NCBI RefSeq assembly: GCF_014653175.1
Contig: NZ_BNAG01000001.1
Span: 1,116,001 to 1,180,000, forward strand
Length of the DNA stretch: 64,000 bases
Origin: Roseivirga thermotolerans
GTDB taxonomy: Bacteria > Bacteroidota > Bacteroidia > Cytophagales > Cyclobacteriaceae
Direction: 5' to 3'
Below are positions 1 to 64,000 of this stretch, in pieces. Every line of letters begins with the position of its first letter. The stretch's first letter is position 1. Position numbers and translations under genes: made by a program. Below the pieces are notes generated by a model. The model did not search any database. It saw nothing but the letters and a program-made list of their open reading frames with translations, and was not told the DNA's origin.

Positions 1-852
1 TATAGTTCTGGTAATGTTGGGGTTGGTACAAGCTCTCCTTCCGAAAAACTTCATATAGTAGGGAGTATAAGGCTTGAGAATGGATTTGATATCATTTCAA
101 ATGACAACTTCGCCATCAATGATGGCGTCTATGATCGCTTTATTTATAACTCCGGTAACTATTATAGAGCAAAATCCATCCACGCTTTTTATAAGGAGAA
201 TACCGAATTGATGCGACTGACGGAGAATGGTCATCTAGGTATTGGTACCACTACTCCTTCAGATAAACTACATGTATCAGGTGGCGGTATAATTTTACAC
301 AACCTGGGGCGAGACCAAGACAACTCCAACATTATCAAAATTTCAGAAGGGACAAGCGATCAATTCTTCTTACAGGGAATGTTTGCCGGAATAGGCTCAA
401 CAGGCAACTCCATAAGGTTTAAATCAGCTTGGCAAGACGATCTACTATTTATGAGAGGTGACGGCAAGATTGGAATCGGCACCTCCTCCCCGTCTGAAAA
501 ACTCGAAGTCAACGGTACCATCCGCTCCAAAAAGGTTAAAGTTGAGGCATCGCCTTGGCCTGACTACGTTTTCTCCTCAGATTACAAACTCAGACCCTTA
601 AACGAGCTGGAACAATTTGTCCAGCAAAACCAGCACCTACCCGAAGTGCCCTCTGCCAAAGAAATAGAAGCCAATGGTCAAGACTTGGGAGATATTCAAG
701 TGGTGCTTTTAAAAAAGATTGAGGAGTTGACGTTGTATGTGATTGATCAAGACAAGAGAGATAAAGAGCAGCAAATTCTTATTGAAAGGCTGCTATCTGA
801 GAACACCTCTCTTAAAAAAGAAATTGAAATCATTAAAAACCAAAAACAATAA
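1..852 (+). CDS. Fibre-like surface protein, array copy 1 (5' end outside window)
   Basis: The reading frame is open from base 1, so the start and signal peptide lie upstream; the in-frame ATG at 208 is internal, because the codons before it already encode a VGVGTSSPSEKL repeat. The visible 283 residues hold three GxxGIGT-type repeats (window start, about residue 78, about residue 156), then the constant block with [35 protein letters not shown] and [11 protein letters not shown], and a short heptad-rich tail ending IKNQKQ. The constant block and coiled coil resemble C-terminal regions of Bacteroidota proteins often labelled tail-fibre or S74-chaperone-like. Trimeric assembly or self-processing is possible but not shown. 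Confidence 0.85.
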   Translation, partial: YSSGNVGVGTSSPSEKLHIVGSIRLENGFDIISNDNFAINDGVYDRFIYNSGNYYRAKSIHAFYKENTELMRLTENGHLGIGTTTPSDKLHVSGGGIILHNLGRDQDNSNIIKISEGTSDQFFLQGMFAGIGSTGNSIRFKSAWQDDLLFMRGDGKIGIGTSSPSEKLEVNGTIRSKKVKVEASPWPDYVFSSDYKLRPLNELEQFVQQNQHLPEVPSAKEIEANGQDLGDIQVVLLKKIEELTLYVIDQDKRDKEQQILIERLLSENTSLKKEIEIIKNQKQ

Positions 853-857
853 ACATT

Positions 858-1748
858 ATGAAAAAGCTCATTTACTCTGTTCTTATTCTTTTATCTTCTA
901 CTTGGATGTTTGCTCAAGGCACAAGAATCGACTTAAGTCCCCTGTACTATAATTCGGGCAGTGTCAACGTAGGTGGATTCAGTAATCAAGGCCTGATTGT
1001 TAGACATCTTTATGGAAAAGAGCCTAATACAATAAATCAAGATGACCTGTATCTAAATTATGCCAATGGAAAAGCAATCTATGTTGGGTACGGTGGAACG
1101 AATTCTAATTTATATGTGAGTGGAACGATTTACTCAAATACCAACTATGGACTAATTCTATCTCCGGTAAGCGGTGATGCAGTTATTAAAAGAGGCAATT
1201 CTGGCAACCTCATGATCAGTTCTGGTGGTACGGGAACAGATGTAAGGTTCAATTATAATTATGGGGGAGGTAGTGGTGGAATCCGTATCTACGATGGGGG
1301 TATTAGCAATCATGCTCAATTAAAGGTTAACTCAAGTGGCAATCTATCCATCATTCCCACTGGAGACAAAGTACTTTTTGAAAGCGATATTGAGACCAAG
1401 AAAGTCAAAGTAACCCAAACTCCAGGTAACTGGCCAGACTATGTCTTTTCCTCTGCATACAACCTCAGGCCATTAATCGAGCTAGAGCATTTTATCCAGC
1501 AAAATCAACACCTACCCGAAGTACCTTCTGCCCAAGAGATTGAAACCAACGGTCAGGACTTGGGAGATATTCAAGTGGTGCTTTTGAAGAAGATTGAGGA
1601 GTTGACATTGTATGTGATTGAGCTGGAAGACGGTAGACAGAAGCTGGAAGCCGATAATTCACAACTCAAGGTTGAAAATTCAGAGATGAAAGCCCTGTTT
1701 CTGGATTTGAAGAAAGAGATTGAATCCATTAAAAACCACAAACAATAA
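858..1748 (+). CDS. Fibre-like surface protein, array copy 2
   Basis: A 296-residue secreted protein. Residues 1-19 form a signal peptide ending FAQ. The middle is glycine-, serine- and asparagine-rich beta-type sequence, and it is the only array member without a clear GIGTxxP repeat; a degenerate SGSVNVGG stands where copies 3, 5 and 8 have SGNVGIG. The constant block starts near residue 179 ([17 protein letters not shown]), with [20 protein letters not shown] around residues 217-236 and [13 protein letters not shown] after it. The tail is a charged coiled coil (about 245-296) ending IKNHKQ. The start lies five bases after the previous stop, with no Shine-Dalgarno, so translation may be coupled. 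Cell-surface or extracellular fibre is inferred. Confidence 0.85.
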   Translation: MKKLIYSVLILLSSTWMFAQGTRIDLSPLYYNSGSVNVGGFSNQGLIVRHLYGKEPNTINQDDLYLNYANGKAIYVGYGGTNSNLYVSGTIYSNTNYGLILSPVSGDAVIKRGNSGNLMISSGGTGTDVRFNYNYGGGSGGIRIYDGGISNHAQLKVNSSGNLSIIPTGDKVLFESDIETKKVKVTQTPGNWPDYVFSSAYNLRPLIELEHFIQQNQHLPEVPSAQEIETNGQDLGDIQVVLLKKIEELTLYVIELEDGRQKLEADNSQLKVENSEMKALFLDLKKEIESIKNHKQ

Positions 1749-1753
1749 ACATT

Positions 1754-2740
1754 ATGAAAAAGCTTATCTATTCACTTCTTATACTTTTCTCATCAAATCT
1801 AGCATTTGCTCAATGGACAACCAGTGGTTCCAACATCTACTACAATTCTGGTAACGTAGGTATAGGAGTAATATCACCCGTTGATAAGCTTGATATTAAT
1901 GGGAATATTTCGACCAATGGAATTCTAAAGATATCTAAAAGTGGTGCAGGAGGTGCTCAATTGAGACTTTACAATACTTATGGTTCCTCGGAAGATTGGA
2001 GAATTCAAGCAGGTATTCCCGCGATAAGCGATAATACTTTAGCCATTCAGACCATAAGTAATTCTACCACTCATTTTGCTATTAAAAATGATGGTAGTGT
2101 AGGTATTGGGACTTCTTCACCAACAGGCAAGTTTCAAAGTTATATTAGTGCAACACGTTATTTTGGGCATAATGTTAATGGGGCTGACCTCTCTGTTCTG
2201 AGTGATAATAATACTGCTCCTGTCTTTAAGGTCGTAGGAACCGGAAATGCTGATCTTGTAAATATTCTAGATGGTAGTACCGAGGTCTTTACCATAAAGG
2301 ATGGTGGTCAAGTAGGAATAGGCACAACCTCACCCTCTGTGAAACTAGAAGTCAATGGCAACGCCTTATTCCAAGGCAACATTGAGTCCATGAAAGTTAA
2401 GGTCACACAAGACCCTGGCAATTGGCCAGATTACGTCTTCTCACCCAACTTTAAACTTAGAACCTTAACCGAGTTGGAAACTTATATCCAACAAAATCAA
2501 CACCTACCCGAAGTGCCCTCTGCCAAAGAAATAGAAGCCAATGGTCAAGACTTGGGTGATATTCAGGCAGTTCTCTTGAAGAAGATTGAAGAGTTGACGC
2601 TCTACCTTATTCAGGAGAATAAGGAAAACTCAAACCTCAAAGAGCAAATCACAAAAGTAGAAGATGAAAATCAAGAACTAAGAGAAATGCTTCAGGAAAT
2701 AAAGAAGGAAATTGAAACTATCAAAAACGACAAACAATAA
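1754..2740 (+). CDS. Fibre-like surface protein, array copy 3
   Basis: A 328-residue secreted protein with a signal peptide (cleavage near AFA-QW, residue 18) and a mature N-terminus [19 protein letters not shown] that is shared almost exactly with copies 5 and 8. It has three GIG-type repeats: near residues 33-50, at about 115-125, and just before the constant block at about 190-205. The constant block contains [16 protein letters not shown] and [20 protein letters not shown], followed by [11 protein letters not shown]. The tail ([14 protein letters not shown]...) is coiled coil and closely resembles that of copy 6. The 3' half is mosaic: one segment matches copy 1 and the next matches copy 4. 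Function inferred as surface fibre. Confidence 0.85.
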   Translation: MKKLIYSLLILFSSNLAFAQWTTSGSNIYYNSGNVGIGVISPVDKLDINGNISTNGILKISKSGAGGAQLRLYNTYGSSEDWRIQAGIPAISDNTLAIQTISNSTTHFAIKNDGSVGIGTSSPTGKFQSYISATRYFGHNVNGADLSVLSDNNTAPVFKVVGTGNADLVNILDGSTEVFTIKDGGQVGIGTTSPSVKLEVNGNALFQGNIESMKVKVTQDPGNWPDYVFSPNFKLRTLTELETYIQQNQHLPEVPSAKEIEANGQDLGDIQAVLLKKIEELTLYLIQENKENSNLKEQITKVEDENQELREMLQEIKKEIETIKNDKQ

Positions 2741-2745
2741 ACATT

Positions 2746-4068
2746 ATGAAGAAGATCATCTACGCCCCAATTTTTCTTTTCTTTTCGGTATTTACCTTCG
2801 CTCAAAACTCATTTCCAAGCTCAGGGCAGGCCAATATTGACTATGATGCTGCGGCCGCTTTAAAAATCAAGAACTGGAATAGATTTGGATCTACTAATGG
2901 CGGACATTATCCATACTGGGGCATGGGTATTGAGCATACGAATGCGGGATGGAACAGTTTTCAGTCAACTATTAGAGGATCCTTGATTCTTAATTGGGGA
3001 AATGCAATTCATTTTTCCAGTGCTCCAGCCAATACTACCAACGCCTCCTTAACAACTCATATGTCCATTAATACGCTTAATGGGAATGTGGGTATTGGAA
3101 CAACAACCCCAAGCGCGAACTTGGAAATCTTTGGTACTGAACCTTCATTAAGGATAAGACCTTCTAGCCCGGATGAGCATGCACGCTTAAAATTGGATTG
3201 GGGGACAACTGATGATTCTGGTCTTGAACTTTCTTATCATCCCAATTCTGCCGTTGGTTTTATTGATAACAAGTATGAAAATGAACCCAATAGGGTTTGG
3301 GGCGATATTCAGTTTAGGAGAAGAGACTCAGGTGTTATGACACCCACGATGACACTCAAGGCAGAAACGGGTTTTGTAGGAATCGGTACTACTTCCCCTA
3401 GTGCCAAATTTGATTTAAGAGACGGGCATTTGTATGTTGGAGATGACACATTTAATAACCCCGGAAGTTGGGGGGCCACAATAAACCTAGATGATAATGT
3501 TCATTCACGTATTCTGATTGAAGAGCGAGCTACTGGAGTTCAAACATCTTTGTGGGCTCACACTGGGGGCAATGCAAAGGTTGGGACTATTTCCAATCAC
3601 AATTTTGGGATTATTACTAATGGTCGTGAAAAGCTTACAGTTCTGACTAATGGCAGTGTTGGGATTGGTACCGTATCTCCTAATGAAAAACTGGAGGTGA
3701 ACGGCAACGCACTTTTCCAAGGTAATATAGAATCCATGAAGGTAAAGGTTACCCAAACCCCGGGTAACTGGCCTGACTACGTTTTCTCCTCAGATTACAA
3801 ACTCAGACCCTTAAACGAACTTGAGCATTTTATCATGCAAAACCAGCACCTACCTGAAGTGCCTTCTGCTCAGGAGATAGAAGCTAACGGCCAAGACTTG
3901 GGGGATATTCAGGCAGTTCTCTTGAAGAAGATTGAAGAGTTGACATTGTATGCCATCCAGCAAGAAAAGAGACTTGAGACTTCAGATGCCAGATATCATA
4001 AGTTGGAAAGCCAATACAATGAGCTTAAAGTTCTTTTACAAGAAATCATCAAAAACCAAAAACAATAA
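2746..4068 (+). CDS. Fibre-like surface protein, array copy 4 (longest)
   Basis: At 440 residues this is the longest array member. The signal peptide ends FAQ near residue 20. The middle has three GIG-type repeats ([47 protein letters not shown]) separated by unique beta-rich segments. The constant block has [36 protein letters not shown] and [11 protein letters not shown]. The tail is a coiled coil ending IKNQKQ. Bases 3811-3917 are identical to 6931-7037 in copy 7, while the bases just upstream match copies 1, 5 and 8 instead, which points to recombination between copies. Upstream spacer is the standard five bases. Confidence 0.85.
3811..3917 (+). repeat. 107-bp block identical to 6931-7037 (gene-conversion tract)
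   Basis: Bases 3811-3917 in copy 4 and 6931-7037 in copy 7 are identical, covering [20 protein letters not shown] through GQDLGDIQA. The bases immediately before differ: copy 4 there follows the copy 1/5/8 version. Identity with sharp edges between otherwise diverged paralogues is the expected mark of recent recombination or gene conversion. Confidence 0.85.
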
Positions 4069-4073
4069 ATACT

Positions 4074-5147
4074 ATGAAAAAACTTGTCTACGCACTTCTT
4101 ATACTTCTTTCATCAACTCTAGCATTTGCTCAATGGACAACAAGTGTTTCAGGTATTTACTATAATTCCGGTAAGGTTGGTATCGGTACTGCCACACCTA
4201 CAGAGAAACTGACTGTAGCAGGCAATATAAGGCTTTCCAACTATGCCTATCAGGAATTTACAATTGGCAATACTAAAGGCTATATATGGGGTAATCATGA
4301 CTACAGTGGTACAGCAGGAGCTTTTCAGGATGATTTGGTTATTTCAGCTAACTGGCAAGGTGTAAATTCTAATAGTGACAATATTGTCAATTCCAGTAGT
4401 TTCCTTAGAAATGGAGCAATAAGTGTAGGTAGACATGGAATAAGATTTTTTATGTCTGACAATTCTACATCTGCTCCAAGTGAACGCATGACTATTGCAT
4501 CTAATGGCAATGTTGGTATAGCAACTTCCAGCCCAGGAAAACTTTTGGAATTGGGATCTAATACTGGCCGTCAAGGCTATATTCGTTTAAGAAGTCCAGG
4601 AAACTCTTATGAGGGTAATATATATCACACTTCAGACTATAGTCTATATTTTGATACCAATAGTAATCAAAGACCTATAAGGATTGATGGGTCTGCACTG
4701 ATTACGGGTATGACAGGCAACGTTGGTGTAGGAACCACCTCCCCAAATGAAAAACTCGAAGTTAACGGCACCATCCGCTCCAAAAAGGTTAAAGTTGAGG
4801 CATCGCCTTGGCCTGACTACGTTTTCTCCTCAGATTACAAACTCAGACCCTTAAAAGAGCTGGAACAATTTGTCCAGCAAAACCAACACCTGCCAGAGGT
4901 ACCATCTGCTCAAGAGATAGAAGCCAACGGTCAGGACTTGGGAGATATTCAGGCAGTGTTATTGAAGAAGATTGAGGAGTTGACTTTGTATACTATTGAG
5001 CAGGAAAAAAGACTTGAGACTTCAGATGCCAGATTTCAGTCTTTAGATTCCAAATATCAGAAGTTGGAGAGTGAGAATGCAGAGTTGAAAACAATGCTTC
5101 TTGAGATGAAGAAAGAAATTGAAACCATTAAAAACCAAAAACAATAA
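4074..5147 (+). CDS. Fibre-like surface protein, array copy 5
   Basis: A 357-residue secreted protein. The signal peptide ends AFAQ and the mature start [19 protein letters not shown] is shared with copies 3 and 8. Further repeats are [16 protein letters not shown] and [17 protein letters not shown], the last leading directly into [19 protein letters not shown]. That segment is almost base-for-base the same as in copies 1 and 8. The coiled-coil tail ([19 protein letters not shown]) is nearly the same as in copy 7, so the two ends have different closest relatives. The preceding spacer is atact rather than acatt. Function inferred as surface fibre. Confidence 0.85.
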
Positions 5148-5152
5148 ACATT

Positions 5153-6133
5153 ATGAAGAAGACACTTTTATCAGCGATCGTACTATTTATCAATTCATTT
5201 ATGCTGGCCCAAAGCAATACTTTTCCATCAAGTGGAAATGTGGGTATTGGTACTTCAAGCCCAGCATATAAGTTAGATGTAAAAGGAAGTGGTTGGATTG
5301 GTAATGGACTGAATGATGGGATTTACGTTGGTACTGGAAATCACGCTATTTGGACTCGTACTGGTAATACTCTTGGAAAGCTTGTCCTCTTTTCTGGCAA
5401 TGCCGATCGACTGACTATTGATGGTGATAATGGTTATGTTGGGATTGGGACTTCCTCTCCAACAAAACTACTTGAAGTCAATGGGGATACCAGAATTGGA
5501 AATCTTACATCAAGAAACTATCTCAAACTTTCATCATCACTATGGCCAGAGGTAAGATTTCAGACTCCGAGCAATGATGAAAGTATTCGGCTTGGTATGG
5601 CTCATTCCAATGATTCAAATTATGGAATTGAAGTAGGTGATTTCTATGTGTGGTCAGATTTAGTTAATCAAATGCCTTTAATAGTCAGAAGAAATGGAGA
5701 TTTATCCCTAAGTCTTCAAGGGGGTAACGTTGGTATTGGAATGTCATCTCCAAACGAAAAGCTTGAAGTCAACGGCACCATACGCTCCAAAAAAGTAAAA
5801 GTAGAAGCAACCGGTTGGCCTGACTACGTTTTCTCCTCACATTACAAACTCAGACCCTTAAAAGAGCTGGAACAATTTGTCCAGCAAAACCAGCACCTAC
5901 CCGAAGTGCCCTCTGCCAAAGAAATAGAAGCCAATGGCCAGGACTTGGGAGATATTCAAGTGGTGCTTTTAAAAAAGATTGAGGAGTTGACGCTATACCT
6001 TATTCAGGAGAATAATGAAAACTCAAACCTCAAAGAGCAAATCACAAGAGTGGAAGGCGAAAATCAGGAATTAAGAGAAGTGCTTGAGGAACTGAAGAAG
6101 GAAATAGAAGCTATTAAAAATCAAAAACAATAA
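5153..6133 (+). CDS. Fibre-like surface protein, array copy 6
   Basis: A 326-residue secreted protein with a signal peptide (MLAQS near residue 20) and a short mature N-terminus running straight into [20 protein letters not shown]. Two more repeats follow ([17 protein letters not shown] and [17 protein letters not shown]). The constant block carries [20 protein letters not shown], with a histidine in place of aspartate (SSHYKLRPL) compared with its paralogues, then [20 protein letters not shown] and [11 protein letters not shown]. The tail [14 protein letters not shown]... is shared with copy 3 and ends IKNQKQ. Same inferred role as its neighbours. Confidence 0.85.
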
Positions 6134-6138
6134 ACACT

Positions 6139-7227
6139 ATGAAAAAGACTCTTTATTGTCTGCTCATTTTTTTCTCTTCCGTTCTGGTCTGCGCTCAATC
6201 AACGGTTATTTCTGATCGTCTTCAATTCGCAGGAACCAATACTTTAAATACAAGTCTAACTCATGGGCAAATAATCTCATATAATTGGGGGAGCCTCCAA
6301 TTAGCCAGTAGATCAAATGCTGATAAACATATGTCTTTTCATACAGGAATCGGAGCTATTGAGAGAGTCAGAATTGAACCTAATGGGAACGTGGGAGTAG
6401 GAACTACAACCCCTTCTTCAATACTCCATGTCAATGCTCCCATAAATCACTACTCAGACGATGGCTCAAAAAGCACACTTAAACTTGCTTACAATAACAC
6501 TGATTACGCAAGACATTTTATTGGAACAAACTGGGACTATTACATTGAAAACCCATATTCAAGCACGGCAAGGGGTGGGGTTCATATTCGCACGGCCGGA
6601 GTCACTCGAATGAGTATTGCAAAAGACGGCCGCATCGGCATAGGAACTAATACTCCAACGGCATCACTTGATATAAATAATGGAATATTAAAGGTTAGGG
6701 GTAATTCATCACTTGGTCAGGAATCCGCAAGGTTTATTGTAGACACAGGTACTTCATCCGGCCATGTATTAATGGTGTTGAGAAATACTCCTAATGGTGA
6801 GGTTTTAAGGGTTAATGGAAGTGGCTCAATGATTCTCAATGGAGATTTAGAATCTAAAAAAGTCAAAGTCACCCAAACCCCGGGTAACTGGCCTGACTAC
6901 GTGTTCTCTTCAGATTACAAGCTCAGGCCATTAAACGAACTTGAGCATTTTATCATGCAAAACCAGCACCTACCTGAAGTGCCTTCTGCTCAGGAGATAG
7001 AAGCTAACGGCCAAGACTTGGGGGATATTCAGGCAGTGCTTTTAAAGAAAATTGAGGAGTTGACGCTTTATACCATTGAGCAAGAGAAAAGACTTCAGAC
7101 TTCAGATGCCAGATTTCAGGCTTTAGATTCCAAATATCAGAAATTGGAGAGCGAAAATAATGGGTTAAAAAGTCTGCTTCTCGAAATGAAGAAAGAGATT
7201 GAAACTATTAAAAACCAAAAACAATAA
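6139..7227 (+). CDS. Fibre-like surface protein, array copy 7
   Basis: A 362-residue secreted protein. The signal peptide ends VCAQS near residue 20. Repeats are [17 protein letters not shown] and [16 protein letters not shown]. The segment before the constant block ([20 protein letters not shown]) lacks the usual [10 protein letters not shown] lead-in. The constant block is of the copy 4 type ([20 protein letters not shown]), with a 107-base stretch identical to copy 4. The tail ([19 protein letters not shown]) matches copy 5. The upstream spacer is acact. Function inferred as surface fibre. Confidence 0.85.
6931..7037 (+). repeat. 107-bp block identical to 3811-3917
   Basis: Partner of the identical block in array copy 4. 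Both flanks diverge at silent positions (position 6930 against 3810; position 7038 against 3918), which gives the tract defined edges. Confidence 0.85.
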
Positions 7228-7232
7228 ACATT

Positions 7233-8186
7233 ATGAAAAAGGCTCTTTATTCCCTACTAATTCTTCTTGCTACAACTTCCTTATTTGCTCAATGGACAAC
7301 CAGTGGATCGGATATATATTATAATTCTGGTAATGTTGGGATTGGTTTAGACGACCCTCGAGTTAAACTCCAAATATCAGGTTCTGTTGAATCGCATGGG
7401 GCTCTAATATCAAAATTTAGTAATCTAAGTCCCAGTGATTTCATTACAAGTAATACTTATCGAAGTTTTACTGCCTCTGCTTATACAGATGGGAGTGGAG
7501 TTTCCATCAGTAGATATTTTAATTATCGGTCAGTACATGGAGGATATGTAGATTATAATTCTCAGGGTTATGGATTCTACAGTCAGGGTGCTTATCCTCG
7601 GATGTTCATGGAAGTCATTTCGGGAAACCATGGGGCGTATGGTTACTTGCCAAGTGACTCCCCAGTAAGAAATGGCTATATCTATCAGCAGATTAAAGGG
7701 CCTTCGGGGAGTGGTTTAAGTACTCCAATCAAAGCGACATCCTCCAATTCATCTTTTTTATGGGGTGTTAAATCAAATGGTGATCTCATTGTTGATCATA
7801 ATGTTGGTATTGGCACGACATCACCCTCAGAAAAACTCGAAGTCAACGGCACCATCCGCTCCAAAAAGGTTAAAGTTGAGGCATCGCCTTGGCCTGACTA
7901 CGTTTTCTCCTCAGATTACAAACTCAGACCCTTAAAAGAGCTGGAACAATTTGTCCAGCAAAACCAGCACCTACCCGAAGTGCCCTCTGCCAAAGAAATA
8001 GAAATAAATGGCCAAGATTTGGGAGATATTCAGGCAGTTCTTTTGAAAAAGATTGAGGAGTTAACTTTGTATCTCATTGATGAGAATAAAGAAAACGAAG
8101 CCTTAAAAAAGGAGAATCAAGACCTAAAAGAATTGTTATTGAGCTTGAAGCAAGATGTAGAAATTCTAAAAACCAAAGTGAACTAA
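7233..8186 (+). CDS. Fibre-like surface protein, array copy 8 (last)
   Basis: A 317-residue secreted protein that closes the array. The signal peptide ends LFAQ and the mature start [19 protein letters not shown] is shared with copies 3 and 5. The middle is tyrosine- and serine-rich and has no internal GIG repeat until [17 protein letters not shown] directly before [19 protein letters not shown]. The constant block is of the copy 1 type, and the coiled coil ends differently from the others (LKTKVN). No array-type junction follows; a gene on the opposite strand ends two bases downstream. Confidence 0.85.
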
Positions 8187-8187
8187 A

Positions 8188-8619
8188 TCACTTTGGCTTA
8201 AAAAACATAGTTAGGATTCTCATTAAAAAGTATCCTGCAAATGGCAGAATGGGTGTGGCATAAGTATATGCCCACCAAATTTCAGAGGCATTATCCTGTC
8301 CGCTGAAGCTGGCCGACCAGTTGCCTGAAAGCAGATAGGTTACGGGAATCCAAAGAACTCCTAGAACTAAGCTCGCTAGAACACAGATTCGAAATACTTT
8401 AAGCGGAATTGGATGAACTTTCCTGGTACTTCTAATGATGAGAAAGTTGAGAGGAAACAGCACGAACATAACCGCAGTCATTAAGTTGCCCCAAGGCAAA
8501 CTACCTCCTTCCACGACCGGCATGGTCAATAGGGGCGATCCTGTGGCCAGTGAGGTTATCACAAACATCTGAATGAGCACTGAGGCAAGAAAGAAGTATT
8601 TGATTCGTTTATTGTTCAT
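8188..8619 (-). CDS. Small four-helix integral membrane protein, function unknown
   Basis: A 143-residue hydrophobic protein with about four membrane segments (near residues 8-25, 42-62, 75-95 and 115-137) and short polar loops. I do not recognise the family. The chosen start is the ATG at 8619 (MNNKRIKYF); a longer frame from 8658 would run through the divergent gene's start region and adds a poor N-terminus. It ends two bases from the array's last gene (convergent) and its start is only 22 bases from the divergent SUMF1-type gene, so the two starts must share a very compact promoter region. No catalytic motif is visible. Confidence 0.7.
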   Translation of the reverse strand: MNNKRIKYFFLASVLIQMFVITSLATGSPLLTMPVVEGGSLPWGNLMTAVMFVLFPLNFLIIRSTRKVHPIPLKVFRICVLASLVLGVLWIPVTYLLSGNWSASFSGQDNASEIWWAYTYATPILPFAGYFLMRILTMFFKPK

Positions 8620-8641
8620 CTTAAACTTCAACTTAAAAACA

Positions 8642-9508
8642 ATGAACAAAGCTAACACACTTTTGCTGGCAATACTGCTATTCTCAACACCATCATTCGC
8701 TCAAAATAAAGCTCCTCAAATTCCTGATATACTTTCCGAGAAACACTGGGCGTACATTCCTGGACATGCAGGTGAGGCTGGATTTTATATGGCAAAGTTT
8801 GAGACAAGAGTAGTAGACTACAGGAGGTTTTATGGAGATGGTGGAGAAAAGAACACTAAACATGAACCAGAAGTAAGTGTCTGGAACTTTCGGAAAAACC
8901 TCGATGAATCCAAGCTCATGCACTACTATGAGCATACAGCTTTTGACAATTATCCAATTGTTGGTGTAGACTTAAGTGATGCCAAAGCCTATGCTGAATG
9001 GCTTACTGTAGCATATAATAATCAACCGAAACGTGAGTTCAAGAAAGTCCTTTTCCGCTTGCCAACTGAACAAGAATGGGAATGGGCAGCTCGAGGAGGT
9101 AATGATGTTGCTCCTTTTCCCTGGGGTGGACCTTACATTAGAAACTCTAAAGGAGATATTCTCGCCAATATTTTAAGAGTAAGTGACACCAACATAATCA
9201 GCCAAGTTCAAGAAGGTGGTTCAATTGAATTTAGCCTTGCTCAGGAACAGATTGACAAAGTCAACCCCACCAGCTACACGAGCCCGGTAAATCAATTTAT
9301 GCCAAATCGCTATGGCTTGTACAACATGAGCGGCAATGTGAGTGAAATGACAACCTCACCTTATAGTGAAGGAAAAAATTCAACAGTGGCTAAAGGAGGA
9401 AGTTATCTTCAAACACCCTATTGGGCTATGATAAGTTCAAGACAGGAGTTCTCCAAGCCAACTGCTTATACTGGTTTCAGATTGGTAATGATGGTGGTTG
9501 AGAAGTAG
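8642..9508 (+). CDS. Secreted SUMF1/FGE-fold protein without cysteines
   Basis: A 288-residue protein with a signal peptide ending SFAQ (about residue 21). The mature part has the formylglycine-generating-enzyme (SUMF1) fold signature: an early YMAKFETRVVDYRRF (the usual E-V-T position), FRLPTEQEWEWAARGG near residue 140, and a C-terminal GLYNMSGNVSEM...KGGSYL...TGFRLVM. The active-site cysteines of true formylglycine-generating enzymes are missing; the protein contains no cysteine. It is therefore probably a binding or structural member, like GldJ/GldK-type proteins of this phylum, rather than a sulfatase-activating oxidase. The ATG at 8642 is chosen because it begins the signal peptide; the frame extends upstream to 8573 but only through non-signal sequence. 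Confidence 0.8.
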   Translation: MNKANTLLLAILLFSTPSFAQNKAPQIPDILSEKHWAYIPGHAGEAGFYMAKFETRVVDYRRFYGDGGEKNTKHEPEVSVWNFRKNLDESKLMHYYEHTAFDNYPIVGVDLSDAKAYAEWLTVAYNNQPKREFKKVLFRLPTEQEWEWAARGGNDVAPFPWGGPYIRNSKGDILANILRVSDTNIISQVQEGGSIEFSLAQEQIDKVNPTSYTSPVNQFMPNRYGLYNMSGNVSEMTTSPYSEGKNSTVAKGGSYLQTPYWAMISSRQEFSKPTAYTGFRLVMMVVEK

Positions 9509-9552
9509 TTTTATGTTTGAAGTCACTTTGAACTTAAAACATTGAACTAGGA

Positions 9553-10662
9553 TCACCCCCCAATCCACTCAGCTACAAACAGGTTGGTATCTCTTGTGCC
9601 ACCATTGTTTCTGTTAGATGAGAACACAATGTATTTGCCATCATTGGAGAAGACTGGGAAAGCATCGAAAGTCTCATCTCGGGTGATTCGGGTCAATCCA
9701 GTTCCATCAATATTGATCATGTACAGGTTAAAAGGGAAGCCTCTTGTAGCCGTGTGATTACTGGCAAAAATGATTTTCTCCCCTGAAGGATGAAAAAACG
9801 GTGCCCAATTGGCCTGGCCAAGATCTGTGAGTTTCCTTAGGTCGCTTCCATCCGCATTGCAAATGTAAAGCTCCATATCCGTTGGCATTACAAGCCCTTG
9901 TGCTAACAGGTCTTTATATTCCTTTATTTCTTCTTCAGTTTTTGGTCTGGAAGAGCGAAAAATCAGCTTCGAGCCATCAGGAGAGAAAAATGCACCCCCG
10001 TCATAGCCCAACTCGTTGGTAATTTGCTTTACATCCGAACCATCTATATTCATAGTAAAAAGCTCCAGATCGCCTGTTCGCATTGAGGTAAAGACAATCT
10101 TATCCCCCTTAGGAGAAACAGTTGCTTCAGCATCATAACCCGGCTCGTTGGTCAACTGACTTATAATATTGCCATCAGGGTCAGCAGTGAAAATGTCAAA
10201 GCTCGGATAAATAGGCCAAACATATTTACCATCGGCTCTGCGCTCAGGTGTAGGAGGACAAGCTTCATCACCTAAGTGGGTGGAGCCATAGACAATGGTT
10301 TGATTGCCCGGTAGAAAGTAGGAGCAGGTAGTTCTGCCGAGTCCCGTACTTACCATTGTCGGTTTGTTGTTTTTTAGATCATCGTTGCGCCAGTCGGTCA
10401 CAAAAATCTGGTCGCAGTTCACTCCCCATTCTTTATAATCACTTTGGAAGACCAGAAACCTGTCATCAAAACTCCAATAAGCCTCGGCATTGTTGCCACC
10501 AAAAGTAATCTGCCTTATGTTCTTAAGGTATTTCATCTCTTCGGGGTGAAGAAGAAGAGAGTCGGTGGCCGATCGGGCCTCGCTAGTAGAAGACTGGTTA
10601 GATTCTTTACCGCCACAAGAGAGAATAGCCAAGGCGACTATCAGGAAGGAGAAACGTTTCAT
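9553..10662 (-). CDS. TolB-like beta-propeller lipoprotein (PD40 repeats)
   Basis: A 369-residue lipoprotein: residues 1-16 form a signal with lipobox AILSC, giving an N-terminal cysteine near residue 16. The rest consists of about six repeats of the WD40-like PD40 type, recognisable as FSPDGSKLIFRSS, VSPKGDKIVFTSM, HPSGEKIIFASN and FSNDGKYIVFSSN. Such propellers bind peptides or proteins at the periplasmic face; TolB is the best-known example, but the other Tol-Pal genes are not here and TolB's N-terminal domain is absent. It is divergently transcribed from the M28 peptidase lipoprotein gene across 66 bases. A peptide-binding or protease-linked role is possible. Confidence 0.8.
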   Translation of the reverse strand: MKRFSFLIVALAILSCGGKESNQSSTSEARSATDSLLLHPEEMKYLKNIRQITFGGNNAEAYWSFDDRFLVFQSDYKEWGVNCDQIFVTDWRNDDLKNNKPTMVSTGLGRTTCSYFLPGNQTIVYGSTHLGDEACPPTPERRADGKYVWPIYPSFDIFTADPDGNIISQLTNEPGYDAEATVSPKGDKIVFTSMRTGDLELFTMNIDGSDVKQITNELGYDGGAFFSPDGSKLIFRSSRPKTEEEIKEYKDLLAQGLVMPTDMELYICNADGSDLRKLTDLGQANWAPFFHPSGEKIIFASNHTATRGFPFNLYMINIDGTGLTRITRDETFDAFPVFSNDGKYIVFSSNRNNGGTRDTNLFVAEWIGG

Positions 10663-10703
10663 TAAATTGAAATTTTCGATAATGCCGCGAAGATAATCAT
10701 TAT

Positions 10704-10711
10704 TATCTTTG
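10704..10711 (+). promoter_or_regulatory. Bacteroidota -7 element (TATCTTTG) for the M28 peptidase gene
   Basis: TATCTTTG matches the TAnnTTTG consensus and lies 18 bases before the ATG at 10729. No clear -33 TTG is seen upstream. Confidence 0.55.
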
Positions 10712-10728
10712 GCCTTAAAACCGATGCC

Positions 10729-11961
10729 ATGAAGATGCCACTGTTCGTGTTGGTGATAGCGCTGATCGCTGTAGCCTGCACCGATTTTACCACTGATAAA
10801 GAACTTTTAACCAGACTCAAACAGGATGTGGAGTATTTGGCCAGCGATGACCTGGAAGGGCGTGCTATTGGCACAGATGGTGAGGTGTTAGCGGCCCGAT
10901 ACATTGCTGATAAGTTCAAAGAAATAGGGCTTGAGCCAAAGGGCACCGACAAGTACTTTCAGGTTTTTCGGGTAAACAAGCCTACAAATCCACATGAACA
11001 GGCCGTAATTGGAACCAACGGTGAAGGCATTGCAGGTAGAAATGTAGTAGGTTTCATTGACAACGGAAAACCATTTACTATTGTGCTGGGAGCACATTAC
11101 GATCACCTTGGCTATGGCAGTGAGGGTTCCTTGTATAGGGGAGAACCGGCCATTCATAATGGAGCCGATGATAACGCCAGCGGAACAGCGGCACTCATTC
11201 AATTGGCAAGAATTCTGAAAGAGAAGAAGTCAGACTATAACTATTTGTTCATTGCCTTCTCCGGAGAGGAGAATGGGCTATGGGGTTCCAATTACTTCTC
11301 TAAAAATGCAACGGTGGCGGTGGACAGCCTCAATTTTATGATTAACATGGATATGGTTGGGCGCTTGAATAAAGAAAAAAGCCTGGCCATTAATGGTGTT
11401 GGCACCAGCCCGGTATGGAAAGATGTACTCAATAAAATTAATTATGACTCGCTGAAGCTGGTTACCTCGGAGTCAGGGGTTGGGCCATCAGACCATACCT
11501 CTTTTTACCTGCAAGATATTCCCGTATTGCACTTCTTCACCGGTCAGCATGAAGACTACCACAAGCCTTCGGACGATGCCGATAAAATAAATTATGAAGG
11601 TATGGTAAAGGTGATTCGTTTCATAGAGCGCCTTATGGGTGAGTTAGATTCCAAAGAGAAGCTTGAGTTTACTAAAACCCAGGACAATAGTGGAGACTCA
11701 CCACGTTTTACCGTAACCCTTGGTGTAGTTCCGGACTACCTGTATGATGGAGAGGGCATGAGGTTAGATGGTGTTACCGATGGAAAGCCTGCCGCCATGG
11801 CTGGCATGCAAAAGGGTGATGTGGTAATAAAAATGGGCGATTCTACCATAGTGGATATGATGAGCTACATGCGCGCGCTCAGCGCCTTTACTCCGGGTGA
11901 TGAGACCACCGTTCAATATAAACGCGGAGACCAGATTAGTACAGTAAAAGTTAAGTTCTAG
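10729..11961 (+). CDS. M28 family zinc aminopeptidase lipoprotein with PDZ domain
   Basis: A 410-residue lipoprotein (lipobox IAVAC near residue 17). The M28 catalytic domain spans about residues 25-300 with all metal-site motifs: GAHYDHLGYG, HNGADDNASG, FSGEENGLWG, NMDMVGR and a late HEDYHKPSDDAD. A PDZ domain follows (about 325-405; GMQKGDVVIKMGD). The family removes N-terminal residues from peptides using two zinc ions; the lipid anchor places it in the periplasm or on the outer membrane. The gene has its own -7 element and is divergent from the TolB-like lipoprotein gene. Substrate unknown. Confidence 0.9.
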   Translation: MKMPLFVLVIALIAVACTDFTTDKELLTRLKQDVEYLASDDLEGRAIGTDGEVLAARYIADKFKEIGLEPKGTDKYFQVFRVNKPTNPHEQAVIGTNGEGIAGRNVVGFIDNGKPFTIVLGAHYDHLGYGSEGSLYRGEPAIHNGADDNASGTAALIQLARILKEKKSDYNYLFIAFSGEENGLWGSNYFSKNATVAVDSLNFMINMDMVGRLNKEKSLAINGVGTSPVWKDVLNKINYDSLKLVTSESGVGPSDHTSFYLQDIPVLHFFTGQHEDYHKPSDDADKINYEGMVKVIRFIERLMGELDSKEKLEFTKTQDNSGDSPRFTVTLGVVPDYLYDGEGMRLDGVTDGKPAAMAGMQKGDVVIKMGDSTIVDMMSYMRALSAFTPGDETTVQYKRGDQISTVKVKF

Positions 11962-11983
11962 CTTCTATTCTCCCCATTGGGCG

Positions 11984-12005
11984 TCTGCCTAAAGCAGAAT
12001 TTTTG
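11984..12005 (+). terminator. Possible weak terminator after the M28 gene
   Basis: A 5-bp stem (TCTGC / GCAGA) with a five-base loop is followed by ATTTTTG, 22 bases after the stop. The stem is short, so this is tentative. Confidence 0.35.
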
Positions 12006-12045
12006 AAAATGTTTCATTAGACGGCTTCGTTTGGAACTCTTTATT

Positions 12046-12058
12046 GGAACGATTGTTC
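12046..12058. promoter_or_regulatory. Candidate TetR operator upstream of the SDR gene
   Basis: GGAACGATTGTTC contains the GAAC/GTTC inverted pair. A second TTTTGGAAC occurs at 12076-12084, and TTTTGGAACGATCG recurs directly before the TetR gene (12871-12884). The shared GGAACGAT core before both genes suggests one regulator acting on both. Confidence 0.45.
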
Positions 12059-12104
12059 TGAATTAGTAATTAAAATTTTGGAACATTCATTCTAATTAAC
12101 CAAC

Positions 12105-12857
12105 ATGAGCAAATTAAAAAACAAAGTAGCCGTCATTACAGGTGGCAGTACAGGGATTGGGCTGGCAACAGCCAAACTATTTTTAAGAGAGGGAGCCCGC
12201 GTTGTCATTACCGGCCGAACATTGGAAACACTGGAAAAAGCACAAAGAGAGATTGATGATGACAACCTTCAAATTGTGCAGTCCGATACTTCAGACCTTA
12301 CGGCCATCGATACACTTGCGGGTAAGTTAAAGGCAAGCTATGGCCAAATAGACATTCTTTTTGCCAATGCAGGTATAGCTTGGTTTGCACCGATAGAGCA
12401 AGTAGATGAGGCTTTTTTCGATGCTCACTTCAACACCAATGTAAAAGGCCTTTTCTTCACCATTAAAAAGCTATTGCCTCTAATGAACAATGGAGGAACC
12501 ATCGTGCTTAATGCCTCAGCGGTTATTCACAAAGGTTTCGAAAATAGCTCGGTATACTCGGCCACCAAAGGGGCTGTCAGAAGTTTTGCCCGTACCTTGT
12601 CGGCTGAGTTGGCTCCACGCCATATTCGGGTGAACACAGTGAGCCCCGGTCCGGTGGAAACACCCATTTACAACAAAATGGGAATGACTGAAGAACAGCT
12701 TAGGTTAATGGCAGAAGATTTTGCCAACCGTGTACCGCTGAAGCGATTTGGAAATGCCGATGAGGTGGCCAATACCGTATTGTTTCTGGCCTCTTCAGAC
12801 TCCTCCTTTATAGCCGGAGAAGAGATTTTGGTGGATGGCGGGATAGCTACCATCTGA
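12105..12857 (+). CDS. SDR family NAD(P)-dependent oxidoreductase
   Basis: A 250-residue classical short-chain dehydrogenase/reductase. The cofactor motif is TGGSTGIG (residues 12-19), the structural motif is NAG (about 86-88), and the catalytic Ser-Tyr-Lys set lies in NASAVIHKGFENSSVYSATK (about 138-157). The C-terminus has the usual ...AGEEILVDGG ending. The family reduces or oxidises alcohols and ketones; the substrate cannot be read from sequence. It sits 46 bases before a TetR regulator on the same strand, with similar GGAACGAT boxes before both, so it is probably a target of that regulator and may respond to a reactive small molecule. Confidence 0.9.
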   Translation: MSKLKNKVAVITGGSTGIGLATAKLFLREGARVVITGRTLETLEKAQREIDDDNLQIVQSDTSDLTAIDTLAGKLKASYGQIDILFANAGIAWFAPIEQVDEAFFDAHFNTNVKGLFFTIKKLLPLMNNGGTIVLNASAVIHKGFENSSVYSATKGAVRSFARTLSAELAPRHIRVNTVSPGPVETPIYNKMGMTEEQLRLMAEDFANRVPLKRFGNADEVANTVLFLASSDSSFIAGEEILVDGGIATI

Positions 12858-12867
12858 TAATTTTAGT

Positions 12868-12875
12868 TATTTTTG
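12868..12875 (+). promoter_or_regulatory. -7 element (TATTTTTG) before the TetR gene
   Basis: Matches TAnnTTTG, 28 bases before the ATG. The inverted repeat AACGATC...GATCGTT starts two bases downstream, so a bound regulator would block the transcription start. Confidence 0.45.
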
Positions 12876-12876
12876 G

Positions 12877-12903
12877 AACGATCGATTTGAAAATGAGATC
12901 GTT
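12877..12903. promoter_or_regulatory. Inverted repeat AACGATC-N13-GATCGTT, candidate TetR auto-operator
   Basis: Perfect 7-bp arms at 12877-12883 and 12897-12903, directly against the TetR ATG at 12904 and just downstream of the -7 element. Placement fits autorepression. The left arm shares GGAACGAT with the box upstream of the SDR gene. Confidence 0.55.
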
Positions 12904-13485
12904 ATGGCCAGGAAGAAGAATTTTGATGAGCAGGAGGTGTTGGATAAGGCACTACAACTCTTTTGGCGCAAAGGTTATCATGCCACCTCCATTCAGGATT
13001 TGGTAGACGAGCTCGGCATCAATAGAGCCAGTATGTACGATACCTGGGGCGATAAACATCGTCTGTACCTTGCGGCACTGAAACGCTACCGCCAATATGC
13101 TTCTTCCTGGTTTTTAGAAGAAATCAGATCTGAAAAGCCCGCCCGGCAAATCATAGAAAACTTTCTTAAGCACTTGGTCAACGACATGATTGCCGATGCA
13201 GACAGAAAGGGCTGTTTTGTGGTGAATTCAACCACCGAACTGGCGACTATGGATAAAGAAGTACAGGCCATGGTGGAAGAAAACAGACGGACGGTAGAGC
13301 AGGTTCTTGCCGAACTCATTAAAGAAGGTCAGGCCAGTGGCCAATTCTCTTCGGCCCACTCTCCCGAGTCATTGGCACGGTTTATTTTTAGTGTAATTAG
13401 CGGTATTCGAGTGGTTTGTAAAACGCAAATCTCCAATAGAGAACTTCAGGAGGTCATCGATATCACACTTTCGGCATTAGATTAA
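12904..13485 (+). CDS. TetR/AcrR family transcriptional regulator
   Basis: A 193-residue protein with an N-terminal TetR helix-turn-helix (about residues 8-55; FWRKGYHATSIQDLVDELGI then MYDTWGDKHRLY). The C-terminal all-helical domain (about 75-190) resembles regulators of redox or electrophile responses and holds two cysteines (GCFVVN near 101 and VCKTQ near 178). It follows the SDR gene by 46 bases and precedes a DoxX-like gene. A 7-bp inverted repeat touches its start codon. Its ligand is unknown; control of itself and the SDR gene is inferred from the shared boxes. Confidence 0.88.
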   Translation: MARKKNFDEQEVLDKALQLFWRKGYHATSIQDLVDELGINRASMYDTWGDKHRLYLAALKRYRQYASSWFLEEIRSEKPARQIIENFLKHLVNDMIADADRKGCFVVNSTTELATMDKEVQAMVEENRRTVEQVLAELIKEGQASGQFSSAHSPESLARFIFSVISGIRVVCKTQISNRELQEVIDITLSALD

Positions 13486-13505
13486 TCAGAATCACTTTTC
13501 TGATT
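13484..13505. terminator. 8-bp hairpin AATCAGAA/TTCTGATT after the TetR gene
   Basis: Perfect 8-bp stem with a six-base loop, overlapping the TetR stop codon and 37 bases before the next start. Only a broken T-run follows, so it may be an attenuating or regulatory dyad rather than a full terminator. Confidence 0.45.
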
Positions 13506-13542
13506 AGTCATTTTATCTATATTAGAAGCCAATTTTTGGATT

Positions 13543-13983
13543 ATGGCACGTGTAGTATCGGTTTTTTTAGAGCGCAATCAGTTTAAGATTCTCAGAATTT
13601 GCATTGGGGTGCTTTTTTTGTGGTTTGGGGGCCTGAAGTTCTTTCCCGGCCTTAGCCCTGCTGAAAGCCTGGCTTCTGAAACGGTAGACATTTTAACCTT
13701 GAGACTACTGCCTGACGCCATGATACTTCCCAGCCTGGCACTCTTAGAGGTAGCTTTAGGCGTTATGCTGGTGTTTACGCGCGAATTCAGGTTTACTTTT
13801 TGGTTATTGCTCTTTCACATGCTTTGTACCATTATGCCAATGGCCGTATTGCCCGAAGTTACCTTTCGTTCCTTTCCGTTTCAATTGACCATAGAAGGAC
13901 AATACATTGTAAAAAATATTGTCATTATTAGTGCTGCCTTTGTCTTGCTCTTTCATCATAAAAGCAATCGAATTCACAATTAA
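13543..13983 (+). CDS. DoxX/DUF417-like four-TM membrane protein
   Basis: A 146-residue integral membrane protein with about four membrane segments (near residues 15-33, 62-82, 86-105 and 122-140). Family marks are LRICIGVLFLWFGGLKFF at the start, LALLEVALGVML in the middle and GQYIVKNIVIISAAFVLLF at the end, typical of DoxX/DUF417-like proteins often found with redox or stress genes. The biochemical role is not known. Its place between a TetR regulator and a YpdA-like flavoprotein fits a redox-stress cluster, though the 57-base and 166-base gaps leave operon membership open. Confidence 0.75.
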   Translation: MARVVSVFLERNQFKILRICIGVLFLWFGGLKFFPGLSPAESLASETVDILTLRLLPDAMILPSLALLEVALGVMLVFTREFRFTFWLLLFHMLCTIMPMAVLPEVTFRSFPFQLTIEGQYIVKNIVIISAAFVLLFHHKSNRIHN

Positions 13984-14149
13984 TTGCGGGGAGGAGAACT
14001 TTTCATACACTATTTCATTTAAGTTAAGATGAATGGAAGGAGCTGGGAAGCCTCCTTTCGGTCGGTGGTTGCTATGCTCAAAATCACAAGCACCAGCGGC
14101 ACTTCTGAGTAAATCCATTTAAGTTAGTGTATCAAAAAAGTACAGTAGG

Positions 14150-15124
14150 TTGACATACGATCTGATTATTATAGGAGGAGGGCCAATAGGAATGGCGTGT
14201 GCTATAGAGGCAAAAAAGGCCGGGCTCTCATACATTGTGTTAGAAAAGGGTGTACTGGTCAATTCCATTTATAATTTTCCTACCAACATGACCTTCTTTT
14301 CTACCTCTAATTTATTGGAGATAGGTGGAGTTCCTTTTATTGCTCACAACGATAAACCCACCCGCAGAGAGGCTCTGGAATATTTTAGAAGAGTACAGGA
14401 AAGTTGGGGGCTCCGAATACAATTGTATACGGAGGTGCTGCGCATGAAGCGCAGTGGAGCAAACTATCTTTTGCATACATCTAAAGGAGATTACGAGGGC
14501 CGCCATGTGGTGGTGGCCACCGGTTTTTATGATACCCCACGCCTGCTCAATGTGCCAGGAGAAGAACTTAAAAAAGTAAAACACTTCTATGATGATCCAC
14601 ACCCCTATGTAGATCAGAAAGTTGTGGTTGTAGGAGCGGCCAACTCGGCTTGCGATGTAGCCTTAGAAACCTACTACAAAGGTGCAGAGGTAACAATGGT
14701 GATTCGAGAGCAAGAAATATATCCTAAAGTAAAATATTGGATCAGACCCAACATAGAGAACCGAATTAAGGAAGGTAGTATAAAGGCGTATTTCAATTCG
14801 AGAATTGTGGAGATACGGCCTTCGGAGGTAGTACTGGACACTCCTGAAGGAGAGCGTATTATAGCCAATGACTTTGTGCTGGCTATGACCGGCTACATGC
14901 CTAATTATAAGCTGTTTGAGCAACTTGGGCTACCCATATCCGATGATGAGGACAAAACGCCTTTGCACAACCCTGAAACGCTTGAGACCCCATTACCGGG
15001 AGTATATGTAGCGGGAGTTATTAATGCCGGCTTACAAACCAGCAAATTGTTTATTGAAAACACACGAGTTCATGCTCAAATAATCTTAGCGCATATGGTA
15101 AGCAAAGATTCGGTCTCTGCCTAA
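14150..15124 (+). CDS. YpdA-like FAD/NAD(P) oxidoreductase (putative bacillithiol disulfide reductase)
   Basis: A 324-residue flavoprotein of the thioredoxin-reductase fold. FAD-binding GGGPIGMACAIEAKKAG lies at residues 8-24, ATGFYD near 124, the NADPH-binding VVVGAANSACDVALE at about 162-176, and the C-terminal FAD contact GVYVAGVINAGLQTSKLFIE near 282-301. There is no CxxC redox pair, which matches YpdA (Bdr) rather than thioredoxin reductase; YpdA reduces oxidised bacillithiol in Firmicutes. The start is TTG: an in-frame stop lies at 14120-14122 and no ATG or GTG occurs between it and the TTG at 14150. Bacillithiol synthesis genes are not in the window, so the thiol substrate is inferred. 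Confidence 0.85.
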   Translation: MTYDLIIIGGGPIGMACAIEAKKAGLSYIVLEKGVLVNSIYNFPTNMTFFSTSNLLEIGGVPFIAHNDKPTRREALEYFRRVQESWGLRIQLYTEVLRMKRSGANYLLHTSKGDYEGRHVVVATGFYDTPRLLNVPGEELKKVKHFYDDPHPYVDQKVVVVGAANSACDVALETYYKGAEVTMVIREQEIYPKVKYWIRPNIENRIKEGSIKAYFNSRIVEIRPSEVVLDTPEGERIIANDFVLAMTGYMPNYKLFEQLGLPISDDEDKTPLHNPETLETPLPGVYVAGVINAGLQTSKLFIENTRVHAQIILAHMVSKDSVSA

Positions 15125-15139
15125 GTACCGAATCTTTGC
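15102..15139. terminator. 13-bp perfect hairpin between convergent genes
   Basis: GCAAAGATTCGGT (15102-15114) pairs perfectly with ACCGAATCTTTGC (15127-15139) across a 12-base loop. It covers the end and stop codon of the YpdA-like gene and lies nine bases from the end of the convergent permease gene. A bidirectional terminator is the likely role, although a long T-run is lacking. Confidence 0.6.
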
Positions 15140-15147
15140 ATGCGTGG

Positions 15148-17508
15148 CTATTCGTAGCGTAAGCTCTTAACCGGGTTGGTGCTTGCGGCCTTTAGTGCAT
15201 GGTAACTCACCGTGAGCACAGTAATGAAAAGTGCGGCTGCTCCTGCCAACACAAAAACCATGGTTCCAATAGCAATTCTGTATTCAAAGCCATTAAGCCA
15301 GTCGTTCATGAACCAATTGGATAAAGGCGCTGCAATGACAAAACCAATGCCTACCAGCACCAAAAAACTCTTAGACATAATAAGCATCAGGTTGCCAAGG
15401 CTGGCTCCAAGTACTTTACGTATGCCTATCTCTTTTATGCGCTGCTCGGCTGCAAAGCTGGCAAGCCCAAAAAGACCCAATAAAGAAATAAAAATAGCTA
15501 TGCCTGAGAAATAGTTGGCCAACAACCCAATGGTTGTTTCTCCACGGTATAAATTCTCATAGCTCTCATCCAGAAAATTATAAGTAAACGGATAGTTGGG
15601 GTTCATCTCTTTGGCAAGGTTTTCCAGGTGTTCTATTCCTGCCTGAGTATTGCCCCCATCCATTTTGGCAATGAAATAGCTGGCATTTTCCGGTCTTAGA
15701 GAAATAACTATCGGGTCAATGCTTTGGTGAAGAGAGCTAAAGTGAAAGTCCTTTACAATACCAATTACCTTACCCGTTCTGCCCCAGAAAGTAATGGGAT
15801 AATTAAGTGGGTTTTCTACGTTCATGGCCTTTGCGGTCTGCTCATTAATAATTACGTGCAGCGAATCGGTAGCCAGGTTAGGGTCAAAACTTCTTCCCTC
15901 AATAATTTCCATATTCAGGGTTTCAATAAAGTTATGGCCTACCTGCAAAACGTTGAACAAGGTTTCGTTTTCCTCCGTTTTGCCTTCCCATCGATATCCT
16001 CCGGAGGTAGAAGAGCCAATATTGATGGGCGTATTGCTAGAAACGGTAATGTTGCTGAAGTTAGGGTTGTCTAGCACCCGTGCCATAAACAGGCGAGCGC
16101 TTTCTTCACTGGCAAGGTCGCCCTCAATTGGTAAGTAAACAATGTTTTCCTTGTTGTAGCCCAGGTTTTTATTCTTCACAAACTCCATTTGTTCATGAAT
16201 AACCAGTGTGGAGATAATTAGAAAGGTGCTAATGACAAACTGAACAATGACTAACCCTTTGCGCAGTCCGTTAGACCAACCTGAAGTTTTGAAACTTCCT
16301 TTTAACACACTAACCGGTTTGAAGCCCGACAGGAAGACTGCCGGGTAGCTGCCCGCTAGTACGCCCACTACCAAACCAAGACCCAGTAGCAGTGCCAATT
16401 GGTTGATGTTCTCAAAATTGAAGCTTAAATGACCATTAATAAGCTCGTTGAGCGAAGGCACAAGCAGGGCCACAAGCAGGCCGGAAAGGATTGCCGAAAT
16501 AATGGACATGAGTACCGACTCGCCAATGAACTGAAAGACCAGTTGTCTGCGCGATGAACCCACCACTTTTTTTACCCCTACCTCTTTGGCTCGTTTGGTA
16601 GAACGGGCGGTGGCCAGGTTCATAAAGTTTATGCATGCAATTACCAGAATGAAAACCGCTACAATACTAAACAGCCTTACATACACAATGCGACCACCTG
16701 AAGCCTTGCCATTTTCAAAGCTTCCTTTCAGGTACATGTCTTTGAAAGGAAAAAGAAAAAGGTCTACCACCGAACCCTCATTTTTCTCCTTTACGTAGCC
16801 TTTTATTTTCTTATTAAACTCCTGGTAATCTACACCGGCCTGGAGTTTTACCACTCCGCGAATGCCATTGTTGCCCCAGTCTTGCAACCAGGCATTTCGT
16901 TCTCCCCACGGAGCGTAAGGCATTACAAAGTCGAATTTTAAGGAAGCGTTCAGGGGAGCATCCTCATATACTCCTCCCACTTTGTATTCACCCCAACCAT
17001 TTACCGTCAGGGTTTGCCCAATAGCAGGTTCTTGCCCAAAAATTCTTTCTTTGAGACTTTTCGAAAGGTAAAGTACCGAAGGTTCGGTCAACGAGTTTTC
17101 GCGTGTTCCTTCTATAAATTCGTTGCTGAAAATATGGAAGAAATCTTCACTGGCCACCCGGCCTCGCTCCTTAAAACTCTGTCCGTTGTGTAAAAACAGG
17201 CGCTCCTGCTCCCAGGTGAGTTGGCTAAAATATTCTACCTCAGGCATTTCCGCCTTCAGAGCATCTTTTAGCGGTCCGGGATTGGCCGAGGTGGTGAAAA
17301 TTGTCCCCGAGTAATCCTGGTTTTCCATTACCTGATAGATGCGATCTATGTCCTGATGAAACTGATCTACCGATCGTTCGCTTTGCACATAGAGGAATAG
17401 CAGCATGCTGGCTGTTATGCCAACCGTTAGTCCAAGAACATTGAGAAAAGCATAGGCACGTTCCTTCCAGAAAATGCGCAGAGCAGTTTTAATGATTGTT
17501 TGTAGCAT
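15148..17508 (-). CDS. ABC transporter permease, FtsX/MacB type (two permease units)
   Basis: A 786-residue membrane protein. An N-terminal TM (about 20-40, VLGLTVGITASMLLFLYV) precedes a periplasmic MacB-type domain (about 45-270). The first FtsX unit follows, with NFMNLATARSTKRAKEVGVK near residue 295, then a linker TM and second periplasmic domain (about 430-650), and a C-terminal FtsX unit with FAAEQRIKEIGIRKVLGASL near 690. The RxKEIGIRK-type motifs are the coupling helices that contact an ABC ATPase. It lacks the N-terminal permease-prefix region seen in the next two genes and has no PadR partner. No ATPase gene is in the window. The family moves lipoproteins, peptides or antibiotics, or acts mechanically across the envelope. 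Confidence 0.88.
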   Translation of the reverse strand: MLQTIIKTALRIFWKERAYAFLNVLGLTVGITASMLLFLYVQSERSVDQFHQDIDRIYQVMENQDYSGTIFTTSANPGPLKDALKAEMPEVEYFSQLTWEQERLFLHNGQSFKERGRVASEDFFHIFSNEFIEGTRENSLTEPSVLYLSKSLKERIFGQEPAIGQTLTVNGWGEYKVGGVYEDAPLNASLKFDFVMPYAPWGERNAWLQDWGNNGIRGVVKLQAGVDYQEFNKKIKGYVKEKNEGSVVDLFLFPFKDMYLKGSFENGKASGGRIVYVRLFSIVAVFILVIACINFMNLATARSTKRAKEVGVKKVVGSSRRQLVFQFIGESVLMSIISAILSGLLVALLVPSLNELINGHLSFNFENINQLALLLGLGLVVGVLAGSYPAVFLSGFKPVSVLKGSFKTSGWSNGLRKGLVIVQFVISTFLIISTLVIHEQMEFVKNKNLGYNKENIVYLPIEGDLASEESARLFMARVLDNPNFSNITVSSNTPINIGSSTSGGYRWEGKTEENETLFNVLQVGHNFIETLNMEIIEGRSFDPNLATDSLHVIINEQTAKAMNVENPLNYPITFWGRTGKVIGIVKDFHFSSLHQSIDPIVISLRPENASYFIAKMDGGNTQAGIEHLENLAKEMNPNYPFTYNFLDESYENLYRGETTIGLLANYFSGIAIFISLLGLFGLASFAAEQRIKEIGIRKVLGASLGNLMLIMSKSFLVLVGIGFVIAAPLSNWFMNDWLNGFEYRIAIGTMVFVLAGAAALFITVLTVSYHALKAASTNPVKSLRYE

Positions 17509-17530
17509 GGTTTGAGTTTTTTGACCAAAA

Positions 17531-17570
17531 AATGAATTCAGTCGGAAGACGATTTCTGCCTGAATTCATT
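17531..17570. promoter_or_regulatory. 11-bp inverted repeat AATGAATTCAG-N18-CTGAATTCATT
   Basis: Perfect arms at 17531-17541 and 17560-17570, between the end of one permease gene (17635) and the start of the next (17508). Each arm is itself palindromic around TGAATTCA. It could be an operator for the downstream permease or a terminator of the upstream one. Confidence 0.45.
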
Positions 17571-17634
17571 ACACAGACCTCAAAAAACCCAAATGGTTGC
17601 AGTTTTATAGAGACAATTTCTGGATTGTTCTTAT

Positions 17635-20280
17635 CTACTCATATCGCAAATTGTCTACCGGGTTTCTACGAGCCGCTTTTAACGACTGGTAGCCAACAGT
17701 TAGCCATGAAATAATCAGCACTCCTGCTGTTCCTGCCAGAAAAATAAGCGGATCTATGGCTATTCTAAACGGATACGCACTCAGCCAATCTTCCATATAC
17801 CACCAGGCCAGTGGAATGGCCAGAGCAGCCGACAGTAAAATAAGCCAGGTAAAATTATTGAACAGCAGGGTGAGTAGGGTAAAGGTAGAGGCACCTAGTA
17901 CTTTGCGTATACCAATCTCTTTTTGACGTTGCTCGGTTACAAAAGCTGCCAAACCAAAAAGACCCAAACAAGCAATGGTTATGGCTAAAATGGCAAAAAC
18001 CATAAAGATTGTTTTCACTCGTTGCTGGCTTCTAAACTGATTTTTAAAAATCTGATCCAGAAAGGAATATTCGAAGGGCTGCCCACCGGCAAAGTTGTCC
18101 CAGGTGTTTTGAGCGTAATCGACTACCTCAGCGGCAGCTTCGGGTGCAAAGCGAATACTCAATGCGCTGTTGCTTTTGCCCAAAAACAAGGCATGAGGGG
18201 TAATGTTGGTGGTCATGTTTCTAAAGTGAAAATCCTTCATTACACCAATAATGGTAAAAGTCTCGGATCGATTGTTGACCACACCTTCCAGTGTTTTAAT
18301 CCGCTTGCCGATTGGATTTTCGGTGTATCCAAAGCGTTTAAGGGCTGTTTCGTTGACAATAACGGCCGAAGAGTCTGAAGCAAGGTCTTTGTCGAAAAAC
18401 CTACCGGCTACCAACTCTATATCAAAAACCCGTGCATAGTCTTCGTCTACATACCAATTTTGGGTAGAAACAGCTTCGTCTGGCGAAGAAGCTTCTTCGC
18501 GCAAAAAAGGAAAGTCATTGAGTGCATCCGTTGCAGGAATGTAACCGCTCACGCTAGCCCCTTCAACCATTGGGTTGCGTTCCAACTCTGTTTTGAAAGC
18601 GTTGAGTTGTTCTCCCAGAAGTTGAGTTTCGTGTACAATGAGAATTTGATCTTTATTAAAGCCCAGTTGCTTGTTTTGCAGAAAGCTCAACTGTTGGTAT
18701 ACCATCAATGAACCGACAATGAGGAAAATGGAAATAGCAAACTGAACAATTACCAAAGTGTTTCTTAGCCATTTTGAGGCTTTTCCTTTGGTGATTTGAC
18801 CCTTAAGTACCTTTACCGGGCTAAAAGAAGAAAGTATGAAGGCCGGGTAAGAACCAGCCAGCAGGCCTACTACAAAGGTGGCTAATAAAAGGTAGGGCCA
18901 CAGACCACCGGTGCCAAAAATGGGGTTTTCCATAGACTTCTCGGTGAGCTCATTGAACGCGGGTAGGAAAGCATAAACCAGCAGAATGCCAAATACCATG
19001 GCCAGCGATACATTTAGTATTGCTTCAGTGATAAACTGACCAATGAGTTGGTGCCTCATAGAGCCAAGCACTTTTCTAACCCCTACTTCTTTGGCTCTTA
19101 TGGCCGCCCGCGCAGTGGCCATGTTCATGAAATTGATGCAGGCAATTAGTAGAATAAATGCACCTATTATGCTGAAGAAATACACATTTTGAATGGTGCC
19201 TGTTTCGCCCAACTCAAAATCGAGTGAGGAGTACAGGTGTATGTCTTTGAGCGGCTGTAGGTAATAGCGAATGTCCATGGCTCCGGCATCCAGACCTTCC
19301 TGCATGTCGGCCCCCATAAATTGCTGTACCTGCTGCCCCATGTGTTTAATGAGGAAATCCAGCATTTTGCCATCGAAGGCAGCTTGCTGATCGGGGTTTT
19401 GCAGCTCCACATAGGTTACAAAATTATTGCTTAGCCAGAAGTTCTGGCGGGCGTCTTCCCGGTTGAGCATAGAAATGAACATATCATAGTCGAAATGGGT
19501 GTTTTCCGGTATATCGGCAATTACTCCCGTTACCTTCATGTCGGTGGTATTGTCTACCCGAATGGTTTGGCCAATGGGATCTTCATTGCCAAAAAACTTG
19601 CGGGCGGTAGATTCTTCCAACACCACGGTGTTGGGCTCGTCCAGCAAATGTGCTTTGTCTCCACTAATAAGGCTAAACCTAAATATGTCCATGAACTCCT
19701 GGTCGGCCCAGGTAATGCGTGGCTGTTGAAAATACTGATCTCCCACCCGAATCAACATGCTGGTGTTGCCCCGTGTTCTACCTGCCCTTACTACTTCAGG
19801 AAACTCTTCCTGAACCGTCTTGGCGAAAGGATCGGGAGCTGTTGGCAGGTTAAATTCATTATCGGCAAACTTCAGGTAGTTGGCTACTCTAAATATGCGT
19901 TCTGAGTTAGGAAAATGCTTGTCGTAGCTTAGCTCATGCTTTACATACATGGCTATAAAAATGCATGCGGCCATGCTCACCGCTAAACCCAGCAGATTGA
20001 GCATTGAATAGAATTTGTGGCGCATCATGCTCCGATAAGCCACTTTGATGTTGTTTTTGACCATTGTTGTATAGATTATATTTTGAGTTAACCAATTGCT
20101 TCTGAGTAGTGACACTCTGAAAAGAAGCAGCACATCTATAAAAAACTTTCGGTTGGCATAGGCCTGTCCTTTTACGTTTAAGTTGTGCTCATAATACTCT
20201 TCCAGATCTCCCAGAATGTCTTCTGCAAAATCGGGGTGACAGTACAGCCTGAATATTTTCTCACCGAGGCTTTTTAGCAT
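17635..20280 (-). CDS. ABC permease with N-terminal permease-prefix domain, FtsX/MacB type
   Basis: An 881-residue protein. Residues 1-85 form the soluble permease-prefix region (CHPDFAEDILGDLEEYYEHN), which occurs in Bacteroidota permeases linked to PadR genes. Then come a TM (about 92-112), a periplasmic MacB-like domain, a first FtsX unit with NMATARAAIRAKEVGVRK near residue 392, a middle TM and second periplasmic domain, and a final FtsX unit with EQRQKEIGIRKVLGAST near 785. It overlaps the upstream PadR gene by seven bases, so the two are translationally coupled. No ATPase or membrane-fusion gene is adjacent. Substrate unknown. Confidence 0.88.
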   Translation of the reverse strand: MLKSLGEKIFRLYCHPDFAEDILGDLEEYYEHNLNVKGQAYANRKFFIDVLLLFRVSLLRSNWLTQNIIYTTMVKNNIKVAYRSMMRHKFYSMLNLLGLAVSMAACIFIAMYVKHELSYDKHFPNSERIFRVANYLKFADNEFNLPTAPDPFAKTVQEEFPEVVRAGRTRGNTSMLIRVGDQYFQQPRITWADQEFMDIFRFSLISGDKAHLLDEPNTVVLEESTARKFFGNEDPIGQTIRVDNTTDMKVTGVIADIPENTHFDYDMFISMLNREDARQNFWLSNNFVTYVELQNPDQQAAFDGKMLDFLIKHMGQQVQQFMGADMQEGLDAGAMDIRYYLQPLKDIHLYSSLDFELGETGTIQNVYFFSIIGAFILLIACINFMNMATARAAIRAKEVGVRKVLGSMRHQLIGQFITEAILNVSLAMVFGILLVYAFLPAFNELTEKSMENPIFGTGGLWPYLLLATFVVGLLAGSYPAFILSSFSPVKVLKGQITKGKASKWLRNTLVIVQFAISIFLIVGSLMVYQQLSFLQNKQLGFNKDQILIVHETQLLGEQLNAFKTELERNPMVEGASVSGYIPATDALNDFPFLREEASSPDEAVSTQNWYVDEDYARVFDIELVAGRFFDKDLASDSSAVIVNETALKRFGYTENPIGKRIKTLEGVVNNRSETFTIIGVMKDFHFRNMTTNITPHALFLGKSNSALSIRFAPEAAAEVVDYAQNTWDNFAGGQPFEYSFLDQIFKNQFRSQQRVKTIFMVFAILAITIACLGLFGLAAFVTEQRQKEIGIRKVLGASTFTLLTLLFNNFTWLILLSAALAIPLAWWYMEDWLSAYPFRIAIDPLIFLAGTAGVLIISWLTVGYQSLKAARRNPVDNLRYE

Positions 20281-20612
20281 AGTTTGTATTGAAGCGCCAC
20301 GTTCTGAATCTCTTTGTAAAGCTCCATTCGGGTTTGCATGTTGTAGTCCAGTGCCTTTTTGCCAAAAGCTGTGATTTTGAAGTAGCGCTTACGCTTTCCT
20401 CCTCTGGCTTTGGTTGTTTCTCCCAGCTCCGAAACTATGAACCCCTTCTCTTCCATTCGTCTGAGTGCAGACTGAAGGGCTCCTATAGAAACCTTTCTTT
20501 TCAGGCGTTTTTCTATTTCCTCTTTAATTGAAACCCCGTAGGCATCGCCATGCAATACGCCCACTGTTAGAAGTACGTATTCCTCAAATTCACCCAGTTG
20601 ATATTTCTTCAT
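20274..20612 (-). CDS. PadR family transcriptional regulator
   Basis: A 112-residue winged-helix protein: EFEEYVLLTVGVLHGDAYGV (residues 8-27), then SIGALQSALRRMEEKGFI as recognition helix and wing (about 43-60), and a basic KARGGKRKRYFKITAFGKKA (about 67-86) characteristic of PadR. It is the first gene of a two-gene unit with the overlapping permease. The 18-bp direct repeats TTCCTAAATGTAGTTTTT at 20625 and 20667 lie in its promoter region and are candidate binding sites. PadR proteins usually act as ligand-responsive repressors of transporter genes; the ligand is unknown. Confidence 0.88.
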   Translation of the reverse strand: MKKYQLGEFEEYVLLTVGVLHGDAYGVSIKEEIEKRLKRKVSIGALQSALRRMEEKGFIVSELGETTKARGGKRKRYFKITAFGKKALDYNMQTRMELYKEIQNVALQYKLC

Positions 20613-20624
20613 AATTGAAATTAA

Positions 20625-20684
20625 TTCCTAAATGTAGTTTTTTTGATGAAAGTAAAAAATTAAAATTTCCTAAATGTAGTTTTT
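20625..20684. promoter_or_regulatory. Two 18-bp direct repeats upstream of the first PadR gene
   Basis: TTCCTAAATGTAGTTTTT occurs identically at 20625-20642 and 20667-20684, 42 bases apart, starting 13 bases upstream of the PadR start. On the coding strand each reads ...CTACATTTAGG..., with CTA/TAG symmetry and a TACATTTA resembling a -7 element. Candidate operator pair; the CTACA core recurs in the dyad before the second PadR gene. Confidence 0.55.
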
Positions 20685-20781
20685 ATTACCTCGATTTAGG
20701 GCCTGTTGCTGTTAAAGGTTTGATCAAGATTGCCTGCCGGTTGGCATAGGAATTGACTTTTTTGCCTTTCAATAAAAAGCA

Positions 20782-20868
20782 AGAGGCTGTCTCAAAAGCT
20801 AGGTGAGCGTCACCCTGAACTTACCAGTTGGTAGACAAGTTGAGATGACGAGTTTTGAGGCAGCCTCT
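20782..20868. repeat. Intergenic inverted-repeat element (MITE/REP-like or terminator)
   Basis: AGAGGCTGtCTCAAAA (20782-20797) pairs with TTTTGAGgCAGCCTCT (20853-20868), 15 of 16 positions. The interior has a second imperfect pair (CGTCACCCTGAACTT / AAGTTGAGATGACG). It ends eight bases after the stop of the - strand permease. The nested structure resembles dispersed intergenic repeats of Bacteroidota genomes; it would also fold as a terminator for the permease unit. Confidence 0.6.
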
Positions 20869-20876
20869 ATTGAGAG

Positions 20877-23534
20877 TTATTCGCTCCTTAGGTTGTTGGC
20901 TGGGTTAGCCTTAATGGTTTTAATGGAAATGAGGCTTATGGTCAAACCAATGAGCATTAATATTCCCACAGAAGTGACGCCATACACCAAAGGGCTTATG
21001 CCTGCCTGGTAGGTAAAGTTACTGAGCCAATTGCGCATGAAAATCACAGAGGCAGGTATGGCTATTAAGAGAGCTATGGCAGCTATAAGAAGGTGTTTTA
21101 GGTTTATGAGCCATAGAATGTTTTTGGCCGATGCACCAAGTACCTTTCTAATGCTAATTTCTTTTACCCTTTGGCGGATTACAATGGATATTACACCTAG
21201 CAATCCTCCGCAGGCCAAGAATATGGAAATGGCAGAAAGTATTACTGTCAGCCTAAAAGTGCGAGCTTCTTCCTGGTAAAGCTCTTCAATTTGGCTATCT
21301 AAAAACCTATAACTGAAGTCGACCTCGGGAACAATCTCAGTGAATTTTTCTTCAACCTGCTCTATGATCTGAGGCAAGCTATTTGGGTCGAATTTGGCGA
21401 TTAAATGGTTGTAGGCATTCTGGTTCATCATCATAATGATCGGCCTAATCGGAACATGAAGAGAGTTATAATGGAAATCTTTAACCACACCTACAACAGT
21501 GCCTTTTACCAGCTCTTCATTATTCACCCAAAAAAGCTGTTTGCCAACCGGATCCTGCACGTTCAATTCCCGAACGGCTGTTTCGTTGAGTACAAATGCA
21601 GTACCTGCAGAATCTGCTGCAAACACATCATCGAGCATTCGGCCCTCTACTATTTCCAGATTCAGTGTGCTGGCAACATCTTTATCTACGAACATTTCAG
21701 AGGCATCAACTCTCAATTGCGGATTCTCCTCCATGTACAATGGATGCTGGTTGAACTGCCCTCCCGGAACGTTTGACACCATGGATGTCTCGCCTATTCC
21801 CGAAATAGACTCTAACTCCGATTTTAATGTTCTTATTTTCTGACTGTAGGTTTGCCCCACAATGGTAAGCACCATTAAATTATCCTGATCGAAACCGAGG
21901 TCTTTATCTTTAAGAAACTGAATCTGATTACGAATGGTCAGACTACCACTAATAAGAATCACTGTAGCCACAAGCTGAACTCCAAGCAAACCATTTCTGA
22001 GGTTTGAACCACCAAGCTTGCTCAGCTTCAGTCCACGAAGAATACTTCCTGCTTCGAAAGAATTGAGATAAACTGAGGGATAAAGAGCCGAAACAATTGC
22101 CGTAAAAATTGCTGTAAGCACCATAAAGGTTACCGTTTCGGTCTGCCATAAGTTTTCGATAGCAATGCTTCCATTCACCAAATTATTAAATGGCGTTTCC
22201 AACCAATTCATTACAAAAACCGAAAGTATCAGCGCCAGAAAAGTAGTTACCAAAGCCTCTATACTGAACTGGGTAAAGATTTGAGACCTGAATGCGCCAA
22301 GGGTCTTTTTCACCCCAACTTCTTTTAGGCGTTGAGCAGCCCTTGCTGTGTTCAGATTCACAAAGTTGATGATAGAAATGAGCAGTATGAAAAGAGCGCT
22401 AACTCCGTAAATAATCAGGTAACTATAACTACCATTTGGTTCAAGTTCCCATCGAATATTGGAGTGCAAATGAATGTCTTGAATGGGTTGAAGCTTGAAA
22501 CCAATTTCTCCGGCCTTTAAACTTTCAATATTGTCCTCTGACCAATTGAGGTACTTCGGAATCCAATTGGGGATTTTAGACTCTACCACTTCTGGGTTTG
22601 TTCCCGGGCTAAGTTTCACATAGTTGAAATGCCCGAAATCGTCCCATGAAAGCCAAGGGTCGTTAAAAGGAAGTGACTTTAAAGTAACGTAGGAAAGCAT
22701 AAAGTTAAAGCGAAAATGAGATGCTTTAGGCGCATCTTTAACCACAGCAGCTACTTCCAAAAGATCTACCATTCCGTTGAAAGATAGTCTTTGACCAACG
22801 GGGTCTTCATCACCAAAAAACCGCTTAGCTGTAGATTCAGAGAGAACAACTGCCCATTCATTCTGAAGCGCTTGTTTTGGGTTTCCATATATCGGCTCAT
22901 AAGTAAACACATCGAAAAAGGTGGTGTCTGCAAAATATCCGTCTGTGATTTCATGAGTCACGTTAGAGGCATCATGTGTAATGAGAATGACGTCTTTGGT
23001 TAAACCCGGACCATAGATTGGGGAAAAAGTCACTGCTTTTACAACTTCTGGAAACTCACTAACCAGTGCCTGAGCCATGGGGTGAGGCGTACGGGTTTGT
23101 GGATTTTCATTCATCCAGGCAATACGATAGATGTCGTCTGCATCTTTATGGTGAGAGTCATACGAGGTCTCGAATTTTAAATGCAGGTAAATGAGTCCGC
23201 AAACGGTAAAGGCCAATACTAGGCCCAGCAAGTGGAAACTTGTCTGCATTTTATGGCGCATCATTCCGCGCCAGGCAAATTTGAAATAGCTTCTGTACAT
23301 GATAATTATGTTTGAGTTTTGACCAATTTTCTTTAGAGCAAAGGGGCGTAAAAAATGAAAGAGATGAAACCAGTAGAGCAGGTTAGCTTTCCACTTTGGT
23401 TTTGCTTCGCGCTCTATTTGATAGTACTCAAGGAGGTCTCCTTCTATTTCTTCCAGAAGACGATCTTTGCAAAACCAACGAAGCAACTGGCTTCCAAGGG
23501 TTGGAGGGCTATAAAGTGGTTTGTTGTTAGACAA
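20877..23534 (-). CDS. ABC permease with N-terminal permease-prefix domain (second PadR unit)
   Basis: An 885-residue relative of the permease at 17635-20280. The prefix region (about residues 1-85) contains CKDRLLEEIEGDLLEYYQ. A TM follows (about 98-118), then a MacB-like periplasmic domain, a first FtsX unit with NLNTARAAQRLKEVGVKKTL near residue 398, a second periplasmic domain, and a C-terminal FtsX unit with IRQRVKEISIRKVLGASA near 790. It overlaps its PadR gene by eight bases. The periplasmic domains differ clearly from the sister permease, so different substrates or partners are likely. No ATPase nearby. Confidence 0.88.
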   Translation of the reverse strand: MSNNKPLYSPPTLGSQLLRWFCKDRLLEEIEGDLLEYYQIEREAKPKWKANLLYWFHLFHFLRPFALKKIGQNSNIIIMYRSYFKFAWRGMMRHKMQTSFHLLGLVLAFTVCGLIYLHLKFETSYDSHHKDADDIYRIAWMNENPQTRTPHPMAQALVSEFPEVVKAVTFSPIYGPGLTKDVILITHDASNVTHEITDGYFADTTFFDVFTYEPIYGNPKQALQNEWAVVLSESTAKRFFGDEDPVGQRLSFNGMVDLLEVAAVVKDAPKASHFRFNFMLSYVTLKSLPFNDPWLSWDDFGHFNYVKLSPGTNPEVVESKIPNWIPKYLNWSEDNIESLKAGEIGFKLQPIQDIHLHSNIRWELEPNGSYSYLIIYGVSALFILLISIINFVNLNTARAAQRLKEVGVKKTLGAFRSQIFTQFSIEALVTTFLALILSVFVMNWLETPFNNLVNGSIAIENLWQTETVTFMVLTAIFTAIVSALYPSVYLNSFEAGSILRGLKLSKLGGSNLRNGLLGVQLVATVILISGSLTIRNQIQFLKDKDLGFDQDNLMVLTIVGQTYSQKIRTLKSELESISGIGETSMVSNVPGGQFNQHPLYMEENPQLRVDASEMFVDKDVASTLNLEIVEGRMLDDVFAADSAGTAFVLNETAVRELNVQDPVGKQLFWVNNEELVKGTVVGVVKDFHYNSLHVPIRPIIMMMNQNAYNHLIAKFDPNSLPQIIEQVEEKFTEIVPEVDFSYRFLDSQIEELYQEEARTFRLTVILSAISIFLACGGLLGVISIVIRQRVKEISIRKVLGASAKNILWLINLKHLLIAAIALLIAIPASVIFMRNWLSNFTYQAGISPLVYGVTSVGILMLIGLTISLISIKTIKANPANNLRSE

Positions 23535-23868
23535 GCTTGGCTAGTTTTAAGGCCATATTTGGTATCTGATTGAACAGCGAGTTTCTGAGCTCATGGTTTT
23601 TCTGAAGAGCCTTTTTACCTTCTGCGGTAATGGTAAAAATGCGCTTTCTACGGCCTCCTCTCTCATGGGTGGCTTCGGCTAATTCAGACTTTAAAAAGCC
23701 TTTATCCTCCAACCGGCTTAGGGCAGAATGCACGGCACCAATAGCAACTTTTCGCTTGGTCTGGTTAATGATTTCTTCCCGAATACTCAAGCCGTAGGCT
23801 TCGGGATAAAGCACCCCGACAATTAAAAGAACTAACTCTTCAAATTCACCTAGCTGCGTTCCTTTCAT
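23527..23868 (-). CDS. PadR family transcriptional regulator (second)
   Basis: A 113-residue winged-helix protein with EFEELVLLIVGVLYPEAYGL (residues 8-27), AIGAVHSALSRLEDKGFLKS (about 42-61) and the basic HERGGRRKRIFTITAEGKKA (about 67-86). It closely parallels the PadR at 20274-20612 but with many substitutions, so the two units are old duplicates rather than a recent copy. A perfect 8-bp inverted repeat surrounds its -7 element, which fits autorepression. It heads a two-gene unit with the overlapping permease. Confidence 0.88.
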   Translation of the reverse strand: MKGTQLGEFEELVLLIVGVLYPEAYGLSIREEIINQTKRKVAIGAVHSALSRLEDKGFLKSELAEATHERGGRRKRIFTITAEGKKALQKNHELRNSLFNQIPNMALKLAKLV

Positions 23869-23885
23869 CTTTTCAATTTTCGTAT

Positions 23886-23917
23886 TTGTAGAACAAACTT
23901 AGCATCAATTTCTACAA
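23886..23917 (-). promoter_or_regulatory. PadR promoter with embedded dyad (TTGTAGAA/TTCTACAA around TAAGTTTG)
   Basis: Perfect 8-bp arms at 23886-23893 and 23910-23917 flank a consensus - strand -7 element TAAGTTTG (23901 down to 23894), 26 bases before the PadR start at 23868. A protein bound to both arms would cover the promoter. Confidence 0.6.
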
Positions 23918-23944
23918 TTATGAAATTTGTTTCTTAAAAGACAC

Positions 23945-23968
23945 AAAAAAACCACCTTTGTCAGGTGG
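23945..23968 (-). terminator. Rho-independent terminator after the DinB-like gene
   Basis: On the - strand CCACCT and AGGTGG pair around a five-base loop and are followed by a run of seven T (plus-strand A run 23945-23951). It lies 56 bases beyond the DinB-like stop. Confidence 0.7.
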
Positions 23969-24023
23969 CTCGACTTTATCAATTCTCCCTCAATTTAGAG
24001 GAGGCATCCGCAAGGCAGCTTGG

Positions 24024-24509
24024 TCAACGATACTGCGGTGGATTGATGCCTTTCATTCTCAAATAGGTTACAATCTGTCCTCTGTGATGGGCATTATGAT
24101 CGAGATAAGAGATGAGTCCGGCTGTGAGCTGGTCATTATTTTCCTGGGCTAAAATGAAGGCATTCATTTCATCAAACTTGGTTTTGGCCCACTCAATGAG
24201 TTCTTTTTTAGATTTGCTGTTTTCATCGCCTGGAGCCCATTGCGCTTGCCCCCCATTGGCAAAAGCTCTGTGAAAATAGTCTATGCTGTAGGCAATATGA
24301 TAAGCTTGAGCCGCAAAAGTTCGTTGTTCATCGTTGGGTTTAAAGTTGTAGCTATCTTCCGGCATAGCCTCCAAAACAGCGAGGGTATATGCCTTACTGG
24401 CTTCCAATCGCTGCTTAAGCCAGTCGTAGCCTCCGTGATCCGCCATTGCAGAGCCGGTTGTAATCAACAGAGCGAAAAAGGTATAGGTAAGGGTTTTGGC
24501 AATTTTCAT
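24024..24509 (-). CDS. Exported DinB/DfrB-type four-helix metal-binding protein
   Basis: A 161-residue protein with a signal peptide ending AMA (about residue 23) followed by a DinB-like four-helix bundle. The family histidines are visible in AAQAYHIAYSIDYFHRAF (about 66-83) and in the C-terminal LDHNAHHRGQIVTYLRMKGI (about 136-155), which ends in the typical NPPQY. DinB-fold enzymes use a bound metal for thiol transfer or hydrolase chemistry, but most members have no known reaction. An export signal is unusual for the fold generally, though seen in this phylum. Single gene with its own terminator. Confidence 0.85.
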   Translation of the reverse strand: MKIAKTLTYTFFALLITTGSAMADHGGYDWLKQRLEASKAYTLAVLEAMPEDSYNFKPNDEQRTFAAQAYHIAYSIDYFHRAFANGGQAQWAPGDENSKSKKELIEWAKTKFDEMNAFILAQENNDQLTAGLISYLDHNAHHRGQIVTYLRMKGINPPQYR

Positions 24510-24550
24510 AAAGTTTGGGTTTTTGATACAGGTTACTTATACGTAAGAAC

Positions 24551-25663
24551 TTACTGAATTTGTTTCCTTACCTCAACCTTACCCTGGCTTACGGTAAAAA
24601 GCTTATGTTCTTGCTTAATCTTCTCAAAAATGGAGATAGAGCGTTCTGGCCGTGCATCGGTAACGAAAATTTGCCCGAAAGCATCTGAGGCTACCATTTG
24701 AATTAGCTTTTCAATGCGTAGGTCGTCTAGCTTATCGAATATATCATCGAGCAAGAGAATGGGCTTTACGCCCAGTTCATTCTTAAGGAAATCGAAGTTG
24801 GCTAGTTTAAGCGCTATCAGATAAGATTTCTGCTGTCCCTGAGACCCAAATTTCTTTACTGGCTTTCCGTCCATTAGAAAAACAAATTCATCTTTGTGTG
24901 TGCCCCTGTTTGTTCTTTTAAGAATAAGGTCCTTTTTCTGCGAATGACGGAACTTCTCTTCAATTCCCTCCGAAAAATCAGACTCATAGTCTATTTCTAT
25001 GGTCTCCCGTTGTCCGCTCAACATGGCATAGTGCTTTACCAATAATGGCTTAAATACAGCTATAAACTCCTTACGTACCTCATACACCTTTTGACCTAAA
25101 TCGAGCAACTGCCTGGTAAAAGGCTCCAGTAAGTCGGCATCGAAGCGGTCTTGCTCGGCAAACTGTTTCAGCAAACTATTTCTTTGTTTCAGCGCGTGGT
25201 TGTAGGCGATAAGGTTGTTTAGATAGCTTTGATTGACCTGCGAAATAATGGCATCGAAAAATTTACGTCTGTCTTCGCTAGTACCTCTGATTACATCGGT
25301 ATCGTTTGGAGCGATAAGCACTGTAGGGAACTTGCCAATGTGTTCACTAGCCCGTTTGTAGGGTTTGTTATCCAGCTTGATGCTCTTTTTTTTGCCTGCC
25401 TGATAGGCACAAAGCACTGTCCGTTCTTTTTGGTTTTGAGAAAAAGTGCCCTTTATAGAAAAGAAGTCTGCCTCGTGTAAAATACACTGCAGGTCTTGGG
25501 CTTGGTCGGCACTTTTGGTAAAAGACAGATAGAAAATGGCATCCAGCAAATTGGTTTTGCCACTACCGTTTTCTCCCAGAAAACAGTTTATCTGGCTGGA
25601 AAAGGCCACATGAGCTTCTTTATAGTTTTTATACTGAATGAGTCGAATGGATTGAAGATGCAT
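24551..25663 (-). CDS. recF: DNA replication and repair protein RecF
   Basis: A 370-residue SMC-like ATPase. Walker A is GENGSGKT (residues 30-37), the ABC signature region is FGSQGQQKSYLIALKLANF (about 273-291), and Walker B is KPILLLDDIFDKLDD (about 301-315). Length and motif order match RecF. It loads RecA at single-strand gaps with RecO and RecR. It is divergent from pdhA. In Bacteroidota recF is commonly found near a TPR protein and ribH, which are just across pdhA here. Confidence 0.95.
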   Translation of the reverse strand: MHLQSIRLIQYKNYKEAHVAFSSQINCFLGENGSGKTNLLDAIFYLSFTKSADQAQDLQCILHEADFFSIKGTFSQNQKERTVLCAYQAGKKKSIKLDNKPYKRASEHIGKFPTVLIAPNDTDVIRGTSEDRRKFFDAIISQVNQSYLNNLIAYNHALKQRNSLLKQFAEQDRFDADLLEPFTRQLLDLGQKVYEVRKEFIAVFKPLLVKHYAMLSGQRETIEIDYESDFSEGIEEKFRHSQKKDLILKRTNRGTHKDEFVFLMDGKPVKKFGSQGQQKSYLIALKLANFDFLKNELGVKPILLLDDIFDKLDDLRIEKLIQMVASDAFGQIFVTDARPERSISIFEKIKQEHKLFTVSQGKVEVRKQIQ

Positions 25664-25710
25664 TTTCTAACCGAAAGCCGATTTAATTTCAAAGTTGAAC
25701 GTTTTTGTCT

Positions 25711-25718
25711 TATTTTCG
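25711..25718 (+). promoter_or_regulatory. Near-consensus -7 element (TATTTTCG) before pdhA
   Basis: TATTTTCG differs from TAnnTTTG at one position and continues as CACTCC, resembling the TTTGCNNNCC start regions of other promoters in the window. It is 55 bases before the pdhA ATG. Confidence 0.4.
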
Positions 25719-25773
25719 CACTCCTATTTAAACGATTGAGAATTAAAGGTTTCAACCTTTTAAAAAACAATAC

Positions 25774-26805
25774 ATGGCAGCAGCAAAAGGTAGCACTAAA
25801 GCTAAAGCAAAAAAAGAGTCTAAGTTTTCGAAAGAGACTTACATGTTTTGGTACGAAAACATGCTTTTGCAGAGAAGGTTCGAGGAGAAAGCGGGAATGC
25901 TTTACGGCCAGCAGAAAATTAGAGGTTTTTGTCATTTATATATTGGGCAGGAAGCTTGTTCGAGCGGAGCAGTTACTGCTCTAAAGGAAGGCGATAAGTG
26001 GATTACCGCGTACAGAGACCATGGCCAGCCTTTGGCTCTGGGTTCTGACCCAAAGAAGGTTATGGCCGAACTTATGGCCAAAGCCACCGGAATTTCCAAA
26101 GGTAAGGGCGGATCTATGCACATGTTCGACAGAGAGAAAGGATTCTTTGGTGGACACGGAATAGTAGGTGGCCAGGTGCCGCTTGGAGCTGGTATTGCTT
26201 TTGCCGAGAAGTATAACAAAACCGATAACCTGTGTATCTGTATGATGGGTGATGGTGCCGTGCGTCAGGGAGCTTTTCATGAAGCACTCAATATGGCCAT
26301 GACCTGGAAGTTGCCCGTGATTTTTGTTATTGAAAACAACGGATATGCTATGGGTACTTCTGTGCAACGCACATCGAACGTAACAGAACTCTACACCCTG
26401 GGTGAGGCCTACGACATGCCATCTGCTCCGGTAGATGCCATGAATCCGGAAAATGTTCACGTGGCCGTGGAAGAGGCTGCCGATAGAGCCAGAAGAGGTG
26501 ATGGACCAACTTTGTTGGAGTTTAGAACCTACCGATACAAAGGGCATTCAATGTCGGATCCGGCTAAGTACAGAACCAAAGAGGAGCTGAACGAATATAA
26601 GGATCGTGACCCCATAGAATATGTGAAGTCTAAGATTCTTGAAAACAAGTGGGCCACCGAAAAGGAGCTCAAAGAAATAGACACTAAAATAAAGGCTCAG
26701 GTAGAAGAGTGTGTGAAGTTTGGAGAGGAGTCTCCTTATCCAGATCCTTCAGAAGCTTACAAAGATGTTTACGTTCAGGAAGATTACCCGTTCATCACTG
26801 AATAG
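25774..26805 (+). CDS. pdhA: Pyruvate dehydrogenase E1 component, alpha subunit
   Basis: A 343-residue thiamine-diphosphate enzyme subunit. The ThDP/Mg motif begins with GDGAVRQGAFHEALNMA (about residue 158) and ends at VIENNGYAMGT (about 188). Phosphorylation-loop-type sequence YRYKGHSMSDPAKYR lies near 257. A lysine-rich leader (residues 1-20) precedes the fold. It decarboxylates pyruvate as an alpha2beta2 enzyme with PdhB and passes the acetyl group to the E2 lipoyl domain. The beta subunit and pyruvate E2 genes are not adjacent here; lpdA lies about 3 kb downstream on the other strand. Confidence 0.93.
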   Translation: MAAAKGSTKAKAKKESKFSKETYMFWYENMLLQRRFEEKAGMLYGQQKIRGFCHLYIGQEACSSGAVTALKEGDKWITAYRDHGQPLALGSDPKKVMAELMAKATGISKGKGGSMHMFDREKGFFGGHGIVGGQVPLGAGIAFAEKYNKTDNLCICMMGDGAVRQGAFHEALNMAMTWKLPVIFVIENNGYAMGTSVQRTSNVTELYTLGEAYDMPSAPVDAMNPENVHVAVEEAADRARRGDGPTLLEFRTYRYKGHSMSDPAKYRTKEELNEYKDRDPIEYVKSKILENKWATEKELKEIDTKIKAQVEECVKFGEESPYPDPSEAYKDVYVQEDYPFITE

Positions 26806-26836
26806 GTTTTAACCCTTTGTTTTACAACAATTTCTT

Positions 26837-26844
26837 TATATTTG
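26837..26844 (+). promoter_or_regulatory. Consensus promoter (TATATTTG, with TTTG 17 bases upstream) for the TPR gene
   Basis: TATATTTG matches TAnnTTTG exactly; TTTG at 26816-26819 can serve as -33. It continues GCGACCTAATT, nearly the same as GCGGCCTAATT at the gltX promoter. Confidence 0.65.
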
Positions 26845-26864
26845 CGACCTAATTTTTGAGAGAG

Positions 26865-27551
26865 ATGGCGGAGAAAACTTCATCAGAAGGAAAAAGCACT
26901 AACAAGCCCGAAGGCACTATTGAAAAGTTCAAGAAAGAAGTAGGCCCGGTGGGTTTTGTGGGGGCAATCGTTGGTTTGGCAGTTATTGTATTGGCTAGTG
27001 GTATCTTCCTTTGGAATTACCGCACACAGCAGCGCAATATCGATGCTCAAAACGAAATTTTTCAGGCACAGTATTACTACGAGAGCGATAGCCTGGAGCT
27101 AGCACTTCTTGGCGATGGTAGAAACCTGGGCTTTTTGGACATTATGGATATTTACAGCGGAACAGAGGTAGCTAACTTGGCTCACTTCTATGCCGGTGCC
27201 AGCTACCTGAAGCAAAGAGACTTTGAAAAAGCTCTGGAATACTTAAAAGGATTCTCTACTTCTGAAATTTTGGTTCAGGGCAGGGCATACAGCCTTATTG
27301 GCGATGCCTACATGGAGTTAGGCAATTTTACAAAAGCTGCCGATAGCTATGAGAAAGCCGCTAACACAGTAGACGATTCGTATTTTTCTCCGGCATACTT
27401 ATTAAAGGCTTCACTGGCCCATGAAAAGGCCTCTGATCTTAAGGCCGCTATAGCCGCCTTAGATAAGATTGTAAAGGAGTATAAAAATGCTCCCGAAGTA
27501 ATGGAAGCACGAAAGCAGAAATCACGTTTGGAAGTCCTTGCCGGGCGTTAA
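26865..27551 (+). CDS. Membrane-anchored tetratricopeptide-repeat protein
   Basis: A 228-residue protein: a charged cytoplasmic start (residues 1-28), one TM (about 30-52, GAIVGLAVIVLASGIFLWNY), and a periplasmic part with TPR motifs (about 98-215; HFYAGASYLKQRDFEKALEY, then ALIGDAYMEL-type and SFSPAYLLKAS-type repeats). The layout resembles YfgM-type proteins that assist folding at the translocon, but no direct link is visible. The ATG at 26865 is used; nine bases upstream there is only a TTG in frame. It is followed by a strong terminator and then ribH. Confidence 0.85.
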   Translation: MAEKTSSEGKSTNKPEGTIEKFKKEVGPVGFVGAIVGLAVIVLASGIFLWNYRTQQRNIDAQNEIFQAQYYYESDSLELALLGDGRNLGFLDIMDIYSGTEVANLAHFYAGASYLKQRDFEKALEYLKGFSTSEILVQGRAYSLIGDAYMELGNFTKAADSYEKAANTVDDSYFSPAYLLKASLAHEKASDLKAAIAALDKIVKEYKNAPEVMEARKQKSRLEVLAGR

Positions 27552-27572
27552 TAAAAACAAAAAATTAACGAG

Positions 27573-27602
27573 AAAGGTAAGGCACATGTCTTACCTTTTT
27601 TT
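27573..27602 (+). terminator. Rho-independent terminator after the TPR gene
   Basis: AAAGGTAAG pairs with CTTACCTTT over an eight-base loop, followed by a T-run to 27602. It lies 22 bases after the stop and 13 bases before ribH. Confidence 0.85.
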
Positions 27603-27614
27603 ATTCATAAGAAA

Positions 27615-28091
27615 ATGGCATCTAACGAAAAAAACCTTAGCGAATACAGCAGCACAAACATAAAGCCCATTGGCGAACGTAAGTTTGCCATTGTGGTGTC
27701 TGAGTGGAACGAAGAAATTACAGAAGCGCTCTACCATGGAGCTTACAGTACGTTGATACAGCACGGAGCCTCTAAACAGAACATTATCAGAAAAAATGTT
27801 CCCGGAAGCTTTGAGCTGACACTGGGCGCACAATGGATGGCTCAAGATAACTCAATTGATGCAGTAATCTGTATTGGCTGTGTCATTCAGGGAGAAACGA
27901 AACATTTCGATTTTATATGCGATGCAGTGGCCCATGGCATTACCAATGTGTCGCTCAAGTATAATAAGCCGATAATTTTTGGTGTACTCACCCCCAACAC
28001 TAAGAAACAAGCGCTCGACAGATCAGGAGGTAAATATGGCAATAAGGGCGATGAAGCGGCCATAACCGCAATTAAAATGTTGGGCTTCTAA
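27615..28091 (+). CDS. ribH: 6,7-dimethyl-8-ribityllumazine synthase
   Basis: A 158-residue enzyme that makes the lumazine precursor of riboflavin from the ribityl-pyrimidine and dihydroxybutanone phosphate. Family motifs are VVSEWNEEI (about residues 29-37), VPGSFELTLGAQWMA (about 62-76), CIGCVIQGETKHFDFIC (about 87-103, including the catalytic histidine) and PIIFGVLTPNTKKQALDRSG (about 119-138). Length is typical. It is followed after 16 bases by aspartate kinase, so the two probably share a transcript. Confidence 0.95.
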   Translation: MASNEKNLSEYSSTNIKPIGERKFAIVVSEWNEEITEALYHGAYSTLIQHGASKQNIIRKNVPGSFELTLGAQWMAQDNSIDAVICIGCVIQGETKHFDFICDAVAHGITNVSLKYNKPIIFGVLTPNTKKQALDRSGGKYGNKGDEAAITAIKMLGF

Positions 28092-28107
28092 TTGTTTTCG
28101 AAAAACC

Positions 28108-29427
28108 ATGCAGGTATACAAATTTGGAGGAACTTCTGTGGGCAGGCCGGAGCGCATGCATGCAGTGGCCGATCTTATAACGAGAGACTCAGAGCGTAAG
28201 GTAGTGGTGCTATCGGCACTTTCAGGCACTACCAATAGTCTGGTGAGTATAGGCGAGTCTTTGGCGGCCGATAGACGAGAGGAGGCTTTGGAGAAGATCA
28301 ATTCACTAAGGCTACACTACAACCAGTTTATTCAGCAACTTCTTGGTACCGCAGAGAAACGGGCAGAGGCAGAGGAGGTAATTCACGAACACTTTGAATT
28401 TCTAAAAATAACGCTCAAAATATCGTTCAATGAAGCCCTGAGCAGAGATATTCTTGCCCAGGGTGAGCTAATGTCTACCAAGCTTTTCACCCTATTGTTA
28501 CAAGAGCGAAATATTGAGGTGCAGCTTTTACCGGCCTTGGAGTTTATGCGAACCAATGAGGACCATGAGCCTGATTTGGAGTATATCTCCAAGCACCTGC
28601 AGGCAAAGATCGACCAGTTTGCCAACTGTGGCCTGTTCATTACTCAGGGCTATATATGCAAAAACCACAAGGGAGAAATAGATAACCTTCAGCGTGGAGG
28701 AAGTGACTATACAGCCTCGTTAGTAGGGGCGGCTATTCGTGCCGATGAGGTGCAGATTTGGACGGATATTGATGGCATGCATAATAACGACCCTCGCGTG
28801 GTAGATAAGACCTATCCCATAGCGGAGCTGTCGTTCGATGAAGCGGCTGAGCTGGCTTACTTTGGAGCCAAAATATTGCATCCGGCATCGATCTGGCCTG
28901 CTCAAAAATATGGAATCCCGGTCAAGCTGCTCAACACCATGCAGCCCGAGGCCAAAGGAACAGTGATCAGCACCTCCACCATTTCGGCCGATGTCAAAGC
29001 TGTGGCGGCTAAGGATGGTATTACTGCTATAAAAGTGAAGTCTACCCGAATGCTTCTGGCCTATGGTTTTCTGCGTAGAATTTTCGAGATATTCGAGAAA
29101 TACAAAACACCTATAGATATGATCACCACCTCTGAGGTGGCCGTTTCGGTAACTATAGATCACGATGAGTTTTTAGACAAGATTGTGGCAGAGCTAAGTC
29201 AGTTTGGACAGGTGGAAGTTGACAAAGGCCAAACTATAATTTGCATTGTGGGTAATTTTGTGGCCGAACAGAAGGGTATAGTGAGCAATATATTCGATGC
29301 CCTAAAGGATACCCCTATCCGAATGATTTCTTATGGGGGCAGCAGACACAATATTTCATTACTGACTGATAGTACTAATAAAGAACATGCACTTAAAGTC
29401 TTGAATCAACATTTATTTAACCTGTAA
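28108..29427 (+). CDS. Aspartate kinase (monofunctional)
   Basis: A 439-residue enzyme phosphorylating aspartate, the first step to lysine/diaminopimelate, threonine and methionine. KFGGTSVGRPERM starts the kinase domain (residues 5-17), GGSDYTASLVGAAI marks the nucleotide/aspartate region (about 197-210), and IWTDIDGMHNNDPRVV follows. The C-terminal third has two ACT domains (about 305-439) with TSEVAVSVTIDHD, suggesting feedback control by amino acids, probably lysine. No homoserine dehydrogenase domain is fused. Ends before a strong terminator. Confidence 0.93.
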   Translation: MQVYKFGGTSVGRPERMHAVADLITRDSERKVVVLSALSGTTNSLVSIGESLAADRREEALEKINSLRLHYNQFIQQLLGTAEKRAEAEEVIHEHFEFLKITLKISFNEALSRDILAQGELMSTKLFTLLLQERNIEVQLLPALEFMRTNEDHEPDLEYISKHLQAKIDQFANCGLFITQGYICKNHKGEIDNLQRGGSDYTASLVGAAIRADEVQIWTDIDGMHNNDPRVVDKTYPIAELSFDEAAELAYFGAKILHPASIWPAQKYGIPVKLLNTMQPEAKGTVISTSTISADVKAVAAKDGITAIKVKSTRMLLAYGFLRRIFEIFEKYKTPIDMITTSEVAVSVTIDHDEFLDKIVAELSQFGQVEVDKGQTIICIVGNFVAEQKGIVSNIFDALKDTPIRMISYGGSRHNISLLTDSTNKEHALKVLNQHLFNL

Positions 29428-29471
29428 TCTCATATTGGGAATTTAGTCCATATTGGGTTTTTAGGAAGCTG

Positions 29472-29508
29472 AAAAAAGAGTATGTCTGATAGGCATACTC
29501 TTTTTTTT
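29472..29508 (+). terminator. Rho-independent terminator after aspartate kinase
   Basis: AAAAAAGAGTATG (29472-29484) pairs with CATACTCTTTTTT (29494-29506), nine-base loop, then more T. The A-run on the other side lets it work in both directions. Confidence 0.88.
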
Positions 29509-29652
29509 GTTTTGAAATATCTGGCGTTAACTATCTAATAATCAGTCGACTGGGTTTTCTTGAGCTTAAGGTGATTACCAAGATTGTGCAGAAGAACTCA
29601 TTGGGCAAAATGTGGAAGGGCCTTTGTAATAAGTTTTGGAAAGACCAGAACT

Positions 29653-30096
29653 ATGAAAAAAATTATCGCTCTTTTAACCTTACTTGTTGCCGCATTTTCA
29701 TGCGCTAACGAGACATATCTCTTTGCCGATAAAAAGCAAGAAGAGGCACTGGCACAGCACAGCCAGGCACTTTTGGGTCGGTGGGCTCCTGAGAAGGCTC
29801 CTAACGACCAGTTTATGGTTGGGTTTAAACAGGTAGAAGAAGGCATGGCCTTGCAGACGCCATCGGGAACTAAAATGGTTCAGAATATTCAACCGGTTGG
29901 AGCATTGGGCCTGGCTATTCATTTGACTGATGGTAATGTGAGCCGTAAGGTTATGGCGCAGTTCACTTCTTACCAACGCACTACTTTGGTGCTCATGAAT
30001 ACTGAAGGATTAGACCTGGGAATAGGCTCTCAATACCCTCTTGTATTGCGCAAAACAAAAGAGGAGACCGTTACTACAGCCTCCTCTATGAAGTAA
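29653..30096 (+). CDS. Small predicted lipoprotein, function unknown
   Basis: A 147-residue protein with a lipoprotein signal (MKKIIALLTLLVAAFSC, cysteine at 17). The mature part contains two glycine-containing beta-type segments and no motif I recognise. The ATG at 29653 is chosen because it begins the signal peptide; the frame is open back to 29584 but through sequence unlike a coding start. It stands alone between the terminator of aspartate kinase and the convergent lpdA gene. The size and beta content would fit a lipocalin-like or DUF-type periplasmic protein, but that is a guess. Confidence 0.7.
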   Translation: MKKIIALLTLLVAAFSCANETYLFADKKQEEALAQHSQALLGRWAPEKAPNDQFMVGFKQVEEGMALQTPSGTKMVQNIQPVGALGLAIHLTDGNVSRKVMAQFTSYQRTTLVLMNTEGLDLGIGSQYPLVLRKTKEETVTTASSMK

Positions 30097-30113
30097 GTTG
30101 GTTTTATGTGGCC

Positions 30114-31514
30114 TTAAATATGCAGCGCTCTGTTGTCGGTGGCTGCCAAACAGGCCTCTTTAAACGCTTCGGTGTAAGTTGGATGCGCATGAGACATGCG
30201 GCCAATGTCTTCTGCACTGGCTCTGTATTCCATGGCCACTACGGCTTCTGCAATCATATCGGCTGTTCTTGGGCCAATCATATGAACACCGAGAATCTCA
30301 TCGGTGTTTTTGTCGGCCAGCACTTTCACAAGTCCATCAGTATCCATAGAGGCTCTGGCTCTGCCCGATGCCTTGAAAGGGAATGATCCTGTTTTGTACG
30401 CAATGCCTTTCTCTTTGAGTTGCTCTTCGGTGTAGCCTACAGCGGCTACTTCAGGCCAGGTATATACCACCCCTGGAATCAGGTTGTAGTTAATGTGTGG
30501 CTTTTGCCCGGCCATTACTTCTGCTACAAACGAACCTTCTTCTTCAGCCTTGTGAGCGAGCATAGCCCCTTTAATTACATCGCCAATAGCATAAATGTTA
30601 TCGGCAGAAGTTTTGAGGTGCTCGTCTACTTCTATTCTGCCTCTGTCGTCTGTTTTGATCCCCACATTTTCTAGTCCTAAACCTTCAGTGTAAGGCTTTC
30701 GGCCTATAGAAACCAGGCAATAGTCGCCTTTAATTTCTACAGTTTCACCCTTTTTGTTCTCGGCCTTTACCGTTACCGTTTTGGCGGTGCTCTTTACCTC
30801 AGTTACTTTATGACCCAAATAGAAGTTGAAGCCTAGCTTCTTCAGCGACTTCTTTAGTTCTTTTCCCATAGTGCTGTCCATAGAAGGAATGATCTCATCC
30901 ATAAACTCAACCACAGAAACTTCAGCTCCTAGTCTGCCATAAACCGAGCCCAGCTCCATACCAATTACTCCACCACCAATCACAATCATGTGTTTTGGCA
31001 CTTCTTTGAGTTCAAGGGCTTCGGTAGAGGTAATGATTCTTTTCTTGTCAATTTCTATAAAGGGAAGAGAGGCGGGTTTAGAACCGGTGGCAATAATTAC
31101 CTTATCAGTTTCCACAGTGGTTTCTTTGCCTTCCTTATCGGTAACTTTAATATGCGTTTTGTCTATGAACGAACCCAGGCCGTGGTGCACGTCTACTTTG
31201 TTTTTCTTCATTAAAAAAGAAATGCCATTCACATTGTCCTTTACCACCCCTCTTTTGCGCTCAATCATTTGATCGAGATTTACCTTTAGATTGTCTAACT
31301 CAATACCGTGTGTCTTAAAGGTATGGGCAGCGTTGTGGTAATGCTCGGAAGAATCGAGTAGAGCTTTGGAGGGTATACAGCCTACATTCAGGCAGGTTCC
31401 ACCAAGCGTATCGTATTTTTCTATGATGGCAGTTTTCATGCCTAGCTGAGCGCATCGGATTGCTGCTACATATCCACCAGGGCCTGAACCAATAACTGTT
31501 ACATCGTATTTCAT
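30114..31514 (-). CDS. lpdA: Dihydrolipoyl dehydrogenase (E3)
   Basis: A 466-residue flavoprotein that reoxidises the dihydrolipoyl groups of 2-oxo-acid dehydrogenase complexes with NAD. FAD-binding GSGPGGYVAAIRCA lies at residues 9-22, the redox disulfide is CLNVGC (41-46), NAD-binding GGGVIGMELGSVYGRLGAE is near 180-198, and the active-site HAHPTYTEAFKEA is near the C-terminus. The start at 31514 (MKYDVTV) is used; an upstream in-frame ATG at 31592 adds 26 residues not typical of the family. It lies downstream of odhB-sucA on the same strand, separated by the broken four-helix-bundle gene, and probably serves both the pyruvate and 2-oxoglutarate complexes. Confidence 0.95.
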   Translation of the reverse strand: MKYDVTVIGSGPGGYVAAIRCAQLGMKTAIIEKYDTLGGTCLNVGCIPSKALLDSSEHYHNAAHTFKTHGIELDNLKVNLDQMIERKRGVVKDNVNGISFLMKKNKVDVHHGLGSFIDKTHIKVTDKEGKETTVETDKVIIATGSKPASLPFIEIDKKRIITSTEALELKEVPKHMIVIGGGVIGMELGSVYGRLGAEVSVVEFMDEIIPSMDSTMGKELKKSLKKLGFNFYLGHKVTEVKSTAKTVTVKAENKKGETVEIKGDYCLVSIGRKPYTEGLGLENVGIKTDDRGRIEVDEHLKTSADNIYAIGDVIKGAMLAHKAEEEGSFVAEVMAGQKPHINYNLIPGVVYTWPEVAAVGYTEEQLKEKGIAYKTGSFPFKASGRARASMDTDGLVKVLADKNTDEILGVHMIGPRTADMIAEAVVAMEYRASAEDIGRMSHAHPTYTEAFKEACLAATDNRALHI

Positions 31515-31608
31515 ATTGTCGTATTTAGTTCTAAGTACATTGTACTTAGATGGGTTTGTTTTTGAGACTTTTTGTCGTTCGAACAAGCTCATTAGTTCTT
31601 TGGAGAAC

Positions 31609-31898
31609 TTACGTTGCGTCTCCCGTTAGAAACCTGAGCCTTTCGGCTATGATTAGTTCTGTTTCTACTCTAAAGTAGAATTCTGGGCTAATCCATTAAG
31701 CTGGTCGAGTTCTTCACCTGAACTACCGCCAGCACCTTTTGCAATCTTTAATGAAGCTGACAAGGCAGCTCTTTTGATTTGACTCGTTAGCCTAATCCTT
31801 TCATTATCACGAATGTGCCCGTTCAGGGTATAAACTTCAACCGTTAGGGTTGTTACTTTTTCTAAACAGCCACTCCATGTTTTTGTGTATGTGTTCAT
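31609..31898 (-). pseudogene. Degraded four-helix-bundle protein gene (S23/IVS family)
   Basis: The frame from 31898 encodes a four-helix-bundle protein of the 23S rRNA intervening-sequence family: RIRLTSQIKRAALSASLKIA corresponds to the family's E-x-x-L-x-x-Q-I-R-R-A-A-x-S-I-x-x-N-I-A-E-G. It stops early at 31665-31667 (TAG) after ...NSTLE. The shifted frame immediately continues the family pattern as VETELIIAERLRFL before stopping at 31609-31611. A one-base deletion near 31668 explains the break. The conserved NIAEG is also altered (KIAKG) and the C-terminal helix is lost. It lies between odhB and lpdA, and both neighbours look intact. Probably non-functional. Confidence 0.7.
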
Positions 31899-31941
31899 GG
31901 ATTTATATCTGCCGGCCGGGCCAGGTATCAGATAATCCAGG

Positions 31942-33492
31942 CTAAACACCGAGCAACAGTCTGGTTGGGTCTTCCAACAATTCTTTCACTCTTACAAGGA
32001 AGCTCACTGACTCACGACCATCAATGATTCTGTGATCATAAGAAAGAGCTACATACATAATAGGTAGGATTTTTACCTCGCCATTAACCGCCATGGGCCG
32101 CTCCACAATGTTGTGCATACCAAGTATGGCCGACTGAGGAGCATTAATGATTGGAGTAGATAGCATAGAGCCAAAGATTCCTCCATTGGTAATGGTAAAG
32201 GTTCCTCCGGTCATTTCATCGATAGTAAGCTTATTGTCACGGGCTTTGGTAGCTAATCTTACCACTTCTTTTTCTATCTGGTCAAAGCTTAAGGTTTCTG
32301 CATTTCTTATAACAGGAACCATCAATCCTTTTGGAGCCGATACGGCAATGGAAACGTCTACGTAGTCGTGGTAAACTATTTCATCGCCATTAATTTGAGC
32401 GTTTACGGCAGGCCATTCTTTCAGGGCCATCGTAACGGCTTTGGTGAAGAAAGACATAAAGCCAAGGTTTACCTCATACTTCTCCTTGAACTTCTCCTTG
32501 TATTGCTTTCTCAAATCCATAATGGGCTTCATGTTCACCTCGTTGAAGGTGGTGAGCATAGCGGTTTCGTTTTTCACAGAAACCAGCCTTCTGGAAACCG
32601 TCTTTCTTAGCGAAGACATTTTTTCCCTTCTTTCCCCTCTTCCTTCAGTGCTATGGGCAATGCTGGTAGAAGTACCGGCTGTGCTTGGTTGCTTCGGAGC
32701 TTCTTTGGAAGGAGCTTTGGCGTTTTCTGCGTCTTCTTTGGTAATACGGCCGTCTTTACCTGTGCCTTTAATTTGAGAGGCATCGAGGCCTCTTTCGGCA
32801 ATAATCTTGGCAGCTGCCGGAGAAGCATGACCGGTGGCATAACTTTCTTTAGAAGGTGCTCCAGATTGATTTGCTGAACTGTTTTCCTGGCTGTCTTTAT
32901 TTCCGGAAGAACTAGCCGGAGCTCCCCCTTCAGTTACTTCTATTTTGCAAATGAGTGCGCCAATTTCCAGTGTAGAGCCTTCCTCTGCAACTATTCTTAA
33001 AATACCATTGGCTTCGGCCGGAAGCTCAAAAGTGGCTTTGTCTGAATCAACTTCAGCAATTACTTCATCAAGCTCCACATAGTCTCCATCACTCTTAAGC
33101 CAACTGGAGATGGTTACTTCTGAAATGGATTCTCCAACAGTTGGTACCGTCATTTCCTTTATTTCTCCGGTAGACTTTGGTCCTGCGGAAGAATCCTGAG
33201 CCTGAGAAGATGAACCAGAGGTCTCTTCTTTAGAAGAGCTGCTGCTATTTCCCTGGGCTTCTGTGTCAATCAGGCAAACCACCTCTCCGATTTCAAGGGT
33301 AGCTCCTTCTTCGGCTTTGATGGTTAGTTTACCCGCTGCTTCCGCATTCAGTTCGAAAGTAGCTTTGTCTGATTCCAGTTCGCAGATGACTTCGTCCATT
33401 TCTACAAAGTCTCCATCCTTTTTAAACCATTGTGCAATGGTTACTTCTGTGATCGATTCGCCAACGGCAGGAATTTTTATTTCCAAACTCAT
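31942..33492 (-). CDS. odhB: 2-oxoglutarate dehydrogenase E2 (dihydrolipoyl succinyltransferase) with two lipoyl domains
   Basis: A 516-residue protein. Lipoyl domain 1 covers residues 1-78 with lipoyl lysine in ESDKATFE (K43); a Ser/Gly/Glu linker follows; lipoyl domain 2 covers about 112-188 with [11 protein letters not shown] (lysine near 152). The peripheral-subunit-binding domain is at about 222-258 ([16 protein letters not shown]). The catalytic domain (about 290-516) ends with [15 protein letters not shown] containing the active-site histidine. It transfers succinyl groups to CoA. Assignment to the 2-oxoglutarate complex rests on the adjacent sucA gene, 12 bases upstream. Two lipoyl domains, rather than the single one in E. 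coli SucB, is a notable feature. Confidence 0.92.
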
Positions 33493-33504
33493 GATGCTAA
33501 TATT

Positions 33505-36249
33505 TTATGCGAAAGCTTTGTCTAAAATTTGTTCTTGTTCTTGTGCGTGTACTTTGGCAAAGCCGGTTGCTGGTGAAGCACTGGCCTTGCGAGAAATAAG
33601 CTTAAAGCTTCTTTCCGGGTAAATGCGCTGAATGTAGTTCCAATAGCCCATGTTCTCGGGCTCTTCTTGCAACCACATAAACTCCTTGGCTTTGTTGTAC
33701 TGGTTCAACAGTTCTTCTACCTGAGTTTTTGGGAATGGATGCAGTTGTTCTATTCGAATAAGCGCTACATCTTTGGTTTTATCTTTTTCCCTTCTTTCCA
33801 GCAGATCGTAATAAACTTTTCCGCTACAAAGCACAACTTTTCGGGCAGATGCAGCTTTTACTTCAGGGTCGCCAATTACTTCTTTGAACCTTCCTGTGCT
33901 AAACTCTTCTAATGGGGAGATAGCTTTAGGATGTCTCAACAAAGACTTGGGAGACATAACCACCAATGGTTTTCTAAAGTCCCAGGTAAGTTGTCGTCTT
34001 AAAGCGTGGAAGAAATTGGAAGGAGTGGTAATGTTGGCCACTATCATGTTATACTCTGCACAAAGCTGCAAATAGCGCTCGGGGCGAGCATTAGAGTGTT
34101 CAGGTCCCTGACCTTCATAGCCATGCGGCAACAGAAGCACCAGTCCGTTCATGCGTTGCCATTTAGACTCTGAGCACGAAATGAACTGATCGATCATTAC
34201 CTGAGCCCCGTTAGCAAAATCGCCAAATTGGGCTTCCCAAATGGTTAACGCATTTGGGTTGGCCATGGCATAACCAAACTCAAAGCCCATAACACCAAAC
34301 TCTGAGAGTAGTGAATTATATATTTCAAACTGCTGCTCGGATCCTTCCAGATGATTAAGGCTGTTGTAGGCTTCATTGGTGTTGGCATCGTGCAAAACGG
34401 CATGTCTGTGAGAGAAGGTGCCACGCTGAACATCTTGTCCCGTAAGCCTTACAGGCTTGCCATCGAGCATTAAAGTACCGTAAGCCAATAGTTCTCCTCC
34501 GGCCCAGTTTACCTGTTTATCTTTGAAGAACATGTCTTTACGTTGCTTCAGCTGTTTTTCAATTTGCTTAATGGGCTTAAAGCCTTTTGGCAACTTGGTG
34601 AGTGCTTCGGCAACCTTATTGATCTTAGCCTCTGAAGCCCCGGTTTCTGGTGAAAGATCGAAATCTTCCGGTTTGGATCTCCTAAGGTTTCTCCATTCTT
34701 CCTCCAGCGGTTGGTATACATAGGGTAAAGGTTTTTGCTTTACCATATTAAGTCTGTCTTGAAGCAGCTCCCTGAACTCCGCATCCATGGTTTTTGCTAG
34801 TTCTGCTTCTACCTCACCCATTTCTATAAGTTTCTTATTGTAGACCTCTCGCGGGTTAGGGTGTTTGCTTATCACATTGTATAGCGAGGGCTGGGTGAAT
34901 TTGGGCTCGTCACTTTCATTGTGTCCATGTCTGCGGTAGCAAACCATATCCACAAAAATGTCATCGCCAAACTTTTGTCGGTATTCCGTGGCAAACTGTA
35001 CGCAGAAAACCACTGCTTCAGGATCGTCACCATTTACATGGAGAACCGGGGCATCTATAATTTTAGCTACATCTGTACAGTAAATGCTTGAGCGGGCATC
35101 GTCAAAGTCGGTTGTAAACCCAACCTGGTTGTTAATTACAAAGTGAATGGTACCACCGGTTTTGTAGCCATCTAACTGGCTCATCTGCACTACTTCGTAC
35201 ACAATGCCCTGGCCGGCAACAGCCGCATCGCCATGAATTAATACAGGCAATACTTTGGAACGATCGCGGCTGTATTCAGCATCGCCTTTAGCGCGCACAA
35301 AACCTTCCACAACCGGGTTTACAGCTTCCAGGTGCGAAGGGTTGGGGGCTAGTTTTATCTCTATGGTGTTTCCGCTTGGGGTATTTACCTGGCTGGAGAA
35401 TCCCATGTGATATTTTACGTCACCATCGCCCATGGTTAGGTCTGGTGTGGCATTCCCTTCAAACTCATTGAAGATTTGTTCGTAGGTTTTGCCCATAATA
35501 TTGGCCAAAACGTTTAGCCGCCCGCGGTGAGCCATTCCAATCATCACTTCCTGCACACCCAGTTCGGCTCCTTTGTTAATAATGGCGTCTAAGGCGGCTA
35601 TGGTAGTTTCACCACCTTCCAACGAAAATCTTTTTTGGCCGAGATATTTCGTGTGAAGGAAATTTTCGAATACCACCGCTTCATTTAGCTTTTTCAGAAT
35701 TCGCTTTCGCTGTTCTTTCGATGGCTTAAAGTTTAATGCGTCTTTTTCAATTTTTTCACGAAGCCACTTCAGCTTTTCAGGGTCGCGAACATACATGTAT
35801 TCAAACCCAACGGTTCCTTCGTAGATGTACTTTAACGATTCGATAATCTTTCGAAGGGGGGCTCGGCCAATACCAATTTCTTCACCACAATTGAACTCTG
35901 TATCCAGATCAGCATCGGATAGGCCAAAGTCTTGAAGGTCGAGAATAGGCTTCCTATCTTTTCGCTCCCTTACCGGGTTGGTTTTTGAGCGTAGGTGAGC
36001 ACGGGTTCTGTAGGCGTGTATCAGGTTGCGAACATTTACCTCCTTGTCTGACACAATGCCAGACGGTGTTGAGCTTTTAGCGGCTTTTTCGCTGCCCGGG
36101 AGCATAGGAAATGCCTCTTGAGCAAACTCGAAACCTTCGAAAAACTTCTTCCAGCCCTCATCGACACTCGAAGGGTCTTGTGCATACTGCTGATACAACG
36201 ATTCTATTGCCTTGGGGTCGGCATTACTGATGTATGAAAATTTATCCAT
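33505..36249 (-). CDS. sucA: 2-oxoglutarate dehydrogenase E1 component
   Basis: A 914-residue ThDP-dependent enzyme that decarboxylates 2-oxoglutarate in the TCA cycle. The N-terminal E2-binding segment YISNADPKAIESLYQQY (residues 5-21) and the YEGTVGFEYMYV-type start of the catalytic domain are both present. ThDP motifs include HGDAAVAGQGIVYE (about 338-351) and, in the C-terminal half, GTFSHRHAVLHD (about 623-634) and NSLLSEFGVMGFEFGYA (about 653-669). Length matches the family. It is first in an operon with odhB, preceded by a - strand -7 element TACCTTTG at 36276-36283. Confidence 0.95.
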   Translation of the reverse strand: MDKFSYISNADPKAIESLYQQYAQDPSSVDEGWKKFFEGFEFAQEAFPMLPGSEKAAKSSTPSGIVSDKEVNVRNLIHAYRTRAHLRSKTNPVRERKDRKPILDLQDFGLSDADLDTEFNCGEEIGIGRAPLRKIIESLKYIYEGTVGFEYMYVRDPEKLKWLREKIEKDALNFKPSKEQRKRILKKLNEAVVFENFLHTKYLGQKRFSLEGGETTIAALDAIINKGAELGVQEVMIGMAHRGRLNVLANIMGKTYEQIFNEFEGNATPDLTMGDGDVKYHMGFSSQVNTPSGNTIEIKLAPNPSHLEAVNPVVEGFVRAKGDAEYSRDRSKVLPVLIHGDAAVAGQGIVYEVVQMSQLDGYKTGGTIHFVINNQVGFTTDFDDARSSIYCTDVAKIIDAPVLHVNGDDPEAVVFCVQFATEYRQKFGDDIFVDMVCYRRHGHNESDEPKFTQPSLYNVISKHPNPREVYNKKLIEMGEVEAELAKTMDAEFRELLQDRLNMVKQKPLPYVYQPLEEEWRNLRRSKPEDFDLSPETGASEAKINKVAEALTKLPKGFKPIKQIEKQLKQRKDMFFKDKQVNWAGGELLAYGTLMLDGKPVRLTGQDVQRGTFSHRHAVLHDANTNEAYNSLNHLEGSEQQFEIYNSLLSEFGVMGFEFGYAMANPNALTIWEAQFGDFANGAQVMIDQFISCSESKWQRMNGLVLLLPHGYEGQGPEHSNARPERYLQLCAEYNMIVANITTPSNFFHALRRQLTWDFRKPLVVMSPKSLLRHPKAISPLEEFSTGRFKEVIGDPEVKAASARKVVLCSGKVYYDLLERREKDKTKDVALIRIEQLHPFPKTQVEELLNQYNKAKEFMWLQEEPENMGYWNYIQRIYPERSFKLISRKASASPATGFAKVHAQEQEQILDKAFA

Positions 36250-36275
36250 GTGCAGGAAATTACCTCTGAATGCGA

Positions 36276-36283
36276 CAAAGGTA
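36276..36283 (-). promoter_or_regulatory. -7 element (TACCTTTG) for sucA-odhB
   Basis: On the - strand TACCTTTG matches TAnnTTTG and lies 27 bases before the sucA ATG. The downstream bases TCGCATTC resemble other start regions in the window. No clear -33 TTG. Confidence 0.5.
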
Positions 36284-36416
36284 CTCTATTCGTTTAGCTA
36301 TTAAAAACCGTATAAACGGTTTTACGAATTCGATTGATATTGAGTTGTTAACTTACGTTTTGAGTGAGCTTTGTTCATAATTTTCAAGAGCGGTGTGTTT
36401 TTATTTAAAAAGCCCT

Positions 36417-36424
36417 TATCTTTG
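36417..36424 (+). promoter_or_regulatory. -7 element (TATCTTTG) of the rpsP operon
   Basis: Matches TAnnTTTG and is followed by CAGTCC then TTTTTCGGGA, almost the same start region as at rplS (38317). It lies 70 bases before the rpsP ATG, leaving a structured leader. Confidence 0.6.
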
Positions 36425-36493
36425 CAGTCCTTTTTCGGGACGTGTTCCCAATGAAGAAGTGAGGACGTGATCCTCGTAAACCATAAATGTAAA
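36425..36493 (+). promoter_or_regulatory. Structured 5' leader of rpsP
   Basis: The leader holds small hairpins: GGGA-cgtgt-TCCC near 36437-36449 and GAGGA-cgtga-TCCTC at 36461-36475. Ribosomal-protein leaders often bind their own product; this is suggestive only. Confidence 0.35.
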
Positions 36494-37060
36494 ATGGCAG
36501 TAAAAATCAGATTGGCCAGAAGAGGCCGTAAGAAAAGAGCAATGTACGATGTAGTCATTGCCGATGCTAGAGCACCACGAGATGGTCGCTTTATTGAGAA
36601 AATCGGAACGTATGATCCGAATACTAACCCGGCATCAATCAACTTGGATAACGACAAGGCGTTCCAGTGGTTGATGAACGGAGCTCAACCAACCGATACT
36701 GTGAAGGCTATGCTTTCATACAGAGGGTTGATGTTGAAAAAGCACCTTCAAATAGGTGTTATTAAAGGAGCACTTACTCAGGAAGAAGCTGATAAGAAAT
36801 TTGAAGCTTGGTTGGCTGAGAAGGACGCTAAAATCCAAGGCAAATCAGACAAGCTTGCTCAGGAGAAAGAAGCAGCCAGAAAAGCTAAGCTGGAAGCTGA
36901 AGCCAAAGTAAATGCTGCAAGAGCAGAAGCGTTGGCGGCTAAGAAAGCAGAAGCAGAAGCTGCTGCCAAGGCAGAAGAAGAGGCTACCGAAGAAGCTGAG
37001 GCAGAAGTAGAAGCATCGGCCGAGGAGCCTGCTGCTGAAGAAGGCGAGTCTAAGGAATAA
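36494..37060 (+). CDS. rpsP: 30S ribosomal protein S16 with long acidic/alanine tail
   Basis: A 188-residue protein. Residues 1-85 are the S16 core ([20 protein letters not shown], then [20 protein letters not shown]). The remaining 100 residues form an Ala/Glu/Lys-rich helix that ends highly acidic. The E. coli protein has 82 residues; long tails of this kind occur in Bacteroidota S16. The ATG at 36494 fits the family start; an upstream in-frame ATG at 36467 would add nine residues from the leader. It is first in rpsP-rimM-trmD, eight bases before rimM. Confidence 0.93.
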
Positions 37061-37068
37061 GTCCGGCC

Positions 37069-37611
37069 ATGACGCTTGATGATTGCTTTCAGTTGGGTTA
37101 TATCATCAAACCGCATGGTTTAAAAGGAGAGCTGCAGTTGTTTTTAGATGTGGATTCTCCTTCAGACTACCGAAATTTGGAATCAGTTTTTGTTCGCAAA
37201 GGACAACAGCTGGTTCCTTTTTTTATTGAAAGCCTTCAGGTGGGGCCTACCAAAGCCATAGTAGCGTTTGAAGACATCGTTTCATTAGAGCAAGCAGAGG
37301 AGCTTAGAGGGCTGGAGTTGTATCTTCCTCTTAGTTTTTTACCTGCTGCAGGAGCCAATGAGTTTTACCTGCACGAAATTGAAGGCTTTATAGTAGTTAA
37401 CCAGGAAGGGCAGCCCCTTGGCGCAATAAATAACATTGTGGAAAGTGGGCCTCAGCTGATTTTTGTGATAGAAAATGAGGAAGGAGTAGAAATACTACTG
37501 CCCTATCAAAAGCAATTACTAATTCGTATAGATCGGGAGAACAAGGAAATTCACCTGACCGTACCGGAAGGACTGGTAGAGGTATACACCAACCCAACTG
37601 ATGAGAATTGA
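37069..37611 (+). CDS. rimM: Ribosome maturation factor RimM
   Basis: A 180-residue two-domain protein. The RimM N-terminal barrel begins [19 protein letters not shown] (residues 9-27); the PRC-barrel domain follows from about residue 95 ([20 protein letters not shown]). RimM binds S19 and assists 30S head assembly and 16S processing. It overlaps trmD by 11 bases, indicating translational coupling, as expected from the conserved rpsP-rimM-trmD-rplS order. Confidence 0.95.
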
Positions 37612-38278
37612 TATTATCACCTGCTTGCCAAGACTGTTAGACAGTCCTTTTTCGCACTCTATCTTACAGCGTGCTCAGGAAAAGGGCTTGGTAGAAGTGG
37701 TGGTTCATGACTTACGCCAATGGGCTACCAATAAGCAAAAGCAGCTCGATGACTACGCCTATGGTGGAGGTGCAGGCATGGTGATGATGATAGAGCCCAT
37801 TGACCGCTGTATCTCTCAACTGAAGAGCGAAAGGGCCTACGATGAGATTATTTATATGACCCCGGATGGTGCCAGATTAAATCAAGGCATGGCCAACCAG
37901 CTTTCACTAAAAAAGAACCTTATTATACTTTGTGGGCATTATAAGGGGGTAGACGAGCGGGTTAGAGAGGCTTTTATTACGCGAGAAGTTAGTATTGGAG
38001 ACTACGTGTTGTCTGGTGGTGAGTTGGCTGCTGCAGTATTGTCTGATGCCATTATTCGCCTAATACCGGGGGTGTTGTCAGATGAGACCTCCGCTTTAAC
38101 GGATTCGTTTCAGGATAATCTACTGGCTCCACCTGTATATACCAGGCCGGCAGAGTATAAGGGTATGAAGGTTCCCGAGGTATTACTTAGCGGCCATCAA
38201 CAAAAAATTGAAGATTGGAGGGCTCAAAAAGCCCTAGAAAGAACCCAGGCAAGAAGGCCTGATTTATTGAATGAATAA
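37601..38278 (+). CDS. trmD: tRNA (guanine-N1)-methyltransferase TrmD
   Basis: A 225-residue SPOUT-fold enzyme that methylates G37 of tRNAs to prevent frameshifting. Knot-region motifs are visible: [17 protein letters not shown] (about residues 50-66), [15 protein letters not shown] (about 107-121) and [20 protein letters not shown] (about 131-150). Length is typical. It overlaps rimM and is followed by rplS after 85 bases that contain a separate promoter. Confidence 0.95.
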
Positions 38279-38316
38279 ATTTTCCCGTAAAAGGCAGATT
38301 ATCAAAAACTAATCTC

Positions 38317-38324
38317 TATATTTG
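38317..38324 (+). promoter_or_regulatory. -7 element (TATATTTG) of rplS
   Basis: Exact TAnnTTTG match, 39 bases before the rplS ATG. The following CAGTCCGTTTTGCGGGA parallels the rpsP start region, suggesting joint control of two ribosomal-protein promoters. Confidence 0.6.
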
Positions 38325-38363
38325 CAGTCCGTTTTGCGGGAAGAGCTTTTAGACGAAGAAATC

Positions 38364-38717
38364 ATGAGCGATCTTATCAAACTTATAGAGGAAGAAAACA
38401 ACGAGAGAAGAGCTGAATTCCCTTCTTTCGATGCTGGTGATACTATCAATGTACACGTTAAAATTAAAGAAGGAAACAAGGAGAGAATCCAGCAGTTCCA
38501 AGGTACTGTTATACAAAGAAAGAATCCCGGAACCAACGGTGAGACTTTCACTGTAAGAAAGGTATCTGGAGGTGTAGGTGTTGAGCGAATCTTCCCTATC
38601 CTTTCTCCAAACATCGACAAAATCGAAGTATTGAGAAGAGGTAAAGTAAGAAGAGCGAGATTGTTCTACTTAAGAGGACGTCAGGGTAAAGCAGCAAGAA
38701 TTAAAGAAAAGCTGTAA
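38364..38717 (+). CDS. rplS: 50S ribosomal protein L19
   Basis: A 117-residue protein with the L19 core: [20 protein letters not shown] (about residues 17-36), [29 protein letters not shown] (about 55-74), and the basic end [21 protein letters not shown]19 lies at the subunit interface. The ATG at 38364 gives the usual family start; an in-frame TTG at 38322 would add 14 residues lying inside the leader. It has its own promoter and a strong terminator. Confidence 0.95.
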
Positions 38718-38739
38718 ATCACCATTAAAGAATATAGAG

Positions 38740-38763
38740 AAGCCCCTTTTAGGGGCTTTTTTT
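38740..38763 (+). terminator. Rho-independent terminator after rplS
   Basis: AAGCCCC pairs with GGGGCTT across a five-base loop (stem 38740-38758), then T-run to 38763. It lies 23 bases after the stop. Confidence 0.88.
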
Positions 38764-38859
38764 ATGCCCTTTTAAGTAGGTCTTTGCAATTGAGAGCGTC
38801 ATTTTGTCACTATTCCAAAAAAGGCTCGTTAATTGCAGAATAGTGCGAAATCTTCAATA

Positions 38860-39633
38860 ATGGCATTGATTGAATTTTATAAATACCAGGGTACAGGCAA
38901 CGATTTTGTTATGATTGATAATCGGAAGCTGACCTTCGACAAGCAAAACCTTAAAACCGTAGCTAAACTGTGCGACAGGCGCTTTGGAATTGGAGCCGAT
39001 GGATTGATTCTTATTGAAACATCTACATCAGCAGACTTTGAGATGGTCTATTTTAACTCCGATGGAAGTCAGTCGCTCTGTGGAAATGGGAGTCGTTGTG
39101 CGGTAATGTTTGCCAGGTTTCTGGGTATTATCAATAATGAAACCACCTTTTTAGCCATAGATGGAGAGCACTATGCCAAAATTGAAGATCAAATAGTGCA
39201 CCTTAAGATGCACGATGTGTCAGACTACGAATTAATCGGAACCGATTACCTGATAGACACCGGCTCGCCACATTACATACGTTTTGTAGAAGATACAGAC
39301 CGCATAGACCCTGTGGTGGAAGGTAGGAAAGTTCGTTATTCCGATCGCTTTTCAGAAAAAGGAGTGAACGTTAACTTCCTGCAACAGGTGAATAACAACA
39401 CACTGAAAATACGAACCTATGAGCGGGGAGTGGAAAACGAAACCTTGAGCTGTGGGACCGGCTGTACCGCGGCTGCCTTGTCACTGGCGCTTAAACAACC
39501 GGTAAACTCAGTGAATTTGCTGGCCATGGGAGGGCAACTCAATGTTTCGTTCAACCGGCATGACAGTGGTTTTACCGATATCTTTTTAAGTGGTCCGGCA
39601 CAACATGTTTTCAGAGGTCAAATTCAGGTCTAA
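38860..39633 (+). CDS. dapF: Diaminopimelate epimerase
   Basis: A 257-residue cofactor-independent epimerase converting LL- to meso-diaminopimelate for lysine and peptidoglycan. The two catalytic cysteines lie in SLCGNGSRCA (C74) and SCGTGCTAAALSL (near residue 200). The start FYKYQGTGNDFVMIDNR is typical. The ATG at 38860 is preferred; an in-frame TTG at 38833 would add nine residues. It stands alone between the rplS terminator and secA. Confidence 0.93.
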   Translation: MALIEFYKYQGTGNDFVMIDNRKLTFDKQNLKTVAKLCDRRFGIGADGLILIETSTSADFEMVYFNSDGSQSLCGNGSRCAVMFARFLGIINNETTFLAIDGEHYAKIEDQIVHLKMHDVSDYELIGTDYLIDTGSPHYIRFVEDTDRIDPVVEGRKVRYSDRFSEKGVNVNFLQQVNNNTLKIRTYERGVENETLSCGTGCTAAALSLALKQPVNSVNLLAMGGQLNVSFNRHDSGFTDIFLSGPAQHVFRGQIQV

Positions 39634-39672
39634 AGAAATAAATCAGACCTTCATAATTTATGCGCAAGCAAC

Positions 39673-39680
39673 TAACTTTA
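39673..39680 (+). promoter_or_regulatory. Near-consensus -7 element (TAACTTTA) of secA
   Basis: One mismatch to TAnnTTTG, followed by GCAG as in the other TTTGCA promoters, 18 bases before the secA ATG. Confidence 0.4.
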
Positions 39681-39697
39681 GCAGATAATTTTAAGAT

Positions 39698-42600
39698 ATG
39701 AGTATTCTTACAAAAGGGTTAGCCAAGCTTTTCGGAAGCAAGTCAGATAGGGATATAAAGGAAGTGACCCCTTATGTTGAAGAAATCAACAAAATATATA
39801 CTTCACTCGCAGGTTTATCGGACGATGAGCTAAGAGGAAAAACGGAAGAACTTAAAACACGAATCGCCACCGACCTGAAGTCTATAGATGACCAGATTGC
39901 TGAGCTGCATGACAAAATTCAGAATCAACCAGATCTGGATATTCAGGAAAAGGAAGCCACCTTCGAAGCCATCGATAAACTGGAAGAAGATCGCAATGAG
40001 GCTCTGGAGAAAACCCTCATGACTATTTTGCCTGAGGCCTTTGCCATAGTTAAAGAAACAGCCAGAAGGTTCAAAGAAAACGGACAGCTACAGGTAACCG
40101 CTACTTTGTGGGACAGGCAACTTGCCGCAAAGGGTGATCATATTGTCATTGATGGTGATAAGGCCACCTGGAAGAACGAATGGATGGCAGCAGGTAGCCG
40201 TGTGAAATGGGAAATGCTTCATTATGATGTGCAGCTAATTGGAGGAATAGTATTGCATCAGGGTAAAATTGCCGAAATGGCTACAGGTGAGGGTAAAACC
40301 CTGGTAGCAACACTGCCTGCCTACCTGAATGCTTTGGCTGGTCGTGGAGTTCATGTAGTAACCGTAAACGATTACCTGGCCAAGCGAGACTCAGAGTGGA
40401 TGGCTCCTCTCTTTCAGTTCCATGGCCTGAGCATAGACTGTATAGACAAACACCAGCCTAATTCACAGGAGAGAAGAGAGGCTTATCGATGCGACATTAC
40501 CTACGGAACCAACAATGAATTTGGCTTCGATTACTTGCGCGATAACATGGCCAGAGAGTCTACTGAACTGGTTCAACGCAAGCATCATTTTGCTATGGTC
40601 GATGAGGTTGATTCCGTTTTGATAGATGAAGCCCGTACACCACTTATTATTTCAGGCCCCGTTCCAAGAGGTGATGAGCACGAATTTTATGATTTAAAAC
40701 CTCGTATTCAGAAGCTGGTAGATGCCCAGAGAAAACTATGTAGTCAATACCTCAACGATGCCAAGAAGCTCATAGGAGAGGGTAGTGAACAAGAAGGTGG
40801 ACTGGCACTATTCAGGGCCTATAGAGGACTGCCTAAATACAAGCCGCTAATCAAGTACTTGAGTGAAACCGGGGTAAAGGCCATTTTGCAGAAGACAGAA
40901 AACTTTTATCTGCAAGACAACCAGAAGAACATGCCTCAGGCCGATGAGCCTCTATTCTTTACCATCGATGAGAAGAGCAATGCAGTAAATCTCACCGAAA
41001 GAGGAACAGAATTGATTACCGGAGAAGGTGAAGATCCAAACTTCTTCATACTCACCGATATTGGTGATGTAGTGGCTCAGTTGGAGAAAAGTGAAGGTCT
41101 GACTGATGAAGAAAAGCTCAAAAAGAAAGATGAGGCCATAAAAGACTATAGTGTAAAAGCGCAGCGTATACATACTGTAAACCAGTTGCTCAAGGCCTAT
41201 ACCATGTTTGAACGCGATACCGAGTACATTGTGGTAGACAACAAGGTAAAAATTGTTGACGAGCAAACCGGTAGGGTAATGGAAGGCCGAAGATACTCCG
41301 ATGGTCTTCACCAGGCCATAGAGGCTAAAGAGAATGTAAAGGTTGAAGATGCCACGCAAACCTACGCAACCATTACACTCCAGAACTACTTCCGTATGTA
41401 CCACAAATTGGCTGGTATGACGGGTACTGCCGAAACAGAAGCCGGTGAGTTTTGGGAAATATACAAGCTCGATACGGTGGTAATTCCAACCAACCGGCCC
41501 ATACAAAGAGACGATAGACAAGACAAAGTATACAAGACCGTACGCGAAAAATTCAATGCAGTAGTCGATGAAATTGTGGAGCTTACCGAACAAGGCAGGC
41601 CTGTGTTGGTCGGTACAACTTCGGTAGAAATTTCGGAGATACTGAGCCGAATGCTCAATCTCAAGAAAATTCAGCATCAGGTGCTCAATGCTAAGCAACA
41701 CGCGCGCGAAGCCGATATTGTTGCCGAGGCAGGTAAACCAGGTACTGTAACAATAGCCACCAACATGGCGGGTAGAGGTACCGACATTAAGTTGCATCCA
41801 GACTCTAAGGCCGCGGGAGGTTTGGCCATTATTGGTACCGAACGCCATGAATCGCGAAGGGTAGACCGACAGCTTCGGGGTAGAGCCGGTAGACAAGGAG
41901 ACCCCGGGTCTTCACAGTTCTTTGTCTCGCTCGAAGACAACCTGATGAGACTCTTTGGTTCAGACCGGGTGGCAAAGCTAATGGACCGTATGGGGCTCAA
42001 AGAGGGTGAAATGATTCAACACTCTATGATTACCAAGTCTATTGAAAGAGCTCAAAAGAAGGTTGAAGAAAACAACTTTGGTATTCGAAAAAGACTGCTG
42101 GAGTATGACGATGTAATGAATCAGCAACGCACGGTAATCTACGACAGACGTAGAAATGCCCTGCAAGGTGAGAGGCTTCAGCTCGACATCATGAACATGA
42201 TGTATGATACCTGCGAGGAAATTGTAAATAACAGTAAGCCCGCCTCAGATTACGATGCCTTTAAGCTCAACTGCATTAGCATTTTGGGGCTAGACACAAA
42301 AATTTCTGAAGATCAGTTTACAACCACCGGCCAAAACAATCTGGTGAATGACCTTTATGAAGAAGCTTTTTCGGCCTATCAGGCTAAGAATAAGCTAATA
42401 GCTGAGCGAACACTGCCGTTGATGAAACACATTCAAAAGGAGCGCGGTGCAACCGTAACCAACATTCTCTTACCGTTTACTGACGGAAAGAGACAAATTG
42501 GTGTGGCTGTCAATCTGGAGAAGACCATTGAATCGAATAATGCAGAGCTCATTAGAGCCATGGAAAAATCCATTACCCTTGGTGTAATCGACCTTACCTG

Positions 42601-43048
42601 GAAGGAACACTTAAGGGATATGGACGACCTGAAGCAATCGGTACAAAATGCAGTGTACGAGCAAAAAGATCCACTGTTAATCTATAAGTTCGAAGCCTTT
42701 GAGATGTTCAAAGCCTTCCTGACCAAAGTGAACGAAGAGACTATATCATTCCTTACCAAGTCTTTCATTCCGAGCGAAGACCCCAATAGGGTTCAAGAGG
42801 CTCGTTCGTCCAGAAGAGAAAACTACAACGAATCCAAAGAAGAGTCGAAAAGTGCGCTGGCCGGAAGACAAGATACGCGCAACCGACCTCCCGCTGAAAA
42901 AGTGGCGCCTATAAAGTCTGAAAAGATTTATGGAAGAAACGACAGGGTTTCGGTGCAGTACGCAGACGGTACTGTAAAAAAAGACGTTAAATTCAAGGTA
43001 GTAGAGGAAGATATTAAGAACAATAAATGTGTTGTGCTCGATGAATAA
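39698..43048 (+). CDS. secA: Preprotein translocase ATPase SecA
   Basis: An 1116-residue ATPase that drives proteins through SecYEG. Walker A is EMATGEGKT (about residues 190-198) and the DEAD-type box is [15 protein letters not shown] (about 302-316). Helicase-domain motifs include [13 protein letters not shown] (about 688-700) and [15 protein letters not shown] (about 730-744). It is much longer than E. coli SecA (901), with inserts in the N-terminal and first nucleotide-binding domains, as in other Bacteroidota. The C-terminal cysteine/histidine zinc motif is missing; the protein ends in a [20 protein letters not shown] segment. The next gene's ATG overlaps its end. Confidence 0.95.
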
Positions 43049-43565
43049 GCCATTAAAGAACCTTGCGCTGTGCCTGACTTTGGGCTGGGTGTGTTGGGCT
43101 TGTAGCCCACAAACAGTACCACAACAAACCAGCGTAATTGACTATTCGTACGAAGACGACATCACCAAGTATCGGCCTTTGTTTGAGCCGGAACAAACAA
43201 AGGAGAAGGTGAGCAATGAGGTTCAGTCTAATAGCCCCATGCGTGTTTCTTTCGATGTTTCAGACAAATTGAATGCAGTTATCGACAGCATGGTGGCCAG
43301 GAATGACAGCCTTGGAGTAATTAGTGGCTATACTGTGCTGGTTTATTCAGGTAACGATGAACTACAGGCAGGTCGAATAAGAAACCGCTTGTTCGATTTG
43401 GTGCCGGAACACGAAGCCAGGTTTAGCTACAAGCTTCCCACCTACTTTGTCAAGGTAGGACAGTTCTATCAGCAAATAGAAGCTCAGGCTCTCTACAGAA
43501 AGATTAGAAGCTACTATCCTACGGCCTCTATAGTACCCGATAAATTCCCAATAAAGAATGATTGA
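43041..43565 (+). CDS. Predicted lipoprotein with SPOR-like C-terminus
   Basis: A 174-residue lipoprotein (signal with lipobox-like VCWAC, cysteine at 21). The mature N-terminal third is polar and low-complexity. The last 75 residues ([20 protein letters not shown] ... [20 protein letters not shown]) have the alternating beta-alpha pattern of SPOR-type peptidoglycan-binding domains, but this is a remote resemblance. It overlaps secA by eight bases and the M20 gene by eight bases, so all three may be co-translated. A cell-envelope role next to SecA is plausible. The 43041 start is chosen because it begins the lipoprotein signal. Confidence 0.75.
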
Positions 43566-44754
43566 TCAGCAAAAGGTAAAAGCGCTGGCGCAAGCCTTTG
43601 CTGCCGAAACGATTGATATTAGGAGACATATTCATGCCAATCCGGAGTTGTCGTACGAAGAATTCGAAACCGCTAAGTATGTAACCTCGCGCCTTCAAGA
43701 ATGGGGTATAGCCTATAAAGAAGGTGTGGCAGGTACCGGAGTAGTTGGGCTTATCTATGGTAAAAATCCGGAAAAGTGTACAGTGGCCCTTAGAGGCGAT
43801 ATGGATGCATTGCCAATCACAGAGACTAATGAGGTATTCTATAAATCTAAGAATGAGGGAATAATGCATGCCTGTGGGCACGATGTCCATACCGCCTGCT
43901 TACTTGGGGCTGCCAGAATACTTCAGGAGTTGCGCCATAGCTTTGAAGGTACAGTTAAGCTTGTTTTTCAGCCGGGAGAAGAGAAAAACCCTGGTGGCGC
44001 TTCTTTAATGATCAAAGAAGGAGTGTTAGAAAACCCAAACCCTCAGGCCATGTTTGGCCAGCACGTGATGCCATTTATACCTACAGGTAAAGTGGGTTTC
44101 AGAGAAGGAAAGTACATGGCCAGTGCCGATGAGATTTACCTGACCGTGAAAGGAAAAGGAGGGCACGCGGCTCTTCCGGAGCGTTCAGTAGACCCTATTG
44201 TTATTGCTGCACAGATAATTACCGCAATGCAACAAGTGGTTAGCCGAAGTGCAGACCCCAAAACACCCACAGTGCTCACTTTCGGAACCATACATGGAGG
44301 CCATGCTCAAAATATTATTCCTGATGAGGTGAAATTATCAGGCACTTTTAGAGCCCTTGATGAGGAATGGAGGTTTAAAGCGCATGAGCTTATTACCAAC
44401 ATTGCTCAGGGTATAGCCACTGGTCTTGGCGGAAGTTGCGATGTTCACATTGATGTAGGCTATCCGTATCTCTGCAACGATGAAGCTACCACTCAACTGG
44501 CTCGAAGAGCAGCTGAAGATTATCTGGGAGAAGAAAATGTGGTCGACCTGGATTTATGGCTTGGAGCCGAAGATTTTGCTTATTATAGTCACCAGGTACC
44601 ATCTTGCTTTTACCGGCTGGGTACGGGCAATGAAGACAAAGGAACTACCAAGGGTGTTCATACCCCCAACTTTAATATCGATGAAGATGCCATTGAAGTT
44701 GGAATAGGTCTTATGGCCTGGATTGCCCTTAATCGGTTAAACACCAACGGTTAA
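43558..44754 (+). CDS. M20 family amidohydrolase (HipO/AmaA type)
   Basis: A 398-residue metal-dependent amidohydrolase or peptidase. Family motifs are IHANPELSYEEFETAKYV (about residues 23-40), ALRGDMDALPITE (about 78-90), MHACGHDVHTACLLGAA (about 102-118) with the metal-binding Cys/His pair, FQPGEEKNPGGASLMIKEG (about 139-157) and a dimerisation domain around 185-295. The members split N-acyl or hippurate-type amides; the exact substrate is unknown. No signal peptide, so cytoplasmic. It overlaps the preceding lipoprotein by eight bases and, at its end, overlaps the convergent PiT-like gene by 18. Confidence 0.9.
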   Translation: MIDQQKVKALAQAFAAETIDIRRHIHANPELSYEEFETAKYVTSRLQEWGIAYKEGVAGTGVVGLIYGKNPEKCTVALRGDMDALPITETNEVFYKSKNEGIMHACGHDVHTACLLGAARILQELRHSFEGTVKLVFQPGEEKNPGGASLMIKEGVLENPNPQAMFGQHVMPFIPTGKVGFREGKYMASADEIYLTVKGKGGHAALPERSVDPIVIAAQIITAMQQVVSRSADPKTPTVLTFGTIHGGHAQNIIPDEVKLSGTFRALDEEWRFKAHELITNIAQGIATGLGGSCDVHIDVGYPYLCNDEATTQLARRAAEDYLGEENVVDLDLWLGAEDFAYYSHQVPSCFYRLGTGNEDKGTTKGVHTPNFNIDEDAIEVGIGLMAWIALNRLNTNG

Positions 44755-45738
44755 GAATCTGAGCAAGAAAACCAAACCAACACTTACTGCCAGACCAAAG
44801 AATACTTTGCCTAGGTCTTTGCCCAAATCTTTGAGAGTATCGTTAGAAACGGCTCCATAAGCAAAATACTTGATACCTATTTCTCTACCTGCCAATAGGC
44901 CTAAGAATACCCAGGTGGTACTCATTGGAATGTTGTTCAGCTCTTTAAAAAACAGGAGTATCAGCGCATACGAAAAGTCTATGATGGTGGCCGATCTGAT
45001 ATCCATTGTGTTGGTTTTTGACTTCACAATGCGTTGTATGGCGCCACCTTTGGAATAGAATATATAGGCCAGTAGTACCAGAAAAATACCCAGAGAGAAA
45101 ATGAGATTGGCCGAAGATACCTGCCGTGGCAGGTACACATATATATTGGCGAAGTCTTGAATAAGCCATTGCGACCACAAAAATCCGGTAGAAAGCCATT
45201 GAAGAACCGTCCAAAGTTTAATCTGCTTCTTTGAAGCCGGGTTTTCTATAAAGTGCTTTTCCAGCCTTTTAGCAATGGCCAGGTAAATAAGTATTGCCAC
45301 GCCAAAAGCTACTAAATAGCCCGACATGGATTTGTATACCATGTCTTCCAGATTCTTAGGGTTAAAGAAGGTAAGAATTAGAAAAGAAGTACTAACCGGT
45401 ATACCATATCGAGTAATAATGAGCAGTACAATTGGTGGCAAAAGATAAGGCCATCCGAAGTTGACAATATCGGCCGGATTTTTATATACCGGATTACTAA
45501 AACTGTGACTATCGGGATCTCCTATTAGACGGCCGTAACTCACATCGCCACCATTAATAAACCAGCCGTAGACCAAAACCACACCTAGAATGGAAGCTGC
45601 GAAAATCCATAAAACCCACCACTTTCTGTGTTCATTAGAAGAAAGAAAAGTACCGAGTGTTTGAATTACGTCATTGCCGATTACAGAGTATGCTGACAAT
45701 ACAAAACCAACATACATTACTATTTCGAGCTGGGACAT
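44737..45738 (-). CDS. PiT-like polytopic membrane protein
   Basis: A 333-residue protein with about nine membrane segments. Two internally related elements match signatures of the PiT phosphate transporters: SAYSVIGNDVIQTLGTFLSS near the N-terminus (compare the family GANDVANAFGT) and ITRYGIPVSTSFLILTFF / NIPMSTTWVFLGLLAGREIG in the two halves. Overall divergence is high and the loops are reduced, so it may transport another anion, or be a relative with a different role. It is transcribed divergently from a Na/Pi symporter gene, and the shared intergenic region carries two dyads. A phosphate-linked function is inferred from both observations. Confidence 0.7.
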   Translation of the reverse strand: MSQLEIVMYVGFVLSAYSVIGNDVIQTLGTFLSSNEHRKWWVLWIFAASILGVVLVYGWFINGGDVSYGRLIGDPDSHSFSNPVYKNPADIVNFGWPYLLPPIVLLIITRYGIPVSTSFLILTFFNPKNLEDMVYKSMSGYLVAFGVAILIYLAIAKRLEKHFIENPASKKQIKLWTVLQWLSTGFLWSQWLIQDFANIYVYLPRQVSSANLIFSLGIFLVLLAYIFYSKGGAIQRIVKSKTNTMDIRSATIIDFSYALILLFFKELNNIPMSTTWVFLGLLAGREIGIKYFAYGAVSNDTLKDLGKDLGKVFFGLAVSVGLVFLLRFLTVGV

Positions 45739-45844
45739 TGTGGAGGGACTTCTGAATTAAATGTTGTTAAGCATTCAAATGAAGCACAAAGCTAAAACTT
45801 CTTTTTACATAATCGGAAAACCGAGCCATGTACTATTGGTTGAC

Positions 45845-45862
45845 TGTCAAGGAATTATGACA
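45845..45862. promoter_or_regulatory. TGTCA-N8-TGACA dyad between phosphate-type transporter genes
   Basis: Inverted 5-bp arms at 45845-45849 and 45858-45862, with CTGTCA resembling the half-site of enterobacterial Pho boxes. That resemblance should not be taken as evidence of PhoB binding in this phylum. Confidence 0.35.
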
Positions 45863-45903
45863 TAATATTTTCATAAGTTCCACAAAATCAATTAGATACA
45901 CTA

Positions 45904-45937
45904 TTAACAATTTTTTCACTATTCTGCGAATTGTTAA
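45904..45937. promoter_or_regulatory. Perfect 9-bp dyad TTAACAATT-N16-AATTGTTAA
   Basis: Arms at 45904-45912 and 45929-45937, in the 289-base gap between the divergent PiT-like gene and the Na/Pi symporter gene and about 45 bases upstream of a -7 element. A candidate operator for either gene. Confidence 0.55.
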
Positions 45938-45981
45938 CATAGCCTTTACATGACGGGGTCGTTAACCGAGGGCGATTGATC

Positions 45982-45989
45982 TATTTTTG
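45982..45989 (+). promoter_or_regulatory. -7 element (TATTTTTG) of the Na/Pi symporter gene
   Basis: Matches TAnnTTTG, followed by CAGG, 38 bases before the ATG. No clear -33. Confidence 0.5.
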
Positions 45990-46027
45990 CAGGATATTTT
46001 AGGACAGGTATACGCAGACCAGCCTCA

Positions 46028-47599
46028 ATGAGCCAGGATTTAGAAAAAAATAGCATCAACAAACCCATAGAGTGGGCAAAAACGAGCTTGTTGTTCGTTT
46101 TGGCCATTTTATTGTTTTTGCTGGCCATCGATATGGTAGGCGAGTCTGTGACTATGCTAGGTCAGGAAACAGCAAAATCCATTCTTTTAGCAACATCCAA
46201 CCCGTTTATTGGTCTCTTCATTGGCCTGTTGGCTACTGCACTCATTCAAAGTAGTTCAACAGTTACATCAATGACAGTGGCCGTAGTGGCTTCGGGCTAT
46301 TTAACTCTCGGTAATGCCATACCCGTGGTTATGGGAGCCAATGTAGGTACCACCTTAACTAGTACCTTGGTTTCTCTGGGGTTCATTACCAAAAGAAATC
46401 AGTTTAGGAAGGCCATTTCGGCAGGAACTATTCACGACTTCTTCAATATCATAACCGTGCTGATAGTATTCCCCCTGGAGTACTACTATGGTACACTTAG
46501 TTATCTGGCCCAACAGTTAACTGCGTTGGTAGATGAGTCTACTATGGGCTTCGATCTGTTTCAGGGTAGCAAGGGCTTAGGTTTGTCCAGAATAAGCCAG
46601 TGGTTGGTAGAAGCACTGCCTCAAAATTTTATTACCCTATTGTTGGCGCTGGCCCTTCTTTTCGCATCCATAAAGTTTCTTTCTACCATTATTTACAAAA
46701 GGCTTATTGGTAGCTCCAAAGACCGGATGAGGAAGTACGTTTTCGCCAATCCCTATAAGTCTTTTGGTTGGGGGGTGCTCATTACAGGAGGAGTTCAGTC
46801 AAGCTCCATTACCACCTCTTTGATGGTGCCTATGGTGGCCTCGGGAAAAGTGATGCTTCACAATGCTTTTCCCTTTATAATGGGAGCAAATATTGGTACA
46901 ACTATTACCGCACTTTTGGCGGCATTTAATAAATCGGATGCCGCCATTAGCCTGGCTTTCGTTCATATTTTGTTCAACCTTATAGGTGTGTTGGTGTTTT
47001 TGCCATTTCCTGCACTTAGGAATATACCCGTTATGTTGGCCAGCCGCTTTGGTGCTCTAACCCTTGATTCCAGGATTATCGGTTTCTCTTATATTCTCTT
47101 TACCTTTTTCCTAATGCCTTTTACCCTTATTTACTTAAACAAAGGGCATGTGACCGAGCGTACCTATTTGTTTGAGAACCTTACGGCCCACGGAGAAAGT
47201 AGTCTTACCACCATTAAAGTTCGAAGAGAGGTTGCCGAAAATAAGCTGGACTATTATATATATAAAGGTACCCTGCCGGATGATGGTGTTTTGCCCGATA
47301 CCATATTTATGATTAGAGAGCGGCACAATAGGTTTGCCACGGTAGATCAGGTATGTACCTATAAAAATACTACCCTTCAGTTTAATAAGGATCATAAGAT
47401 TATAAGCCTCAATGATACCTCCACTTATAGGACTGAGAGCCTGAAGCTTGAACATCTCAATTATATTAAAGTACAATTAGGAGATGGGCTAATCGGACAT
47501 TATTGGTTCGATTTAGATCAGAAGATTGCCGTGAAATCTGAGGTGGTAAAGTCCAATGGTGAGTTGCTGAAATCGTCAAAGTTAATTTCGATACAATAA
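46028..47599 (+). CDS. Na/phosphate symporter (NptA/PF02690 type)
   Basis: A 523-residue membrane protein. Two inverted-topology repeats carry the family signature: LIQSSSTVTSMTVAVVASGY (about residues 75-94, followed by GANVGTTLTSTL) and GGVQSSSITTSLMVPMVASG (about 255-274, followed by GANIGTTITALLAAF). About nine to ten TM segments occupy residues 20-370. The C-terminal 150 residues are soluble, with no PhoU domain apparent. It moves phosphate with sodium. Its gene is divergent from a PiT-like gene, so two phosphate-type transporters may share the same control region. Confidence 0.9.
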   Translation: MSQDLEKNSINKPIEWAKTSLLFVLAILLFLLAIDMVGESVTMLGQETAKSILLATSNPFIGLFIGLLATALIQSSSTVTSMTVAVVASGYLTLGNAIPVVMGANVGTTLTSTLVSLGFITKRNQFRKAISAGTIHDFFNIITVLIVFPLEYYYGTLSYLAQQLTALVDESTMGFDLFQGSKGLGLSRISQWLVEALPQNFITLLLALALLFASIKFLSTIIYKRLIGSSKDRMRKYVFANPYKSFGWGVLITGGVQSSSITTSLMVPMVASGKVMLHNAFPFIMGANIGTTITALLAAFNKSDAAISLAFVHILFNLIGVLVFLPFPALRNIPVMLASRFGALTLDSRIIGFSYILFTFFLMPFTLIYLNKGHVTERTYLFENLTAHGESSLTTIKVRREVAENKLDYYIYKGTLPDDGVLPDTIFMIRERHNRFATVDQVCTYKNTTLQFNKDHKIISLNDTSTYRTESLKLEHLNYIKVQLGDGLIGHYWFDLDQKIAVKSEVVKSNGELLKSSKLISIQ

Positions 47600-47639
47600 T
47601 TAGCCTGCTTCTTTTTATCTTGCCATAAACAAACTAGGC

Positions 47640-47996
47640 TTGAAAATCTTTGATTTTAATAGACTGTCCGAAACTCTGGGGGCGTATGTTGAAACGCGCA
47701 TTGAGTTGCTCAAGCTCGATATGAAGGAAGAGTTGGGCAAAGGTATAGCCAAAACTCTTACCTGGGCTTTTGTTCTGCTCTGTGTGCTGGCAGCCATATT
47801 CTTTGGCTCCTTTGGCCTTTCTGTATGGATCAACCAGCTTTTAGAAAGTAGTTACACCGGCTTCTTGTTGGTTGGCGCATTCTATACAATTTTGGCTTTA
47901 ACGACTTATACATTACGGGCCAAAATTGAACATAGATTTCTAAGTAAATTCAAGGAAGTTGAAGAGATAGACTCACCAGACGAAAATGAGCAATAA
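47640..47996 (+). CDS. Phage-holin-family (DUF1469-like) membrane protein, TTG start
   Basis: A 118-residue protein with an amphipathic N-terminal helix (YVETRIELLKLDMKEELGKG, about residues 16-35) and two TM segments (about 38-60 and 70-92), the usual pattern of the DUF1469/YqjE-type family. The start is TTG: an in-frame TAG lies at 47601-47603 and no ATG or GTG occurs between it and 47640. It overlaps the next gene by 11 bases and is probably co-expressed with it and the GGGP synthase. Role unknown; the holin name reflects size and topology only. Confidence 0.75.
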   Translation: MKIFDFNRLSETLGAYVETRIELLKLDMKEELGKGIAKTLTWAFVLLCVLAAIFFGSFGLSVWINQLLESSYTGFLLVGAFYTILALTTYTLRAKIEHRFLSKFKEVEEIDSPDENEQ

Positions 47997-48375
47997 ACAA
48001 GAGTTAACAGCAAGAAGTAAGGAGTTGAAAGATGCTATCGATGAGCAAATTAACACCTTTAAAGATCGTGTTGAAAAATACGGTAAGGTTGGTCTGTGGA
48101 TAGGCGGAGGCTTGGTGGCCGTTTATTTATTGTCTAAAATTTTCGATTCGGAAGATGAACAGGAAGAGGCAGAAGTGGAGCCTGAAAGCAGAGAGGTGCT
48201 ACTGGTAGAGAAGGTACCAAAGTCCAAAGTGTTGGTACCTGAATCAAAGTCTAATTTTCTTTCTGACACCATAAAGGAACAAGCCATTATTTTTTTATTG
48301 GGCTTGGCTGCAGAACAACTTAGATCGTTTTTGAAAAACATTAATGCGAAAGATGCAGAAGAAGATTTTGAATGA
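47986..48375 (+). CDS. Small YtxH-like membrane protein
   Basis: A 129-residue protein with a helical charged N-terminus (about residues 1-33), a single TM (about 34-50, KVGLWIGGGLVAVYLLSKIF), an acidic linker (DSEDEQEEAEVEPES) and a second hydrophobic helix (about 98-112, IIFLLGLAAEQL). The family is not firmly recognised. It overlaps both the holin-like gene (11 bases) and the GGGP synthase gene (32 bases), so it is the middle of a tightly packed operon. Possibly a membrane partner of the holin-like protein. Confidence 0.7.
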   Translation: MSNKQELTARSKELKDAIDEQINTFKDRVEKYGKVGLWIGGGLVAVYLLSKIFDSEDEQEEAEVEPESREVLLVEKVPKSKVLVPESKSNFLSDTIKEQAIIFLLGLAAEQLRSFLKNINAKDAEEDFE

Positions 48376-49120
48376 TATTACCCAGCGTAAAAGCAAGTCT
48401 TCTAAAGCATTGGCCGTACTCATAGATCCAGATGATGTAGTAGAGGAGTCGGCTTTGATACAATGCCTTAATCGCTGTATAGAAAACGCTGTAGACTATA
48501 TATTCGTAGGAGGTAGTCTGGTAAACTCCAACGATATTCATGAGGTAGTCGGCTTTATTAAGTCTTATACCCAAATTCCATGTGTATTATTTCCGGGTAA
48601 CGCCATTCAAATTGCGCCAGAGGCCGATGCAATTCTTTTTTTGTCTCTTATTTCAGGAAGAAACCCCGAGCTGCTAATAGGTCAGCATGTAGTGGCGGCA
48701 CCCGTACTAAAACGCAGCAATCTCGAAATTATACCAACAGGCTATATGCTCGTTAATTCTGGCAAAGCCACCAGTGCCTCTTACATGAGTAACTCTCAGC
48801 CCCTACCGAATGATAAGCCGGGATTGGCGGCCAGTACAGCTCTGGCTGGTGAAATGCTGGGGATGAAGCTTATGTACCTCGATGCCGGAAGCGGAGCAGA
48901 TGAGCCAATCGATCAAAAAATAATAAGAGCCGTTCGCAACAACGTGTCAGTTCCCGTGATTGTTGGAGGTGGTCTTAACTCAAGGCAAAAGATTAAAAGA
49001 GCTTTTGAAGCCGGGGCCGATTTGGTGGTTATAGGCAATGGAGTACAAAAAAACCTCGATCTGATGACCGAGGCTTGTGAAGTTGTTCAGATGTTTAACG
49101 AGGCCTTAAACGTTAATTAG
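48344..49120 (+). CDS. Geranylgeranylglyceryl/heptaprenylglyceryl phosphate synthase family (PcrB/GGGPS)
   Basis: A 258-residue TIM-barrel enzyme. Motifs include ALAVLIDPDDV (about residues 22-32), YIFVGGSLVNSND (about 53-65), IPTGYMLVNSGKAT (about 127-140), DAGSGADEPI (about 183-192) and GGGLNSRQKIKRAFEAGADL (about 206-225), which holds the phosphate-binding loop. The family attaches a polyprenyl chain to glycerol-1-phosphate, the first ether-lipid step in archaea; bacterial members act on shorter or longer prenyl chains. A nearby ATG at 48353 is an alternative start. It overlaps the preceding gene by 32 bases and the convergent AraC gene by 15. Confidence 0.9.
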   Translation: MRKMQKKILNDITQRKSKSSKALAVLIDPDDVVEESALIQCLNRCIENAVDYIFVGGSLVNSNDIHEVVGFIKSYTQIPCVLFPGNAIQIAPEADAILFLSLISGRNPELLIGQHVVAAPVLKRSNLEIIPTGYMLVNSGKATSASYMSNSQPLPNDKPGLAASTALAGEMLGMKLMYLDAGSGADEPIDQKIIRAVRNNVSVPVIVGGGLNSRQKIKRAFEAGADLVVIGNGVQKNLDLMTEACEVVQMFNEALNVN

Positions 49121-50029
49121 GCTCTCTCTTCTACGCATTTTACCTGCAGGTATTCCAAACATCATTTTAAATCTTCTACAGAAATAAGCGGTGTCTTTAT
49201 AACCAACTTCTTTACCAATATCTCGAATGCTCTTCTTGGTAGTCCGCAATAGATCTACGGCAGCTTCCATACGTTGGTACTCAATGTAATCTTGAGGGTT
49301 AATGCCCGTAAGCATTTTAAAGTACTGACCTACATAGTCTTCCGACACATTGGCAACACGCGCTAAAACTTTATTTGAAAGATCGCCTCCAAGGTTTTCT
49401 TTAATGTAGCTGAATATATCGATGAGCCTAGGATCTTTGAAGTACGTACTATTGGTTACCAATTGCTCAACAAATAAGCGATTGTCTAGTATGTAGCGAA
49501 TAATTTCTACCACCAAGTATTCCGTATTAACCTTAATGATACGGTTTTTACCGGGTTTCACCGAGTTGTCCTCATTAATGATCAAGCGAATAAGGTCAGC
49601 GATAAGGCTTGAGTTCTTGATAGCAAAAGGAGTGATGTTCAGTGAAGAAAAGAAGTTCACCGAGTCAAAAACTTTTGCCTCAAACATCACCTGGCTAAAT
49701 CCATCAACATCGTAGTCGTTGATGTCTGACTCGGAAGCATTCTGCAAATACTTCTTTTTGTTAGAAATAAATTCGTCATTGTTGATGGCGGGAGCAGTTG
49801 AAGAACCAAACGAAATGTTTAGCGATTTGCCTCCCGGAATAAATAGCATGTCTCCTTCAGACACCTTTTCCTGATCTGGTCCAAAGTAGATATCGCCATT
49901 GTTCACAACGATAATTGTGTTTTCTACATCGTAGAAATTGTTAATGGTAACAGCCTTAGCAATTTTGATGTTTCGACTTTTAATGTAACGAACACCCAGC
50001 GATTCAATAATCTTGTTGTAGTCTTCCAT
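49106..50029 (-). CDS. AraC family transcriptional regulator
   Basis: A 307-residue protein. The C-terminal domain (about residues 205-305) holds two helix-turn-helix units: SNKVLARVANVSEDYVGQYF and SIRDIGKEVGYKDTAYFCRR, followed by the FKMMFGIPAGKMR signature. The N-terminal half (about 30-75, TIIVVNNGDIYFGPDQEKVS) looks cupin-like and may bind a small molecule; the middle is helical and unlike common AraC sensors. No gene next to it is an obvious target. It is separated from the acyl-CoA dehydrogenase by 134 bases containing that gene's terminator, so it is independently transcribed. Confidence 0.88.
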   Translation of the reverse strand: MEDYNKIIESLGVRYIKSRNIKIAKAVTINNFYDVENTIIVVNNGDIYFGPDQEKVSEGDMLFIPGGKSLNISFGSSTAPAINNDEFISNKKKYLQNASESDINDYDVDGFSQVMFEAKVFDSVNFFSSLNITPFAIKNSSLIADLIRLIINEDNSVKPGKNRIIKVNTEYLVVEIIRYILDNRLFVEQLVTNSTYFKDPRLIDIFSYIKENLGGDLSNKVLARVANVSEDYVGQYFKMLTGINPQDYIEYQRMEAAVDLLRTTKKSIRDIGKEVGYKDTAYFCRRFKMMFGIPAGKMRRRESLINV

Positions 50030-50100
50030 GGTCTCTTAGTATGAATTAAAAAGCTATAGATTGAGTCTGCTATAAAAATAGGCTGTTATTGAACAATTTC

Positions 50101-50143
50101 AAAAAAAAATGACCATTGGAAAGAATCGCTATTCCAATGGTCA
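50101..50143 (-). terminator. Rho-independent terminator after the acyl-CoA dehydrogenase
   Basis: TGACCATTGGAA (50110-50121) pairs perfectly with TTCCAATGGTCA (50132-50143); on the - strand the stem is followed by nine T (plus-strand A run 50101-50109). It lies 20 bases after the stop codon. Confidence 0.88.
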
Positions 50144-50163
50144 TATTAGTTGAATAATTTCAA

Positions 50164-51303
50164 TTATTTAAGTAATTCTCTTGAGATTACGATTTTCTGA
50201 ATTTCTGAAGTGCCTTCGTATATCTGTGTGATTTTCGCATCTCTCATCAAACGCTCCACATGATATTCCTTTACATAGCCATAACCACCGTGTACCTGAA
50301 CAGCTTCTACTGTCACATCCATAGCTACTTTAGAAGCATATAACTTGGCCATGGCACTTGCCTTGGCAAAGTCTTTTTTCTGATCTTTGAGATGGGCTGC
50401 TTTTAAGCAAAGCAAACGTGCGGCCTCAATTTCAGTGGCCATGTCGGCCAGCTTAAACTGAATGGCCTGGTGTTGACTAATGGGTTTGCCAAAAGCTTTG
50501 CGTTCTTTCGAGTAGGCCAGGGCTAATTCATAAGCACCGGAAGCAATACCAAGGGCTTGTGAGGCAATGCCTATTCTACCTCCATTGAGTGTAGACATGG
50601 CAAACTTAAACCCAAAGCCATCTTCTCCAATTCTGTTTTCCTTGGGTACTTTTACATCTGTAAACATAAGTGAGTGCGTGTCAGACCCTCTAATGCCCAG
50701 TTTGTCCTCTTTTTTGCCGACCACGAAACCTTCCATTCCTTTTTCAACGATTAAGCAGTTGATTCCTTTGTGGCCCTTTTCTCTATCTGTTTGAGCAATT
50801 ACAAGGTAGATAGAAGCAGAGTTTCCATTGGTAATCCAGTTTTTGGTACCATTCAGCAGGTAGTAATCTCCTTTATCTTCTGCGGTAGTTCTCTGAGAGG
50901 TTGCGTCTGAGCCGGCTTCGGGTTCGGAAAGACAGAAGGCACCAATCTTTTCTCCGGAAGCTAAGGGCTTCAGATACTTTTGTTTTTGTTCTTCTGTACC
51001 AAACTTTTCTAAACCCCAACAAACAAGGCTGTTGTTTACAGACATGCAAACGCTGGCAGAGGCATCTATTTTTGAAATTTCTTCCATGGCAAGCACGTAA
51101 GAAATGGTGTCCATGCCACCCCCGCCATATTTTGGGTCAACCATCATTCCCATAAAGCCGAGCTCGCCCATTTTCTTTACTTGCTCGGCTGGGAATTGTT
51201 GTTTTTCATCTCGTTCGATTACCCCAGGAAGTAACTCATTCTGAGCAAATTCTCTGGCGGCATCTCTTACTGCTAAGTGTTCTTCTGTTAATTCGAAATT
51301 CAT
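50164..51303 (-). CDS. Acyl-CoA dehydrogenase
   Basis: A 379-residue flavoenzyme introducing a trans-2 double bond into acyl-CoA. FAD/substrate motifs include GAFCLSEPEAGSDA (about residues 119-132), WITNGNSASIYLVIAQT (about 154-170), RIGIASQALGIASGAYELAL (about 237-256) and the C-terminal QIYEGTSEIQKIVISREL (about 361-378), which contains the catalytic glutamate. Length is standard for the short/medium-chain branch. Chain-length preference and electron acceptor cannot be told. Single gene with its own terminator. Confidence 0.92.
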   Translation of the reverse strand: MNFELTEEHLAVRDAAREFAQNELLPGVIERDEKQQFPAEQVKKMGELGFMGMMVDPKYGGGGMDTISYVLAMEEISKIDASASVCMSVNNSLVCWGLEKFGTEEQKQKYLKPLASGEKIGAFCLSEPEAGSDATSQRTTAEDKGDYYLLNGTKNWITNGNSASIYLVIAQTDREKGHKGINCLIVEKGMEGFVVGKKEDKLGIRGSDTHSLMFTDVKVPKENRIGEDGFGFKFAMSTLNGGRIGIASQALGIASGAYELALAYSKERKAFGKPISQHQAIQFKLADMATEIEAARLLCLKAAHLKDQKKDFAKASAMAKLYASKVAMDVTVEAVQVHGGYGYVKEYHVERLMRDAKITQIYEGTSEIQKIVISRELLK

Positions 51304-51359
51304 AGGTAATGCCTTAACTAACGTTTGTTAGGCAAAGTTATATAAATGTCTAATATATG

Positions 51360-52055
51360 CTAGTCTCTACCCAAGAATAGGCTTACGTAGTAAAGCAACA
51401 TAGCCAGGGAGCTCAGCGCGGCTACCATGTAGGTTCTGGCTGCTGCATTGAGCGCGTCTTCAGCCATGCCGTGTTCCTGGCCGGTAGTAATATTCCGCTC
51501 TTCTACCCAGGCCAAGGCCCTTTTTGTGGCATCATATTCTACAGGTAAGGTAATGAAGGCGAAAAGCGTAAAGATGGTATATGCCCCAATAATGATAGGC
51601 AAAGCAGCATCAAACGTAATAATATTAGGTAGCATGAACGAACCGAATATGAGAGCAAAGAAAAGAAAGTTTATTACCCTACCACTTGCGTTTTGAAGCG
51701 GAACAAGAGCAGATCTCATTTCTAATGGTCTGTAAGCGGTTGCATGCTGAATGGCATGACCACACTCGTGAGCTGCTACTGCTGCGGCCATAACGGAGCG
51801 GCCACTATACACTTCAGGGCTTAGGTTTACGGTTTTGTCTACCGGGTTGTAATGGTCTGTAAGCTTTCCTTGTACAGAAACTACGCTCACATCGTGAATA
51901 TTATTATCTCGTAGCATCAGTTCGGCTACTTCTTTACCAGAAAGGCCAATTTGAAGACCAACCTTGGAATACTTGTTAAACTTTCGCTTAAGAGATTGCT
52001 GAACCACCAGGCTCACAATCATAATTGCAATAATCAGGATCCAATAAAGTGCCAT
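51360..52055 (-). CDS. YugP-type membrane zinc metallopeptidase
   Basis: A 231-residue membrane protein with an N-terminal TM (about 1-22), the zinc motif AVAAHECGHAIQHATAY (about residues 92-108) with HExxH, and further TM segments near 125-145, 150-172 and 205-226. This is the layout of the YugP (PF04298) family, whose substrates are unknown. It is the last gene of a five-gene unit (panC-panD-UPF0104-rfaE2-this), one base after rfaE2. Confidence 0.88.
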   Translation of the reverse strand: MALYWILIIAIMIVSLVVQQSLKRKFNKYSKVGLQIGLSGKEVAELMLRDNNIHDVSVVSVQGKLTDHYNPVDKTVNLSPEVYSGRSVMAAAVAAHECGHAIQHATAYRPLEMRSALVPLQNASGRVINFLFFALIFGSFMLPNIITFDAALPIIIGAYTIFTLFAFITLPVEYDATKRALAWVEERNITTGQEHGMAEDALNAAARTYMVAALSSLAMLLYYVSLFLGRD

Positions 52056-52056
52056 A

Positions 52057-52536
52057 TTATTTGTCTTTTATTTTTTCAATAATGTTAGTGGTAGAATAGC
52101 CGCTGACCAAATCGATGGTTTCAACTTTTCCACCATGCTTTAAAACGATATCTGCGCCTACAATAGTTTCAATAGAGTAGTCGCTTCCTTTCACTAATAT
52201 ATCTGGTATCAGTTGCTCAATCAGTTGTTTTGGTGTGTCTTCTGAGAAAACCGTTACGCCATCGACAAACGACAGGGCTGCCAACATGCGTGAGCGTGCA
52301 TTTTCCGGGTTAACAGGTCTGTTTTCGCCCTTGAGTTTTCTCACTGAGTTGTCTGCATTCAGGCCTACGACCAACCGATCGCCCAATTGCCTGGCTTTTT
52401 CAAGATAGTCGATATGGCCGAGGTGCAGAATATCAAAGCAGCCATTGGTAAAAACTACCTTCAGGCCTTGGTTTTGCCATTCTAAAACCTGAGCCTTCAT
52501 TGCATCCTGCGATCTAATTTTCTCAGAGGTACTCAC
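52057..52536 (-). CDS. RfaE2-type nucleotidyltransferase (heptose-1-phosphate adenylyltransferase family)
   Basis: A 159-residue cytidylyltransferase-like enzyme. The HxGH nucleotide motif lies in [18 protein letters not shown] (about residues 31-48), and [20 protein letters not shown] (about 75-94) and [19 protein letters not shown] (about 110-128) are typical of the C-terminal domain of HldE. It probably joins a sugar 1-phosphate such as D-glycero-beta-D-manno-heptose 1-phosphate to AMP for LPS. The kinase half is not fused. It overlaps the upstream UPF0104 gene by four bases. Confidence 0.88.
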
Positions 52537-53525
52537 TTTACTTGATGTTTTTTACTCCTCACATTTACCAATATAAGGCTTGCTGAACCCACCACTAGAA
52601 CGGTTAGAAGCTGCGAGGTATGCATGATAGTGGCAAATATTATTCCGTCCTTCTGCTCTATGCCATAAAGTACCAATACGCCTGCCACAAACGAATGAAA
52701 TGCGCCAATTCCGTTAGGAGCAGGCGATGCCATGCCAAAACTACCCATAACAAGTATGGAAAGACCTGCCAAAATGCCAAGTTCTTTGGTGAGTGGCGAC
52801 CCAAAAGTAATTACATAGAGCATTAAAAAATAGAGCACCCATATTCCAATGGTGGCCAACCAAAAGTTTAGTGGATTTTTAAGGTGTTTGAGACTTAAGA
52901 TACCCTCCCAAAGCCCTTTAATAAAAGCTTTAACCTTGATCATCAGAGCTAGTTTTTCGCCCCAACGGCTGTAAAAAAGTATATACAGAGAAGAAATTCC
53001 GCCTAAACACAGGAGAGCAAGTATCCACCAGTTGGCTGTCAGGCTCAGCTTCAGGCTATTCAGTCCTTCATGGAAATAGTTTTCCAGCAAGTTGTATTGA
53101 AAAAGAAAAGTAAAGAGGGTTAATATCAGTAACATGAACAGGTCTATTACCCGTTCGGTAACTACCGTGCCCAATGCGGTGGACACCGGCACGCGGTCGG
53201 TACGATGAAGAACACCACAGCGGGTAACCTCTCCGAGTCGGGGGAAAACGGAGTTGGCCAGGTAGCCAATCATAACCGCAAAATAACTGTTAATGAGACT
53301 TGTAGGGTGTTCTGTGCTATCGAGCATTCCTTTCCAGCGCCAAGCCCTTAAAAAATGACTGACAACAGATAGCAAGATACTTAGGCCAATCCACCAGAAA
53401 TTGAATTCCTGAAGGGCTAGTTTAAAGTCGGTAAGGTTTATTTGGCGAAAAAGATACCAAAAGATTACCCCTGTGAGGAGTAGAATGATAACATACCTAA
53501 CCAGCTCTTTTGAACTTACTTTCAA
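52533..53525 (-). CDS. UPF0104/MprF-like transmembrane protein
   Basis: A 330-residue protein with about eight TM segments, of the lysylphosphatidylglycerol-synthase transmembrane-domain type. Motifs include [13 protein letters not shown] (about residues 60-72), [20 protein letters not shown] (about 82-101) and [20 protein letters not shown] (about 268-287). Unlike MprF it has no soluble aminoacyl-transferase domain, so lipid flipping or another glycerolipid role is more likely. It is five bases downstream of panD and overlaps rfaE2. Confidence 0.85.
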
Positions 53526-53530
53526 CCGTA

Positions 53531-53878
53531 TTAATTAAGGCTATTGTTTTGGTCTGGAAATATAACTGTTGGCCGGTGATTTTTGGCTTCTTCTTTATCC
53601 ATTATTCCGTATGAGATAATAATGATTATATCTCCTACCTGCACTTTTCGGGCTGCGGGGCCATTTAAGCATACGGTTCCGCTGTTTCTTTCCCCTTTAA
53701 TCACATAGGTTTCAAATCGCTCACCGTTATTAACATTTACAATCTGAACCTTTTCATTTTCAATAAGGTCGGCAGCTTCCATTAGGGCTTCGTCCAACGT
53801 TATGCTACCCACATAGTGCAACTCTGCCTGAGTAACTTTTGCCCGATGTATTTTAGATTTAAAAACTTCTATCTGCAT
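53531..53878 (-). CDS. panD: Aspartate 1-decarboxylase
   Basis: A 115-residue proenzyme that makes beta-alanine for pantothenate. It self-cleaves at Gly24-Ser25 in [12 protein letters not shown] to form the pyruvoyl group. Length and the later [19 protein letters not shown] (about 48-66) and IIIISYG (about 84-90) fit the family. It lies 27 bases downstream of panC, so both beta-alanine synthesis and its use are in one operon. Confidence 0.95.
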
Positions 53879-53905
53879 TTCTTCTCCCCCAAAGCGAGCG
53901 CAAAG

Positions 53906-54751
53906 CTAAGAAATTAACAGTAAGTTGTCTATTAGTCTAACTCCTCCAATTTCTGCAGCAATGCACAGCGCGGTGCTTTGTTTATTTTCTACCTTTTTTA
54001 AAGGTTTAAAATCAGCGGTGCTAACCACTTCAAAATACTCGAGTTGTAAACGCCCGGAACTTGCAATTAGTTCTTTGACCTCTTTTTTGGCTTGTTCAAT
54101 ACTATGTTCCTGGAGTAGTAACTGTTGAGCCTTTTGCAGGGCCTGATACAACAGACAGGCTTCTTGCCGGTCTGAACTTGCAAGACGCTCGTTTCTGGAT
54201 GACATGGCCAACCCTCCCGGCTCTCTTTTGGTGGGTACCATAAACAGATGAATTGGAAAATTAAATTCGCTGATCAGTTTTTGAATAACGAAGTACTGTT
54301 GGAGGTCTTTTTGACCAAAAAATGCCTTTTGAGGCTGAACAATGTTAAAAAGCTTGGAAACCACCAGTCCTACACCATCAAAGTGGCCGGGTCTGAACTT
54401 GCCTTCTAACTCATTGGCAATGCTGCCAAGCTTAAGGGTCACCTCTGAGCTTTGCGGATACATCTCGTCAGTAGAAGGTGTAAATACGTAGTCACATCCG
54501 GCTTCCTCTAACTTGCGAAGGTCGGCTTCCAGAGTTCTTGGGTAGAGGGCCAGGTCTTCGCGGTTGTTAAATTGAGTGGGGTTCACAAATATGGAGGCAA
54601 CAGTGATGTCTGTTGCCGACTTTGCTTGCTCTAAGAGGCTCATGTGGCCGGCATGTAAGGCCCCCATTGTAGGTACAAATCCAATGCTGAATTTGCCTCT
54701 TAGAGGTTCAAGAGATTTTCGCAGACTTTTTACGGTAGAACAAACTTTCAT
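53906..54751 (-). CDS. panC: Pantothenate synthetase
   Basis: A 281-residue ATP-dependent ligase that joins pantoate and beta-alanine. The nucleotide motif is HAGH (residues 33-36) in FVPTMGALHAGHMSLLEQA; FVNPTQFNNREDLALYPRT (about 56-74) and KAFFGQKDLQQYFVIQKLI (about 143-161) line the pantoate/ATP pocket; and MSSRNERL (about 186) is the family's second signature. First gene of the panC-panD-UPF0104-rfaE2-YugP unit, divergent from the glycogen-synthase-like gene. Confidence 0.95.
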   Translation of the reverse strand: MKVCSTVKSLRKSLEPLRGKFSIGFVPTMGALHAGHMSLLEQAKSATDITVASIFVNPTQFNNREDLALYPRTLEADLRKLEEAGCDYVFTPSTDEMYPQSSEVTLKLGSIANELEGKFRPGHFDGVGLVVSKLFNIVQPQKAFFGQKDLQQYFVIQKLISEFNFPIHLFMVPTKREPGGLAMSSRNERLASSDRQEACLLYQALQKAQQLLLQEHSIEQAKKEVKELIASSGRLQLEYFEVVSTADFKPLKKVENKQSTALCIAAEIGGVRLIDNLLLIS

Positions 54752-54887
54752 GAGCGATTAACCAATATTAACGCGACTTTCAATCATGATTCAAAGCCTT
54801 TTTCGTTGATTTGAAGGAATTTTGACTAAAAATCCGTACTTTTGTGCTTCTTTTTAGCAAAGAGGTTTCATTAAATTTCCATTAAAT

Positions 54888-55700
54888 ATGTCAAAATTAA
54901 GGATTCTTTACGTAGCGAGTGAGATCAACCCTTTTCTCCAAACTTCGGCTGTTGCAGACTTTGTGCGCAAATTACCACAGGCCATGCAAGAGCGAGGTAT
55001 GGAAATCAGGATTTTGGTTCCGCGCTTCGGTCTCATAAATGAGAGAAAGAACAGACTCCATGAAGTGGTTAGGTTGTCTGGCATTAACATTGCCGTTGGT
55101 GATGAGGAGAAGCCCCTGGTAATAAAGGTTGCTTCAATTCCTAATGCGAAACTTCAGGTTTACTTTATTGACAACGAAGATTATTTCCATAGAAAGTCTG
55201 TCTTCTTCGATAAGAACGACAACTTCTACAAGGATAATGACGAGAGAGCGATTTTCTTCTGTAAAGGAGTGCTTGAGACAGTAAAAAAACTGGGTTGGAC
55301 CCCTGACATTGTGCATTGCAATGATTGGATGACCAGCCTAATTCCGCTGTACTTAAAAACTACTTACAAGAACGATCCGCTCTTCCAGGATACGAAAACG
55401 GTATTTACCATTTACAATAATTCTTTTGCTCATCAGTTTGACGAAGACTTGTTGGATAAGGTGAAGATGATGGACATCTCCGACAGTATGCTCGAAAACC
55501 TAAAGTCGGCCGACTTTGCAGGCTTTATTAAAACCGGGGCACAATATGCCGATGCGGTTATTAAAGCAGAAGAAGAGGTGAGCGAAAGTCTTAATCAACT
55601 GCTCGAGGAGATCGAAAAACAGAAAACAGTTAACACCATAGAGAAGGACGATAACTTCTTAGATTCGTACTACAACTTATATAATGAACTTGTTGGCTAA
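54888..55700 (+). CDS. Glycogen/starch-synthase N-terminal-domain protein without the KxGG motif
   Basis: A 270-residue protein matching the N-terminal Rossmann domain of GT5 glycogen synthases: LRILYVASEINPFLQTSAVA at the start, GMEIRILVPRF, DERAIFFCKGVLETVKKLGW (about 118-137), and HCNDWMTSLIPLYLKTTYK (about 143-161). The family's ADP-glucose loop near residue 15-20 should read K-T-G-G-L; here it is QTSAV, and the C-terminal half that carries the rest of the catalytic site is absent. It is therefore probably non-catalytic or a regulator. The gene overlaps the DUF4270 gene by 17 bases. Confidence 0.78.
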   Translation: MSKLRILYVASEINPFLQTSAVADFVRKLPQAMQERGMEIRILVPRFGLINERKNRLHEVVRLSGINIAVGDEEKPLVIKVASIPNAKLQVYFIDNEDYFHRKSVFFDKNDNFYKDNDERAIFFCKGVLETVKKLGWTPDIVHCNDWMTSLIPLYLKTTYKNDPLFQDTKTVFTIYNNSFAHQFDEDLLDKVKMMDISDSMLENLKSADFAGFIKTGAQYADAVIKAEEEVSESLNQLLEEIEKQKTVNTIEKDDNFLDSYYNLYNELVG

Positions 55701-56985
55701 GATTAAAAGTTGCGGGGCTCTGCTTTTGGGCCTCGCAATTTTATATTCTTGTGAGGAGAAGGGAGATTTTGGATTAGCAACAGACGATGTTGCCCCGGTA
55801 GAATTTAATACTACCAATGTGGCTATCGAAAGTTCGCTGGTTCAGCTGGACTCAGTAATAACGGCATATCAGGGCCGTTTTTTAGTAGGTAGCCTAAACA
55901 ACACCTTGTTGGGCAACTATACGGCTACAGGATTTTTGGCCATTAATGGCAGAACAGGGAATATTCCCAGTTTTGACGATGATGCCAAGTACGATTCTGT
56001 AAGAATTGAGTTCAAGATCAACTACATGCACGATACCTCATCGACCAACAGAGATCTAGATCTTGAGCTTTTCGACATTACAGAAGAGTTTGAAGACACA
56101 CTTTACATAGCCTCTAATAGCTTGGAGTATAGTAACCGATTGTTGGCATTGGGTAGTTTTGTTATTGAGGACACTGACTCGGTCTATGCCATGTTGGGTG
56201 ACGATGCTTGGGGTAATGAACTTTTTAATGGCTTAAAGAACGGAAGCTCAAATTTTGAGAATCAGGAGAACTTTAGCCAGTATTTGCCCGGTATAGCGTT
56301 TAGAACTGCGGCAGACCAAGGCAATGTATTTGGTTTCACGCCAGGGGTAGACTTTAGAATTAGAGTTTATTATAACGAGCCTAATGCTGACAACACAGAT
56401 GTGGTGAGCAGGTACTTCGAAATGAACGGCTTTAATATGCCCTACTTTTTTAACGTGGCTTACGATAGAAGCGCTACGGAATTTGGTGTGGTGGATCAGA
56501 CCAATACAGAGTACTCGGGTACAAATAGCCTTGCGGTCCATTCAGGCTCCGGACTGGTTACAAAACTTAATTTGAATCAATTGGTGTCTTTTAGCGAAAC
56601 GGTTCAAGGAGCCATAATTAACTCGGCTCACATAGAAATTGGACCTATAGAAGAACCCTCCAACTTGCAAACACTGCCCAATTCGCTATTACTCTATTTA
56701 ACCGATGAGCGTAATACCAGGATTAGAGACGGGTCATCCTACCGCTCTATCCAGCAAGATGGTTCGAGTCAGCTCATTAGTAATTTCCCTGTGTTGCTTC
56801 GATACAATAAGGAAACAAAAAAGTACTCTGCCTCGATTACATCGTTTGTTAAAGTCTATTATCAAGACGACTACCGAAGGGATGAATACTTCCTTTACCC
56901 TTCAGACATGAACTCTACACTGAGGGGTTTTACTTTTAACAAGGACAACCTGAGCATCAAGATTTTCTATTCTGAGTTGAGGTAA
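55684..56985 (+). CDS. DUF4270-type lipoprotein
   Basis: A 433-residue protein with a lipoprotein signal (lipobox LYSC, cysteine near 23). The mature part is beta-rich with the DUF4270 pattern: TYGDFGL-type opening, YTATGFLAINGRTGN, YDSVRIEFKINYMHDT (about 100-115), VDFRIRVYYNEPNADN (about 222-237) and a C-terminal FTFNKDNLSIKIFYSEL. The family is common in Bacteroidota, of unknown function, and likely surface or periplasmic. It overlaps the glycogen-synthase-like gene, so the two are translated together, and glmS follows after 36 bases. Confidence 0.85.
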   Translation: MNLLAKIKSCGALLLGLAILYSCEEKGDFGLATDDVAPVEFNTTNVAIESSLVQLDSVITAYQGRFLVGSLNNTLLGNYTATGFLAINGRTGNIPSFDDDAKYDSVRIEFKINYMHDTSSTNRDLDLELFDITEEFEDTLYIASNSLEYSNRLLALGSFVIEDTDSVYAMLGDDAWGNELFNGLKNGSSNFENQENFSQYLPGIAFRTAADQGNVFGFTPGVDFRIRVYYNEPNADNTDVVSRYFEMNGFNMPYFFNVAYDRSATEFGVVDQTNTEYSGTNSLAVHSGSGLVTKLNLNQLVSFSETVQGAIINSAHIEIGPIEEPSNLQTLPNSLLLYLTDERNTRIRDGSSYRSIQQDGSSQLISNFPVLLRYNKETKKYSASITSFVKVYYQDDYRRDEYFLYPSDMNSTLRGFTFNKDNLSIKIFYSELR

Positions 56986-57021
56986 GCCCTCGATTTTTAT
57001 TACTTTTCAAAAAAAAATCTC

Positions 57022-58857
57022 ATGTGCGGAATTGTTGGATATATAGGTCATAGAGAAGCCTATCCTGTTATTATTAAGGGGCTTCAGAGATTAGAATACA
57101 GAGGATATGACAGTGCAGGGGTTGCCCTTTTAGATGGCGACCTTAATGTATATAAGAAACAAGGTAAAGTAGCTACTCTACATGATTTTGCTAAGGATAA
57201 GCCTCTTGGGGCTAAAGTAGGTATTGGGCATACACGATGGGCTACTCATGGGGCTCCGAGCGATCATAATGCACACCCACATGTTTCTAATAGTGGAAAG
57301 CTGGTGATGATTCATAACGGTATTATTGAAAACTATGCCGCAATCAAAACTGAACTTACTCAAAAAGGCTACACTTTTAAAAGTGAAACCGACTCCGAAG
57401 TTTTTGTAAACTTTATAGAAGACATCTATCAAAATACACTGGTAGATTTGGCCGAAGCGGTGAGACTCGCTTTGACTAAAGTAATTGGTGCCTACGCTAT
57501 TGTAATACTTTCTACAGAAAATCCTGACTTGGTGATAGCCGCCAGAAAGGGGAGCCCGTTGGTGGTAGGTTTAGGTAAAAATGAATTCTTCCTTGCTTCT
57601 GATGCAACGCCTATAATTGAATACACAAATGAAGTAGTTTATCTGGATGATCAGGAAATAGCCATTATTGAAAACAACAACCTTACTATAAAAAACATTG
57701 AGGATGTTGAAATGAAGCCCTATATCCAAAAAATAGATATGGAGCTTGAGGCTATAGAGAAAGGCGGATATGAACACTTCATGATAAAAGAAATTTTTGA
57801 ACAGCCTAGATCTATTGGTGACTGTTTAAGGGGAAGACTAAATGCCAACGAAGGTCATCTTCACCTGGGAGGTATTCAAGATTATATCAATAAAATCACT
57901 AATGCCGATCGCATTCTGATTATTGCTTGTGGTACCTCTTGGCATGCCGGTTTGGTGGCCGAGTATATTTTCGAGGAATTTTGTAGAATACCTGTGGAGG
58001 TAGAATATGCCTCAGAGTTTAGGTATAGAAATCCTGTGGTGGGTGAAAAAGATGTGGTTATTGCTATATCTCAGTCTGGTGAAACTGCCGACACTTTGGC
58101 GGCAATTGAACTGGCCAAGAGTAAAGGAGCTACCATTCTGGGAGTTTGCAATGTTGTTGGAAGTTCAATTCCAAGAGCTACACATGCCGGAAGTTATACA
58201 CATGCGGGTCCGGAAATAGGTGTAGCAAGTACCAAAGCATTTACGGCCCAAATCTCTGTGCTTGCCATGATGGCTTTAATGATTGCGCACAAAAAAGGGG
58301 CTATTAAAGAAAGCGTTTACAGAAACTTATTGCTGGAGCTCGATGCTATACCTGATAAGGTAGCGAAATGCCTTGATCTTAACCCGCAGATTGAAATAAT
58401 TTCAGAGAAATTTAAGAACGCCACCAACTTCTTATACTTGGGTAGAGGCTATAATTTCCCGGTGGCTCTGGAAGGGGCGTTGAAACTCAAAGAAATTTCA
58501 TACATACACGCAGAAGGGTACCCGGCAGCTGAGATGAAACACGGACCTATTGCGCTTATTGATGAAAATATGCCGGTGGTGTTTATTGCGACCAAAGATG
58601 GCTCATACGAAAAAATTGTTTCTAACATTCAGGAAGTAAAAGCCAGAAAGGGGCAGGTTATTGCTGTGGTTACCGAAGGAGATACAGAGATAGGATCAAT
58701 GGCCGATCACATCATTGAGGTGCCGGCTGCTCATGAAGCGCTTATGCCTCTAATTTCTGTAGTGCCACTGCAGCTGCTAAGCTATCACATAGCTGTAATG
58801 AGAGGCTGTAATGTAGACCAACCCAGAAATCTGGCCAAGTCGGTAACAGTAGAATGA
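57022..58857 (+). CDS. glmS: Glutamine-fructose-6-phosphate aminotransferase (isomerizing)
   Basis: A 611-residue enzyme making glucosamine-6-phosphate for peptidoglycan and LPS. The class-II glutaminase domain starts MCGIVGYIGH with the catalytic Cys2 after Met removal; RLEYRGYDSAGVAL (about 23-36) and GHTRWATHGAPSDHNAHPHV (about 73-92) follow. Two SIS domains (about 290-430 and 465-600) carry IIACGTSWHAGLVAEY, SQSGETADTLAAIELAKSKG and YLGRGYNFPVALEGALKLKE, and it ends PRNLAKSVTVE. The stop touches the end of the convergent gene without any gap. Confidence 0.96.
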   Translation: MCGIVGYIGHREAYPVIIKGLQRLEYRGYDSAGVALLDGDLNVYKKQGKVATLHDFAKDKPLGAKVGIGHTRWATHGAPSDHNAHPHVSNSGKLVMIHNGIIENYAAIKTELTQKGYTFKSETDSEVFVNFIEDIYQNTLVDLAEAVRLALTKVIGAYAIVILSTENPDLVIAARKGSPLVVGLGKNEFFLASDATPIIEYTNEVVYLDDQEIAIIENNNLTIKNIEDVEMKPYIQKIDMELEAIEKGGYEHFMIKEIFEQPRSIGDCLRGRLNANEGHLHLGGIQDYINKITNADRILIIACGTSWHAGLVAEYIFEEFCRIPVEVEYASEFRYRNPVVGEKDVVIAISQSGETADTLAAIELAKSKGATILGVCNVVGSSIPRATHAGSYTHAGPEIGVASTKAFTAQISVLAMMALMIAHKKGAIKESVYRNLLLELDAIPDKVAKCLDLNPQIEIISEKFKNATNFLYLGRGYNFPVALEGALKLKEISYIHAEGYPAAEMKHGPIALIDENMPVVFIATKDGSYEKIVSNIQEVKARKGQVIAVVTEGDTEIGSMADHIIEVPAAHEALMPLISVVPLQLLSYHIAVMRGCNVDQPRNLAKSVTVE

Positions 58858-59511
58858 CTAACTTAAGAGATATTCACGTTTGAGGAGAGGGCATATTTTG
58901 TACCTCTCTTCTTTTGTGTCTTCATAAATAGCTTCCAGCACCTCATACACATGGTTTATACCCATGCGTTTCACCCATTCAAAGGGGCCATAAGGGTAGT
59001 TTGTTCCGAGCTTCATCCCTTGGTCTATATCTTCTCTAGAGGCAGTCCCTTCCTGCACGGTATAAAAAGCTTCGTTTATGATCATACAGACTACCCTTGG
59101 GGTAACCATCCCTACCCTATCTTCTACTATCTCATAGTCGGTATGTAAGGCTTCGCACAGTTCCTCTAACTTTGGACGATTATCAAGAAACGAAACCTCT
59201 AAAATCGATCGGTTAATAAAGGTTGGAAGCCCATTGAAACCAAAAAGATTGCATTTTACTTCTTCTTGAAAATAGGCCATTTCAGCAAGGCTAATCTTAG
59301 GACTATTCACAAACAAATTGAGTCCCTCCATGCCAGCATATACTTCAAAGTTCTCCGGTTCCTGATCCAGTGAAAAATCGAATATTATGTCCGAGGCACT
59401 GATTAATTCATGCGATGGTAGTGTTTCGCTCAGGGTTATTTGGTGTTCATTGCCAAACTTTTCATTGAACTCGGCAAATTCAGAGGGTTGGCCTACGACA
59501 AGAAGTTTCAT
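58858..59511 (-). CDS. Shortened 3-hydroxyacyl-CoA dehydrogenase-family protein
   Basis: A 217-residue protein. The C-terminal ~100 residues match the 3HCDH C-terminal domain: VEDRVGMVTPRVVCMIINEA (about 131-150), REDIDQGMKLGTNYPYGPFE (about 159-178) and the helix beginning MGINHVYEVLEAIYED. The N-terminal half is too short for a normal Rossmann domain and lacks GxGxxG; it has a beta-alpha pattern (LLVVGQPSEFAEFNE) but no dinucleotide motif. It may have lost NAD binding or recruited it from a partner. It is divergent from ridA. Confidence 0.75.
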   Translation of the reverse strand: MKLLVVGQPSEFAEFNEKFGNEHQITLSETLPSHELISASDIIFDFSLDQEPENFEVYAGMEGLNLFVNSPKISLAEMAYFQEEVKCNLFGFNGLPTFINRSILEVSFLDNRPKLEELCEALHTDYEIVEDRVGMVTPRVVCMIINEAFYTVQEGTASREDIDQGMKLGTNYPYGPFEWVKRMGINHVYEVLEAIYEDTKEERYKICPLLKREYLLS

Positions 59512-59560
59512 AAATAACTAATTTGGCACAAAACTATTGATTCTCTAAAACTAAACGAAT

Positions 59561-59944
59561 ATGTCTAAAAAGATCATTATTAGCGATCAGGCTCCTGCAC
59601 CAATTGGCCCTTATAGTCAGGCTGTAAAAGCAGGTAACATGCTTTTTGTTTCAGGTCAAATTCCTTTCGATCAGGTAACCGGAGAAATGATAAACGAAAA
59701 CATTACCGAAGAAACCCATCAGGTGATGAAAAATATTGAAGCCATTCTTTCACAAGCAGGCATGACATTTAAAAACGTTGTAAAGTGCAGCATCTTCATT
59801 AAAGATATGAACCAGTTTGCGACTATAAACGAAGCTTACGGGCAGTATTTTAAGGCCGATCCTCCAGCACGCGAAACTGTAGAAGTGGCCAGGTTGCCTA
59901 AAGATGTTAATGTAGAAATCTCCTGCATTGCCGTAGACCTTTAG
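59561..59944 (+). CDS. ridA: RidA family reactive-imine deaminase
   Basis: A 127-residue protein of the YjgF/YER057c/UK114 family. Typical features are APAPIGPYSQAVKAGNMLFV (about 10-29), SGQIPFDQVTGEM, and DPPARETVEVARLPKDVNVE (about 101-120) with the arginine that binds the carboxylate (R105). It hydrolyses 2-aminoacrylate and other enamine/imine products of PLP enzymes, protecting against their damage. It is divergent from the shortened 3HCDH gene and followed by gltX after 60 bases with a separate promoter. Confidence 0.93.
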   Translation: MSKKIIISDQAPAPIGPYSQAVKAGNMLFVSGQIPFDQVTGEMINENITEETHQVMKNIEAILSQAGMTFKNVVKCSIFIKDMNQFATINEAYGQYFKADPPARETVEVARLPKDVNVEISCIAVDL

Positions 59945-59974
59945 GCTTTAAAAGGTTGTTGGCCAAAGACTTTA

Positions 59975-59982
59975 TATATTTG
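59975..59982 (+). promoter_or_regulatory. -7 element (TATATTTG) of gltX
   Basis: Exact TAnnTTTG match with TTG 16 bases upstream (59956-59958). It continues GCGGCCTAATT, nearly the same as at the TPR gene's promoter. Confidence 0.6.
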
Positions 59983-60004
59983 CGGCCTAATTGAAGAATA
60001 GATC

Positions 60005-61510
60005 ATGAGTGTAAGAGTACGTTTTGCCCCTAGTCCAACCGGGGCACTACATATTGGTGGAGTAAGGACAGCTTTGTACAATTACCTTTTTGCTAAAAAG
60101 CATAAAGGAACTTTTATTCTGAGAATAGAAGATACTGACCAAACCCGCTTTGTACCGGGAGCAGAGGCCTACATCGAAGAATCGCTGAAGTGGGCCGGTA
60201 TTGTGCCCGATGAAGGTGTAAACTATGGTGGTAGTTTTGGCCCCTACCGTCAGTCGGAGCGAAAAGAGACCTATCTAAGTTTTGCTCAGAGACTGGTGCA
60301 AGAAGGTAAAGCCTACTATGCCTTTGATACACCAGAGGAGTTGGATGCTATGCGCGAACGCCTAAAAGAAGCTCGCGTAGCCAACCCTCAGTACAATGCT
60401 GTAACTCGCATGCAAATGACCAATTCGCTTACACTCAGCGAAGAAGAAACGCAAGCCAGAATTGATGCAGGTGAGCCATATGTAATACGGGTAAAGCTGC
60501 CGAGAAATGAAGATGTTCGGTTCAAAGACATAGTGCGTGGTTGGGTAGTGGTTAACACAGCAACTTTAGATGATAAAGTGTTGCTGAAGTCTGATGGCAT
60601 GCCAACCTATCACTTGGCTAACATTGTCGATGATCACCTAATGGAAATCTCACATGTTATCCGTGGAGAAGAGTGGCTACCTTCTGCTCCATTGCACATT
60701 ATGCTCTATCGGTACTTTGGCTGGCAGGCTCCGGAATTTGCCCATTTACCGTTGTTGCTAAAGCCTGATGGGAATGGCAAGTTGAGTAAAAGAGCTGCCG
60801 ATCAGTTAGGTTTCCCTATTTTTCCGCTCAACTGGCAAGACCCCGATACCGGAGAACTTTCCGTGGGCTTTAGAGAAGCGGGCTATCTTCCCGATGCGTT
60901 TATCAATTTCCTGGCCCTTTTGGGTTGGAATCCGGGCGGAGAGAAAGAATTGTTCAGCATGAATGATCTGATTGATGCCTTTAGCCTTGAGAAAATTAAT
61001 AAGGCCGGGGCGAAGTTCGATATCGAAAAGGCCAAGTGGTTCAACCAACAGTACCTTAAGTTTATGGATGAGAATGATCTTACGGCCCGGTTTCTTGAAC
61101 TGCTAGATCGAGAAGTTGAGCCCGACAGAGCAAAAGCAATTGCGGTATCTCTTAAAGAAAGAGTTACCTTCATTCAAGAAATGCCTGAAGCAGGTCGTTT
61201 TTACTTTGAAGCCCCTAACACTTACGATGAAAAGGTGGCCCGTAAAAAGTGGAGTAATGAAGCTGCCGAAAAGTTGACCGAGTATGTGCAAGCACTCAAG
61301 GAGCAACAGACATTAGATGCCGGGGTGGCCAAGGAAACGCTTCAGAAAATACTGGAGAAAGACGGAACACCCATTGGTAAAGTAATGCCTGCGTTGCGAT
61401 TGGCTCTTACCGGACAGGCCGGAGGCCCTGATTTAATGGAAATAGTGGCATTGCTCGGAGCCGATGAGGTGTCAGAGCGTATAAAAAAGGCAGCCGATGT
61501 ATTGAAATAG
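60005..61510 (+). CDS. gltX: Glutamyl-tRNA synthetase
   Basis: A 501-residue class-I aminoacyl-tRNA synthetase. The HIGH-type motif is in SPTGALHIGGVRTALYNYL (about 10-28), and the KMSKS-type motif is GKLSKRAAD (about 259-267). RIEDTDQTR (about 40) and HVIRGEEWLPSAPLHIMLYR (about 217-236) are family-typical. The anticodon-binding region occupies the C-terminal third. It charges tRNA-Glu (and may misacylate tRNA-Gln if a GatCAB system is present). Followed closely by a small charged protein gene. Confidence 0.95.
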   Translation: MSVRVRFAPSPTGALHIGGVRTALYNYLFAKKHKGTFILRIEDTDQTRFVPGAEAYIEESLKWAGIVPDEGVNYGGSFGPYRQSERKETYLSFAQRLVQEGKAYYAFDTPEELDAMRERLKEARVANPQYNAVTRMQMTNSLTLSEEETQARIDAGEPYVIRVKLPRNEDVRFKDIVRGWVVVNTATLDDKVLLKSDGMPTYHLANIVDDHLMEISHVIRGEEWLPSAPLHIMLYRYFGWQAPEFAHLPLLLKPDGNGKLSKRAADQLGFPIFPLNWQDPDTGELSVGFREAGYLPDAFINFLALLGWNPGGEKELFSMNDLIDAFSLEKINKAGAKFDIEKAKWFNQQYLKFMDENDLTARFLELLDREVEPDRAKAIAVSLKERVTFIQEMPEAGRFYFEAPNTYDEKVARKKWSNEAAEKLTEYVQALKEQQTLDAGVAKETLQKILEKDGTPIGKVMPALRLALTGQAGGPDLMEIVALLGADEVSERIKKAADVLK

Positions 61511-61520
61511 AACTAGAGTT

Positions 61521-61727
61521 ATGGCTAAAAAGAAACAACAAGATAAGCCCAAAGTAGCCAAAGAGCTGGAAGGGTTAGAACTAAACATCGATTCGTTTGG
61601 CGAAATACAGAAAAGTCTGCCAATTGATAAAATCAATGAGTTTCTGAATAAGAAGGTAGACGATAAAAAATTACGAGACAGGGATGACCTGGACGAAATT
61701 AAAGGGAAAAGTGATGAAGAGGAATAG
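61521..61727 (+). CDS. Small charged protein downstream of gltX
   Basis: A 68-residue protein rich in lysine and aspartate (KKKQQDKPKV at the start and KKVDDKKLRDRDDLDEIKGK near the end) with no signal peptide or TM. I do not recognise the family. It starts ten bases after gltX and ends inside a strong terminator stem, so it is probably the last gene of the gltX transcript. Cytoplasmic; possibly nucleic-acid- or ribosome-associated, but nothing in the sequence proves this. Confidence 0.6.
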   Translation: MAKKKQQDKPKVAKELEGLELNIDSFGEIQKSLPIDKINEFLNKKVDDKKLRDRDDLDEIKGKSDEEE

Positions 61728-61747
61728 CCTGCGCTATTCCTCTTTTT
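61717..61747. terminator. Bidirectional terminator between gltX transcript and the UnbV gene
   Basis: AAGAGGAATAGC (61717-61728) pairs with GCTATTCCTCTT (61733-61744), a 12-bp stem with a four-base loop, then T. The stem contains the stop codon of the small charged protein. The convergent gene ends at 61746. Confidence 0.9.
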
Positions 61748-64000
61748 ATTTTAGCTCTCTAACATAAAGGGTGTCATTGTTTACTCCATGAACAATTACC
61801 TTTCTGTCGCCAATTTCCAAGAGCACAGCATTCTTAATGTCGCCTAATGCCCGGTATTCACTGTTGCTGACTAGCTCGAATTGCTTTAGGTTATCATTAT
61901 ATCGTATTTCAAAACCTCTACTGGCATCGTATTGCCCTACTGTTACTTCAGTGGAGTAATTGTTTCCACTCAAATAGTATCGATTATCCTTCTTGATTAT
62001 TTTTTGGAGTGGAGCTATTTGAGTGGCCAAAGGAAGCTCTACGGAGCGGAAATCCTTGCCATTGCCCATAAAAGCAGTGTGCTTAAAAGTATATACATGA
62101 CGCGTGTAGGCGTCAGATCGCAGATTTTCAGGTACAATCTCATTGAAATTGGCCTGAGCAAAAGGTTCATGTTTAAGGAAGCGCTTTTTAAAGGAAACCA
62201 CCTGAGCCTCCAGCGTACTTTTGGAGTGCAAGAGATGCTGCTCACCGTTAATGTAGCAACTCATGATAGCGTCAATCATTCCATTGCGATCGTAGTCTTT
62301 GGCATAGACACTCAAGGGTTCGTTGGGCGATACCTGATATTTAGTGTTAAGCCCCAGATTTCCGGCTAGTATGTCAGGGTAGCCATTACCATCAACATCA
62401 TCTACCCAAACGGTATTCCACCAACCGGTGGATTTTTCTAATCCGTATGTACTGGTTTTGTTGGAGAACTCTCCGTTTTCTTGCTCAAAAATAGTTATTG
62501 GCATAAACTCGCCTACCAGGACTAAATCATGCGTCCCGTTTCCGTCAATATCGGCCCATTGAGCATCTCTTACCATGCCAATGTTTCTGAGCTCGGGAGC
62601 CAGGCTATCGGTTACATCAAAAAACCTTCCTTTTTCATTTCTAAGCAGGTATGAGGTTCCGGGAAGCGGGTATTCCCTTGGGCTGAGGGCTCCACCCACA
62701 AACAGATCAAGATCTCCATCATTGTCAAAGTCCACAGCTCTGACCACAGACGAGCTCGTAAGCATAGATGGTAAATTGTCGGATAAACTAAAGTTACCTT
62801 TGCCATCATTGAGGTAGAGCCGGTCTTGGTATACAGGGCTATTTTTATTGAATTCATTGCTTCCGGAGCAAACATATAAGTCCAAATCTCCATCGCCATC
62901 GGCATCAAAAAACAGGGCGTCCGTATCTTCAGACGGTTGGCCAAGGGCAAGTTCTTTTGTTACGAATTGGCCATTGTTTTGGATGAACAAATAGTTGGGG
63001 AGATTAGACGAGCCACCAATAAACAGATCATCCAGTCCATCTCCATTTACATCGCCCACAGCCATGGCAGGCCCTTGCTGAGAGAGCCTATGGGGTAGTA
63101 GGGGTTCATAGTAAAAGTCTACATAGTCATTTTCTTTGGCTATATGTCCAAGTCCAAACTCCAAAGCCTGGTTGCCTGTTGTTAGCTGTATTGCCTTTGG
63201 GACGTCACCAGCTTTGGCTTGGGTAATATCGAACGTTGCAGTGCTGTTTGTTTCTACTTCTCGGCTTTCTTTAAGCCCATTGGGCCACGTTACTTCTATA
63301 GTAACTGGAGCTGTGTTTTTTCCAAGACCAAAATGAATGATTGGGCTTAGAGTAGAAAGGTAACCTCTTGTTTTAGACTGATAATGAGATTGTTGCACAT
63401 TGCTTTGCCGAATCACTATTTTGACACCAATGCCCTCAGGGTTTTTCTCTGTGCCTTCCAGTTTTACCTTCACGTAGTTTGGTTTTTCCGGGGTATCATT
63501 TAAGGTGTTCTTATAGATGTGAGCCACGTCATCTATGTTAGATATAGCTAAGTCAAGGTCTCCATCATTGTCCAGGTCGGCATAGATCATACCATTGGAC
63601 CAGGTTGGTGCGCTCAGCCCCCATGTATCGGTAGCTTTGGTAAAGGTGAGGTCTCCGTTATAAGCATAGGCATAATTGGGCAGCTTTATGTCGTTGGTTT
63701 TTTGCACAATGGCTAGAGCTACTTCGTCCGGGTCGTTGCCTTTTTCCTTGGCCAACTCCAGTTGTTCTCGAACATAGTTCCTGAAATCAAAGTCAGTTAC
63801 ATTTCTTCTAAAACCATTGGTTATAATCAGATCCTTCTGTCCGTTGGCATCATAGTCGGCAAACACAGGAGCCCAGCTCCAGTCGGTTTCATGAATTCCG
63901 GCAAACTGACCAATTTCGGCAAAGCCCGTTTCTGCTTTGTTAAGTTGGAGTGTATTGCGCATAAACTGAGGAGTATAGCCCTCTTTAATAGAAAGGTTAA
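61746..64000 (-). CDS. FG-GAP/VCBS repeat protein with ASPIC/UnbV region (5' end outside window)
   Basis: At least 750 residues. The frame stays open upstream of the ATG at 63962 to the window edge, and those residues (NLSIKEGYTPQFM) continue the fold, so the start lies outside. Calcium-binding FG-GAP/VCBS repeats are visible as DYDANGQKDLIITNG, DLDNDGDLDLAISNID, DVNGDGLDDLFIGGSS, DADGDGDLDLYVCSGS, DFDNDGDLDLFVGGAL, DIDGNGTHDLVLVGEF and DVDGNGYPDILAGNLG. Between them lies an ASPIC/UnbV segment (VKIVIRQSNVQQSHYQSKTR, then VTIEVTWPNG). The family forms secreted or surface beta-propellers; its partners here are unknown. Confidence 0.88.
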   Translation of the reverse strand, partial: NLSIKEGYTPQFMRNTLQLNKAETGFAEIGQFAGIHETDWSWAPVFADYDANGQKDLIITNGFRRNVTDFDFRNYVREQLELAKEKGNDPDEVALAIVQKTNDIKLPNYAYAYNGDLTFTKATDTWGLSAPTWSNGMIYADLDNDGDLDLAISNIDDVAHIYKNTLNDTPEKPNYVKVKLEGTEKNPEGIGVKIVIRQSNVQQSHYQSKTRGYLSTLSPIIHFGLGKNTAPVTIEVTWPNGLKESREVETNSTATFDITQAKAGDVPKAIQLTTGNQALEFGLGHIAKENDYVDFYYEPLLPHRLSQQGPAMAVGDVNGDGLDDLFIGGSSNLPNYLFIQNNGQFVTKELALGQPSEDTDALFFDADGDGDLDLYVCSGSNEFNKNSPVYQDRLYLNDGKGNFSLSDNLPSMLTSSSVVRAVDFDNDGDLDLFVGGALSPREYPLPGTSYLLRNEKGRFFDVTDSLAPELRNIGMVRDAQWADIDGNGTHDLVLVGEFMPITIFEQENGEFSNKTSTYGLEKSTGWWNTVWVDDVDGNGYPDILAGNLGLNTKYQVSPNEPLSVYAKDYDRNGMIDAIMSCYINGEQHLLHSKSTLEAQVVSFKKRFLKHEPFAQANFNEIVPENLRSDAYTRHVYTFKHTAFMGNGKDFRSVELPLATQIAPLQKIIKKDNRYYLSGNNYSTEVTVGQYDASRGFEIRYNDNLKQFELVSNSEYRALGDIKNAVLLEIGDRKVIVHGVNNDTLYVRELK

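Follow-up and report, generated by a model that had tools for sequence, protein, structure and literature searches.

What are eight consecutive genes for secreted-type proteins, alike at both ends and different in between, doing beside the arginine-biosynthesis genes of Roseivirga thermotolerans, and how did their middles come to differ? The window analysed here is the whole stretch of 64,000 nt at whose left edge the original prediction, made from the letters alone, had placed a tandem array of such genes with "at least eight" copies. The array is confirmed as eight intact genes (W1-W8), consecutive on the + strand and with all ORFs open; the eight consecutive copies stood and the open-ended count did not, as there are exactly eight and no more. 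Extending the locus leftwards, as had been proposed for counting copies, completed W1 (C1:1115914-1116852, of which 87 nt lie outside the window) and led to a divergent acetyltransferase (GNAT) gene and argG. On the right lies the ORF R1, which adjoins the array-free site in a related genome (G016), and beyond it an FGE-sulfatase-type gene; the arg genes other than argG, and ftsZ, were named by eye. The features are listed below, the C-terminal blocks being taken from alignment A1.

1..852, + strand: W1, 312 aa, the first gene, its initial 87 nt left of the window (start C1:1115914); C-terminal block 532..756
853..857, + strand: junction W1/W2, 5 nt between TAA and ATG
858..1748, + strand: W2, 296 aa, the sole array copy with no VGIGTxxPxxKL-type motif; C-terminal block 1401-1631
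1754..2740, + strand: W3, 328 aa; C-terminal block 2393-2623
2746..4068, + strand: W4, 440 aa; C-terminal block 3739-3969
4074..5147, + strand: W5, 357 aa; C-terminal block 4785-5009
5153..6133, + strand: W6, 326 aa; C-terminal block 5792-6016
6139..7227, + strand: W7, 362 aa; C-terminal block 6859-7089
7090..7224, + strand: most of the coiled-coil-like tail, with W7 as the example (heptad a/d hydrophobic excess 0.55, shuffle mean 0.18)
7233..8186, + strand: W8, 317 aa, the last gene, with the C-terminal end KTKVN, not KQ; C-terminal block 7866-8090
1749-1753, 2741-2745, 4069-4073, 5148-5152, 6134-6138 and 7228-7232, + strand: the other six 5-nt junctions
8188..8658, - strand: R1, right-flank ORF, 156 aa

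All seven junctions read TAA, 5 nt, ATG, the 5-mer being ACATT in five of them and ATACT and ACACT in the remaining two, and they look like the leader of the first gene (ACAAACAATAAACATT before the ATG of W1). The array may have grown by tandem duplication across the leader, and the eight genes would be read as one transcript. A sigma-70 scan gave fewer sites than shuffled sequences, a Bacteroidota-type promoter pattern matched at three places, two of them overlapping and none ahead of W1, and no RNA family reached its gathering score in the window or in locus L009.

All eight proteins start with a signal-peptide-like stretch ending in AQ, as judged without a signal-peptide program. Towards the other end they share a block of about 75 aa, with a within-array amino acid identity of 83% at the median and 78% at the minimum, whereas its fourfold sites are 52% identical; the block is conserved more strongly as protein than at these sites. 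A heptad pattern then runs on to the protein end (p<=0.035 in seven of the eight, 0.0585 in W4). The GIGTxxP repeats that had been noticed before are borne out as VGIGTxxPxxKL-type motifs, two or three each, in all the proteins but W2, and a loose capping-loop/shaft pattern is found in 216 of 292 family members. The C-terminal block, matched by no Pfam or NCBIfam model, marks a large family.

The further suggestion of an S74-like C-terminus was not borne out. None of the eight proteins matched Peptidase_S74 (PF13884) at E<=1 (HMMER filters drop most matches above about 0.1), the genome having three S74 matches elsewhere, and SDxxxK is rare: of 292 family members, 7 have it in their C-terminal part, and among W1-W8 it stands just before the block in W2 alone, W7 having it in the middle. 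With the coil included, hhalign against S74 gave a probability of 59-68%, reached in score by none of 60 column shuffles, a weak control because these destroy the heptads too, and reversed profiles gave 6-13%; the block alone gave 0.6-4%, with one and none of 60 shuffles reaching the score. The array proteins are thus like S74 chaperone fibres in the C-terminal position and the coiled-coil end, the profile alignment resting mainly on the coil, but they have no Pfam match and do not conserve SDxxxK, and S74 membership is not supported.

Between the ends, the middles of W1-W8 are 155-305 aa long and, as predicted, largely unrelated: none of the 28 pairs reaches 45% identity over half of the shorter middle, and the 14 pairs that match over this length do so at a median of 30%. 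Beyond residue 22, the middles of W1-W8 and of S1, a copy outside the window array, are 50-59% identical in nucleotides. W1 and W8, by contrast, are 94.7% identical over their first 114 nt and 91.4% identical over a stretch of 278 nt, with no alignment between. Here again, in a sister array of the same genome (C5), units b, c, d and e share the spacer and gene start at 94.0-95.4% and the C-terminal block at 91.2-94.9% nucleotide identity, with no alignment between these conserved ends except in b and d, a whole-unit duplicate (96.6%); the first unit, C5a, resembles them less, with 81.5% identity across 65 nt of its start. Near-identical ends around non-aligning middles argue for cassette replacement and not slow divergence. 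In C5, similarity stops abruptly after the signal peptide region and returns before the C-terminal block, and therefore whole middles were replaced rather than drifted. Middles have been replaced between near-identical ends in both W1/W8 and C5.

The shared ends of the array genes have also recombined: shared modules give conflicting relationships, and a PHI-like recombination test gave 0 of 2000 permutations. The middle of W3 shares modules with an array elsewhere in another genome (G004; 74% identity over 95 aa with one gene and 52% over 202 with another), and the last 77 aa of the W7 middle are 58% identical to a fibre of G005. A tree of the C-terminal block (49 rows, 91 columns, 15 of 46 inner branches open) pairs W3 with S1 (97/84) and does not unite W1-W8; a W1-W8 clade as evidence of array growth was accordingly rejected. 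Much of the array is old, because the fourfold sites of many pairs are near saturation.

As to the mechanism, no reverse transcriptase (RVT_1) of a diversity-generating retroelement was matched in the genome, and no tyrosine recombinase lies near the array, the nearest PF00589 match on the contig being about 0.5 Mb off, so switching by a retroelement was discarded and switching by a tyrosine recombinase is not favoured. Switching by inversion was also set aside, since the 19 inverted-repeat pairs in 8.3 kb (14-27 nt, 74-93% complementary) showed no pattern. With these enzymes missing from the genome or from the neighbourhood, the middles would be exchanged through homologous recombination, both ordinary and unequal, between their conserved ends.

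Related species also differ at this site. G001 has four fibre genes there, with the TAA-5 nt-ATG spacing at all three junctions, and G014 at least one; the W4 middle is the sole one clearly recognised at the site in these species. Fifteen of 18 genomes with the GNAT marker have no fibre gene between the marker and the right-flank genes, or in the examined flank where those were not found (five of the 15 have no right-flank gene in the examined stretch, which is only 3 kb in G010). In G005, a fibre gene lies about 12 kb from the site, beyond the flank genes. Copy number and middles turn over between species. An array of unchanged copy number and middles in relatives, the outcome that had been named as speaking against variation, was sought within the genus and not found; the differing sites, together with the recombination test and the near-identical ends around non-aligning middles, uphold the original prediction that the middles are exchangeable.

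We favour, with confidence somewhat above even, the reading that the array is a recombining repertoire of recognition fibres like the mosaic adhesive trimers (MATs) of the predatory bacterium Bdellovibrio, its eight products being probably co-expressed from one transcript, Sec-exported and probably trimeric beta-helical fibres. The constant C-terminal block and coiled coil would serve assembly or presentation of the fibre, and the variable middle, shaft and head, would bind targets that differ between the fibres, with glycans or other structures of the cell surface the likeliest. This scheme presumes working signal peptides, trimers, surface display, and recognition and adhesion. Heads of known binding type exist in the family, as judged from matches to Laminin_G_3 in the member X3 and, among 132 relatives drawn at random from 199, to YadA_head in 2 and T4 gp36 in 3; 7 of these 132 have any Pfam match at <=0.001, and most middles match no known domain. 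A route for surface display was looked for and not found: the genome has no match to T2SS-F or secretin and the eight proteins have no Pfam or NCBIfam match to a T9SS sorting domain at E<=1; SprA_N is present in the genome. A T2SS as the general export route is contradicted in the genus, where T2SSF is found in 0 of 19 genomes (one comparison set of 19 genomes was hand-chosen).

Relatives are common in Bacteroidota and also occur on plasmids. The named loci are the best 80 of at least 373 confirmed, and the proportions thus describe close relatives; ORFs were taken from stop to stop with automatic starts, called in 260 of 292. Some members stand before YD/RHS genes, which allows another role: the fibres may belong to secreted RHS/YD-repeat toxin systems, as accessory subunits or as subunits that recognise the target, and the window array may be a detached reservoir of such subunits. 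We consider this unlikely. In the best 80 of at least 373 loci, the same YD-type protein of about 1100 aa is encoded within 400 nt downstream of 15 of 91 fibre runs; a DUF6443 protein follows the fibre genes in L107 and L071, the RHS core being model-confirmed in L107; on a Haliovirga plasmid, an RHS gene comes after the array, three genes past the last C-block ORF; and in the R. thermotolerans genome itself C6 abuts and X1 overlaps a YD/RHS-type gene, while C5 comes after an RHS-core gene, from which a single 142-aa ORF separates it. However, the window array, S1 and X3 have no recognised RHS-type neighbour, nor has the window array any toxin-type one, and C5, C6 and X1 fall in a starred 22-row clade of the C-block tree without W1-W8 or S1, a clade which also holds copies with no detected YD gene. 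The middle of C6b, moreover, is conserved (54-77% identical) in G001 and G014 as well as at loci in other genera, unlike most middles of the window array.

T2SS-type genes lie in the examined flank of 12 of the 80 loci (again the best of at least 373); T2SS and YD matches come from small custom profiles, with Pfam confirmation only in L066, L071 and L113, and in L095, L115 and L120 the genes so matched are 2-9 kb away. One might speculate, with less confidence still, that there is, in Bacteroidota and on a Fusobacteriota plasmid, a modular system of T2SS, fibre array, YD protein and RHS toxin, in which recombination-swapped fibres would give a contact-dependent weapon or predation device its exchangeable recognition parts; the window array would be a stand-alone, self-shuffling repertoire of these fibres. 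Neither this system nor the arrays themselves were found described in the literature that we searched, which was open-access only.

It is rather improbable that the proteins are structural, forming an extracellular or periplasmic polymer or matrix in which middles vary through little constraint. Fibre-like repeats and the scarcity of recognised binding domains would suit such a role, but the abrupt breaks in C5 denote whole middles replaced rather than drifted, and W4-type middles have been retained across three species. That the genes are ordinary old paralogues, diverged by point mutation into fixed separate roles with no exchange, we hold to be very improbable: the near-saturated fourfold sites agree with it, but the unrelated middles between near-identical ends and the site compatibility test do not, and it is contradicted for the W1/W8 and C5 pairs, although it could hold for other copies. 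Least credible of all is a prophage remnant or phage-derived tail-fibre module, for although tail-fibre models from PHROG have matches in all array proteins but W2 (best E=2.1e-15) and 17 phage records match the N-terminal part of W7 and four that of W5, a signal-peptide-like stretch opens each protein, none of 50,697 phage records matches the W7 C-block, the family block has six loci in viral contigs, and the array is flanked by arginine-biosynthesis genes at the left and chromosomal genes at the right.

If the favoured reading, a recombining repertoire of recognition fibres, is right, MAT-like repertoires exist outside Bdellovibrio with a visible route of diversification, marked by leader-like junctions, recombination tracts at both ends and swapped middles. 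Such fibres would also be tied, in part of the phylum, to T2SS and RHS loci, and the array would offer a test bed for change in bacterial surface recognition of other cells, surfaces and phages.

Several known systems resemble the array in part. Its shafts do resemble phage fibres, as expected, though at low identity (26-31% among the matches listed): phage tail fibres (phrog_9942, phrog_18345, phrog_3269) have GIGTxxP-type shaft repeats too, but the phage records contain no C-block, and the array proteins have signal-peptide-like starts. Polymorphic RHS toxins, as far as PMC3482391 describes them, also combine a constant with an exchanged part; there the exchange affects the toxin C-terminus, here the middle of an intact short gene. 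Fibrillar adhesins such as the CshA family, as outlined in PMC10952558, may be comparable as adhesins diversified by domain shuffling. The closest known system is the MAT fibres of Bdellovibrio. The family profile matches the MAT structure 8ond (E=8.7e-6), as does S1 (E=1.1e-8), followed by 8oml, 8ojn, 8ol4 and 8on4. According to the main text of PMC10769870, which contains neither "tandem" nor "Bacteroid", all 21 MATs of Bdellovibrio bacteriovorus retain a domain of about 130 aa that follows the signal peptide, the C-terminal tip being the part that varies, and MATs are typically about 1,000 aa long, against 296-440 aa for the array proteins. The constant end is thus the N-terminal domain in MATs and the C-terminal block and coil in the array, where comparison of W1-W8 among themselves revealed no shared domain after the signal peptide, and where the C-terminus, in place of a variable tip, is the conserved end. 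What the two have in common is the repeated capping motif known from the beta-helix shaft, with sequence matches to 8ond, 8oml, 8ojn and 8ol4, and a repertoire with many members per genome; both would consist of exported fibres of which one end is conserved and other parts are diversified.

The fibre genes of this 4.2-Mb, 12-contig genome are recognised by a conserved C-terminal block of about 75 aa (C-block), of which there are 19 copies, 11 of them beyond the window array:

1-8186, plus strand: W1-W8, eight consecutive open genes, W1 starting 87 nt left of the window
between arginine genes: S1, one copy
contig C5: C5a-e, five copies
contig C6: three copies
X1: one copy
contig C3 (locus L013, 5994-7193): X3, one copy

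Further left of W1 lie a divergent GNAT acetyltransferase gene and argG, so that the array, originally predicted from the sequence as a tandem run of at least eight, has exactly eight intact members. Each protein starts with a signal-peptide-like segment ending in AQ, in line with the Bacteroidetes Q-rule (PMC5837995). Next come a variable middle (155-305 aa), with two or three VGIGTxxPxxKL-type motifs in seven of the eight proteins and none in W2, then the C-block, in which 23 of 77 columns are invariant across the 19 copies, and a heptad-patterned tail (W4 at p = 0.0585 only).

The same prediction held the middles to be exchangeable, and the near-identical ends that enclose non-aligning middles bear this out. 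W1 and W8 align at 94.7% over nt 1-114, then not at all until a stretch of 278 nt that leads up to and into the C-block (91.4%). The C5 array is the clearer case of exchange: units b, c, d and e have in common the upstream spacer and gene start (94.0-95.4% nt) and the C-block (91.2-94.9% nt, with the following spacer in b, c and d), and apart from C5b and C5d, which are whole duplicates (96.6% over 1,771 nt), their middles show no alignment. C5a stands further off, at 87-91% for the C-block region and, at its start, 81.5% over 65 nt. Slow divergence as the source of these patterns is ruled out by such ends around such middles. At 71 informative sites in the ends of W1-W8, nearby incompatibility was 0.510; the permutations gave 0.597 +/- 0.015, none of the 2000 being as low, and the pairing of copies conflicts between signal peptide, C-block and coil. 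In other species, too, fibre genes have the look of chimeras built from these modules: the first 123 aa of one G005 gene match C5b (76%), the same gene also matches the last 77 aa of the W7 middle (58%), and genes of G004 show partial matches to W2 and W3. For W1, W5, W6 and W8, matches elsewhere in the compared set are of low identity only. At fourfold sites of the C-block, identity is 52% overall against a median of 83% for amino acids; most copies are therefore old, and the C-block appears to be under selection. We hold the anatomy of the array and the exchange of middles, taken together, with high confidence.

As for array growth, all seven junctions consist of TAA, five nucleotides and ATG, and at five of them the spacer is ACATT, as in the W1 leader (ACAAACAATAAACATT-ATG), so that the KQ codons ending W1-W7 are probably translated from a duplicated leader; the end of W8 differs. 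G001 has an array of four genes at this chromosomal site, with five nucleotides at every one of the three junctions, the same type of leader and likewise a different end in the last gene. The simplest account is tandem duplication across the leader.

The GNAT marker is found in 18 of 19 genomes of the genus. Fibre genes adjoin it in three (eight in our genome, four in G001, at least one in G014), and none was found beside it in the other 15:

tight closure onto the genes after W8: G016, G018, G017, G002, G009
about 1.3-4 kb of other DNA: G013, G005, G003, G011, G008
flank gene outside the stretch examined: G007, G004, G006, G015, G010

In G016 (marker 91% identical), the matching flanks are 66 nt apart; in G005, one fibre gene lies past the flank genes, about 12 kb from the site. 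Beside GNAT, G014 has the start of a gene with the same leader type, within which the contig ends, and a second contig starts inside a W4-like gene and runs into the right-flank genes. G001 and G014 have recognisable versions of the W4 middle (53% in G001; in G014, 66% of the first 128 aa), and another G001 gene at this site is similar to S1 (44% over 447 aa); the other W1-W8 middles have no clear counterpart there. The G001 copies, four in number, are a clade in the tree of C-blocks (100/89). W1-W8 are not, and W3 groups with S1 (97/84); concerted evolution of the window array is thus not established. In place of the array, G013 has a sigma-70-type gene with a partner gene of 215 aa (L164, 8039-9190), which makes this site a possible hot spot of gene exchange. 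Many genus genomes match a stretch of 30-60 nt that lies about 140-200 nt upstream of the GNAT gene (L009, 15611-15913); in that locus, all Rfam families stayed below their gathering scores.

The C-block occurs in 31 of 59 genomes searched, ours included. A pattern scan of genome contigs gave at least 589 stretches, at least 373 encoding relatives, of which the best 80 are our named loci. Records of Arcticibacter, Pedobacter, Galbibacter, Sphingobacterium and Flavobacterium include loci with 6-14 copies. Loci with three or more copies have 103 same-strand neighbours less than 400 nt apart, and 74 of these sit within -20 to +30 nt. In all but one of 15 arrays compared, the C-blocks are closer to one another (medians 54-94%) than to those of other arrays (53%); the exception is L113 (49%), and 0-2 pairs of middles per array are at least 45% alike. 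Eight of 72,556 plasmid records carry the family, among them the 110-kb Persicobacter plasmid CP012864 (an unannotated record; 17 ORFs in its first 31 kb, 13 in one run) and pHIC of Haliovirga abyssi (Fusobacteriota; five ORFs). A single gene near polysaccharide export genes on an alphaproteobacterial Leisingera plasmid (L205, 7056-8261) suggests transfer between phyla.

Among the best 80 of at least 373 relatives, a YD-type protein of about 1100 aa follows 15 of 91 fibre runs, with DUF6443 genes behind it in both loci examined, and T2SS-type genes lie in the flank examined, at distances of up to about 9 kb, in 12 of the 80 loci (L058, L066, L071, L077, L081, L089, L095, L098, L104, L113, L115, L120; Pfam-confirmed in L071, L066 and L113). 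On pHIC (L204, 2707-24222), the array comes directly after a T2SS operon, and an RHS gene lies three genes beyond the array. In several of these T2SS-linked cases, YD/RHS genes lie downstream. T2SSF occurs in 14 of 19 array genomes, a hand-chosen sample, and in 0 of 19 genomes of our genus; a secretin search of our genome gave zero matches. Rhs_assc_core has 13 matches in our genome, eight on C7, four on C4 and one at the end of C5; many of them lie close together, in C7:1-18600 and C4:392001-411000.

For the S74-like C-termini of the original prediction, support was not found: Peptidase_S74 membership of W1-W8 was tested and not supported, and no Pfam or NCBIfam model scored above its cut-off in them. 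The products are probably trimeric fibres. A binding role is favoured because X3 has a Laminin_G_3 middle and a few relatives have YadA_head or T4 gp36 regions; for surface recognition as the function we see about an even chance. X3 adjoins a gene resembling ftsZ by eye. In sequence searches of solved structures, family profile A3 matched 8ond (E = 8.7e-6) and, much less strongly, 8ol4 (0.042) and 8oml (0.15), and S1 matched 8ond, 8oml, 8ojn, 8ol4 and 8on4, all mosaic adhesive trimer (MAT) fibres of Bdellovibrio. The A3 matches fall in the MAT shaft motif, described as a capping loop in PMC10769870, where all 21 MATs are given a conserved N-terminal domain and variable C-terminal tips. As the conserved end is reversed, being C-terminal in W1-W8, we do not class the window array as MAT, but the two systems share their logic: both have many members in which one end is constant and the other parts are diversified.
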